Shown piece after piece: positions 1 to 42,749 of a stretch of DNA of 42,749 nt. This DNA comes from an uncultured Clostridia bacterium. GTDB taxonomy: Bacteria; Bacillota; Clostridia; Christensenellales; Borkfalkiaceae. The notes beneath the pieces were generated by a model. That model was not told the DNA's origin and searched no databases. It saw nothing but the letters and a program-made list of their open reading frames with translations. Location of the stretch: NCBI GenBank assembly GCA_944368065.1, contig CALVWV010000006.1, forward strand, positions 1 through 42,749. Reading direction: 5' to 3'. Made by a program: the position numbers and the translations under genes. Every line of letters begins with the position of its first letter. The first letter of the stretch is position 1.

Positions 1-1522
<1,522 letters not shown>

Positions 1523-1534
1523 TCACACAAAAAT

Positions 1535-1563
1535 ATTATAAAACAATACATTTAAAATGTCAA
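1535..1563 (-). promoter_or_regulatory. Sigma-A-type promoter of nifJ
   Basis: On the reverse strand a perfect TTGACA (1558-1563) is followed after 17 bases by a perfect TATAAT (1535-1540), about 65 bases upstream of the nifJ start. This predicts strong expression. Confidence 0.85.
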
Positions 1564-1731
1564 TATACGCGCGAAATATATTTTCAATATATTTTTTGGT
1601 TTATGGCGTTTTTCTTGCGCCGCGGCAGGCAGATGCCGGCAAAAATGCGCGCAAAAAAACAAAAAACGCGCTCCCGCCCGCGCGCGCTTACAAATTTTTT
1701 ATCCGCCTTTGAAAAAATAAAGGCTAAATTG

Positions 1732-1760
1732 TTGTTAAAAATCCGTTTATTTGTTATAAT
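1732..1760 (+). promoter_or_regulatory. Promoter of the ecfA-ecfT-truA operon
   Basis: TTGTTA (1732-1737), 17-base spacer, TATAAT (1755-1760). The predicted start falls near 1767, leaving a very short leader before the ATG at 1784. Confidence 0.8.
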
Positions 1761-1783
1761 CAGTTTCATATAAAAGGTAAAAA

Positions 1784-3688
1784 ATGGAAGAAAAAATAAA
1801 CGGGGCAAGTCCCCTCAACGAAAATGCGGAAAATGCCGCGCCCGCCGACAAAACTGCGGCCGCTGCGGAAGACTGCGCCGTTAAGTTCGACGGCGTCACT
1901 TTTTCGTACGCGGAAGGGTCCGCGCCCGCTCTGAAAAACGTTTCGCTCACCGTAAAAAAAGGCGAATTTCTGGCGATAATCGGCCACAACGGCAGCGGCA
2001 AATCTACGCTCGCCCGATTAATCAACGGACTTTTGCTGCCCGATTCGGGCAAGGTCACCGTCTTCGGACTGGACACTTCGGAGGGCAAGAACCCTCTGAA
2101 AATAAGAAGGCGCGCGGGCATTGTTTTCCAGAACCCGGACAACCAGATGGTCGCCTCTATCATCGAGGACGACGTCGCCTTCGGCCCTGAAAACCTCGGC
2201 GTGGAGCGCGAAGAGATAGGCCGCCGCATAGACTGGGCGTTGAAAGCCGTCGGCATGGAAGCATACCGCACGGGCACGCCCTCCCGTCTTTCGGGCGGAC
2301 AGAAGCAGCGCATAGCCATAGCCGGCGTGCTCGCAATAAAGCCCGACATAATAATTCTTGACGAATCCACCGCAATGCTCGACCCCCGCGGCCGCAGGGA
2401 GGTTATGGGCGTAGTTTCAAAACTCAACAAAGAGGAAGGACTGACGGCAATACTCATAACCCACTTTATGGAGGAAGCCCTGCTCGCCGACCGCACGATA
2501 GTCATGAACAGGGGCGAAATTGTAATGCAGGGCACGCCGTCGGACATATTTCTGCACAGCGAGCGGCTGGAAGCTTACAATTTAAGTCTGCCGCGCATAG
2601 GCAGAATATGCAAAGCGTTACAGAAAAGCGGCGTAGGCGTTGCAGACTGCCTTTCGCCCGAAGCGCTCGCCGAAGAGATTGCCCAGGAGGTTGAAAAACT
2701 CGGGGCAGCAAGGCGTTCGTTGCCATATATTCCCGCACCTTCCGGAAATTCAAGCCACGAATGGGACATAGACGTAAAGGATCTCACTTTCACCTATTCC
2801 GCCAAATCGCCGTTCGCGTCAAAGGCGCTCAAGGGCATAAATCTGCACATAGACGAGGGCGAATTTTTCGGAATAATAGGCCATACGGGCAGCGGCAAAT
2901 CCACGCTCGTTCAGCATCTGAACGCCCTTATCAAGCTTCCTCAGGCAAATAAAAAATACCGCGCCAAGAAACCCAAAAAAGGGCAGCCCGCACCCGTTCT
3001 TCCGCATATATCCGTGGGGCAATTCAATCTTGCGGATAAAAAATGCGACTTCCTCAAGCTGAGGGAGAGCGTGGGAATGGTCTTCCAGTACCCCGAATAT
3101 CAGCTGTTTGCCGAAACGGTTTCGGCGGACGTGGCGTTCGGACTCAAAAACTTCCGCAAGGGCATAACGCCCGAACAGACCGAAGCCGCCGTGCGCGACG
3201 CGCTGGAGATGGTGGGACTTTCCTACGAAGAAGTCAAGGACAAGTCGCCTTTCGACCTTTCCGGCGGACAGAAGCGCCGCGTGGCGATAGCCGGCGTAAT
3301 AGTAACCCGCCCGCACATACTCATACTCGACGAACCCGCGGCGGGACTCGACCCCCTCGGCAAGAAGGAGATAATGGAGCTTCTGCACAAAATACACCGC
3401 GAATGGTGCAGCACGGTGATAGTGGTTTCCCACGATATGGACGAAATTGCCGATAACTGCACGAAGGCGGCGGTTATATCTGACGGCGAAGTCGCCGACT
3501 GCGCCTCCCCGCGCGAGCTCTTCAGAAAGGCGGACGAGCTCACTTCGCTCGGGCTGGACGTGCCCCTCACCGCCAAAGCGTGCGCGCGGCTTAAAGAACT
3601 CGGAATAGAAATAGATACCGACTTCACCTGCGAAGATTTTGCAGATAAGGTAATAAGTCTGTTCGAAGGGGGTAAGCAAGATGCTTAA
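1784..3688 (+). CDS. ecfA: Fused ECF transporter ATPase EcfA1-EcfA2 (two ABC domains in one chain)
   Basis: The 634-residue chain carries two complete ABC ATPase domains. Domain 1 has Walker A GHNGSGKST (67-75), Q116, LSGGQ (169-173), Walker B ending DES (193-195) and switch H227, an EcfA1-like set. Domain 2 has Walker A GHTGSGKST (366-374), Q435, LSGGQ (492-496), DEPAAGLDP from 517 and H550, an EcfA2-like set. In known ECF transporters these ATPases are normally two separate proteins that dimerise and drive EcfT plus interchangeable vitamin-binding S-components. A Lys/Pro-rich stretch at about 388-416 inserts into domain 2 between Walker A and the Q-loop. The first 30 residues are an Ala/Glu-rich extension. 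The next gene, ecfT, overlaps the stop by 8 bases, and no S-component lies nearby, as is usual for group II ECF systems. Function is secure; the fusion is what the reading frame shows. Confidence 0.95.
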   Translation: MEEKINGASPLNENAENAAPADKTAAAAEDCAVKFDGVTFSYAEGSAPALKNVSLTVKKGEFLAIIGHNGSGKSTLARLINGLLLPDSGKVTVFGLDTSEGKNPLKIRRRAGIVFQNPDNQMVASIIEDDVAFGPENLGVEREEIGRRIDWALKAVGMEAYRTGTPSRLSGGQKQRIAIAGVLAIKPDIIILDESTAMLDPRGRREVMGVVSKLNKEEGLTAILITHFMEEALLADRTIVMNRGEIVMQGTPSDIFLHSERLEAYNLSLPRIGRICKALQKSGVGVADCLSPEALAEEIAQEVEKLGAARRSLPYIPAPSGNSSHEWDIDVKDLTFTYSAKSPFASKALKGINLHIDEGEFFGIIGHTGSGKSTLVQHLNALIKLPQANKKYRAKKPKKGQPAPVLPHISVGQFNLADKKCDFLKLRESVGMVFQYPEYQLFAETVSADVAFGLKNFRKGITPEQTEAAVRDALEMVGLSYEEVKDKSPFDLSGGQKRRVAIAGVIVTRPHILILDEPAAGLDPLGKKEIMELLHKIHREWCSTVIVVSHDMDEIADNCTKAAVISDGEVADCASPRELFRKADELTSLGLDVPLTAKACARLKELGIEIDTDFTCEDFADKVISLFEGGKQDA

Positions 3689-4529
3689 CGACGTAACGTT
3701 CGGGCAGTATTACCCCGCGAAATCCTTCGTGCACGCGCTCGACCCGCGCACAAAACTGCTCTTTCTCATAGCATTTATCGTGGCGATATTCATAGCCGAT
3801 ACCTTCTACGGCATGATACTCTGCGCGCTTGCGCTCATGGTCATTGTAATAGCCGCGCGCGTTCCTTTCGGCTCGGTGCTGCGCTCGGTAAAGGGCATAC
3901 TGTTCATTCTCATACTCACATCTGTTTTAAACCTGTTTTTCCACGGCGGCGAACATCTGCTCACGCCCGAAAACTGGGTGATTAAGATATACCGCGAGGC
4001 CATAGTATACACCGTATTCCTTCTTTTAAGGCTGTTCCTTCTGGTAATGGCGTCGGCTATTCTTACGCTCACAACCACGCCCGTGCGCCTTACCGACGGC
4101 ATAGAAAGCCTTCTGACCCCGCTCAAGTGGATTAAGTTCCCCGTGCACGAGCTTGCGCTCATAATGAGCATAGCGCTGCGCTTTATCCCCACTCTGATAG
4201 ACGAAACCAACCGCATAATAGCGGCGCAGAAGGCGAGGGGCGCGGACTTTGAAAGCGGAAACATAATAAAGAGGATAAAGTCGGTCGTGCCCATACTCAT
4301 ACCTCTTCTGATAAGCGCGTTCAGGCGCGCGGAGGAGCTGGGCGACGCAATGGACGCGCGTTGCTATTCGGGCTCAAAAAACCGCACAAAATACAAAAAA
4401 CTCATCTTCGGCTGGCGCGACCTCGTCGCCGCCATAGTCTGCGCGGCACTCATCGCGGGCGTCGTTCTTTTTAATATATATGCCGCCCAAATCTTCCCGC
4501 AGATATACGAATATATTGTAATCAGCTGA
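3681..4529 (+). CDS. ecfT: ECF transporter transmembrane component EcfT
   Basis: The 282-residue membrane protein has about five hydrophobic segments. It carries the cytoplasmic coupling-helix signature of EcfT, AAQKARGADF near residue 180, and a related downstream segment ending GDAMDARCYSG. EcfT is the scaffold that contacts both ATPases through its Ala-Arg-Gly-type motifs and holds the S-component. It overlaps the ATPase gene by 8 bases and shares one base with truA, so the three genes are probably translationally coupled. The N-terminal YYPAKSFVHALDPRTKLL segment is typical of the family. Confidence 0.95.
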   Translation: MLNDVTFGQYYPAKSFVHALDPRTKLLFLIAFIVAIFIADTFYGMILCALALMVIVIAARVPFGSVLRSVKGILFILILTSVLNLFFHGGEHLLTPENWVIKIYREAIVYTVFLLLRLFLLVMASAILTLTTTPVRLTDGIESLLTPLKWIKFPVHELALIMSIALRFIPTLIDETNRIIAAQKARGADFESGNIIKRIKSVVPILIPLLISAFRRAEELGDAMDARCYSGSKNRTKYKKLIFGWRDLVAAIVCAALIAGVVLFNIYAAQIFPQIYEYIVIS

Positions 4530-5287
4530 TGAAATACGCATTACTCCTTGCTTACGACGGCACGGCTTACCGCGGCTGGCAGACGCAGAAAAACGGCATT
4601 TCCGTCCAGAGCGTTTTAGAGCAGGCGGCCTGCGCCGCGTTCGGCAAAAAAGTAAATATAACGGCGAGCGGCCGCACGGACAGCGGAGTGCACGCGGCGG
4701 GTCAGGTGTGCCATTTTTCGGCGGATATTTCCGTGCCGCCCGAAAAGATAGCCGACGCGCTCAATTTCCGCCTTCCTGCGGACATCTGCGTTCTCAGATC
4801 CGCCGCCGCGCCCGAAGAGTTCGACGCAAACCGCTCCGCCAAGAAAAAAACTTACGTCTACCGCATGTACGTAGCGCGGAGGGAACATCCGCTCAAATCG
4901 CGCTACGCGGTGGCGGTATATCCCTGTCCTGACATTGCGTTAATGCAAAAAGGTGCCGCACTATATTGCGGCGAACACGATTTCAGGGCATACTGCGCGA
5001 GAGGTTCTTCTGCAAAAACGACGGTGAGAGAGGTGTTTTCCGTCAGCGTGGAAAGCGGCTTTTCCAGGGGATGCGAGGACATAACCGTAACCGTTTGCGG
5101 AGGCGGTTTTTTATACAACATGGTCCGCACTATGGCGGGCACGCTTTTATACCTCGGGCTCGGCCGCGTATCGGAAGAGGACGTAAAAAATTCGCTTGTT
5201 CTTGGCGACAGGTCGCTTGTCGGCAAAACCATGCCTGCAAAGGGGCTTACGCTCGAAAGCGTGGATTACGGCGTTTCTCTTTTTTGA
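4529..5287 (+). CDS. truA: tRNA pseudouridine(38-40) synthase TruA
   Basis: The 252-residue cytoplasmic enzyme isomerises uridines 38-40 in the tRNA anticodon arm. It begins YALLLAYDGTAYRGWQTQ and has the catalytic motif GRTDSGVHA with the nucleophilic aspartate at residue 51. The late FLYNMVRTMAGTLL segment is also typical, and the length is normal. The ATG shares one base with the ecfT TGA. In many Bacillota the ecfA1-ecfA2-ecfT-truA string continues into rplM-rpsI; here it stops and a terminator follows. Confidence 0.97.
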   Translation: MKYALLLAYDGTAYRGWQTQKNGISVQSVLEQAACAAFGKKVNITASGRTDSGVHAAGQVCHFSADISVPPEKIADALNFRLPADICVLRSAAAPEEFDANRSAKKKTYVYRMYVARREHPLKSRYAVAVYPCPDIALMQKGAALYCGEHDFRAYCARGSSAKTTVREVFSVSVESGFSRGCEDITVTVCGGGFLYNMVRTMAGTLLYLGLGRVSEEDVKNSLVLGDRSLVGKTMPAKGLTLESVDYGVSLF

Positions 5288-5309
5288 CAAAAGGTATTGA
5301 CGGTTCGTT

Positions 5310-5349
5310 GCGGCGGGTGTAAAATAAATTTACGGACGCCGCTTTTTTT
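5310..5349 (+). terminator. Intrinsic terminator after truA
   Basis: GCGGCG pairs with CGCCGC and TGTAAA with TTTACG across a small internal loop (5310-5342). Seven T residues follow (5343-5349). Confidence 0.8.
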
Positions 5350-5370
5350 ACAGCGTTTTCACAATTCTGT

Positions 5371-5400
5371 TTTAATGCAATCATTATAAACGGATATAAT
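5371..5400 (+). promoter_or_regulatory. Possible promoter for the tail-bearing membrane protein gene
   Basis: A perfect TATAAT lies at 5395-5400, but the best -35 (TTTAAT, 5371-5376, 18-base spacer) is weak. Confidence 0.35.
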
Positions 5401-5467
5401 AAATTTGTGCAAAATACCATAAGGTAATTTGCGCGGTTTAACCATAATATATTTAAAACGGAGAATT

Positions 5468-6442
5468 ATGGATTTTTTTCAGTTTGCAAGTTATGCCGAA
5501 AGATTTATGATCTACAGCGTTGACGTCAACGGTGAGGTCGCCAACAGACTGTGGATTTGTCTGCTGGTCGGAGGATTGTGCTTTTTAATAGTTTACATTT
5601 TCCAGGCTTTCGGACTTTTTACCATAGCAAAACGTGCGGGATATAAAAATAAATGGATGGCGTTCATTCCCTTTTTTAATCTTTATTATATAGGCGTGTG
5701 CGCGCAGAAGAATAAGGTTTACGGCATGAACGCAAAAAGTTTTGCGCTCATTCCCGTCATATTCGAAATTCTGCTTGTGGCGGGCTATATTCTTTACTAC
5801 GTTGCGGCGTTCAGCGTATGGGATTATATCGACTGGGTGCAGTATCCTTACGCAACGGGCATCGAAATTCTTGTCCCCGGCACGACGCCCCTTTCCACAA
5901 TGCCCCAGTCGCTGACCTGGCTGTGGTGGATATTCCTCAACCTCAACGATTACGTGCTTTACTGGGTCGAACTCGTTTATATCCTTTTGAAGCTGTTGCT
6001 TCTTACGGCTTTCTTCCGCACTTACGCGGCGCGTCAGTACCTTCTTTTCTCCATAGTAGGCGCGCTTCTGCCGCTCACGGGCATACTCATCTACTCCGTG
6101 CGCAACAATACGGGCATGAATTACATGGATTATCTCAGAAGGGAGCGCGAAAGAAACTACCGCATGTATCAGCAGCAGTACGGCAACCCCTATAACCAGA
6201 ATCCTTACAACGGGGGTTACAATAACGGTTACAACGGCGGGTACAACGGCTACGGCGGTCAGGGTCCCGCTCAGGGTACTTCGGCACCCGACCCTTTCGA
6301 CGAGTACGGCTCTTCCGATAAAAATTCTTCGGCTGGTTCGTCCGGCGGCAATTCGTCAGACGGAGGCAACGGCGGCGCAGGTTCGTCAAACGGCGGCGGA
6401 AGTTCTTCTTCGGGCGGCTCGCCTTTCGATGATTTTAACTGA
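5468..6442 (+). CDS. Multi-pass membrane protein with Gly/Asn/Ser-rich C-terminal tail
   Basis: I chose the ATG at 5468 because CGGAG lies just upstream; an earlier TTG at 5429 lacks support. The product is about 324 residues. Four or five hydrophobic segments occupy roughly residues 25-235. The segment AKRAGYKNKWMAFIPFFNLYYIG resembles small Bacillota membrane proteins of the DUF5684/DUF805 type (resemblance from memory, not checked). The last 100 residues form a low-complexity cytoplasmic or surface tail rich in Asn, Gly, Tyr and Ser. It contains two related acidic-aromatic motifs, DPFDEY and the terminal SPFDDFN. Function is unknown. Flanking terminators make it a single-gene unit. Confidence 0.85.
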   Translation: MDFFQFASYAERFMIYSVDVNGEVANRLWICLLVGGLCFLIVYIFQAFGLFTIAKRAGYKNKWMAFIPFFNLYYIGVCAQKNKVYGMNAKSFALIPVIFEILLVAGYILYYVAAFSVWDYIDWVQYPYATGIEILVPGTTPLSTMPQSLTWLWWIFLNLNDYVLYWVELVYILLKLLLLTAFFRTYAARQYLLFSIVGALLPLTGILIYSVRNNTGMNYMDYLRRERERNYRMYQQQYGNPYNQNPYNGGYNNGYNGGYNGYGGQGPAQGTSAPDPFDEYGSSDKNSSAGSSGGNSSDGGNGGAGSSNGGGSSSSGGSPFDDFN

Positions 6443-6453
6443 TAAAGTTAACA

Positions 6454-6494
6454 AAGGTGCGGCAAAGCGCATAAATTGCGCTTTGCCGCACCTT
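6454..6494 (+). terminator. Terminator-like hairpin after the membrane protein gene
   Basis: A perfect 17-base stem (6454-6470 with 6478-6494) encloses a 7-base loop. Only a short A/T tail follows rather than a strong T run. Confidence 0.7.
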
Positions 6495-6501
6495 AATTTA
6501 T

Positions 6502-6530
6502 TTGCACAGATTATATGTTTGTGGTATAAT
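6502..6530 (+). promoter_or_regulatory. Promoter of mnmE
   Basis: TTGCAC (6502-6507), 17 bases, TATAAT (6525-6530). Confidence 0.75.
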
Positions 6531-6616
6531 ACGGCAGAAAGTATAAAGCCGCTTTATACGTATAATTATAATTTATACGTGTCGGCGGCCATAGCTTATA
6601 CTGTACGGTGTTTTCA

Positions 6617-7948
6617 ATGAAGAATGATTGCATAGCCGCGATATCCACCGCTCCGGCGGCGGGCGGAGTTGCCATAATAAGAATAAGCGGCGACGGAGCG
6701 CTTAAAATCGCGGAAAAGATGTTTACCCCGACGGGCAGGACGCCCGTTTTAAGTTTCAGGCCGCGCTACATGTATTCGGGCTCGATAAGCGCCGAAGGCG
6801 GCATAACGGACTTCGGTTTGTGCGTGTATTTCAGAGCGCCCCATTCGTTCACGGGCGAAGACGTGGTTGAACTGCATTGCCACGGCGGCGTTGAGCTTTC
6901 GCGCGCGGTGTTGAAGGCGGCGCTGAAGTGCGGCGCGCGCCCCGCAAAAGCCGGCGAGTTTACAATGCGCGCCTTCATAAACGGCAAAATTTCGCTCTCC
7001 GCCGCGGAGGGCATGGCCGATATGATAAACGGCGAAAGCACAGCCGAAGTGCGCGCGGGCAGCATGCTCTATTCGGGCAGGCTGACCAAAGAGGCGCAGT
7101 CCGTGCAGTCCGAACTTACCGACATCCTCGCAAAAATCGGCGCGGACGTCGACTACCCCGAGGAGGACATAGAGCGCACCGAACTTTCCGACATAAAGGA
7201 GCGCCTTGCCGCGCTTCGTGAACGGATTGAAGCGCTCGTCCGCACTTACGACAGCGGCAAAAAGATTAGAAACGGCGTATCCGTTGCGATATGCGGCAAG
7301 CCCAACGCGGGCAAAAGTTCGCTTCTGAATGCCTTGCTCGGCTACGATAAAGCAATAGTATCTTCTTCCGCGGGCACCACGCGCGACGTGGTGGAGGGCG
7401 AACTCGAACTGGGCGGCGTGCGCTTTAATTTTTACGATACCGCTGGCATACGCGAACAGGCGGGCGAAATAGAAAAGCTTGGCATAACCCGCGCAAAGCA
7501 GACATTGTCTTCCGCAGACCTTGCCCTGATAGTTTACGAGGGCGCGTTCGGCGAGGAGGAGGGGGAGCTTCTTGCTTCTTGTCCGTGCAAGGCTGTTAAA
7601 GTGCGCAACAAGCGCGACGTAAGCGACGAGCCCGACGGCAACGAGGATATATCGGTATCCGCGCTCACGGGCGAGGGCATAGGGCAGCTCAAGTCGCTCA
7701 TAGCCAGTACGGCGCTGCCCCGCGGCGCTGCGGACGGCGCGTTCATTATAGAGGAACGCCACTACAATGCGCTCAGCCGAGCGGCAGAGGCGCTCAACTC
7801 GGCGTATAACGCGATAGGAGTATTTCCCGCGGACATAGTGTCTGTAGACCTTAAAGAGGCGTGGGACGTCCTCGGCGAAATTACGGGCGAAACCGCCACG
7901 GAAGAGATTATAAACACTATATTTTCCAAATTCTGCGTGGGAAAGTAA
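6617..7948 (+). CDS. mnmE: tRNA uridine-5-carboxymethylaminomethyl GTPase MnmE (TrmE)
   Basis: The 443-residue cytoplasmic GTPase works with MnmG to modify U34 of certain tRNAs. The N-terminal folate-binding domain starts NDCIAAISTAPAAGGVAIIR. The G domain shows GKPNAGKSS (227-235), GTTRD (253-257), DTAG (274-277) and NKRD (331-334). The C-terminus is FCVGK with the conserved cysteine at 440. The ATG at 6617 gives the usual start; a GTG three codons earlier also exists, and neither has a strong ribosome site. mnmG is not adjacent; a LysR regulator follows instead. Confidence 0.97.
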   Translation: MKNDCIAAISTAPAAGGVAIIRISGDGALKIAEKMFTPTGRTPVLSFRPRYMYSGSISAEGGITDFGLCVYFRAPHSFTGEDVVELHCHGGVELSRAVLKAALKCGARPAKAGEFTMRAFINGKISLSAAEGMADMINGESTAEVRAGSMLYSGRLTKEAQSVQSELTDILAKIGADVDYPEEDIERTELSDIKERLAALRERIEALVRTYDSGKKIRNGVSVAICGKPNAGKSSLLNALLGYDKAIVSSSAGTTRDVVEGELELGGVRFNFYDTAGIREQAGEIEKLGITRAKQTLSSADLALIVYEGAFGEEEGELLASCPCKAVKVRNKRDVSDEPDGNEDISVSALTGEGIGQLKSLIASTALPRGAADGAFIIEERHYNALSRAAEALNSAYNAIGVFPADIVSVDLKEAWDVLGEITGETATEEIINTIFSKFCVGK

Positions 7949-7976
7949 TCATAACTGTTTTCAGTAAAGTAACAGC

Positions 7977-8022
7977 AATTCTGCGCCGTTTAAAGCTGAA
8001 AAATTTAAATGTCGGCAGAATT
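7977..8022. repeat. Imperfect inverted repeat downstream of mnmE
   Basis: AATTCTG (7977-7983) pairs with CAGAATT (8016-8022), with additional inner pairing of TTTAAA segments. There is no T run, so it is a weak terminator or an mRNA 3' structure at most. Confidence 0.35.
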
Positions 8023-8123
8023 TAAGCAATGCGCATGCGCATATATGCCACCCGCTTTTTATATGGCGGCAGACATACACCGCGCAGAACGGCACGCAAA
8101 AACGCACATACAAAAAATAAAAT

Positions 8124-8166
8124 CGCCGCTTACAGCATAGGATAAGCGGCGGGGACGGAATTTTTT
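8124..8166 (+). terminator. Hairpin plus T run immediately before the LysR gene
   Basis: CGCCGCTTA (8124-8132) pairs perfectly with TAAGCGGCG (8143-8151), and six T residues occupy 8161-8166, directly against the ATG at 8167. The nine bases between stem and T run make it an untypical terminator. It may end mnmE transcripts or act in the leader of the regulator gene. Confidence 0.4.
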
Positions 8167-9048
8167 ATGGTTAATCTTGAACTTTACAGGGTGTTTTACA
8201 CGGTTGCAAAATGCGGCAGTCTTACAAAAGCCGCTGAGGAACTTTTCATCTCCCAGCCTGCCGTATCTCAGGCGATAAAGCAGCTTGAAAGCCAGCTCGG
8301 CACAACGCTTTTCAACCGCACGCACAGGGGCATGGAGCTCTCCGTGCAGGGCGGCAAACTCATTTATTCGAAGGTGGAAGAGGCGCTCGGCCTTCTGGAC
8401 AGCGCGGAAAATACGCTTATAGAGCTCAAGACCACCGCAACCGGCATAATAAGGGTCGGCGCAACAGACTCTATATTTTCCAATATACTTGCGGATAAAA
8501 TTGCCGAGTTCCATGAAAAATATCCCGCCGTCAAGTTCGACCTTATCACAGGCACGACGCTGGACACCATAGCTCAGCTCAAGGACAACAAGTGCGACAT
8601 AGTCTTTCTCAACCTGCCCATTGACGACAAGGACGTGATGCTTTCGGGCAGCGTAAGCCTTCTTAGCGACATATTTGTCGCTTCGCCGAGGTTTGCCGAG
8701 CTCAGGGACTGCGTAGTGCCCGTCAAGCGCCTGCAGGAATACCCCTTGCTTCTGATGGAGCAGAACACCGTCGCGAGGCACGCGGAGGACGCCTACCTCG
8801 CCACTCTCGGCATAACGCTCCAACCCGATATCGAGGTCGCCAACTGGGACCTTATGTTAAAGCTCGCGGTCAAGGGCATGGGCATAGGCTGCGTGCCCCG
8901 CGAATACTGCAGAAAGGAGCTTGAAAGCGGCGAGCTGTTCGAGGTTAACATAACGCCGTCGCTCCCCGTGCGCGGCGTAGGTCTGGCTTTGCCCAAAAAC
9001 GTGCCCGTGCCTTTTGCTCTGCGCGAATTTATTGCGCTTTTCAAATAA
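8167..9048 (+). CDS. LysR-family transcriptional regulator
   Basis: The 293-residue protein has an N-terminal winged helix-turn-helix (about residues 3-60; SLTKAAEELFISQPAVSQAIKQ is the classic LysR signature). A two-lobed effector-binding domain begins around residue 90 (TGIIRVGATDSIFSNIL). Known LysR proteins bind DNA as tetramers and usually regulate a neighbouring gene with a small-molecule co-inducer. Here no divergent target is present: mnmE lies upstream on the same strand and a terminator follows. The target is unknown. The subfamily resembles CysL/YwfK-type proteins, but this is not certain. Confidence 0.93.
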   Translation: MVNLELYRVFYTVAKCGSLTKAAEELFISQPAVSQAIKQLESQLGTTLFNRTHRGMELSVQGGKLIYSKVEEALGLLDSAENTLIELKTTATGIIRVGATDSIFSNILADKIAEFHEKYPAVKFDLITGTTLDTIAQLKDNKCDIVFLNLPIDDKDVMLSGSVSLLSDIFVASPRFAELRDCVVPVKRLQEYPLLLMEQNTVARHAEDAYLATLGITLQPDIEVANWDLMLKLAVKGMGIGCVPREYCRKELESGELFEVNITPSLPVRGVGLALPKNVPVPFALREFIALFK

Positions 9049-9126
9049 TAAAAGAAGCAAAAGGTTTTTCTTCGGGTCTGAAACGGCTTGAAAATCAGGC
9101 TGAATTTAATTTTGATAAAACTTCAA

Positions 9127-9172
9127 TCCGCCGTGCGGCGCTTTTTGAAAGCGCCGCACGGCGGAATTTTTT
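9127..9172 (+). terminator. Strong intrinsic terminator after the LysR gene
   Basis: A perfect 18-base stem (9127-9144 with 9148-9165) with a 3-base loop is followed by a T run at 9167-9172. The 150 bases after it are very A/T-rich and probably hold the promoter of the next gene; no clean -35/-10 pair stands out. Confidence 0.88.
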
Positions 9173-9330
9173 GCAAATACTTCAAAAGAGCGGCAAATCA
9201 GGGCAAATCAGGGTTTTCAGGAAATAATTTTTTAAAAAAATTAATAAAGTTTATATTAATTTAATAAAAAATTTATAAAAATTTAATATCGCGTGGCTAT
9301 AAATAATAGTGTAAGTTCAAGAGGTGCGTT

Positions 9331-10230
9331 ATGAACAGGATATATTATTACAGCGACGAAATAAACGACGATTTTGCCGGCACTCATATAAAAACCAAGA
9401 CTTTGCCTGATGATTATAAGTTCGTGCCGTCGGGAAAGGGCTGGAAGGCCGCCCGCTTTTTCGTCTATAAGCTTTTTGCCACGCCTGTCATACTTGCGGT
9501 GGGGGCTTTTACCGCCCGCATAAAAAACAAGCGCGTTTTAAAGGGTTACAAAAAGGGCGGGGCGTATATCTACGGCAATCATACGGCGTATTTGAACGAC
9601 GCAATGAATCCCACGCGCATATCCTTCCCGCGCACTGCGGACGTTGTGGTGAATCCCGACGCCGTGTCGATAAAAGGCTGCGGTCAGCTCGTAAGGCTTC
9701 TCGGCGGCGTGCCCGTGCCCTCCGACCTTAATGGGCTTAAAAACTTTTCTTCGGACATAGCCGACGCCGTGCAGAGCGGGCATTGGGTAGCCATCTATCC
9801 CGAGGCGCACATATGGCCGTACTATACCGGCATACGCCCGTTCGGTTCGGCTTCGTTCAAGTATCCCGCAAAAAGCGGCGCACCCGTGTTTGCCTTTACC
9901 ACGGTATACAAAAAGCGCCGTTTTTTCAGAAAGCCGAAAAAGATTGTGTATGTGGACGGACCTTTCTTTGCCGAGGGCGACAGCATTAAGCAAAAGGCAA
10001 ATAATCTGCGCGAAAAGGTGTATGCCGCAATGTGCGGCCGCGCCGCTTTGAGCGATGTGGCTTACTGTGAATATTGCAAGGTTGAAAACGCAAGCCTTGC
10101 CGCATCTTTAAACGCCGCACAGCAGGGCGCAGGGCATTCAAGGCGCGCTTTGCGCCTGCCCGCGGATATCCCCGCGGCGGAAGGCGAAGGAGAAAAGGAA
10201 GAGGAGATTGTGTCCGCGCGCAATGTTTAA
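9331..10230 (+). CDS. PlsC-like lysophospholipid acyltransferase family protein
   Basis: The 299-residue protein resembles 1-acylglycerol-3-phosphate acyltransferases, which transfer a fatty acyl group to lysophosphatidate at the inner membrane face. One hydrophobic segment (about 48-62) could anchor it. The acceptor motif reads YGNHTAYLND, so His84 and Asp90 are separated by five residues rather than the usual four. The later PEAHIWPYYTGIRPF motif (from 157) replaces the common PEGTR block and matches a Clostridia subgroup known to me. The C-terminal 50 residues are Ala/Glu-rich and probably disordered. AAGAGGTG precedes the ATG. Exact substrate is unproven. A second, different acyltransferase lies at 31781. 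Confidence 0.85.
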   Translation: MNRIYYYSDEINDDFAGTHIKTKTLPDDYKFVPSGKGWKAARFFVYKLFATPVILAVGAFTARIKNKRVLKGYKKGGAYIYGNHTAYLNDAMNPTRISFPRTADVVVNPDAVSIKGCGQLVRLLGGVPVPSDLNGLKNFSSDIADAVQSGHWVAIYPEAHIWPYYTGIRPFGSASFKYPAKSGAPVFAFTTVYKKRRFFRKPKKIVYVDGPFFAEGDSIKQKANNLREKVYAAMCGRAALSDVAYCEYCKVENASLAASLNAAQQGAGHSRRALRLPADIPAAEGEGEKEEEIVSARNV

Positions 10231-10348
10231 ACGCGTTGGCTTAGGCATATGTAAGGGGTAAATCGTTAAAATTGCATGTTTCGGGCATATGTGCGGGTCA
10301 ATTAAAAGGCGGAGCGCATTGCCCGCATGATATATGGAGATTAATATA

Positions 10349-10392
10349 ATAAATCAGCCGCGGCGCAATACCTTGCGCCGCGGCTGATTTAT
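10349..10392. terminator. Bidirectional terminator between convergent genes
   Basis: A perfect 20-base stem (10349-10368 with 10373-10392) with a TACC loop lies between the acyltransferase (+) and dapB (-). A/T pairs at the stem base supply the tail on both strands. Confidence 0.75.
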
Positions 10393-10464
10393 GTGAGGTA
10401 GTTTGGAATGATCCCTTTTATTTATCTTTCGTAAGTTTCTTTGAAAGCGTTCGCGGGGCAAAAA

Positions 10465-11220
10465 TCATAGTCCGCCCAAAACGTCCTTCATGTCGTAAAG
10501 TCCTGCGGGCTTGCCCGCAAGCCATTTTGCCGCGCGTATTGCGCCGGCAGCAAAAACCTTTTTGGAGCGCGCCGAGTGCGAAAGCGTTATGATTTCGTCT
10601 TCGCCGCAGAACAAAACGTCGTGCTCGCCTACTATAGTGCCGCCGCGGACGGCGTGTATGCCTATTTCTCTGCCGCGCGCGCCCGTCATGCCCTCTCTGC
10701 CGCATACGTACGGTTTCTTCTCCGCGAATGCGGAATTGGCGCTGTCGGCAAGCATGAGCGCTGTGCCGCTGGGTGCGTCCTTTTTAAGGTTGTGGTGTTT
10801 TTCAACAATCTCTATGTCAAAACTTTCGCCGAGAAACTGCGCCGCTTCCTTTACAAGCTTTACCAAAAGGTTTACCCCTACCGAAAAGTTCGCCGTGCGG
10901 AATATCGCAACTTTACGGGCGCACTCTTTTATATATTCGAGCTGCTTTTCGGTATAGCCTGTCGCGGCGATGACCGCGGGCACGTTATTTTTTATGCAGT
11001 AAGCCATTTCGCTTTCAAGGCAGGCGGGGGAGGAAAAGTCTATCACGACGTCAACCTTTTCCTGCACGTCGCCGAAAGAGGGGTAAATCTTGCCCTTGAA
11101 ATTTTCGTTTTCGTGTAAATCCACGCCGCACACTGCCTCGGCTTCGGCGTCCTGCGCAAGCATTTCGGTTATGTTTCTGCCCATATGGCCGGCAACGCCG
11201 CAAACAAGTACTTTAATCAT
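10465..11220 (-). CDS. dapB: 4-hydroxy-tetrahydrodipicolinate reductase DapB
   Basis: The 251-residue cytoplasmic enzyme reduces hydroxytetrahydrodipicolinate with NAD(P)H in lysine and diaminopimelate synthesis. It has an N-terminal Rossmann motif VCGVAGHMGRNI. The active-site signature EKHHNLKKDAPSGTA contains the catalytic His-His pair and the substrate-binding Lys and Ser-Gly-Thr. Its ATG overlaps the dapA stop by 4 bases (ATGA), so the two are translationally coupled. It is last in the asd-dapA-dapB operon. Confidence 0.97.
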   Translation of the reverse strand: MIKVLVCGVAGHMGRNITEMLAQDAEAEAVCGVDLHENENFKGKIYPSFGDVQEKVDVVIDFSSPACLESEMAYCIKNNVPAVIAATGYTEKQLEYIKECARKVAIFRTANFSVGVNLLVKLVKEAAQFLGESFDIEIVEKHHNLKKDAPSGTALMLADSANSAFAEKKPYVCGREGMTGARGREIGIHAVRGGTIVGEHDVLFCGEDEIITLSHSARSKKVFAAGAIRAAKWLAGKPAGLYDMKDVLGGL

Positions 11221-12104
11221 AATTTTTTAAGTCCTAAACTTTTGATGGCGTCGTCCATAATCTTTTTGTGCGCGTCCTCGAGTTCGGTGAGGGGAGGACG
11301 GGGAAGCCCCGCTTCCAGACCTATCACGTCGCAGCCGTATTTTACGGGTATGGGGTTTACTTCGGTAAAGCAAGCGTCGATGAGGGGCAGAAGCTTATCT
11401 TCAAGCTCGTTGGCTCTGTCGAGGTCGTGCGCCGCCATGTATTCGTAAACCTGCTTTGTTTCCTTGGGCGCGATGTTGGAAACGACGGAAATAAGTCCCG
11501 CGCCGCCTATCGCAAGTATTGGCAGGTTGAGGTTATCGTCGCCCGAATACAAATCCATTTTGTCGCGTATTCTGCGCATTGTTTCGCATATCTGTTCCAT
11601 ATTGCCGCACGCTTCCTTTATGCCCGCCATATTGGGAATGAGTGAGAGCTCTTCCGCGGTCGCGGGAAGAATGTTTACGCCAGTGCGCGGGGGCACGTTG
11701 TATGCGACTACGGGAATGGAAACTGCCGAACATATTGCCTTGTAATATTCCACTATGCCGCGCTGGGTGCACTTGTTGTAGTAAGGCGTTACGGCAAGCA
11801 GACCGTCCGCGCCTTCCTTTTCTGCAAGTTTTGCCATCTCTACGGCGTGAGCCGTGCTGTTCGAACCGCATCCGAACATAATTTTTGCGCGACCCGCCGT
11901 CTTTTCAACGGTAAAGCGCATCACCGCCAGCTTTTCTTCGTCGGTCATCGTGGGCGGCTCGCCCGTGGTGCCGAGCACAAGCAGCATATCCGTTCCGTTT
12001 TCTATCTGGTACTCAATCATTCTGGCAAAAGCTTCAAAATTAATGCCCCCGTCTTTGAAGGGAGTAATCATCGCCGTTGCCGTCCCCTTAAAAAATCCTA
12101 CCAT
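11217..12104 (-). CDS. dapA: 4-hydroxy-tetrahydrodipicolinate synthase DapA
   Basis: The 295-residue TIM-barrel aldolase condenses pyruvate with aspartate semialdehyde, the product of the asd gene just upstream. The LGTTGEPPT substrate loop, the YNVPPRTG catalytic tyrosine motif and the AGIKEACG segment holding the Schiff-base lysine are all present. The gap from asd is 127 bases and A/T-rich; an internal promoter is possible but not clear. The GCGGGG before the ATG is a poor ribosome site. Confidence 0.97.
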   Translation of the reverse strand: MVGFFKGTATAMITPFKDGGINFEAFARMIEYQIENGTDMLLVLGTTGEPPTMTDEEKLAVMRFTVEKTAGRAKIMFGCGSNSTAHAVEMAKLAEKEGADGLLAVTPYYNKCTQRGIVEYYKAICSAVSIPVVAYNVPPRTGVNILPATAEELSLIPNMAGIKEACGNMEQICETMRRIRDKMDLYSGDDNLNLPILAIGGAGLISVVSNIAPKETKQVYEYMAAHDLDRANELEDKLLPLIDACFTEVNPIPVKYGCDVIGLEAGLPRPPLTELEDAHKKIMDDAIKSLGLKKL

Positions 12105-12231
12105 ATTTTACCCCGCTATATTGTTTTAATATAATAATATTTTTTTGCGTTGAAAATTATTTACTGTTTTTTATTCGTTAAGGCATATTGCCGCACCTTT
12201 TATATTCAATGCGCGCAAAAATGCTTTATTT

Positions 12232-13308
12232 TCAGTCGAAATATCCCTTTGCCGCGAGGAGCTCGGCAAGGAGCACGGCTCCGCCCGCCGCGCCGCGCAG
12301 GGTGTTGTGCGAAAGACCTACGAACTTGTAGTCGAACACGTTGTCTTCCCTCAGTCTGCCGGCGCATACAGCCATTCCGTTTTCCGTCATTCTGTCAAGC
12401 TTTGCCTGGGGACGGTTGTCCTCTTCGAAGTAGTGTATGAACTGAGCGGGCGCGGAGGGCAGCTTAAGCTTCTGCGGCTCGCCCGAAAATTCCGCCCATG
12501 CCTTTAAAATTTCCTCTTTGGAGGGCTTGTTTTCAAAGTTTACGAACACTGCGGCGGTATGGCCGTCAGATACGGGCACGCGCAGGCACTGAGCGGTTAT
12601 TGCGGGGCTCGTGACGGGCACTATTTCGCCGCCTTTAACCTCGCCCCATATCTTCAGCGGCTCTTTTTCGCTCTTTTCTTCCTCACCGCCGATGTAGGGT
12701 ATGATGTTGTCTATAATCTCGGGCATTGTTTCAAACGTCTTGCCCGCGCCCGATATCGCCTGATATGTGGTGACTGCCGCGCTCTTTATGCCGAACTTTT
12801 TAAGCGGATGCAGAAGGGGCACGTAAGACTGAAGCGAGCAGTTGGATTTGACTGCTATAAATCCGCGCTTTGTGCCGAGGCGCTTTTTCTGCGCGGGGAT
12901 AACTTCTATGTGGTCGGCGTTTATTTCGGGTATTACCATGGGCACGTCCGGCGTGAAGCGGTGCGCGCTGTTGTTTGAAACTATGGGGCACTCAAGCTTT
13001 GCGTAGGCGTATTCAAGCTCCTTTATCTCGTCCTTTTTCATGTTTACGGCGCAGAAGCAGAAGTCCACGGAAGCGGCTATCTTTTCCTTGTCTGCGGAAG
13101 CGTCCAGGACAACCATATCCGCAAACTTTTCGGGCAGGGGCGCGCTCATGTGCCAGCGGCGGAGTGCGTCTTTATACTTTTTGCCCGCAGAAGAGGAGGA
13201 CGCGGCAAGGCACGTCACGTTGAACCAGGGGTGATTTTCCAAAAGCAGCAAAAAGCGCTGTCCTACCATACCGGTGGCGCCTATGACGCCTACGTTGAAT
13301 TTTTTCAT
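12232..13308 (-). CDS. asd: Aspartate-semialdehyde dehydrogenase, archaeal/fungal-type
   Basis: The 358-residue enzyme makes aspartate semialdehyde from aspartyl phosphate using NADPH. It begins with the nucleotide-binding motif VGVIGATGMVGQRF. The catalytic cysteine lies in KSNCSLQSY (Cys157), and the late SDGHTAAVFVNF segment includes a conserved histidine. The overall pattern is that of the archaeal/fungal branch rather than the short bacterial branch. AAGGA precedes the start. It heads the asd-dapA-dapB operon and feeds the next enzyme directly. An aspartokinase gene is not in the window. Confidence 0.95.
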   Translation of the reverse strand: MKKFNVGVIGATGMVGQRFLLLLENHPWFNVTCLAASSSSAGKKYKDALRRWHMSAPLPEKFADMVVLDASADKEKIAASVDFCFCAVNMKKDEIKELEYAYAKLECPIVSNNSAHRFTPDVPMVIPEINADHIEVIPAQKKRLGTKRGFIAVKSNCSLQSYVPLLHPLKKFGIKSAAVTTYQAISGAGKTFETMPEIIDNIIPYIGGEEEKSEKEPLKIWGEVKGGEIVPVTSPAITAQCLRVPVSDGHTAAVFVNFENKPSKEEILKAWAEFSGEPQKLKLPSAPAQFIHYFEEDNRPQAKLDRMTENGMAVCAGRLREDNVFDYKFVGLSHNTLRGAAGGAVLLAELLAAKGYFD

Positions 13309-13882
13309 GACTTTTTTCCTTATATAAAATAAATATTTTTCCGAAGTTTTTGATTTGGCTTACCAGCCTTTTGGGTTTGGCTTGCCCATATCTGAGGCAT
13401 GCGCCTTTGCAGAACCTGCCGCCCATAAAACGCTGGCTGCTGCAAGGTATGCGCCGGCTCATAAAAATTTTGCCGCGCCTTGAAAAATCCGAAATAAAAA
13501 AATAACGCGCAGCGCCGCCGCGCTCCGCGTAAAAAGACTGCAACAAAAACACCTTTTACAAAATAGCGCAACGCATAAAGCGACAGTTGCAAGGGTATTG
13601 ACCTTTGCACCCAGCACAGATTAAAGGGATTTTTCTGCACTTCGGCGGCGATGCCCTTTTTTCGCGGAGAATAAGCAATTCCCTTAAAATCCAACTCCGC
13701 GCGTACTCATGCTCAGCCGCTCCTCTATTCAGTAATGTAAATATAACACAGCTCGGCGCAAATGTAAAGAATTTTATTAAACCTCAATTAAAATAATTGA
13801 AAAAATATTCTCTATGCTGTATAATACTGTAAATGCAGGGAGCAGAAGCGTGCCCTGCACAAATCAATTCAAGGATGCAAAG
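13309..13882. other. Divergent intergenic region upstream of asd
   Basis: No gene is supported here; short frames in it lack ribosome sites. An imperfect inverted repeat at 13588-13609 (TGCAAGGGT and ACCTTTGCA around four bases) could be an operator. The asd-side leader is long and has several short GC-rich complementary segments. I looked for a lysine riboswitch or T-box and recognised neither. The right end holds the promoter at 13797-13825. Confidence 0.5.
13797..13825 (+). promoter_or_regulatory. Promoter of the membrane protein-methyltransferase pair
   Basis: TTGAAA (13797-13802), 17 bases, TATAAT (13820-13825). It overlaps an in-frame ATG at 13814, which argues for the later start at 13883. 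Confidence 0.8.
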
Positions 13883-15139
13883 ATGTCAGCAGATTCCAGA
13901 GTAAAAGCCTTGGAAGGCAACGAAATAAAAGATTATTCCCGCAAAGAGCTGCCCAGAAGCAGGTGGGCGGATACGTGGGACGTGTTCAGGTCCAATTTTG
14001 CAAAAATTATCATCAACAACCTGTTTACGCTCCTGTTTTTCCTCCCCCTCGTGGCAGTGGTTTATATCCGCGGGCTGTACGTAAGTTCAGTTTCCAACAC
14101 ATATCCTTTCGGTTCCAACATAGGTTCGGCGGGACTTCCCTCCACGCCTAACGTAATGGGGCTTGCGGAAAGACTTGAGTGGTCTGCGGATATGATGTTC
14201 TATTCGCTTGCAATCGTTGCCGGTCTCATCGCCGCCATAGGCGTTGCGGGCGCGTGCTATTCTATGAAAAAGCTCGTCAATACCCACGGCGACTTTACCA
14301 TAAAAAGCTATTTCCGCGGAGTCAGAAAGTGCTACCTCAACGTCGCGCTTCCCGCGGCGCTGTTCATGATAGTCTTCTTTGCTACCGTCATGGTTAGCGA
14401 CTGGAAGAACTATACGATAGCCGTCGGCGGCTCTGCCGCGTGGCCCATCGCCGCAACCGTGCTCATGATTATACTGTGCGTTCTTGTAGGCATTATATGC
14501 ATGTGGTTTATCGCGGTTGGCGTAAGCTACAAGGTAGGTCCCTGGCAGCTCGTCAAAAACAGTTTCGTGCTCATAGTCGGCTCAATTATTCAGACAATAT
14601 TCATTTTAGGCATTGCATTCATACCCGTATGGTTCCTTCTTATCGGCGGCATAATGCAGATAATAGCCATAATAATTTTCATAGTATTCGGCTTCTCTTA
14701 CGTCTTCCTCGTCTGGATGAGCTATACGCAGTGGGTGTTCGATATGTACATCACGCCCAACATCGAGGCGCAGAAAGCCGTTGAGCGCTCAAAAATGACC
14801 AAGGAGCAGCTCGCCGCAGAAAAGGACGCCGAGGAAAAGAGGATTGTGGGCGAAATACTCGCCGCCGGCAAGAGCGAGCTTGTAGGCAGACCCATTCTTC
14901 CCATAGACGGCGCGCCCGTTCCCGCGCTCGGCAAAACGTTCTCCCGCGCGGACATAGCTGCAGTCGCTTCAGGCAGGCAGGATATAGAAAAGCGCGTTTC
15001 CGATTATGAGGAAGAGCATAAGAACGACAAGCGCTACGTTGAGTACAACAAGCTTTTCGCCGAAAGGGAAAAGGCGCTCAAGGACGAAGGCAAGGGCAAA
15101 AAGAAAAAGAAGATCAGCGCGGACAACCTTTTAAGGTAA
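13883..15139 (+). CDS. Multi-pass membrane protein with charged C-terminal tail, function unknown
   Basis: The ATG at 13883 has AAGGA upstream and lies after the promoter; the frame extends back to 13814 but that codon falls inside the promoter. The product is about 418 residues. It begins with a polar segment, then SRWADTWDVFRSNFAKIIINNL leads into the first membrane segment. About six hydrophobic segments follow to residue 295. The final 120 residues are highly charged and end with a Lys run (GKKKKKISADNLLR), probably cytoplasmic. The opening resembles membrane proteins in Clostridia that start with a WDVF-x-NF motif before the first helix, but I cannot name the family. The methyltransferase follows after 16 bases. 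Confidence 0.85.
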   Translation: MSADSRVKALEGNEIKDYSRKELPRSRWADTWDVFRSNFAKIIINNLFTLLFFLPLVAVVYIRGLYVSSVSNTYPFGSNIGSAGLPSTPNVMGLAERLEWSADMMFYSLAIVAGLIAAIGVAGACYSMKKLVNTHGDFTIKSYFRGVRKCYLNVALPAALFMIVFFATVMVSDWKNYTIAVGGSAAWPIAATVLMIILCVLVGIICMWFIAVGVSYKVGPWQLVKNSFVLIVGSIIQTIFILGIAFIPVWFLLIGGIMQIIAIIIFIVFGFSYVFLVWMSYTQWVFDMYITPNIEAQKAVERSKMTKEQLAAEKDAEEKRIVGEILAAGKSELVGRPILPIDGAPVPALGKTFSRADIAAVASGRQDIEKRVSDYEEEHKNDKRYVEYNKLFAEREKALKDEGKGKKKKKISADNLLR

Positions 15140-15155
15140 GGCGCGGAGTTCTGCC

Positions 15156-15890
15156 ATGAAAGAAAGTTACGCCGCCCTCGGCGGCAGATTCGAATATTTA
15201 AACTCTGACTGCGGCTATGAACAATGGTCGCAGTATTTAATTAAAACGCTTGAAAGCCTCGGCGCGGGTGCAAGCGGGGCGGATATCGGCTGTGGCAACG
15301 GCTACTTTACTCGCGCGCTCTACAAAGCGGGCAAGAAAATGTGCGGTGTGGACATCTCGACCGAGATGCTTTCAAAAGCCGAAGAGCTCGCCGCAAAAGA
15401 GGGCGTTCGCGCCGAATTTTTACTCGGCGATATAACCAAACTAAAACTGACGCGCCGCGTCGATTTCGCCGTCGCCGTAAACGACTGCCTCAACTACGTG
15501 CCGCAGAACAAGCTTAAAACTGCATTTTCAAAAGTCGCGGGCTGCCTTAAAAAGGGCGGGGCATTCGTCTTTGACATAAGCACGGAATATAAACTGAAAA
15601 ACGTGCTCGGCGACAATCTTTTCGCCGAGGACACCGACGACATAACTTACCTCTGGTTCAACAAATGGACGGGCGACAGCGTGATTATGGATATCACGGT
15701 GTTCACCGCGGCGGGCGGCGGACTGTTCAGGCGGGAGGACGAGCGCCACGTTCAGTACGCGCATAAAATTCCCGACGTGGTCAGCGCGCTGGAGGAGGCG
15801 GGCTTTGAAGTGGTCCGCACGGAGGGGCATCTGGGCGCGCCGCTTGAAAGCGACAGTCTGCGCGCAAACTTTATCTGCAGACGCAGGTAG
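15156..15890 (+). CDS. Class I SAM-dependent methyltransferase
   Basis: The 244-residue protein has the Rossmann-type SAM site: motif I GADIGCGNGYFTRAL (about residues 39-53), motif II acidic end CGVDIS, and the LLGDITKL segment near residue 92. A DCLNYV motif follows. This layout is that of small-molecule methyltransferases of the Methyltransf_11/25 type. The substrate is not deducible. It lies 16 bases after the membrane protein with a GCGGAG site, so it is probably co-transcribed. The product ends just before the promoter of hslO. Confidence 0.9.
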   Translation: MKESYAALGGRFEYLNSDCGYEQWSQYLIKTLESLGAGASGADIGCGNGYFTRALYKAGKKMCGVDISTEMLSKAEELAAKEGVRAEFLLGDITKLKLTRRVDFAVAVNDCLNYVPQNKLKTAFSKVAGCLKKGGAFVFDISTEYKLKNVLGDNLFAEDTDDITYLWFNKWTGDSVIMDITVFTAAGGGLFRREDERHVQYAHKIPDVVSALEEAGFEVVRTEGHLGAPLESDSLRANFICRRR

Positions 15891-15914
15891 CGTGCCGATG
15901 GACAAAGCCGCTGT

Positions 15915-15943
15915 TTGAACTTAAACGCTCCGCCTTATATATA
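15915..15943 (+). promoter_or_regulatory. Promoter of the hslO operon
   Basis: TTGAAC (15915-15920), 17 bases, TATATA (15938-15943). Confidence 0.65.
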
Positions 15944-15971
15944 AGTGTAATAAAAAAACAGGATTGAAAAG

Positions 15972-16796
15972 ATGAACAGACTTTACAAAACGCTTATATG
16001 CAACAAACAGATATCTCTTTCGGTGCTCGAAACTACCGACCTCGCGCAGACTGCGCGCGACATACACGGCCTCGAGCCGCGCGCGGCGAAGGCGCTCGCA
16101 GAGCTTCTTACCTGCGGCGCGTACATGTCGGGCTGCCTTAAAAGCGAAAAGGGCGCTGTTTCCATAACGGTGAAGGGCGGCGATAACGCGGGCACGGCGA
16201 GCGTATCCGGCGACGTCGGTCTGCACATGCGCGGGTATATAGACGGCTCGGCGGAAGGCAGACTTGCGGGCGGATTTATGACCGTTGTCAAGGACGACGG
16301 ATTTTTCCGTCCGTTCACGGGCGCCTGCGAACTCATTTCCGACGACGTTTCGGAAAATATGGAGCATTACTTCGAAATATCAGAACAGATACCCACTAAG
16401 GTGCGCATAGGCGCGCGCTTCGACGGCGAAAAGTGCGTAAGCGCGGGCGGCGTCATACTTCAGCTTCTGCCCGGCGCGGACAAATCCGCGGTAAAACTTG
16501 CCGAAGAAAAGGCTGCGGCTATCGGTGATATCGCAGCGGACATAGCCGCTCTCGGCGCCGAAGGCGTAATAAAAAAATATTTCGCTTCAGAGACGGACAA
16601 GGGTTACACCTACATAACCGAGCCCGTCTACAAGTGCAACTGCTCGCGCGAAAAAATTTCCGCGCTTTTAAAGACCATGGGCAGGGCGGAGCTCGAGGAC
16701 ATCATAAAGGAGCAGGGCGCCGTTTCCGTCCATTGCCATTACTGCAACACCGATTATAAGTTCGGCGAGGAAGATATACAGAAATTATTCTCATGA
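15972..16796 (+). CDS. hslO: Redox-regulated chaperone Hsp33
   Basis: The 274-residue cytoplasmic holdase is switched on by oxidation. Its C-terminal zinc site is intact: Cys222-X-Cys224 and Cys255-X2-Cys258. Loss of zinc and disulphide formation activate the known family members. The N-terminal domain starts KTLICNKQISLSVLETTDL, and length is normal. Its stop overlaps the next ATG by 4 bases, coupling it to the TPR protein. A hydrogen-peroxide-related regulator and rubrerythrin occur elsewhere in the window. Confidence 0.97.
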   Translation: MNRLYKTLICNKQISLSVLETTDLAQTARDIHGLEPRAAKALAELLTCGAYMSGCLKSEKGAVSITVKGGDNAGTASVSGDVGLHMRGYIDGSAEGRLAGGFMTVVKDDGFFRPFTGACELISDDVSENMEHYFEISEQIPTKVRIGARFDGEKCVSAGGVILQLLPGADKSAVKLAEEKAAAIGDIAADIAALGAEGVIKKYFASETDKGYTYITEPVYKCNCSREKISALLKTMGRAELEDIIKEQGAVSVHCHYCNTDYKFGEEDIQKLFS

Positions 16797-18454
16797 GTAA
16801 AACCGAAGCTATAGATTTCAGCGACGACAGGCTGCTCGAGCTTGCCGCGTCAAGGCTGGATAATCACAACTTAATAGGTGCGCTCAAAGTACTCAATAAA
16901 AATGCCGAGCTCAACTTCGACGACGACCGCTCTTTCATGCTGTACGCCGAAGTTTTCGACGATATGGAGCTGTACGAAAAGTCTGTCAACAAATGGTTCA
17001 GATATATGGACGAAGCGCCCGAAGGCGACCTTGCGGACGCGTACGAAGGGCTTGCCGTCAACTATATGAACCTCGATAACGAGCATTTTGCCGCGTATTA
17101 CTACAACAAACTGCTCGTCGCTACGGACGACCTTTCGCCCGAAAGCCGCAGGGAGATTATAGACAGCTTTCTGAAAAAGCAGGAAAATCCTTTGAAGTTT
17201 GCCTGGCCGCCTCAGATTGCCGACTATTCGGCTGAAATGTCGCGCGGGGTGGAGCTCATGCGCGCCCAGCAGTACGACAAAGCCATCGAGGAGTTCGACA
17301 AGGTTGCCGAGGGCAATCCCCGCTATCTCTCCGCGCGCAACTATATCGCAATGTGCCGCATAATTTCTGACAAGTGCGACGAGGCGGAAGCCGAATGCCT
17401 ATCCATTCTCGAAAAGAAGCCTGACGACGTGCAGGCGCTTACAACTCTCGCCGCCGTCAAGACAGAACAAAAAAAGACGGAGGAGGGGCGCGAACTTGCT
17501 TACCGACTGGTAAATCTGGGCGCTACCGACCCCGACGATATGTATAAAATTGCCACCGTATGCTGCGAAAACAAGCTCCATGCCGAAGCGTTCGCGCTGT
17601 TTGATAAGCTTGAAGGCGAATTTGCCTACGATACTACGGTGCTCTATTTCAAGGCGATATCCGCCTACAACAGCGGCAACTACGACGCGTGCTTCGAAGC
17701 GTTCGATAAAATACTCGCAATCAATCCCGATGCCGTCGTGGCGCGTTACTATATGATGCGCGCCAGGGAAAATGTGAACAGCGGCAAGACGGAGGAGTTC
17801 GGCTATTTTTACCGCCTCCCGCAAAACCTCAGGGAAAGTTCGCTCGAACTCATCTCTTCTTTCTACCGCCTTCCGAAGCGCAGCGCAATGAAGCTCGCCA
17901 AGGAAGTAAACATGCTCGACTGCATCAAGTGGTGCTTCGACGAGCTGGAAAATACCGAAGATAATCAGCTGCACTTCGTCGCGGCGATGTGCGCCGTAAA
18001 GGCGGGGTTCGACGATTACGTCCGCGGACTGCTTTTGGACGCATTCCTTGCCGACAGCCTCAAAATTTCCATACTGCACGACCTTTGCTCCCGCAATGAG
18101 GACAACCAGTTCGGCGTTGTTATATGCAACATTTACAAGTGCGTGGACATATACGCCCTGCACATAGGCCGCGCAAAGCGCAAAAATTTTCTTTCGGCGT
18201 ACGCCGTCCTCGTGTCAAGGTTCGGCATTCTGGACGAAAGTTACTCGGCAAAATTCTGCGGCGCGGCGGAAAGGATGTACAGGGGCATGGCAAAGAGCGG
18301 CGCGCTCGCTTCAAGCGGCAACTTAAAGGCGCTTGCGGCGGCTATGTTCACCGTTTCGGGCGTAAGGGAATCGGATATCCCTGCGGACAACGTCTGCGGC
18401 TTTTTCGATGCCGATAAGGCGGCGTACGACGAAATTATGGAGGCCATGAAATGA
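16793..18454 (+). CDS. TPR-repeat protein coupled to hslO
   Basis: The 553-residue protein has no signal peptide or membrane segment, so it is probably cytoplasmic. Tetratricopeptide-like helices are visible. Examples are the segment around residues 150-205 (GVELMRAQQYDKAIEEFDKV, then ARNYIAMCRIISDKCDEAEA) and residues 280-325 (LYFKAISAYNSGNYDACFEAF, then PDAVVARYYMMRARE). TPR domains are protein-binding scaffolds. The start overlaps the hslO stop (ATGA) and its own stop overlaps the next start in the same way. I do not recognise a more specific family; a role in the stress response is an inference from coupling only. Confidence 0.85.
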   Translation: MSKTEAIDFSDDRLLELAASRLDNHNLIGALKVLNKNAELNFDDDRSFMLYAEVFDDMELYEKSVNKWFRYMDEAPEGDLADAYEGLAVNYMNLDNEHFAAYYYNKLLVATDDLSPESRREIIDSFLKKQENPLKFAWPPQIADYSAEMSRGVELMRAQQYDKAIEEFDKVAEGNPRYLSARNYIAMCRIISDKCDEAEAECLSILEKKPDDVQALTTLAAVKTEQKKTEEGRELAYRLVNLGATDPDDMYKIATVCCENKLHAEAFALFDKLEGEFAYDTTVLYFKAISAYNSGNYDACFEAFDKILAINPDAVVARYYMMRARENVNSGKTEEFGYFYRLPQNLRESSLELISSFYRLPKRSAMKLAKEVNMLDCIKWCFDELENTEDNQLHFVAAMCAVKAGFDDYVRGLLLDAFLADSLKISILHDLCSRNEDNQFGVVICNIYKCVDIYALHIGRAKRKNFLSAYAVLVSRFGILDESYSAKFCGAAERMYRGMAKSGALASSGNLKALAAAMFTVSGVRESDIPADNVCGFFDADKAAYDEIMEAMK

Positions 18455-19302
18455 AACTTTACGACTTCGACGGCATGTTCGATAAAAAACTTTCCGACTA
18501 TATTTCCAAAAATGTCGGTAAGTTCAAAGAGGAAGAGTGGGAGGATATGATTCCCGGAATGTACGCAAAGTTCGGCGATACCGTTATAAAGTCGCTCGGC
18601 GTAAGTCCCAACGCGTACTATGCGGCGATGTCCTCTGAAGAGCTCATAAAATGCCTGCGCGCGCACGTTAAAAACGACGTGCCCGTCTCGGAATTCCTGT
18701 GCAAGGCGATAGAGTCTCGCACCGAATGCGCGGATATGCTCATACCCCTTCTTGAAAGCGGGGACGAAAAACTTAAAAGCTACGTAGTCAACATTCTCGG
18801 CGCGGATAAAAAGGCTATACCCGTATATATGCGCCTTATAACTGGGGACGCGGACGAAGATTTCAAAAATCAGTGCGCCGATTTCATAAAGGAAAACGCC
18901 GACCTCGTCATCGAAAGCGCGATAGAAAATTATAAAAACGGCGTGGAAAAGCCGCTCATGCTTGAAATACTTTCAAAAGTTACCGCGCGCGACGACCGCG
19001 TGTTCGATATCCTTATAAAGGAGTTCCGCGGCGGCGACGATGTGCCGATGCTTGCGGGATATCTGGCGGCGTACGGCGACGAAAGGGCGCTTCCGTACCT
19101 TATGGACAAAATCGACGAAGAGAATATTCCTTACGTCGAATTTCAGGAACTCAAGTACGCCATAGAGGCGCTCGGCGGCGAATATTCAAAGCAGCGCGAT
19201 TTTTCGGGCGACGAATACTACGAGCTCATTCATTCGCACGGCGCGCCTTCTGCCGACATATTCGAAGCGTTCACAAAGGGAGCTTCGGAAAATAAAAACT
19301 GA
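18451..19302 (+). CDS. Helical-repeat (HEAT-like) protein, last gene of the hslO operon
   Basis: The 283-residue soluble acidic protein begins MKLYDFDGMFDKKLSDYISK. The middle and C-terminal parts consist of paired helices with a HEAT-like rhythm, for example MLIPLLESGDEKLKSYVVN, PLMLEILSKVTARDDRVFD and MLAGYLAAYGDERALPYLMD. There is no signal peptide and no catalytic motif. GGAGG lies 8 bases before the ATG, and the gene overlaps the TPR gene by 4 bases. The pair may form a complex; function is unknown. Confidence 0.8.
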   Translation: MKLYDFDGMFDKKLSDYISKNVGKFKEEEWEDMIPGMYAKFGDTVIKSLGVSPNAYYAAMSSEELIKCLRAHVKNDVPVSEFLCKAIESRTECADMLIPLLESGDEKLKSYVVNILGADKKAIPVYMRLITGDADEDFKNQCADFIKENADLVIESAIENYKNGVEKPLMLEILSKVTARDDRVFDILIKEFRGGDDVPMLAGYLAAYGDERALPYLMDKIDEENIPYVEFQELKYAIEALGGEYSKQRDFSGDEYYELIHSHGAPSADIFEAFTKGASENKN

Positions 19303-19307
19303 ATCGG

Positions 19308-19323
19308 GCGGCATATATGCCGC
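19308..19323. repeat. Short perfect palindrome GCGGCATATATGCCGC
   Basis: A 16-base perfect palindrome sits six bases after the stop of the helical-repeat gene. Related GCGGCATAT sequence occurs in the longer inverted repeat at 24616-24649. Confidence 0.5.
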
Positions 19324-19468
19324 AAATAACCGCATTTTTATGTGCAGCTATGGATTGAATTTCAACTTTGCCGAAATGTAAGTCGCGGCGGTAAATGCTT
19401 GATATGCGGAAAGAAAATACTTGAAATGCGGCGGACAGATATCAGATAAATCGTTACAGAAAAAATGT

Positions 19469-19510
19469 GCGGCGGGCGGAAAAATTTTTTCCGCCCGCCG
19501 CTTCTTTTTT
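19469..19510. terminator. Bidirectional terminator between the hslO operon and the CotF-like pair
   Basis: GCGGCGGGCGGAAAAA (19469-19484) pairs with TTTTTCCGCCCGCCGC (19486-19501). T-rich sequence follows on the plus strand, and an A run (about 19460-19465) supplies the tail on the minus strand. Confidence 0.85.
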
Positions 19511-19821
19511 TACTTTGCCTGAGCGGGCTTGCCCGCTTTTAAAGAATTCTGCTGTTTCTTGAACATATCGTTGGCTTGGTCTATCATATCCTTTTTAGCG
19601 GGAGGGGCTTCGTAATAGCCGCGCGCGCTCATCTGCTGGTAAAGGGTGTACTGGTTCTGCGCAACCGCCATAAGGTTATCGGAAAAATTTTTGCGGATAT
19701 TTTTGCCGCTTCCCTCGTAAAGCGCGGTGGTGTAAAGGGACATAAGGCTCTTTTCGCTGTCAAGCATATCCTGCAGTGCGTCCTTTTCGCAAAGTGAAAT
19801 ATCGCTTTTAGTAAGCTTCAT
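19510..19821 (-). CDS. CotF-like spore coat family protein (larger partner)
   Basis: The 103-residue, helix-rich protein begins MKLTKSDISLCEKDALQDML. Its DSEKSLMSLYTTALYEGSGKNIRKNF segment and a later QYTLYQQMSARGYYEAP motif match the CotF/ferritin-like coat family of Clostridia and Bacilli. In spore formers these proteins coat the spore; in others they are of unclear function. The start has an AGGAGG site. A related 62-residue gene lies 13 bases upstream on the same strand, a common two-gene arrangement. Whether this organism sporulates cannot be decided from the window. Confidence 0.85.
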   Translation of the reverse strand: MKLTKSDISLCEKDALQDMLDSEKSLMSLYTTALYEGSGKNIRKNFSDNLMAVAQNQYTLYQQMSARGYYEAPPAKKDMIDQANDMFKKQQNSLKAGKPAQAK

Positions 19822-19834
19822 TTTTCTCCTCCTT

Positions 19835-20023
19835 TCAGCCGAGCTGTTTCATGAGCGCGCAGTAGCGCTTTTCGTGTTCGTCCGCAATGTTTGCCATGCA
19901 GTCGGCAAGGGCGGGGTCTGTGAGCGTGTTTGAATACATTCTGGCTTTTTTGCAAATAAGCCCTTCTGTTGTAAGTGCCTGCGAAAGCATAGTAAGCTCT
20001 TTCGCTGTCAGATTTTCTGCCAT
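19835..20023 (-). CDS. Small CotF-like protein (shorter partner)
   Basis: The 62-residue protein (MAENLTAKELTMLSQALTTE to the final CALMKQLG) has a single helical hairpin, including ICKKARMYSNTLTDPALADC. It resembles the short partners that pair with CotF-type coat proteins. GGAGGT lies upstream of the ATG. It is the first gene of the pair. The 250 bases upstream are shared with the divergent antiporter leader; no clear promoter for this gene is seen. Confidence 0.8.
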   Translation of the reverse strand: MAENLTAKELTMLSQALTTEGLICKKARMYSNTLTDPALADCMANIADEHEKRYCALMKQLG

Positions 20024-20123
20024 TTGATTGACCTCCGCGTATGTTTTTGCCAGACCGCAGGCTTTTTATTCAGGCTTTTGTGCCTTAAGCAAGCATATGC
20101 GCATAAATTCGTTCTGATATCGC

Positions 20124-20153
20124 TTGACTTTATGCAAAGCAGGGTTATATAAT
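20124..20153 (+). promoter_or_regulatory. Promoter of the riboswitch-antiporter unit
   Basis: TTGACT (20124-20129), 18 bases, TATAAT (20148-20153). The predicted start near 20160 places the aptamer at the very 5' end of the transcript. Confidence 0.8.
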
Positions 20154-20160
20154 TCTTTAT

Positions 20161-20227
20161 GTCAGGGGAATGAGGTTCTCCCCAAGATTTAATCTTAAAC
20201 CGCTTTTAAAAGCTGATGACCTCTGCG
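20161..20227 (+). ncRNA. Fluoride (crcB-motif) riboswitch aptamer
   Basis: The element matches the fluoride riboswitch as I know it. GGGG (20165-20168) pairs with CCCC (20180-20183) to form P1. A small extra hairpin (AAGAT and ATCTT, about 20184-20196) follows. Then AAACCGC leads into GCUU (20202-20205) pairing with AAGC (20210-20213), and the conserved GCUGAUG follows. The loop-1 pseudoknot is preserved: GAGGU (20172-20176) pairs with ACCUC (20219-20223), as the corresponding bases do in the Thermotoga petrophila structure. Known fluoride riboswitches bind F- through Mg2+ and turn on fluoride export genes. Confidence 0.9.
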
Positions 20228-20263
20228 TTTTTCACACGCGGAGCATCGGCTTTTTTGTTTTTT
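20208..20263 (+). terminator. Expression platform: terminator overlapping the fluoride aptamer
   Basis: The 3' half of the aptamer (AAAAGCUGAUG, then CUCUGCGU) pairs with ACGCGGAG and CAUCGGCUUUU. T runs follow at 20251-20256 and 20258-20263. Terminator and aptamer are mutually exclusive, so fluoride binding should prevent termination (an ON switch). AAGGAG follows just before the antiporter ATG. Confidence 0.85.
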
Positions 20264-20273
20264 AAGGAGCGTT

Positions 20274-21509
20274 ATGAATTTTCTTACTTCTCTTGCTGTA
20301 ATCTGCATATGCGCATTGCTGCTCGGTTCAATTCTGTCAAAAATAAAGCTTCCGCCCCTTATCGGAATGCTGGTTACAGGCATAGTGCTCGGTCCTTACG
20401 TGCTCGATCTGATATCGCCGTCCATTCTCGGCATCTCTGCCGATTTAAGGCAGCTCGCGCTCATAATAATTCTTGCGCGCGCCGGGCTCAACCTCAATCT
20501 TAAAGACCTTAAAAAGAACGGCGTTTCGGCTGCTTTGATGTGCTTTGTGCCCGCCACCGCAGAAATTGCGGGGTATATGCTGTTCGGCACGCTCATACTC
20601 AGGATGTCGCTTATAGACGCGGCGCTTTTAGGCAGCGTAATGGCGGCAGTGTCGCCCGCGGTGGTCGTTCCGCGCATGCTTAAACTCAAAGAGACGGGTT
20701 ACGGTACGGATAAAGGCATACCCGACATGATTATGACGGGCGCGTCCGCGGACGATGTCTATGTCATAGTGCTGTTCACGTCGCTTTCGTCCATGGCGGG
20801 CGGCGGCAGCTTTTCCTGGAATTTTGTGTGGCAGGTGCCAGTATCAATAGTGCTCGGAACAGGGGTGGGGCTTGCAATCGGTCTGCTTTTCGTTCTGTTT
20901 ATCAAAAAGATTCATATGCGCGACAGTATTAAGGTAATACTTATTTTAAGCATATCATTTTTGTTCGTAGCGCTCGAAGACGCCGTGGAAAAGTGGGTGC
21001 CGTACTCCGGTCTGCTTTCGGTAATTGCCTTCGGCGCGGTTATCTTTGCCAGGCACGCCGAGTGCGCAAAAAGGCTTTCGCAAAAGTTTTCAAAGCTGTG
21101 GATATTTGCCGAAATTCTTTTGTTTGTGTTCGTCGGCGCGGAAGTGAATATAGGGTATGCGCTGCAGAACTGCGGACTTATAATATGCGTCATTCTGCTC
21201 GCGCTGATATTCAGAATGGCGGGCGTGTTTCTGTGCGTTGCCGTATCCAAGCTAAACGCAAAGGAGAGGCTGTTCTGTATGATAGCGTACTCGCCTAAAG
21301 CCACGGTGCAGGCGGCGATAGGCGCAATACCGCTTACAATGGGGCTCGCCTGCGGACAGACCATTCTTACGGCGGCGGTGCTTGCAATAATAATAACTGC
21401 GCCGCTCGGCGCGTTCCTTACAGACCTTACCTATAAAAAGCTGCTTAAAAAGGCGGAAAGGGAGCAGCCTGTCCCTGTCGGCGCAGCGGAAGATGTCGCA
21501 GCTGAATAA
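20274..21509 (+). CDS. Cation/proton antiporter (CPA family) under fluoride riboswitch control
   Basis: The 411-residue integral membrane protein has 11-13 hydrophobic segments. It begins directly with a membrane helix (FLTSLAVICICALLLGSIL). Typical Na+/H+ exchanger-domain features are present: LPPLIGMLVTGIVLGPYVLD near residue 26, the LRQLALIIILARAGLNL segment, and an ASADDVYVIVLF segment with paired acidic residues in the position used for ion binding in this family. Antiporters are a known minority class of genes under fluoride riboswitches, so a role in fluoride tolerance or in handling the accompanying ions is likely by inference. No crcB or eriC-F gene is nearby. Confidence 0.9.
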   Translation: MNFLTSLAVICICALLLGSILSKIKLPPLIGMLVTGIVLGPYVLDLISPSILGISADLRQLALIIILARAGLNLNLKDLKKNGVSAALMCFVPATAEIAGYMLFGTLILRMSLIDAALLGSVMAAVSPAVVVPRMLKLKETGYGTDKGIPDMIMTGASADDVYVIVLFTSLSSMAGGGSFSWNFVWQVPVSIVLGTGVGLAIGLLFVLFIKKIHMRDSIKVILILSISFLFVALEDAVEKWVPYSGLLSVIAFGAVIFARHAECAKRLSQKFSKLWIFAEILLFVFVGAEVNIGYALQNCGLIICVILLALIFRMAGVFLCVAVSKLNAKERLFCMIAYSPKATVQAAIGAIPLTMGLACGQTILTAAVLAIIITAPLGAFLTDLTYKKLLKKAEREQPVPVGAAEDVAAE

Positions 21510-21548
21510 TTAAGTCCGCCGCGGCAGACTCTGCCGCGGCGGACTTAA
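21510..21548 (+). terminator. Long GC-rich palindrome after the antiporter gene
   Basis: A perfect 19-base inverted repeat (21510-21528 with 21530-21548) begins directly after the stop codon. It is followed by a G run, not T residues, so it may act as an mRNA 3'-end stabiliser or imperfect terminator. Confidence 0.6.
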
Positions 21549-21786
21549 GGGGGGGGCTGCCGTCTTGGAATTGCAGAAGCTGTTAAAACGCAGACTTAAA
21601 ATACGCGTTCCCCGCATTATATTTATTTGACAATGCCGCGCGCATTTGTTAAAATGATATAGCTTTGCAAAGCAAAGTCGGCGGCGTGCGTCGGGCTTTT
21701 AAGCCGCGCAGCTTATAGCGGCGGCTGTTTGCCGCGCGTGAATTGCGCATTTTGCGCAGCGGCTATGAATTGCAGATTAATATTAT
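21549..21786 (+). other. Leader region of tRNA-Ser
   Basis: No gene is seen here. A TTGACA at 21627-21632 followed by AAATGATATAG may be the tRNA promoter, with a -10 near 21654-21660. The rest is GC-rich with several short complementary GCCGC/GCGGC segments. Confidence 0.4.
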
Positions 21787-21874
<88 letters not shown>

Positions 21875-21880
21875 AAGAAA

Positions 21881-21907
21881 AGAGCTCCCTTTCGGGAGCT
21901 CTTTTTT
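21881..21907 (+). terminator. Terminator of tRNA-Ser
   Basis: AGAGCTCCC pairs with GGGAGCTCT around a TTTC loop (21881-21902), followed by a T run. Confidence 0.92.
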
Positions 21908-22017
21908 GGCGCGTGAAAAGCGACCGGAGAGGGATTCGAGGGAGGGAGCCGTGAGCGGGAGCGAGCGGTTTGCGCAGAAAACAAAAAATCTGCGGAAAAA
22001 GCGGGCGTTTAAAATTA

Positions 22018-22938
22018 TTATACGGTGTCAATAATTTTTTTGGCTGCGGCAATTACGCTCTCGCGGAGAAGCGCGGGTGACAATACCCTGACTCCGCCGC
22101 CGAAGCTTAAAATTTTATTTACAAGAATCTCGTCGTCGGGCATGGAAACTTCGGCTATGAATTTATCCCCGCGCGGCTCTATGTTGTCGATGCCTATCCA
22201 TTCTTCGACGTCGGGCAGTTTGTCCTTTTCAATTTCAAGCTTTACATCCGTAAGTTCGTCCGAGCGGTAGCGGAAGTTGAGCGGTATTTCCTCGCGCGTA
22301 ACTTTGCGCTTTTCAAAAGTTTTGCCCGTGTAGCGCGCGTTCTTGATTCTGCCTATCTTGAATGTGCGGAAGTCCTGCTTGGTATGGCAGAACGCATATA
22401 CATACCAGATATTCTGCTTGAATATGAGCACGTGCGGGTCTATAATTCTGCGGCTGTGTTCGCCCGTGCGCGAAATATAGTCTATGTCAAGGCATAGGCT
22501 TTCTTCAACCGCGCGTTCGCATACCTGCATTTTATCGGAAAAGCTCTTTGTGTCGCCCCACGTTCCGCCGTCTACAATGATTCCGCCGCTTACAGACCTG
22601 TCTGCATTTTCGCTTTTTGCCTGCCGCTGCAGCTTTTCCAGCGCTGTAAGCACGGCTTCGTCGCCTACCTGCGACGCCATCGCCGTGAGCGCGTTGACTG
22701 CCGCGGAATATTCTTCCTTGGTGAAATATCCCACGGGCAGGCGGTAGGTATCTGCTATCATAATGCCGCCGTATCTGCCGCGCGCAACATCTATGGGTAT
22801 CCCCGCAACGCACAGCTCTTCTATGTATCTGTAGACGCTTCGCACTGAAATTTCGTACCGGTCGGCAATCTCTCTGGCACTTACCTTTCGGCGCGCAAGC
22901 AGCAGCATAAGCATTTTAACCATTATCTGATATTTCAT
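22018..22938 (-). CDS. WYL-domain transcriptional regulator (YafY type)
   Basis: I chose the ATG at 22938 because GGGAGG lies about six bases upstream; an earlier TTG has no such site. The product is about 306 residues. An N-terminal helix-turn-helix (about 5-60: [26 protein letters not shown]) is followed by the WYL domain. Its namesake motif reads IWYVYAF, inside [31 protein letters not shown] domains sense ligands or nucleic acids. The divergent small gene at 23180 and the inverted repeat at 23117-23131 are its likely targets. The gene ends against the tRNA-Ser terminator region. Confidence 0.92.
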
Positions 22939-23116
22939 CTTTTCCTCCCGTGGCAAGCCGTTGCGCGCAAATCTTTTTGTAAATCTTGGTGCATAAAACC
23001 TGTCCGCTTAAAATATACATATTTCACACGGCGGAAATCGCTGAAAACTTCCGCCGTGCAAGACACAAGCACGCGCGCTGCGACTATGAAATATTTTTAA
23101 AGAATTTTATCATATA

Positions 23117-23139
23117 TGACAATATATGTCAAGTATAAT
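23117..23139 (+). promoter_or_regulatory. Candidate WYL-regulator operator overlapping a promoter
   Basis: A perfect inverted repeat TGACA-N5-TGTCA (23117-23131) lies directly before a perfect TATAAT (23134-23139). No good -35 is present at the right distance, which fits a regulated promoter. The site sits between the regulator and the small divergent gene. Confidence 0.6.
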
Positions 23140-23179
23140 ATGTAGAATGAATGGTGTAAAAGACGCGGAGGTAAAAGAT

Positions 23180-23431
23180 ATGACGTTTTTCGGTTATGTA
23201 GACAGGCAGAAGGAGCTTATACGCGGCAGGCACGCAGGCGAAGAAATTTTTGTGGTCGGCGGAAGGACGGAGGCGGTTATGCAGACGGAAGCGGCATTCC
23301 GTCCCGCAGAGAAGATAATGGCGGACACGGCTTGCAAGTCCACCGAAGAACTTTTGAAAGAACTCGGCGCAATGAAAGGGCTCAACCGCAGGGAGCGTGA
23401 GCGCTTTTACAAAACGGCGAGCGCAGTATAA
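23180..23431 (+). CDS. Small protein of unknown function, divergent from the WYL regulator
   Basis: The ATG at 23180 has a GGAGGT site about 8 bases upstream, better than in-frame ATGs at 23126 and 23147. The product is about 83 residues, soluble, and rich in charged residues. It begins MTFFGYVDRQKELIRGRHAG and has a C-terminal helical part with NRRERERFYKTAS. I recognise no domain. The divergent regulator and the operator upstream suggest it is the regulated gene. A terminator follows at 23490. Confidence 0.65.
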   Translation: MTFFGYVDRQKELIRGRHAGEEIFVVGGRTEAVMQTEAAFRPAEKIMADTACKSTEELLKELGAMKGLNRRERERFYKTASAV

Positions 23432-23489
23432 TATCTTGCGATAAACAATCAGCAGTAAAGTTTTATCTTTAAAAACTTAAGTTTGTAAT

Positions 23490-23531
23490 AAAAGCGCCGC
23501 GGCGGGAATTTATTCCCGCCGCGGCGCTTTT
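23490..23531. terminator. Long perfect hairpin after the small gene
   Basis: A 20-base perfect stem (23490-23509 with 23512-23531) has a core of GCGCCGCGGCGGG. A/T pairs at the base and flanking A and T runs let it work on either strand. The following 190 bases to 23719 hold no gene that I can support. Confidence 0.75.
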
Positions 23532-23719
23532 CATAAAAAGTATAAAAGCCGTGCGCTGCCGCGAAAAGCGCCAAACCGTATTTTGCCGCGCATTGCCGCA
23601 GCAAAATAGCAATGCGCCATATGCCGCAACTGAATTCAAATGCGTTTATAAGCTGCAAAAAAGAAATTGGTGTGCCAATATGCCGCAACCAACAGCATTT
23701 TTTTATTTTATTGTCTCTT

Positions 23720-24538
23720 TTATCCGCCGCGGCGCTTTACCACAACCCGCTCCACGACGGCGACCACGGCGTACATTCCGCCAGCAAGAAGGCAGAGTAT
23801 GAACGTCGCCGCCATCACGAGGTCGAGGCGGAAAACCTGACCGCCGTAAACTATGAGGTAGCCAAGCCCTGCGCGCGATACTATGTATTCGCCCATAATC
23901 GAGCCTATCCACGCGAGGCCGACGGCAACTTTAAGAGTATTCATAAAGGCGGGGAGGGAGGCGGGAATTATGAGCTTTAAAAGCATTGCGCCCTTGCCCG
24001 CGCCCATCGAGCGCAGAAGAAGCTGTTTTGTTCTATCCACCGCCACAAACCCTGCAAGCATGTTCATTATGCATACTATGATGCTTACGAGCACGGTCAT
24101 GAAAATTATGGCGGTATATCCCGTGCCCATCCAGATTATGATGAGCGGGCCGAGCGCTATTTTTGGCAGCGCGTTCAGAACCACTATGTAAGGTTCGAAT
24201 ATGCGCCGCACGCCGTCGTTGAGCCAAAGCAGCACGGCAATCAGATAGCCTGCGACCACGGCTATCACGAACCCCACTATAGTTTCCATAAGCGTGATGC
24301 CTATGTGGTAAAAGAGCGTGCCCGCCCCTGCAAGGTCGGCTATGGTAGTCGCCACGCGCGAAGGCGAGCTGGTTATGAACGGGTCAAAAACCCCGACCTG
24401 AGCAAACAGTTCCCACAGCCCGATAATCGCGACGAGTATTGCGGCGCGCACTATGTGCACGGTGATTTTATTGCGTCTTATTTTTTTGAGGTACAGCGCG
24501 TGCTGTACGGAATAGTTGTTGTTTTTTGCGTGTTTCAT
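23720..24538 (-). CDS. ABC transporter permease, NitT/TauT type
   Basis: The 272-residue permease has about six membrane segments and the BPD-type inner-membrane domain. The coupling segment is LLLRSMGAGKGAMLLKLIIPASLPAFMNTL. An N-terminal polar stretch precedes IGLWELFAQVGVFDPFITSSPSRVA, a typical SsuC/TauC/ThiX-like opening. With the ATPase and binding protein upstream it forms an importer for a small anionic or pyrimidine-type substrate. No ribosome site is obvious before the ATG. A hairpin separates it from the ATPase gene. Confidence 0.93.
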   Translation of the reverse strand: MKHAKNNNYSVQHALYLKKIRRNKITVHIVRAAILVAIIGLWELFAQVGVFDPFITSSPSRVATTIADLAGAGTLFYHIGITLMETIVGFVIAVVAGYLIAVLLWLNDGVRRIFEPYIVVLNALPKIALGPLIIIWMGTGYTAIIFMTVLVSIIVCIMNMLAGFVAVDRTKQLLLRSMGAGKGAMLLKLIIPASLPAFMNTLKVAVGLAWIGSIMGEYIVSRAGLGYLIVYGGQVFRLDLVMAATFILCLLAGGMYAVVAVVERVVVKRRGG

Positions 24539-24615
24539 AGCGGTACGTGTATCTTTATTGTTTTATAAGTTGAAGCTTTACTGCGGCAAAGGTCTGCGCC
24601 TTGCGCCGCCTTTAA

Positions 24616-24649
24616 GCAGCGGATATGCCGCAAGCGGCATATCCGCTGC
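24616..24649. repeat. 16-base perfect inverted repeat between ABC ATPase and permease genes
   Basis: GCAGCGGATATGCCGC (24616-24631) and its reverse complement (24634-24649) flank two bases. It lies in the 116-base intercistronic gap and has no T run. It may tune relative expression within the operon. Confidence 0.7.
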
Positions 24650-24654
24650 AGAAG

Positions 24655-25383
24655 TCATAATCCCAATTCGCGCCTTAAAACTTCGAACATGGCGGCAAAA
24701 TTTCCGCTGTTCCTGCGCTTTTTCGGGCTGCCTTCGCCGAAGTCTATTTCGTGCTCGCCGACGACCCGCGCGGGGCGGGAGGAGAGCACTATCACCTTGT
24801 CGGAAAGCGCTATCGCTTCGGAAATGTCGTGCGTGACTAAAAGCGCCGTCTTCTTTTCGCTCTTTATTATGTCGTGCACGTCGTCGCATACGGCGAGCCT
24901 CGTCTGGTAATCGAGCGCGGAAAACGGTTCGTCTAACAGCAGCGTTTCGGGCTGGGCTGCCAGCGTGCGTATGAGCGCCACCCTCTGCCGCATTCCGCCC
25001 GAAAGCTGGGAGGGACTTTTTTTGAGGAAGTCCTTAAGTCCGTACTTTTCAGCAAGGGCGATTGCGTTTTTCCGCATTGCGGGCGTATTCTTTTTCTTTA
25101 TTTCGAGCGGCAGAAAAATATTTTCTTCAACCGTGCGCCAGGGGAAGAGCGCGTCTGTCTGCAGCATGTATCCGAACTGCCCGCCGCCGCGCTCCACCTT
25201 GCCGGAAGAAGGCGCTATAAGCCCCGCCGCAAGCGAAAGTATGGTACTTTTGCCGCAGCCCGAAGGACCTATAACGCAGACAAACTGACCTTCTTCTACG
25301 GAAAAGTTGAGGTTTTCCACGGCAAGCGTTTCGCCCGAAAGGGTATGGTATGTGTAGCTTACGTCAATAAATTTAAGGCTCAT
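24655..25383 (-). CDS. ABC transporter ATPase, NitT/TauT type
   Basis: The 242-residue ATPase has Walker [10 protein letters not shown] (about 39-47), the Q-loop region [18 protein letters not shown], signature LSGGMRQRV and Walker [12 protein letters not shown], followed by VTHDISEA with the switch histidine. This motif set is characteristic of nitrate/sulfonate/taurine/thiamine-precursor importers. It overlaps the binding-protein gene by 4 bases (ATGA), so the two are coupled. Confidence 0.95.
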
Positions 25384-26375
25384 TTATACACTTCTTCATA
25401 AACTTTCTGCGCCGTTTCGGTAAGAATGAGTTCGTCGAAACCGACGCGCCGCTCAAGCTCGCCAGAATTTTCAATTACGTCCTGAAGCCTCGTGAAAGCC
25501 TCTTCCTCCATAGCCATGTTGGTGACCCAGGCGTCTATATCCTTATAAGCCTGCACGGAATTTGCAATGCTGTCTGCAGGAGTGCCGTCAAAGTAAGGAA
25601 TAAGGTATTCCGCAACGGTCGCGGCGTCGTTTTCGATGACAAATTTTGTCGCCCTTGTCACCGCGCGCAGAAGCCCTTCTATTTTTTCGGGATTTTTATC
25701 TATATAGCTCTGCTTTGCCGCAAAACAGGTGTAGGGTATCTCGCCCGACTGCGCGCCTACGGAAGCCACAATATATCCCTTGCCTTCGGCTTCATAGTCG
25801 CTCGCGGTCGGTTCGAACATCGTACAGTAATCGGCAATGCCGCTTTCGAACGCTGCCGTCATGTAGTTGAAGTCCACGTCGTAGTTGAGCGCCGCGTCTA
25901 CGCCCAGTTCTTCTATGACGTATTCGAACGTCATCGCGGGCACGCCGCCCTTGCGCCCTGCAAGTATCTCTTTGCCGTCGAGGTCCGACCACTCGAAGTC
26001 GGGTTCTGCCGTGCGCGAAACGAGGAAACTGCCGTCGCGCTTGGTGAGCTGGCCGAAAACTTTGGGCGAGTCGGAAGAGCCGCCTATGGCTATGTACAGC
26101 GCCGCTTCGGGTCCGCAGAAGCCTACGTCGGCCGAACCTGAAAGCACTGCCGCCATGGTGTTGTCTGCGCCGCCGCCGTTGGTGAATTCCACGTCGAACC
26201 CTTCGTCCTCGTAGTAGCCGAGCGCTTCGGCGAGGTACATAGGGGCGTAGAAAACGGAGTGGGTGACTTCGTTAATGCGCACAACGTCGGAGCCGCCCGT
26301 GCAGCCTGCAAGCGAAAGAGGAATTGCAAGCGCCGCACAGACGGCGACAAAAATTGCTGTAATCTTTTTTTTCAT
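25380..26375 (-). CDS. ABC transporter substrate-binding lipoprotein (NMT1/THI5-like)
   Basis: I set the start at 26375 because the signal peptide begins there ([20 protein letters not shown], lipobox LAGC). An AAGGAGAG site lies upstream. The product is about 331 residues, anchored outside the membrane. The fold is the NMT1/SsuA type: [28 protein letters not shown], then [13 protein letters not shown] and [15 protein letters not shown]. Related proteins carry sulfonates, taurine, nitrate or the thiamine precursor HMP. The substrate cannot be chosen from sequence alone, and no thi or ssu genes are adjacent. It is the first gene of the importer operon, divergent from valS. Confidence 0.92.
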
Positions 26376-26441
26376 GTGAAGATGTCTCTCCTTGTCATTC
26401 AAAAAATTTATATGCTACAGTTTATGCGCGGCATGTTATGT

Positions 26442-26471
26442 TTGACAATCCGCGGCCTTTTGTTTTATAAT
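26442..26471 (+). promoter_or_regulatory. Promoter of valS
   Basis: A perfect TTGACA (26442-26447), 18 bases and a perfect TATAAT (26466-26471). The leader is only about 70 bases and shows no T-box or other recognisable riboswitch. Confidence 0.85.
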
Positions 26472-26543
26472 TGGAACTGTATATACGAAATTATAAAGCG
26501 GGCGGGGTGTTCTGCCTGTTTTGTTTGTTTAAAGAGGTTACTT

Positions 26544-29162
26544 ATGGAAAAATCGTACAATCCCAAATCCTTTGAGAGCGAGATATACAAGGAATGGGAA
26601 GAGGAAGGTTGCTTCCGCGCGGAGAGGGACGATAACAAAGTTCCCTTCACTATAATGATGCCCCCGCCCAACATCACCGGTCAGCTTCACATGGGTCACG
26701 CGCTGGACGAAACCTATCAGGATACGCTTATCAGGTTCAAGCGTATGCAGGGCTACTGCGCGCTGTGGCTGCCCGGCACCGACCACGCCTCGATAGCCAC
26801 CGAGGTGAAGATAGTTGAACAGCTCAAAAAGCAGGGCATAGAAAAGGACAGCCTCACCCGCGAAGAATTCCTCAAACTCGCGTGGGACTGGAAGGAAAAG
26901 TACGGCGGCAGGATTATAACCCAGCTCAAGACGATGGGCGCTTCCTGCGACTGGTCCCGCCTTGCGTTCACGATGGACGAAAAGTGCTCGCGCGCGGTGA
27001 GGGAGGTATTCGTAAACCTCTACAACAAGGGACTCATATACCACGGCAACAGAATAATCAACTGGTGCCCCGAATGCCGCACGGCGCTTTCCGATGCCGA
27101 AGTCGAGTACACAGACGAAGATTCGCACTTCTGGCACCTCAAATATTTCCTCGAAGGTTCGGATACCGAAGGGTTGATCGTCGCAACCACCCGTCCCGAA
27201 ACGATGTTCGGCGATACGGCTGTAGCCGTCAACCCCGCGGACGAGCGCTATAAAAAATATATAGGCAAAAACGTAATTCTGCCCATACTCAACAAACCCA
27301 TACCCGTAGTCGCCGATGAACACGCCGACATGGAGTACGGCACCGGCTGCGTGAAGATTACGCCCGCGCACGACCCCAACGACTTCGAGGTAGGCTTAAG
27401 GCACAACCTTCCCGTAGTCTGCGTCATGAACGAAGACGGCACCATGAACGAGCTCGCGGGCAAATACTGCGGCATGGACAGGTACGAATGCCGCAAGGCG
27501 GTAGTGGAGGAGCTCAAAGCGCTCGGCAATCTTGTAAAGATAGAGCCGCACACCCACAGCGTAGGTCATTGCTACCGCTGCCACACCGCAATAGAGCCCA
27601 TGGTTTCCAAGCAGTGGTTCGTAAAGATGAAGCCGCTTGCCCGCCCCGCTATAGACGCGGTAATGGATAAAAAGACCACATTCATTCCCGAAAGGTTTGC
27701 GAAAATCTACTACAACTGGATGGAGAACGTAAAGGACTGGTGCATATCCCGTCAGCTCTGGTGGGGTCACCGCATACCCATATGGTACTGCGACGACTGC
27801 GGCGAGGTAATCTGCTCAAAGGAAGACCCCGCAGAATGCCCCAAGTGCCATTCCAGAAACATCCGCCAGGACGAGGACGTGCTCGATACCTGGTTCTCCT
27901 CGGCGCTCTGGCCGTTCTCCACTTTGGGCTTCCCCGAAGATACTTCCGACCTCGAATACTTCTATCCCACGGACGTGCTCGTAACGGGTTACGATATCAT
28001 CTTCTTCTGGGTTGCCCGCATGATTTTCTCTGGCATAGAGCATATGCGCAAAGTGCCTTTCCGCTACGTTCTGATGCACGGCATCGTGCGCGACGAACAG
28101 GGCAGAAAGATGTCCAAATCTCTCGGCAACGGCATAGACCCGCTGGTAATCATAGACAAGTACGGCGCGGACGCCCTCCGTTTCTCGCTCATACAGGGCG
28201 TATCCACGGGCAACGACATCCGCTATTCGGATGCAAAGGTGCAGTCTGCGGCAGGTTTCATTAACAAAATCTGGAACGCAAGCAGGTACGTTCTGACCAA
28301 CTGCGAAGGCAGAAAGATTAAGGACATAAAGGACATAAAGCTCACCCACGCCGACAAGTGGATAATTTCAAAGCTTCAGTCGGCAATAAGGGACGTAACG
28401 CTCGCGCTCGACAAATTCGAACTCGGCATTGCATGCCAGACGGCTCACGACTTCATGTGGGACGATTTCTGCGACTGGTATATAGAGCTCACCAAGTCCG
28501 CGCTGTGGTCTGACGACGAAGCTAAAAAGGACGGCGCGCTCGCCGTGCTCGTATATGTGCTCGACGCGGCGCTCAGACTTCTGCACCCCTTCGTGCCTTT
28601 CGTTACCGAAAAAATTTATACCGAAATGCCTACGGCAAACGGCAGAATTATGCTCGCGGCATATCCCCGCTACAACTCCCGCCGCACTTACCGCAAGGAG
28701 GCGGCAGCGTTTGAGGGCGTTATGGACATCATAAAGGCTGTCCGCGCGCTCAAGACGGAGACGGGCTGCGCGCCTTCCAAAAAGGTAACGCTTTACCTCG
28801 TTACGGGCGCAAAGGCGGTTATATCTGCCAATGAAGACAGCATCAAGCGCCTTGCGGGTGCTTCGGACATCATATTCATAAATTCCGCGGAGGAGGCGGG
28901 CGAAAACGCCGCCGCGAAGGTCGTAAGCTGTGCCACGGTGCTCGTTCCGATGGGCGAACTTGTAGACGCCGCCAAGGAGCGCGCAAGGCTCGAAGGCGAG
29001 CTCGATAAGGTTCTCGCAGAAATCAAGCGCGCGGACGGCAAGCTCAACAACAGCGGATTTATGGCAAAAGCGCCTAAGAAACTCGTCGACGAGGAGAGGG
29101 CTAAGCTTGAAAAATATATAGAGATGAAGGAGCGCATAGAAAAGCAGCTTTCTTCGCTTTAA
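26544..29162 (+). CDS. valS: Valyl-tRNA synthetase
   Basis: The 872-residue class I synthetase charges tRNA-Val. The ATG at 26544 follows an AGAGG site; in-frame upstream codons overlap the divergent binding-protein gene and were rejected. The class I HIGH motif reads HMGH (49-52) within PPPNITGQLHMGHALDETYQD. The editing domain contains ATTRPETMFGDTAVAV. KMSKS is at 522-526. Zn-binding pairs CxxC appear at about residues 415-440. The C-terminal 70 residues form the expected coiled coil. Length is normal. Confidence 0.98.
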   Translation: MEKSYNPKSFESEIYKEWEEEGCFRAERDDNKVPFTIMMPPPNITGQLHMGHALDETYQDTLIRFKRMQGYCALWLPGTDHASIATEVKIVEQLKKQGIEKDSLTREEFLKLAWDWKEKYGGRIITQLKTMGASCDWSRLAFTMDEKCSRAVREVFVNLYNKGLIYHGNRIINWCPECRTALSDAEVEYTDEDSHFWHLKYFLEGSDTEGLIVATTRPETMFGDTAVAVNPADERYKKYIGKNVILPILNKPIPVVADEHADMEYGTGCVKITPAHDPNDFEVGLRHNLPVVCVMNEDGTMNELAGKYCGMDRYECRKAVVEELKALGNLVKIEPHTHSVGHCYRCHTAIEPMVSKQWFVKMKPLARPAIDAVMDKKTTFIPERFAKIYYNWMENVKDWCISRQLWWGHRIPIWYCDDCGEVICSKEDPAECPKCHSRNIRQDEDVLDTWFSSALWPFSTLGFPEDTSDLEYFYPTDVLVTGYDIIFFWVARMIFSGIEHMRKVPFRYVLMHGIVRDEQGRKMSKSLGNGIDPLVIIDKYGADALRFSLIQGVSTGNDIRYSDAKVQSAAGFINKIWNASRYVLTNCEGRKIKDIKDIKLTHADKWIISKLQSAIRDVTLALDKFELGIACQTAHDFMWDDFCDWYIELTKSALWSDDEAKKDGALAVLVYVLDAALRLLHPFVPFVTEKIYTEMPTANGRIMLAAYPRYNSRRTYRKEAAAFEGVMDIIKAVRALKTETGCAPSKKVTLYLVTGAKAVISANEDSIKRLAGASDIIFINSAEEAGENAAAKVVSCATVLVPMGELVDAAKERARLEGELDKVLAEIKRADGKLNNSGFMAKAPKKLVDEERAKLEKYIEMKERIEKQLSSL

Positions 29163-29211
29163 AACGCGGGCGGCCGTTTTAAAATTATGTTAAAACCAAA
29201 GCGAGGACATT

Positions 29212-29649
29212 ATGATTATAAGGGAAATAAGAGAGGGCGACCGATCGGCATATCTTGAAATGTCGGAGACGTTTTACAAATCTCCCGCCGTGCTTGCCGA
29301 TATCCCCGCAAGCTACCGCGTGAACGCGTTTTCAGAATATCTGCGCGGCGTGCACGCAAAGTGCTTTATTTTTGAAGAGGACGGAGGCGCGGTCGGATAC
29401 GGCATAATATGCTTTGTTTACTCGCAGGAAGCGGGCGGCATGAGCGTGCTTTTCGACGAGCTTTACGTTAAGGAAAATTACCGCTCGCGCGGGTTCGGCA
29501 GAAAGTTCTTTGAATACGTGTTCACAAATTACCCTGCGCCGCGGTATATGCTCGACGTCGAGCCCGACAATGTGCGCGCGGCAGCGCTCTATTCAAAACT
29601 CGGCTTTTCCGCGCTCGGGTATTCAAGAATGATAAAGTCGGGAAACTGA
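29212..29649 (+). CDS. GNAT-family N-acetyltransferase
   Basis: The 145-residue protein has the acetyl-CoA-binding motif A (ELYVKENYRSRGFGRKFFEYV) and the late LDVEPDNVRAAALYSKLGFSALG typical of the fold. The acceptor substrate is unknown. It lies 49 bases after valS with a GCGAGG site and may be co-transcribed. A hairpin terminator follows. Confidence 0.9.
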   Translation: MIIREIREGDRSAYLEMSETFYKSPAVLADIPASYRVNAFSEYLRGVHAKCFIFEEDGGAVGYGIICFVYSQEAGGMSVLFDELYVKENYRSRGFGRKFFEYVFTNYPAPRYMLDVEPDNVRAAALYSKLGFSALGYSRMIKSGN

Positions 29650-29713
29650 GCTTCAAAATTCAAAGTTATTCGGCTGCGGCTGAAAAATCAATATTCCAAT
29701 TTGGAATCCTGGC

Positions 29714-29745
29714 GGCGGCGCGCGAAAAATAAGCGCGCCGCCTTT
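29714..29745 (+). terminator. Terminator after the GNAT gene
   Basis: GGCGGCGCGC (29714-29723) pairs perfectly with GCGCGCCGCC (29733-29742) around nine bases, followed by TTT. Confidence 0.65.
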
Positions 29746-29887
29746 GAATTTTCGCGCAATGTGCACAAAAATTCAAAGACGGATGTTGCCGGCAAAATGG
29801 TAAAAAAATCCAGCATTCAACGTTGTTTGCGGCATATATGGGGGTCAATTTTTACGGCGGAGCAAAAAAATGCGCCATTTTATTTGC

Positions 29888-29916
29888 TTGAAAAAAGCCT
29901 CTTTACGCTGTATAAT
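29888..29916 (+). promoter_or_regulatory. Promoter of the MBL lipoprotein gene
   Basis: TTGAAA (29888-29893), 17 bases, TATAAT (29911-29916). Confidence 0.8.
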
Positions 29917-29957
29917 TTAATTGCTTGGCGGAGCTTTGCCGCTTCGCGGGAGGTTTT

Positions 29958-31568
29958 ATGAATAAGATTTTAAAGATAGTTGCGGCTTCCGTTGCGGCAT
30001 TTTCAGTCGTCGCATTCAGCGGCTGCGAAATTTTAGAGCAGTTTTTTGTGCACAGGCACGACATGCAGTATGTTACCGAAAAGGACGCAACCTGCACGGC
30101 GGAAGGCAATGTTGCTTATTATCATTGCACCGTCTGCGGCGAAAATTTTTCCGACAAGGAGGGTAACAACCTTCTTGAAACGGTTACGGTAGCCGCGCTC
30201 GGGCACGAAATGAAGTTTATTCCCGAAAAAGCGCCTACGTGTGCGGAGGAGGGCAACGTCGGATATTACGAATGTTCGCGCTGCGGCGGCACGTTCTCCG
30301 ATTCCGAGGGCAAAACAGCAATTACCGCGGAAGATATCGTGCTCGGCAAAACGGCGCACGCGTATTCCCCCGATATCTGGGAGCACGACAGCCGCATACA
30401 CTGGAACGAGTGCACTGAATGCGGCGAACATTTGAACGGCGCGGCGCATACATACGATGAGGACAACGTCTGCACCGTCTGCGGCTATGTGCTCGGCGAG
30501 GACGACGTCATTCTCGGCAACAAGGAAGAAATTACCTCAGCCGACCTTTCAATACATTTCATTGCGCCAGAAGTCAAAGCCAGCGGCGACAGCACGTTCA
30601 TAAAAGTCGGCGATACCGAAGTGCTTATAGATGCAGGACCTACTAAAGGCAATGTTGCAACGATAAAGAAGTATATTGATGAATACTGTACTGACGGAAT
30701 CCTTGAGTATGTTATTGTAACGCATGCAGATGAAGACCATACATCGGGAATGATAGGAAACAAATCGGGTGGAACATACAACGGCATTCTTTATACCTAT
30801 AATATAGGAACGGTAATCATGTTCGATAAATCGAACAAAAGCCTGACGACATCGGGCGGTAATGCGTCTACATACAAACAGTTTCTCGATGCGGTTGATT
30901 ATGCTCAGTCTCAGGGCGCGGCAGTATATACGGGCTTGCAGTGCTACAACAACGAGGACGGAGCTCAGCGCACATACTACCTCGACGAAGAGCAGACCGT
31001 CTCAATGAATATACTCTATAATTATTACTACGAGCACGACAGTTCGGATGAAAATAACTATTCTGTGTGCATGCTTTTAACCCAGCAGTTTGAAGGCGGC
31101 GGGGAAAATAACTATCTGTTCACGGGCGACCTTGAAAAGGAAGGCGAAGAGTACCTCGTGGAATATAACCAATTGCCCGAAGTGGAGCTCTTCAAAGCGG
31201 GACATCACGGCAGTAAAACTTCTTCAAACACCATTCTTTTAGAGGTAATAAAACCTAAACATATAGCGGTATGCTGCTGTGCGGGATATAATGAATATGA
31301 CGCCAAAGAAGAAAATGTATTTCCTACTCAGGCTTTCATAGACAGAGCGGGTCTGTATACGGATTCAATTTACGTTACAATTATGTATGACGAGGAAAGC
31401 AACGGCTTTAAGCAGATGAACGGCGATATAGTTTTCTACTTCGGCAAATCCGAAGGGGAAGATAAGGGCAGCCTTAAACTGTGGTGCTCGAACAATACAA
31501 CAAAGCTGAAGGATACCGCGTGGTTTGCCGCAAACAGAACGTGGCCCGTTTCTGCGCAAGCAGATTAG
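29958..31568 (+). CDS. Secreted lipoprotein: Cys-rich modules plus ComEC-like metallo-beta-lactamase domain
   Basis: The ATG at 29958 follows GGGAGG. The product is about 536 residues. A lipoprotein signal ends at Cys23 (AFSGC). Residues about 34-180 contain three related modules with paired cysteines: HCTVCGENFSD, ECSRCGGTFSDSEGK and NECTECGEHLN, plus CTVCGYVLG, probably zinc-binding. Residues about 195-520 form a metallo-beta-lactamase fold: metal motif HADEDH (256-261), FTGDLEKEGEEYL and FKAGHHGSKTSSNTILL. This set is shared with the C-terminal hydrolase domain of ComEC and its stand-alone secreted relatives, which probably cleave phosphodiesters. The real substrate is unknown. It is a single-gene unit with its own promoter. 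Confidence 0.9.
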   Translation: MNKILKIVAASVAAFSVVAFSGCEILEQFFVHRHDMQYVTEKDATCTAEGNVAYYHCTVCGENFSDKEGNNLLETVTVAALGHEMKFIPEKAPTCAEEGNVGYYECSRCGGTFSDSEGKTAITAEDIVLGKTAHAYSPDIWEHDSRIHWNECTECGEHLNGAAHTYDEDNVCTVCGYVLGEDDVILGNKEEITSADLSIHFIAPEVKASGDSTFIKVGDTEVLIDAGPTKGNVATIKKYIDEYCTDGILEYVIVTHADEDHTSGMIGNKSGGTYNGILYTYNIGTVIMFDKSNKSLTTSGGNASTYKQFLDAVDYAQSQGAAVYTGLQCYNNEDGAQRTYYLDEEQTVSMNILYNYYYEHDSSDENNYSVCMLLTQQFEGGGENNYLFTGDLEKEGEEYLVEYNQLPEVELFKAGHHGSKTSSNTILLEVIKPKHIAVCCCAGYNEYDAKEENVFPTQAFIDRAGLYTDSIYVTIMYDEESNGFKQMNGDIVFYFGKSEGEDKGSLKLWCSNNTTKLKDTAWFAANRTWPVSAQAD

Positions 31569-31611
31569 CCTATTAAATTTATATCTGCGCCGCGGTTGCG
31601 GCGCAGGCAGT

Positions 31612-31646
31612 GCGGGCGGGGAGTGCCTAAAGCACTCCCCGCCCGC
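31612..31646 (+). terminator. Hairpin after the MBL lipoprotein gene
   Basis: A perfect 15-base stem (31612-31626 with 31632-31646) with loop CTAAA. The tail (TTCATAT) is weak. Confidence 0.65.
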
Positions 31647-31731
31647 TTCATATAAGCGCGATAAAAAGCGCAAAACGAGGCATATATTCATAAGGCGTGC
31701 GATATATGCCGCCTTTATTTTTGCGCCGCTA

Positions 31732-31760
31732 TTGACCTTAAGCCGAGGGTGTGGTAAAAT
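31732..31760 (+). promoter_or_regulatory. Promoter of the zinc-ribbon acyltransferase gene
   Basis: TTGACC (31732-31737), 17 bases, TAAAAT (31755-31760). Confidence 0.75.
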
Positions 31761-31780
31761 AAAGGCAAGGACGGAAGATT

Positions 31781-33073
31781 ATGAAAAAACCAGTATCGTT
31801 TGACTTTACTTTAAAACCCAAAAAACCAAACGCGCTTTTTATGGGAATACTCAAAGTATTTGCGGCATATCCTGATATGAAAAAGCGCGACTTCAAGTGC
31901 GAGTACATAAACATGGACGGCATAAAGCCGCCCTACTTCCTTCTTGCCAACCACGCCAGCGAGATGGATTTCCGCATTCTGTATGCCGCCATAAGGCCGC
32001 TCAACATGAACTATGTTGTGGCGATAGACGCCATGCGCGACAACGGAATAGGACTCATGCGCTTTGCGGGCGGCATAGGCAAGCGCAAGTTCATACAGGA
32101 TATGAGCCTTATCCGCAACATGAAGTACTGCGTGGAGCATTACAACAACCCCATATGCATTTACCCCGAGGCGCGCTACACCTTCGACGGAACGCAGAGC
32201 TATCTGCCGCCTTCAGTCGGGAAAATGGCAAAACTTTTAAAGGTGCCCGTAGTCGTACTGATAGCCCAGGGCAACTTTATCTGCTGTCCGCAGTGGAATA
32301 AAGATAAGTTTAAAAAGCGTTTCGCGCCGTGCAAGGCTAAACTTATCTGCGTAGCCAATGCGGAAGAGGTTAAAACTCTGCCCGCGGAAGAGATTAACAG
32401 GCGCATCAAGGAAGTTTTCGTGTACGACGACTTCGCCTACCAGTACGAAAACAGGATTGCGCTCGACTTCCCCCAGAGGGCGCGCGGTCTGCACCACATA
32501 CTTTATCAGTGCTGCGAGTGCGGCACGGAATTTGAAATGTACTCTTCGGGCACTACGCTCGAATGCAGACATTGCGGCAAAAAGTGGGAGATGACGCGCT
32601 ACGGCAGGCTGGAAGCGCACGATAAAAACACTAAATTCGTGCATATTCCCGACTGGTTCAGATGGGAGCGCGAGAACGTGCGCCGCGAGGTAGAAAACGG
32701 CACGTACTGCATAGAGGACGAAATTGAAGTGCATACTCTGCCCAAAAGCAGGTATTATGCGCAGGGGCGCGGCAAATTCAGACAGGACAGCACGGGCACG
32801 CATTTTTCGTGCAACTACTACGGCGAGCCGTTCGAAATGCACCTCGCGCCCGCACAGCTTGAAAGCGTGCACCTTGAGTTTGACTACCGCGACAGGAAGA
32901 AAAATGAATTTTTTGGCGACTGCCTCGATATATCAAAAGCTGACGACAGCTTCTGGATTCACCCGGTCAACATACGCGACTGCATTATGAAGATATCTTT
33001 CGCCACAGAGGAGCTCTATCAGCTTGAACACCGCCGCATAAAGGAGCGGAAGGAGAAGGCGCGTCAGGACTGA
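31781..33073 (+). CDS. PlsC-type acyltransferase fused to a zinc ribbon and a C-terminal domain
   Basis: The 430-residue protein starts with an acyltransferase domain. The catalytic motif is canonical: NHASEMD with His58 and Asp63 separated by four residues. YPEARYTFDG (about 128-137) fills the PEGTR position. This part matches lysophosphatidate-type acyltransferases. After about residue 230 a zinc ribbon follows (CCECGTEFEMYSSGTTLECRHCGKKW, quoted in part: CxxC at 244-247 and CxxC at 262-265). A C-terminal region of about 160 residues (HIPDWFRWERENVRREVE onward) is of unknown fold. No membrane segment is obvious. The acceptor is unknown. The gene has its own promoter and terminator. Confidence 0.87.
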   Translation: MKKPVSFDFTLKPKKPNALFMGILKVFAAYPDMKKRDFKCEYINMDGIKPPYFLLANHASEMDFRILYAAIRPLNMNYVVAIDAMRDNGIGLMRFAGGIGKRKFIQDMSLIRNMKYCVEHYNNPICIYPEARYTFDGTQSYLPPSVGKMAKLLKVPVVVLIAQGNFICCPQWNKDKFKKRFAPCKAKLICVANAEEVKTLPAEEINRRIKEVFVYDDFAYQYENRIALDFPQRARGLHHILYQCCECGTEFEMYSSGTTLECRHCGKKWEMTRYGRLEAHDKNTKFVHIPDWFRWERENVRREVENGTYCIEDEIEVHTLPKSRYYAQGRGKFRQDSTGTHFSCNYYGEPFEMHLAPAQLESVHLEFDYRDRKKNEFFGDCLDISKADDSFWIHPVNIRDCIMKISFATEELYQLEHRRIKERKEKARQD

Positions 33074-33122
33074 TTTTGCGTATATTGGTTCAATGTAAAC
33101 TTTTTAAAAAGTTAAAAAAAAG

Positions 33123-33165
33123 AGCGCCGCGGCGATTGCAATCGCCGCGGCGCTTAAATTTTTTT
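33123..33165. terminator. Bidirectional terminator between convergent genes
   Basis: A 32-base perfect palindrome (33123-33154) is followed by seven T residues (33159-33165). An A run precedes it and supplies the tail on the minus strand. Confidence 0.9.
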
Positions 33166-33192
33166 GCCGCATTAAAGCTGAGCTGTTTTTAC

Positions 33193-34242
33193 TCAGTTGA
33201 GTTCGTCGAAAGTGCCTTCGACTGTAAGTTCAAGGGTAGAGCCTTCGGTAACGAACGAAAGCTTGCCGGCTTTATACTGGTTGGAGCCCGTCTCAGTACT
33301 GCCGCTGCCAATCACGTCGAAGTCTTCGAGTATAAGAACTCTCTCCCTGTCGGGCTCGCCCTGAGCGAGAGAGGTGTACCATTCGGTGCCCTTGCAGATG
33401 CCTATGGTGTATTCATGACCCTTTATATAGGTAAAGTTGAACGTAGCCTTGCCGTCCGCGCCTACTTTGCCTGCAACCTGTACGTAGGAAGTTGCAGGTT
33501 CATCGCCGATATAGCTGTTTCTTATGTAGTCGCTGTCAAAAAACCTTACAAGGATGTCGTCGCCCTCTTCGGCATAGTCGCCGAAGTCTATCGTGACGCC
33601 GTTCTGCATAGTTTCAAGCACAAGTTTGTCTACGACTGTAACCTGAACGCAGAGCGTACCTTTACTTGACGACGAGTTGCCGCTGCCGAAATTCATTGTA
33701 AGCCACGCAGAGCCGGGTTTAACTTTAGTAGTGTCTATCGTGACTTTGATTGCGCTGAATACATTGCTGGCCTTGCCGTATTCGGCGGGTGCGTACGTTA
33801 TAGCGCTGTCAGGTATAACGTTCTGGTCAGACGAATCCACCGAGCTGTTGTTGCTGAGTATGGTTGTGTAGCTCCAGCTAAAGCCAAGCATCATATCCCA
33901 GTTGGTATACACAAACTCGCCCTTATCGTCGTCCCATACGCCGCTGTTATTGCAGGAATTCTGCACGATAGTGGTATCGTTTGTCGTCCTGAATACAAGT
34001 CCGCCGTCGGAAAGCACTTCGGTATAGGTGGGCGTTTCGGGTTCTTTATCGTCCTCATCGTCGCCGCCGGGTGTGGTGCCGGGGGTGTTGCCTGCGTCGT
34101 CATCATCGTCGTCAGGCGTTGTTACGGGCGGTTTGTTGCCGCCTTCGTCATTCTTTTTATCGTCGCCGCCGCAAGCCGCTAATGCTGTCGCGCAAATTGC
34201 CGCCGCGCATAAAACTGCCAGAGCATAGAAAATTTTTTTCAT
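33193..34242 (-). CDS. Secreted lipoprotein with acidic linker, function unknown
   Basis: The 349-residue protein has a lipoprotein signal peptide (MKKIFYALAVLCAAAICATA, lipobox LAAC with Cys24). An unstructured linker of Asp, Gly, Pro and Thr follows to about residue 75, including a run of six aspartates. The rest is a beta-rich extracellular domain without a motif I can name. It includes FVYTNWDMMLGFSWSYTTI and an Ig-like C-terminal section (AGKVGADGKATFNFTYIKGHEYTIGI). It is probably surface-exposed; an AGGAGGATAT site precedes the ATG. It is a single-gene unit. Confidence 0.85.
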   Translation of the reverse strand: MKKIFYALAVLCAAAICATALAACGGDDKKNDEGGNKPPVTTPDDDDDDAGNTPGTTPGGDDEDDKEPETPTYTEVLSDGGLVFRTTNDTTIVQNSCNNSGVWDDDKGEFVYTNWDMMLGFSWSYTTILSNNSSVDSSDQNVIPDSAITYAPAEYGKASNVFSAIKVTIDTTKVKPGSAWLTMNFGSGNSSSSKGTLCVQVTVVDKLVLETMQNGVTIDFGDYAEEGDDILVRFFDSDYIRNSYIGDEPATSYVQVAGKVGADGKATFNFTYIKGHEYTIGICKGTEWYTSLAQGEPDRERVLILEDFDVIGSGSTETGSNQYKAGKLSFVTEGSTLELTVEGTFDELN

Positions 34243-34307
34243 GCTTTATATCCTCCTCAGAAATTTGTGTCCGATCGTTGCTGTGCAAGGGGATCTGTTG
34301 TGTCTAT

Positions 34308-34336
34308 ATTATATCACTGATTTGTGCGTTTTGCAA
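34308..34336 (-). promoter_or_regulatory. Promoter of the acidic-linker lipoprotein gene
   Basis: On the reverse strand TTGCAA (34331-34336), 17 bases, TATAAT (34308-34313). Confidence 0.8.
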
Positions 34337-34484
34337 TATTATAATAATATTAGTGCAACATGCATAAATTATCGGGCAAAAACTTTCGCGGCGGACGGAA
34401 TTAAATTAAAGCCTGTTTCGGGCAGTAAGGGTGGAATTTTGCACATTTGCGGCATTTTTTTGCGTTCTGACAGCTCAGGCTCAG

Positions 34485-34528
34485 CGCATACAGCGCGGCG
34501 CGCATAAACGCGCGCCGCGCTGTATGCG
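34485..34528. repeat. Long GC-rich inverted repeat
   Basis: An 18-base perfect stem (34485-34502 with 34511-34528) around an 8-base loop. No strong T run on either side. Confidence 0.7.
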
Positions 34529-34540
34529 TGATTTTGGCGT

Positions 34541-34587
34541 TAAAAAAATTTATCCGCCCGCGCAGAAAAAGCGCGGGCGGATAAATT
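34541..34587 (-). terminator. Terminator of the phosphohexomutase gene
   Basis: A perfect 17-base stem (34547-34563 with 34571-34587) with a 7-base loop. On the reverse strand a T run follows (34542-34548). Confidence 0.85.
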
Positions 34588-34683
34588 GAAAATATGAGGT
34601 TTTGGAATGATCGTGTTTTGTCCGCACGTAAAGGCAACTTTTTGATTGCCCGCACACGGCGGATACTTCTGAACTGACGTAAA

Positions 34684-36408
34684 TCAGATTGACTTAAGCA
34701 GTTTGTCTACCGCTTCCTGCATCTTGGAAAGCGCTTCTTCGGCGTCCGCCTTGGTATTTGCCTTTACGGAGTAATAAATTTTGAGCTTGGGTTCTGTTCC
34801 CGAAGGGCGCACGCAGATAAAGCTGCCGTTTTCAAGCTCATAGTAAACGCAGTTGGTGGTAGGGGAGCCGATGGGCGAAGTTTTGCCCGTTGCAACTTCC
34901 GTCTTTATATCCTTGGAATAATCCCTTATGTATGCGACTTTGTATATGTCGAATTTGGTTACCGACTTTGTCTTGAGTCCGTCTACCACGGCGTTCATTT
35001 CCTTCATGGCGTTGAGGCCCTTGTACTGTATGGAAATGTTCTTGTCGAGCACGTAGCCGTATTCTTTGTAAATTTCTTCAAGTCTTTCGGAAACGGTCTT
35101 GCCCTTGTAATCGTAGTAGCATACCATTTCGGCGCACAGCATGGAGGCAACTACGGCGTCCTTATCCCTTGCGTGCGTTCCGCGGAGATAGCCGCAGCTC
35201 TCTTCAAAGCCGAATACAAAGGTATATTTGCCGTCCTTTTCCCACTGCTTTATCTTATCGCCTATGAACTTGAATCCTACGGGCACTTCAAAGAGCGTCA
35301 CGCCGAACTTGTTGCAGATTGCGCGCGCCATGCCCGTGGTTACAAACGATTTTACAACCGCCGCATTTGCGGGCAGCTTATTTTCGTCCTTAAGTCTCGT
35401 GAGTATGTAGTCGAGGAGAAGTATGCCCACCTGGTTGCCCGAAAGCGCTTCAAATTCGCCGCTCTTGTTCTTTACGGCAACGCCGAGCCTGTCGCTGTCT
35501 GGGTCGGTGCCGAAAACTACCGTAGCGCCAATCTTTTCGGCGAGCGCGATGCCCATGGAAAGCGTCTCTTTGAATTCGGGGTTAGGCACTGCTACCGTGG
35601 AGAAGTTGGTGTCTTTCTTCTTCTGTTCCTCTACTACGGTGGCGTTTATGCCTATCTTTTTGAGTATGGTGGTTACGGGTATGTATCCCGAGCCGTGAAC
35701 GGGGGTATATACGAGTTTTAAGTTTTTACCGCACTTTTTGACTGCCTCTTTGGAGAGCGTGAGCTTTTTGAGTTCTTTATAATATTTTCTGTCAACGGAG
35801 GAGGGAACAGACTTTTTAAGCTTTGCAAGCTGTTCTTCCGTAGGCTTGCGCACTGCGAGGTAATCTGTCTGCTTTTTGATGAATGCAAGCACTTTTGCCG
35901 TATCTTCGGGGTTCATCTGCGCGCCGTCTTCGCCGTAAACCTTGTAGCCGTTGTACTGCTTGGGGTTGTGCGATGCGGTTACCATTATGCCCGCGATTGT
36001 CTTAAGGCAGCGTACCGCGAACGAGAGCATGGGCACGGGGTGCACGTCGGGGAAGACGTACGCCTTTATGCCGTTTGCCGCAAGCACGTCTGCGGCGGCG
36101 TTTGCAAACTCGTCTGATTTCAGGCGGGTATCGTAGGAGATAACCACGCCGCGTTTTTTTGCGTCCTCGCCGAGCGTTTTAATGAATTCCGAAAGTCCCT
36201 GCGTGGCGCGCATTACGGTGTATATGTTCATCATGTTCGTGCCGTAGCCTATAATGCCGCGCAGTCCCGCCGTGCCGAATTCAAGTTCGGCGCCGAAGCG
36301 GTATTCAATCTCTTCCTTATTGTCTTTTATAGCTTCAAGCTCTGCCCTGCCTTCGGCGCAGAGGCGGCTGTCCGAAAGCCAGCTTTCATAAAGTTCGGTA
36401 TAAGTCAT
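34684..36408 (-). CDS. pgcA: Phosphoglucomutase/phosphomannomutase (alpha-D-phosphohexomutase)
   Basis: The ATG at 36408 follows a perfect AGGAGG; a start nine codons upstream is not needed. The product is about 574 residues. The catalytic phosphoserine motif is TASHNP (Ser146), the metal loop is TDPDSDRLGV, the sugar-binding segment is FGFEESCGYL, and the phosphate-binding loop near the C-terminus is RPSGTEPKLKIYY. The length and order match the PgcA-type enzymes of Bacillota, which interconvert glucose-1- and glucose-6-phosphate for cell-wall and glycolipid precursors. PgcA versus a mannose-preferring enzyme cannot be told from sequence alone. Confidence 0.95.
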   Translation of the reverse strand: MTYTELYESWLSDSRLCAEGRAELEAIKDNKEEIEYRFGAELEFGTAGLRGIIGYGTNMMNIYTVMRATQGLSEFIKTLGEDAKKRGVVISYDTRLKSDEFANAAADVLAANGIKAYVFPDVHPVPMLSFAVRCLKTIAGIMVTASHNPKQYNGYKVYGEDGAQMNPEDTAKVLAFIKKQTDYLAVRKPTEEQLAKLKKSVPSSVDRKYYKELKKLTLSKEAVKKCGKNLKLVYTPVHGSGYIPVTTILKKIGINATVVEEQKKKDTNFSTVAVPNPEFKETLSMGIALAEKIGATVVFGTDPDSDRLGVAVKNKSGEFEALSGNQVGILLLDYILTRLKDENKLPANAAVVKSFVTTGMARAICNKFGVTLFEVPVGFKFIGDKIKQWEKDGKYTFVFGFEESCGYLRGTHARDKDAVVASMLCAEMVCYYDYKGKTVSERLEEIYKEYGYVLDKNISIQYKGLNAMKEMNAVVDGLKTKSVTKFDIYKVAYIRDYSKDIKTEVATGKTSPIGSPTTNCVYYELENGSFICVRPSGTEPKLKIYYSVKANTKADAEEALSKMQEAVDKLLKSI

Positions 36409-36457
36409 AAATCCTCCTGAACAAACAATATTCAAATGTCATTTTAACGCGTAATCG

Positions 36458-36483
36458 GCGCCCGCGCACGCGTGCGCGGGCGC
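36458..36483. repeat. 26-base perfect palindrome in the phosphohexomutase leader
   Basis: GCGCCCGCGCACG is followed directly by its reverse complement. It lies between the predicted transcription start (near 36505) and the ATG. No T run follows, so it is not a simple terminator. Confidence 0.75.
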
Positions 36484-36511
36484 GTAACCGATATATGTTT
36501 CCGTCTGCTTA

Positions 36512-36540
36512 ATTATATAAAAAAAATTGCATTTTGTAAA
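36512..36540 (-). promoter_or_regulatory. Promoter of the phosphohexomutase gene
   Basis: Reverse strand TTTACA (36535-36540), 17 bases, TATAAT (36512-36517). Confidence 0.8.
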
Positions 36541-36639
36541 GGGGGTATTTTAAATAAATTGCAAAATTATGAAAATTTTTTTATGATTGAGTGTTGAAAA
36601 ATAACATTTTATGTATAATTTTATAAAAAGTGAATAATC

Positions 36640-36669
36640 AAGGCGGCGCGCCGTACGGCGCGCCGCCTT
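36640..36669. terminator. Palindromic terminator after the rdgB operon
   Basis: A 30-base perfect palindrome (AAGGCGGCGCGCCGT and its complement) lies 40 bases past the stop of the membrane protein gene. The tail is A/T-rich but lacks a clean T run. Confidence 0.65.
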
Positions 36670-36709
36670 AAATACAGAATATATTGAGCTACAGAATTCG
36701 GCGTTGCAA

Positions 36710-37669
36710 TTATTCGCCGCGCAGGAACTGCTCGCGCGAAGCTTCCTTCTCCTGTTCGGGCTTTACTATTGTGCGTTTGTCTATGAAATACTTGATTTCG
36801 TTGTTGTCGCAGTAATTTGCAAACTGGTAGCAGAGAAGGTACAGGTAGCTTAACGGAATGGTTATCAGAAGTCCTGCGCCGAACGTGCAGAAAAGCGCCA
36901 TTACGTTTACGCCGAGTATGAGCACGCAGGAAGAACCGTAGAATGAAAATTTAGAAAACTTTCTTCCGCTTTTAAGCGTGAACGAATATCTGAATGCCTG
37001 CGTAACCGATTGTTTGCCGCATATTATGGCGGGAAGCCAGTCGGATATGAACATCATCTTTACGCCCACGAGCACTACCATGAAGAGTACGAAGAGGAAG
37101 AGCTGTATCAGAAGGAGCATTCCGTTGAACGCCACAAAGAGCAGCATATACAGAACGACCATGCACACGGCGGTATATACAAACGATATCGGCACGTATA
37201 TTACAGAATACAGCGCGGCCTTGCCTAAATTTTTGATGAGCGTGGAAAGGAAGGGCGAGTTGGCGTGCATTGCCATTTTGTCATTTATGACGGAGCCCGC
37301 GGCGTACGCACCGAGACCTATGAAGAAGTCGCTGACCAGCATCAAAAGCCCGAGTCCCGCGGCGCTCAAAACGAGGTCGGTGGGGTGTTCGCCGAGATAT
37401 TCGATAAGGGCGGTAAAGCTGTCTTTAATGTTGGTGAAGTGGACGGTAAGGTTCAGAAGATTGCCGTCAAGCGCTTCGGTTATCATATCGTTTACCGCGG
37501 ATGTAAGCTCTCTGTAAGCCGATATGTCCGAAAGTCTGTCGATGAACGGCAGGATTATCGCCATCGAAATGCCTGTGGCTATGGCGAACACCACTACAAG
37601 GTAGACAAGCAGTTTGTATGTTACCCTGAAATTGTCAATAAGTACGTGAATAGCATGTTTGAATCTCAT
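36710..37669 (-). CDS. Multi-pass membrane protein, last gene of the rdgB operon
   Basis: The 319-residue protein has about six hydrophobic segments, starting with LLVYLVVVFAIATGISMAIILPF. A large loop (about 48-95) contains LDGNLLNLTVHFTNIKDSFTAL. The sequence SDWLPAIICGKQSVTQAFRYSFTLKSG precedes the last pair of helices. This pattern recalls the DUF975/glycerophosphodiester-type membrane domains of Bacillota, but I cannot assign a family. The polar tail ends KPEQEKEASREQFLRGE. GAGGG precedes the ATG. It lies 17 bases after the phosphoesterase gene. Function is unknown. Confidence 0.85.
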   Translation of the reverse strand: MRFKHAIHVLIDNFRVTYKLLVYLVVVFAIATGISMAIILPFIDRLSDISAYRELTSAVNDMITEALDGNLLNLTVHFTNIKDSFTALIEYLGEHPTDLVLSAAGLGLLMLVSDFFIGLGAYAAGSVINDKMAMHANSPFLSTLIKNLGKAALYSVIYVPISFVYTAVCMVVLYMLLFVAFNGMLLLIQLFLFVLFMVVLVGVKMMFISDWLPAIICGKQSVTQAFRYSFTLKSGRKFSKFSFYGSSCVLILGVNVMALFCTFGAGLLITIPLSYLYLLCYQFANYCDNNEIKYFIDKRTIVKPEQEKEASREQFLRGE

Positions 37670-37686
37670 ATATCCCTCGTCGTGCG

Positions 37687-38154
37687 TTAAATGCGCACAA
37701 TCTTTTCTACAACTTTTCCGTTATGCACAGTCATGTAGCAATAGCTCTGCCCGCTGTAGCGCGAAAGAGTGCCGGGGTTTATAAGCTTTACCCCGCCGAG
37801 CTCGTCGCAGCGCGCATCGTGCGTGTGCCCGTACAGCGCTACGCTGCAGCCCTTTTCAAGCGCGGCGTACGCAAGTTTGTCCAGCGTCTGCTTGACCGAA
37901 TACCTGTGCCCGTGGCACATGAATATCTTTACGCCTTCAACTTCGAGCACTTTTTCGTCGTCGCCCATCTTGTCAAGGTCGCAGTTGCCGTTTATGACTA
38001 TGGTTTTTTCGGGGTACTTCCCGCGCACGTAGCCGCCGTCGGAGGAGAGGTCGCCCAGGTGAATTATATAGTCGCATTCCGCAAATACTCCGTCCAGCTT
38101 GTCCAAAGCCGCGCGGTTGCGGTGACTGTCCGATACGATAACAAATGTTTTCAT
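37687..38154 (-). CDS. YfcE/MJ0936-type metallophosphoesterase
   Basis: The 155-residue cytoplasmic enzyme has the complete dinuclear metal motif set: SDSH with Asp9 and His11, GD (Asp35), GNCD (Asn57), CHGH (His81, His83) and GHTH (His110, His112). Family members hydrolyse phosphodiesters in vitro; physiological substrates are poorly known. It starts 10 bases after rdgB, the common rdgB-yfcE neighbourhood of Bacillota. Confidence 0.94.
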   Translation of the reverse strand: MKTFVIVSDSHRNRAALDKLDGVFAECDYIIHLGDLSSDGGYVRGKYPEKTIVINGNCDLDKMGDDEKVLEVEGVKIFMCHGHRYSVKQTLDKLAYAALEKGCSVALYGHTHDARCDELGGVKLINPGTLSRYSGQSYCYMTVHNGKVVEKIVRI

Positions 38155-38164
38155 AAAGATAAGG

Positions 38165-38743
38165 TCAGAGTTTTTTAAGTTTTTCCATAAGGTCTTTAAG
38201 CGCCCTGGCCCTGTGCGAAACTTTGTTTTTCTCCGCCGCGGTCGCCTCGCCGAAACTTTTTTTAAGGTCGTCTGAGTAGAAAAGGGAGTCGTACCCGAAG
38301 CCGCGTGTTCCGCGCTCTTCTTCGAGTATGTGACCCGTCGTTCTGCCTACGCCGAACAGCATTTTCCCGTCGGGGAGGTATAGGCATACCGCGCATTCGA
38401 AGTGCGCGCGCCTGTCCGTTTCGCCCTTCAGCCTTTGGAGCAGAAGCTTTCTGTTTGCGGCTTCGCCCTCGCCGGAAAAGCGTGCCGAATAAATTCCGGG
38501 CGCACCGCCCAGAAAATCCACGCACAACCCTGAATCGTCCGCAAGCGCGGGCTTTTTAAGCTTTTCGCACACCGCTCTGGCTTTAATCAGCGCGTTTTCG
38601 CGGAAGGAAAGACCCGTCTCTTCGATTTCGTCTTCAAAACCCGCTTCGCGCATTGGTATTACGCGGGCACCTTTGAAAATTTTTATGATTTCCTTTATTT
38701 TGCCTTCGTTGCCGCTCGCGGCAATAATTTCGCTGATTTCCAT
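38165..38743 (-). CDS. rdgB: XTP/dITP diphosphatase (RdgB/HAM1 family)
   Basis: I chose the ATG at 38743, which has a GAGG site and starts at the usual family position (MEISEIIAASGNEGKIKEI); an earlier in-frame start adds five residues. The product is about 192 residues. It hydrolyses non-canonical purine nucleotides (ITP, dITP, XTP) to keep them out of DNA and RNA. The active-site signatures ADDSGLCVDFLGGAPGIYSARF, TGHILEEERGTRGFGYDSLF and the C-terminal SHRARAL motif are all intact. It heads a three-gene operon. Confidence 0.96.
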   Translation of the reverse strand: MEISEIIAASGNEGKIKEIIKIFKGARVIPMREAGFEDEIEETGLSFRENALIKARAVCEKLKKPALADDSGLCVDFLGGAPGIYSARFSGEGEAANRKLLLQRLKGETDRRAHFECAVCLYLPDGKMLFGVGRTTGHILEEERGTRGFGYDSLFYSDDLKKSFGEATAAEKNKVSHRARALKDLMEKLKKL

Positions 38744-38841
38744 TATTCTGCCTCGCAAAATGCGCCTGACGCGGCGAAATGGGCTGCGCCCGCGGGTGCG
38801 CGTGCGCGCACCGCTTTATATCGGCGTTCCGCCTTACACCC

Positions 38842-38870
38842 ATTATATAACATAATTATCAAAAAGTAAA
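38842..38870 (-). promoter_or_regulatory. Promoter of the rdgB operon
   Basis: Reverse strand TTTACT (38865-38870), 17 bases, TATAAT (38842-38847). It begins only a few bases after the trmL stop. Confidence 0.8.
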
Positions 38871-38874
38871 GAGC

Positions 38875-39370
38875 TTATTTTTCCCATTTATGCTCGTGCA
38901 GTTCGCCCTTTGTTTCCAGACCTTCAAACCCCGTCTGCCTCAGCGCCTCGTATACGGCTACCGCGGCGGCGTTGGAAAGGTTCAGGCTTCTCGCCTCGCC
39001 GAGCATCGGTATGCGCACGCATTCGTCGGGGTGCGCCAGTAAAAGATTTTCGTCCAGACCTTTGGTCTCTTTCCCGAATACAAGGAAATCCCCCTCCTTA
39101 TAATCGGCGTCCGTGTGCTTTTTTCGCGCCTTTGTGGTGAAAAAGCGGAAGCGCGCGTCAGGATACTTTGCGCACAGCTCCTCGAAATTTTCGTAGATGT
39201 ATACGTTGACGAGGTGCCAGTAATCGAGCCCCGCGCGCTTTAAGTATTTATCCGAAATTTCAAAGCCGAGCGGCTATAAGGTGCAGGTCGCACTTCGTGG
39301 CTGCGCACGTGCGCGCTATGTTGCCCGTATTCTGCGGTATCTCGGGCTCGACAAGTACAATGTTGAACAT
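38875..39370 (-). pseudogene. trmL: tRNA (cytidine(34)-2'-O)-methyltransferase TrmL, interrupted by one frameshift
   Basis: From the ATG at 39370 (AAGGAAAG upstream) the frame reads [20 protein letters not shown], then [11 protein letters not shown], and meets an early stop. Shifting by one base near 39274 restores [19 protein letters not shown] and runs to the TAA at 38875-38877. The second part keeps the SPOUT knot motifs FGKETKGLDENLL and IPMLGEARSLNLSNAAAVAVYEAL. The total length (496 bases) is a multiple of three plus one. The family 2'-O-methylates the wobble base of certain leucine tRNAs. There is no homopolymer at the site. It is either a real pseudogene, a sequence error or, less likely, programmed frameshifting. 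Confidence 0.9.
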
Positions 39371-39453
39371 TATTTTCTTTCCTTATAAGTTTAATATCTT
39401 GGGTTTACCCGTATATTTTATGTCATTTTGTCCGCTTTTGCAAGAAGTTTAAG

Positions 39454-39559
39454 CCGCCAATGCGGGGAGCGGGCTCGGTAATTGCAAGACTTTGCTCCGC
39501 AGATATATAGGGCGGCTCGGCAATTGCGGGTACGTTGCTCCGCCAATGCGGGTAGCGGG
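39454..39559. repeat. Degenerate mosaic direct repeats
   Basis: CCGCCAATGCGGGGAGCGGG (39454-39473) recurs with one change at 39540-39559. A second block beginning CTCGGTAATTGC and ending TTGCTCCGC (39474-39500) recurs with changes at 39516-39543. The order is B-A-spacer-A-B, with the last pair overlapping. Confidence 0.7.
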
Positions 39560-39640
39560 TGTTGTCAATTTCATGATTTTGCACCGCCGATGTAAGTTTT
39601 TTGCCGCGTGCCGCGTCGCCTTCCGATTTTTGCAAAAGCC

Positions 39641-39669
39641 TTGACATAACGCCTGGCAGATGTTATAAT
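39641..39669 (+). promoter_or_regulatory. Promoter of the Fur/PerR-type gene
   Basis: A perfect TTGACA (39641-39646), 17 bases, perfect TATAAT (39664-39669). Confidence 0.88.
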
Positions 39670-39695
39670 ACTGATAATCAATATTATTATTAATA
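39665..39695 (+). promoter_or_regulatory. Candidate Fur/PerR-type operator
   Basis: An A/T-rich inverted repeat overlaps the -10 and start site: TAATA-N11-TATTA with TGATAATCA at its centre. Position and composition fit autoregulation by the adjacent gene, but the match to the 7-1-7 consensus is partial. Confidence 0.5.
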
Positions 39696-39737
39696 CAGTC
39701 GCGACGAGAAAAGGGAAGGCGGCAAAAACTTATAAAG

Positions 39738-40163
39738 ATGAAAAAACAGAGGAACACGGCACAGAAAAAGATAATATACGAGGCGCTGGTTGCGGCGGAC
39801 CACCCTACGGCTACCGAGCTTTACGAGCGGGTGCGCGAAGAAAATTCGCGCATAAGCAAGGCTACGGTTTTCAGGGTGCTTTCGCAGTATGCCGAAAACG
39901 GCGAAATACGCAGGCTGCACATGCTCGGCTCGGACGACAGGTACGACGCCGGGCTAAAGCCGCACGCACACTTAAGGTGCGCGTTCTGCGGAAAGATACA
40001 GGACGTAATGTTCCCCGAGCTTGCGCCCGTGCTTTCGGTGCACAGCATAAAGGGGTGCAAAGTCTATTCGACGGAGGTCGATTTTCTTATGTGCTGCCCC
40101 GAGTGCGAAGCGGCGAGGGCGGAGCATAAAAATGAAATTGATGCGGGAGTATGCCTCAACTAA
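39738..40163 (+). CDS. Fur-family metalloregulator, PerR-like
   Basis: The 141-residue DNA-binding protein has an N-terminal winged helix (ISKATVFRVLSQYAENG is the recognition part). Regulatory-site candidates include His22 in DHPTATELYERV, Asp70 in DDRYDAGLKPHAH and His76/His78. The structural zinc site has Cys81-X2-Cys84 and Cys120-X2-Cys123. PerR proteins sense peroxide by Fe-catalysed histidine oxidation; Fur senses iron. The HPTA histidine and the rubrerythrin gene next door favour PerR, but this is inference. The ribosome site is weak. A candidate operator overlaps its promoter. Confidence 0.9.
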   Translation: MKKQRNTAQKKIIYEALVAADHPTATELYERVREENSRISKATVFRVLSQYAENGEIRRLHMLGSDDRYDAGLKPHAHLRCAFCGKIQDVMFPELAPVLSVHSIKGCKVYSTEVDFLMCCPECEAARAEHKNEIDAGVCLN

Positions 40164-40220
40164 CGGCATATTCCCCAAAAAAATAATCAGATAATTAAAA
40201 GCAAAAAACGGAGGATTAAG

Positions 40221-40757
40221 ATGAAAAGTTTGAAAGGAACGAAAACCGAGCAGAATCTGCGCGCGGCTTTTTCGGGCGAGAGCGAGGCGAGAAATAAGTA
40301 CACCTACTTTGCTTCAGTGGCAAAAAAGGAAGGTTACAACCAGATTTCCGCCATTTTTGAAGAAACTGCGGCAAACGAAAAGGAGCACGCAAAAATGTGG
40401 TTCAAGCTGCTTGCAGGCATAGGCGATACAAAGGCAAACCTTGTGTCTGCTGCCGGCGGGGAAAATTACGAGTGGACGCAGATGTATCCCGAATTTGCCC
40501 GCGTTGCGCGCGAAGAGGGCTTTGACGACATTGCGGGAATGTTCGAGCGCGTTGCCGAAGTGGAAAAGGAGCACGAAGAGCGCTACAAGAAACTGCTTGC
40601 CAACGTAGAGGGCGGCAAGGTGTTCATACGCGATGACGTGGTTATGTGGCAGTGCACCAACTGCGGAGCTATCGTAATCGGAAAGGAAGCGCCCGAAATC
40701 TGCCCCGTATGCTCGCATCCCAAGGCATATTTCCAGCTCAAGCCCGAAAATTACTGA
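40221..40757 (+). CDS. rbr: Rubrerythrin
   Basis: The 178-residue cytoplasmic peroxidase of anaerobes reduces hydrogen peroxide at a di-iron site. The four-helix domain carries the paired EXXH-type ligands ([51 protein letters not shown]). The C-terminal rubredoxin-like domain has Cys145-X2-Cys148 and Cys161-X2-Cys164. ACGGAGGA precedes the ATG. It lies 57 bases after the Fur/PerR-type gene, probably in the same transcript. Confidence 0.97.
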
Positions 40758-40815
40758 TTGACGGCGACTGCAAGAAACGTAAAAAAAATTTTTATAATTT
40801 ATTTTAAATTATAAC

Positions 40816-40847
40816 TGCGCCGACGGCTGCGTCGGCGCATATTTTTT
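40816..40847 (+). terminator. Terminator after rubrerythrin
   Basis: TGCGCCGACG (40816-40825) pairs with CGTCGGCGCA (40830-40839) around GCTG, followed by TATTTTTT. Confidence 0.93.
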
Positions 40848-40895
40848 GTGATTTTGTATTGATTTTTGCTTTGAAAGTTGCTAAACTCAGTTAAA

Positions 40896-41405
40896 ATGAC
40901 TGATGCGGAATTTATTAAAAATTTAAAAGGGGCTGTAAACCGCGACGCCGCCGCGCTGGAAAAAATATATTTGGCTTACTTCAAAAAGCTGTTCGGCACC
41001 GCGCTGTTTGTGCTGCGCGACAGGGACGACGCATACGACGCGGCAACCGACGTGATTTTAAAACTGTGCGATTATTCAGGCGCCCCCGCCGCCATACGCA
41101 ACCATACGGCATTTCTCGCCGCGATGGCGCGCAATCGCGCGCTCGATATTCTGCGCAGAAAAAATCGTTCCCTGAGTCTTTGCGAAGAAGCCGTACCAAT
41201 TGCGGATTGCCCCAGCGACTGCCTCTGGCTGGAGGACATCTGCGCCGTGCTCAGCGAAGAAGAGCGCGATGTGTTTGTGCGCCACGCGCTGTGGGGTTGT
41301 CGGCTGAAGGATATCGCAAAGGAGTGCGGCGTGCCGTACATAAGGGTTAAAAGGCTGTACGCTTTGGTAAAGGAAAAAGTTAAAAAACTTTACGGCCGCG
41401 GCTGA
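40896..41405 (+). CDS. ECF-type sigma-70 family RNA polymerase sigma factor
   Basis: The ATG at 40896 gives about 169 residues; the frame opens at a TTG 18 bases earlier that lies within a weak promoter (TTGATT, 17 bases, TAAACT at 40859-40887). Region 2 spans about 20-90 (LEKIYLAYFKKLFGTALFVL, then DAATDVILKLC and NRALDILRRKNRS). Region 4 spans about 115-165 (LSEEERDVFVRHALWGCRLKDIAKECGVPYIRVKRL). Such factors direct polymerase to specific stress or envelope promoters and are usually held by an adjacent membrane anti-sigma factor. No good ribosome site is seen. The membrane protein 290 bases downstream is the candidate. Confidence 0.9.
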   Translation: MTDAEFIKNLKGAVNRDAAALEKIYLAYFKKLFGTALFVLRDRDDAYDAATDVILKLCDYSGAPAAIRNHTAFLAAMARNRALDILRRKNRSLSLCEEAVPIADCPSDCLWLEDICAVLSEEERDVFVRHALWGCRLKDIAKECGVPYIRVKRLYALVKEKVKKLYGRG

Positions 41406-41411
41406 AATGTG

Positions 41412-41486
41412 TTGCGGCTGAATACATTGCGGCTGAATACATTGCGGCTGAATACATTGCGACTCAAATACATTGCCGCTGAAATA
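41412..41486 (+). repeat. 15-base tandem repeat array
   Basis: TTGCGGCTGAATACA occurs three times exactly (41412-41456), followed by two diverged copies (41457-41486). The sequence before the array (GCGGCTGAAATGTG, from the sigma-factor stop region) resembles the unit. Confidence 0.92.
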
Positions 41487-41520
41487 TGTTTCCGCTGAAC
41501 CGATTGCAGTCAAAATTTAA

Positions 41521-41563
41521 AAAAGCTGCGCGCCGCAGTCTGCGGCGCGCAGCTTTTAATTTT
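41521..41563. terminator. Long palindromic terminator
   Basis: An 18-base perfect stem (41521-41538 with 41540-41557) with a one-base centre. The stem ends in TTTT and is followed by AATTTT. Confidence 0.8.
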
Positions 41564-41696
41564 GCCGCTTGCATTTTTATCGGCTGGCGGAAGGAAATTT
41601 TAAAAAATTTTAGCATTTGTGATACTTTTTGTTTTGCGGAAACGTCTTATAGGTGAAAGATAAAAACAACACGGCGTGATTAAACGCGGTCTGGTT

Positions 41697-42386
41697 ATGG
41701 GCAGATTTGAAAAGAAAATAAAAAACAGAATAGAGGACGAAGCTAATAAGCTCGGCAACAAGGCCTGCAATTTTGAAGAGTGGAGAAAGGATAACCGCGC
41801 CGACCTTGCGGGATTTTCCGAAACCGGCAAAAGCGCAAAAGGCGGAGCAAAAGTTGCCGTTAAGGCGGCATGGGCGGTTTCAGCGCTCGCCGCAGTTCTC
41901 ATAATATGCGCCGCAATCTTTTTATTGCTGCCTTCCGGCGGAGGCGACAATGGCGTTTCGGACGACAGCATTAATTCTTCCGCCGAAAATGTGCGCGATA
42001 TTACAAAAGAGGAGTTTGAAGAAATTGCCGTAAAATTTCCGTTCGTGCTCGGATTTGAAGTCTCCGAAGGAACAATGCATACGGGGCAGGACGGGCTCCC
42101 CGCGCTTGCGGAAATAAGCGGGAATATCGCCGCGGAAAAAACTTATGCCGTTATATTCCGCACCGAATTTGGCGCGGGTTACAGCTTTTACGGCAAGGAA
42201 GACTATTCTGAACTTGCAGAAAGCGTTAAAGCGGGCGAATATACCGTGTCTTACGGAGCGGCGGAGGACGGAAATGCAGTAACCTTATATCTCATCTCAG
42301 GCGGGGGAAATACGGCATACTTGCAGGTAAGCGGCGCAGATTCAGACGCGGTTATAAACTTTATCGCAAACGGCGGAATTTTTTAA
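41697..42386 (+). CDS. Single-pass membrane protein, candidate anti-sigma factor
   Basis: The ATG at 41697 gives about 229 residues; an upstream GTG at 41676 adds seven. Neither has a strong ribosome site. A charged N-terminal cytoplasmic part (1-55; MGRFEKKIKNRIEDEANKLG) is followed by one membrane helix (about 56-79). An extracellular domain of about 150 residues has two beta-rich repeats (VLGFEVSEGTMHTGQDGLPA, YAVIFRTEFGAGYSFYGKEDY). This topology and position after an ECF sigma gene match membrane anti-sigma factors. No ZAS zinc motif is present, and the terminator in between argues for separate transcription. The role is inference. Confidence 0.7.
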   Translation: MGRFEKKIKNRIEDEANKLGNKACNFEEWRKDNRADLAGFSETGKSAKGGAKVAVKAAWAVSALAAVLIICAAIFLLLPSGGGDNGVSDDSINSSAENVRDITKEEFEEIAVKFPFVLGFEVSEGTMHTGQDGLPALAEISGNIAAEKTYAVIFRTEFGAGYSFYGKEDYSELAESVKAGEYTVSYGAAEDGNAVTLYLISGGGNTAYLQVSGADSDAVINFIANGGIF

Positions 42387-42607
42387 GCGGAGAGGAACGC
42401 GGCAAATCAGAAACTCCGCCGATTGAATTTTTTCAATGTGCGGCGGCGTTAAAAGCGCGCATGTACCGCATAATATTTTGTGGCATATCAGAAGACCTGC
42501 AAATAAAAGTCAAGGAAAAAATAAGCAGAAGAATATAAGATTTTTTGCGGGATAAAAAGGGCATGGAAAAAGGCCGTTCGGAAGAACGGAGGCAGCTATG
42601 AGTACGG
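42387..42607. other. Region after the membrane protein, entering an insertion sequence
   Basis: No gene is supported. A small hairpin CCGTTC-GGAA-GAACGG lies at 42574-42589, close to the 3' end of the transposase gene. The boundary of the insertion sequence cannot be placed. Confidence 0.5.
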
Positions 42608-42749
42608 TCAAGCAGCTTCCCGCAATGAGTTCAGGTGCTCCATGACGCGTGTGTAGTAAATACGCAAAAACTTGTTTGCGCCTGCCATCATGTAGACATA
42701 GAAATGTTTTCCTTCGGAGCGTTTCTTGTCCATAAAAAGAAACACAGGC
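42608..42749 (-). mobile_element. IS110-family transposase, C-terminal end (runs off right edge)
   Basis: The reverse strand reads 46 residues to a TGA at 42608-42610: it starts PVFLFMDKKRSEGKHFYVYM and contains MAGANKFLRIYYTRVMEHLNSL. This ending is typical of IS110/IS1111-type (DEDD) transposases, which use a structured bridge or seek RNA encoded beside the transposase. Only the end of the gene is in the window, so group and completeness cannot be decided. Confidence 0.8.

Follow-up and report, generated by a model that had tools for sequence, protein, structure and literature searches.

A predicted fluoride ON switch ahead of a single NHA/SLC9B-type antiporter gene, a candidate stand-in for the CrcB and CLC-F fluoride exporters

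The window analysed here, which is the whole stretch of 42,749 nucleotides from contig CALVWV010000006.1 of an uncultured Clostridia bacterium (Borkfalkiaceae; assembly GCA_944368065.1), carries on its forward strand a promoter-like site, a fluoride riboswitch aptamer, a predicted terminator that uses the 3' strand of the aptamer, and one gene for a cation/proton antiporter (Table 1). Just upstream and on the opposite strand lies the gene of a spore-coat type Coat F domain protein (19510-19821; PF07875, 51.4 bits). Elsewhere on the reverse strand, a lysine riboswitch (13556-13735, 73.1 bits) precedes an apparent aspartate-semialdehyde dehydrogenase, DHDPS and DapB run (13308-10465), and an ABC importer set composed of an NMT1/THI5-like binding protein, an ATPase and a permease occupies 23720-26402; no thiamine riboswitch scores above the cut-off within the window.

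Table 1. Features of the riboswitch-antiporter unit (positions in the window)
Feature	Position	Strand	Basis
Promoter-like site TTGACT-18-TATAAT	20124..20153	+	11/12 consensus matches
Fluoride riboswitch aptamer	20157..20232	+	RF01734, 45.2 bits, gathering 34, E 1.7e-9
First aptamer hairpin GGGGA/UCCCC	20165..20183	+	strands 20165-20169/20179-20183; cmscan alignment, sequence
Pseudoknot 5' strand GAGGU	20172-20176	+	inside loop of first aptamer hairpin
Extra small hairpin AAGAU-UUA-AUCUU	20184..20196	+	RF01734 alignment insert; pairs in minimum-energy fold
Second aptamer stem GCUU/AAGC, with GCUGAUG and ACCUC	20202..20223	+	sequence, cmscan, fold
Predicted intrinsic terminator with T-rich tail, using aptamer 3' strand	20208..20262	+	-24.6 kcal/mol, z -5.53
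Conserved GCUGAUG	20212-20218	+	sequence
Pseudoknot 3' strand ACCUC	20219-20223	+	complementary to GAGGU
Likely ribosome-binding site AAGGAG	20264..20269	+	by eye
NHA/SLC9B-type cation/proton antiporter, 411 aa	20274..21509	+	PF00999; NHA2 sequence and fold matches
Strong inverted repeat	21510..21548	+	directly 3' of antiporter stop; -36.5 kcal/mol, z -6.43, 0/200 shuffles as low

The first-pass annotation of this DNA had read the leader as a fluoride riboswitch, and a search with the Rfam model RF01734 bears this reading out, the match exceeding the gathering score and its cmscan alignment spanning positions 1-64 of the 64 of the model. The elements that had been described, namely a P1 stem (the GGGGA/UCCCC hairpin), a pseudoknot pairing GAGGU with ACCUC and the conserved GCUGAUG, are all present, and the extra small hairpin sits between the two aptamer stems. 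The match is the sole one to RF01734 in the genome assembly (1.70 Mb, 83% complete). Taken alone, the aptamer folds no better than its shuffles (z -0.40, 55 of 200 as low), its pseudoknot being outside the model of the folding program; the leader from 20157 to 20260 does fold better (z -3.36, 1 of 200 as low). The promoter-like site is one of four in the scanned region, against 1.7 expected in shuffles. The leader almost certainly belongs to the fluoride riboswitch family RF01734, and a response to fluoride is predicted from its sequence.

Downstream, a hairpin at 20208-20254 (-24.6 kcal/mol and z -5.53 in the fold of 20205-20260, none of 200 shuffles being as low) includes GCUGAUG together with some of ACCUC and has the T-rich tail behind it. 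Because of these shared nucleotides, aptamer and terminator are mutually exclusive, and since the terminator reuses the aptamer 3' strand, we predict a transcriptional ON switch that senses fluoride, as the first-pass annotation had anticipated from the same shared strand. Without fluoride, the aptamer 3' strand would pair within the terminator; once Mg-bound fluoride is present, this strand would stay in the pseudoknotted aptamer and the gene would be read. A simple terminator scan, which returned three sites in the region where 3.2 were expected, had none in the leader. When leaders of relatives were placed by their cmscan coordinates, a hairpin on the shared strand followed by a T tail was found, with thresholds set in this analysis, in 36 of 41 (window included; a subset of the riboswitch-linked loci), those lacking it being L028, L031, L099, L007 and L012. 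This count replaces a pattern-based leader scan that had detected the motif at 24 of 50 loci, with hairpin plus T tail at 19; of the 24, L112 at least was spurious.

The product of the gene, which the first-pass annotation had called a cation/proton antiporter, matches PF00999 at 148.7 bits against a gathering score of 26.2, and we add to that call its placement in the NHA/SLC9B type. Pfam and NCBIfam say "antiporter" only, with no subfamily model above its curated cut-off: the potassium/proton antiporter model NF003716 reaches 69.4 bits against 355, and the CPA2 subfamily model TIGR00932 reaches 35.7 against 238.3. The best sequence match among solved structures is NHA2/SLC9B2 (1e-43), the next type being NhaP (5e-9). 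The predicted structure (mean pLDDT 83.0, pTM 0.80) is also closest to NHA2 in a Foldseek search (E 1.7e-16, TM 0.83 on the query, 32% identity), where NHA2 fills the top five places and PaNhaP follows close behind with similar TM. By these comparisons of sequence and of modelled fold, we assign the antiporter to the NHA/SLC9B type, with NHA2 as its closest solved relative. The ion-site residues of bison NHA2 (named in PMC8850199) are kept at five positions of six in an alignment read by eye, D277, D278, E214, R431 and T461 corresponding to D160, D161, E97, R314 and T344, and the sixth, W456, is replaced by Y339. Among 21 aligned relatives E97, D161, R314 and T344 do not vary, D160 and Y339 hardly vary, and a W-I-F-A-E stretch at 276-280 is invariant or nearly so in all 21. 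These ion-site residues point to the outfit of a cation/proton exchanger. The inverted repeat after the stop codon forms 18 pairs, looks perfect and has no T run after it on the forward strand; it is possibly the end of a one-gene unit. The next feature found is a tRNA-Ser at 21787, and the antiporter gene seems to stand alone between its leader and the repeat.

The association of riboswitch and antiporter recurs in relatives. RF01734 occurs in 12 of the 201 genomes of the window's family (11 above the cut-off), at one place in each, and all 12 matches precede the antiporter, whose start lies within about 70 bases. A profile of the antiporter finds 13 close carriers in the family, which are these 12 genomes plus G134, in which a contig start retains just the 3' part of the gene; the matches that follow, none above 97.6 bits, belong to other exchangers. 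In the assemblies of G051, G124, G132 and G151 (L002, L003, L009 and L005) the gene has a broken frame, and in G151 it is split over two frames. Among 27 relatives obtained by contig search, three of which are, by their length, contigs of the family genomes just counted, 15 have RF01734 just upstream of the antiporter at gathering score, in hosts that include Anaerococcus, Peptoniphilus, Clostridium and a Nitrospirae MAG. Eight give no match even at E 1 (L018, L029, L030, L032, L033, L034, L036 and L038), L041 gives a weak one of 19.9 bits, and L035, L037 and L039, the last of which starts within the gene, were scanned at gathering score only. Two of the relatives' loci carry peculiarities of their own. 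L028 has two fluoride riboswitches of equal score (1214-1281 and 2842-2909), the second of which alone precedes the antiporter, and the roughly 130 bases around the one nearly match those around the other, as though the leader had been duplicated on either side of a gene inserted on the opposite strand. L110 has a SECIS_3-like match at 3290-3348 (+) of 50.7 bits, below the cut-off of 63.

A sample of 398 phylum genomes contains 35 carriers of the antiporter (matches at 1e-35 or better), which fall under 21 family labels, and the riboswitch lies directly upstream in 30 of them (26 by comparison of places, with the addition of G233, G409, G448 and G295). G603 has an upstream match of 29.1 bits, below the cut-off, and no upstream riboswitch was found in G226, G430, G434 and G496, the gene of G430 starting 152 bases from a contig end. 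Conversely, 32 of the 156 genomes with a riboswitch match carry the antiporter, which agrees with the earlier statement that antiporters are a minority target of this riboswitch class. On a quick tree of the antiporters, where the outgroups sit on very long branches and L019 and L023 are left out for their broken frames, the RF01734 labels cluster (9 changes against 17.6 in shuffles); the tree does not allow the riboswitch link to be traced to one origin. The antiporter lineage is tied to the fluoride riboswitch.

Two families of bacterial fluoride exporters are recognised, and many bacteria with fluoride riboswitches have neither. CrcB (PF02537) gives no match in the genome of the window (1.70 Mb, 83% complete), and of its two CLC matches the one above the cut-off, L013, was rejected as a CLC-F, since it has GSGVP and its best solved match is ClcA. 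For CLC-F we searched with L060, itself matched best among solved structures by a CLC-type fluoride/proton antiporter (1.3e-78), and this query has no match there at 1e-25. The first-pass remark that neither crcB nor eriC-F lies nearby holds, and extends to the whole of this assembly. CrcB was also absent from a set of 33 carrier and relative genomes, among them seven non-Bacillota without the riboswitch (G212, G213 and G215-G219). We do not take the 33 absences as telling: the window's family has no CrcB in any of its 201 genomes, 188 of which also lack a close antiporter, so that the absence of CrcB needs no antiporter, and the phylum sample was used instead.

In that sample CrcB occurs in 162 genomes, which are 0 of the 35 carriers and 162 of the 363 others (Fisher p 4.9e-9); among the genomes with a riboswitch match it is absent from all 32 carriers and present in 85 of the 124 others, and no genome holds both CrcB and the antiporter. 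At the level of families, with a total of 140 assumed, CrcB is found in some sampled genome of 4 of the 21 carrier families against 64 of the 119 others (p 0.004). Shuffling the CrcB labels of the riboswitch genomes within families gives 1.2 overlaps expected and zero in 13% of cases (P 0.13), a weak result. The CLC-F query covered 80 of the 398 genomes, namely the 35 carriers, 25 of 39 with the riboswitch and neither gene, and 20 of 85 with riboswitch and CrcB, and it matched in 2, 7 and 0 of them respectively. Six of the nine matches lie directly behind a riboswitch (G235, G243, G384, G440, G465 and G483); those in the carriers G290 and G226 do not, the sole riboswitch of G290 being on the antiporter and its CLC-F-like gene elsewhere. 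By the CrcB and CLC-F searches, a known exporter was not found in 33 of the 35 carriers. Outside this sample, G151 has both the antiporter and a true CLC-F, and L058 (G202) and L050 (G221) resemble CLC-F by eye. The transporters also change places within genera. In genus g46 the riboswitch is followed by the antiporter in G320 and by CLC-F in G235, G384 and G483, genus g203 has the antiporter in G448 and CrcB in G584, and genus g135 has the antiporter in G542 and CrcB in G338.

From this distribution of CrcB and CLC-F and from the three within-genus swaps, we conclude that the antiporter probably takes the place of the known exporters, either by direct export or by way of the pH gradient, and that it would lower cytoplasmic fluoride. 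The more specific reading, in which the fluoride ON switch and its single-gene NHA/SLC9B-type antiporter constitute the fluoride-resistance transporter of the cell in replacement of CrcB/Fluc and CLC-F, has arguments that we find evenly balanced. The antiporter may export fluoride itself in exchange with protons and so add a third kind to the bacterial fluoride exporters, a possibility that we judge serious and somewhat short of an even chance. It is only tentatively that we extend this to a general proposal, according to which riboswitch-controlled antiporters of this type would form a third exporter class, evolutionarily interchangeable with CrcB/Fluc and CLC-F, and kin of NHA2 would move an anion or HF. 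An anion-binding precedent exists in the clade, where fly Nha1 has been suggested to favour chloride (PMC9174904, citing Chintapalli 2015). All the evidence that speaks for a fluoride-exporter function is evidence of distribution; the retained cation-binding aspartates, for their part, disfavour direct fluoride transport and favour cation/H+ exchange. An exchange of Na+ (or K+) for H+ of this sort, if electroneutral, could detoxify without any exporter: it would let protons in and lower the pH gradient, removing what holds HF back in the cell as F-, and HF would diffuse out. The main ion-site residues of NHA2 are kept apart from the W456 to Y339 change, exchange by NHA2 is electroneutral (PMC8850199), a yeast study cited in a review (PMC11139923) reports fluoride resistance through intracellular acidification, and the absence of exporters would be explained as well as by direct export. 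We nevertheless hold this route to be rather unlikely, since it would at best equalise fluoride inside and outside, which makes it weaker than an exporter, and by itself it leaves unexplained why CrcB was dropped and not kept alongside.

The first-pass annotation had offered two roles, a fluoride-tolerance exporter or a counter to the acid load that accompanies HF entry; its riboswitch, predicted ON switch, target and missing exporters all stand, and of the two roles the exporter is, on the distribution evidence, the better candidate. The field reads riboswitch-linked antiporters as accessories in pH or cation homeostasis, which here would require an unknown or undetected exporter beside them, and we consider this improbable. 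Driven by the proton gradient, a cation/H+ antiporter imports protons, and it could therefore relieve an acid load only if it ran on an inward Na+ gradient. The acid-load reading makes the antiporter accessory to an exporter, yet CrcB is absent from all 35 carriers and a CLC-F match from 33, and the unit of the window consists of one gene. What speaks for it is that the review has such antiporters countering acid load (PMC11139923), that a fluoride riboswitch of C. difficile drives an operon of CLC-F together with an NhaP-type antiporter, from which it follows that an antiporter can be accessory (PMC11477304), and that CLC-F-like genes occur in G290, G226 and G151. We give still less credit to the idea that the exclusion is an accident of ancestry, in which lineages without CrcB happen to hold the antiporter and the fluoride link is a matter of regulatory history; the non-significant family-stratified shuffles and the clustered riboswitch labels on the quick tree would suit it, against which stand the spread of the carriers over many family labels, the swaps inside genera and the retention of the riboswitch in most carriers. 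A chance match to the riboswitch model, finally, is hardly conceivable: the unremarkable fold of the isolated aptamer is outweighed by the E-value of a match above the cut-off, by the same position in relatives of many families and by the shared-strand terminator in most of their leaders.

The association of fluoride riboswitches with antiporters is already known (PMC11139923). In the open-access literature we found neither an NHA/SLC9B-type bacterial protein with a fluoride function, nor an assignment of the riboswitch-linked antiporters to NHA/SLC9B, nor the pattern of exclusion with CrcB. If this lineage does the job of an exporter, it would account for fluoride resistance in a set of anaerobes, it would constitute a third transport solution, and it would bear on the disputed handling of halides by NHA-type proteins. 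Even if it acted by cation/proton exchange, the cell could answer fluoride through pH alone.

Compared with the known systems, the leader shares with the RF01734 riboswitches the full-length match, both stems, the strands of the pseudoknot, GCUGAUG and a terminator on the shared strand, and adds an insert of 12 bases able to form the extra small hairpin; comparable inserts also occur before crcB genes, as judged from the match length in G223. Na+/H+ antiporters are a known class linked to fluoride riboswitches (Baker 2012, via PMC11139923) and, according to the same review, the commonest target after the exporters. The window has likewise an antiporter behind a fluoride riboswitch; set against that class as the review describes it, it belongs to a defined NHA/SLC9B-type lineage and stands alone, its host genomes having no CrcB and, for the most part, no CLC-F. 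With NHA2/SLC9B2 it shares the best sequence and fold match and the equivalents of the two aspartates (DD), of the E214-R431 pair and of T461; it differs by a tyrosine at W456 and by the lack of the long N-terminal region, and NHA2 reads differently at the W-I-F-A-E stretch conserved among the relatives of the window antiporter. The CLC-F (EriC-F) fluoride/proton antiporters are likewise encoded by single genes directly behind fluoride riboswitches, as in G235, G384 and G483, and are unrelated to it as a protein family. CrcB/Fluc, likewise a target of the fluoride riboswitch, is a small channel, also unrelated to the antiporter of the window.
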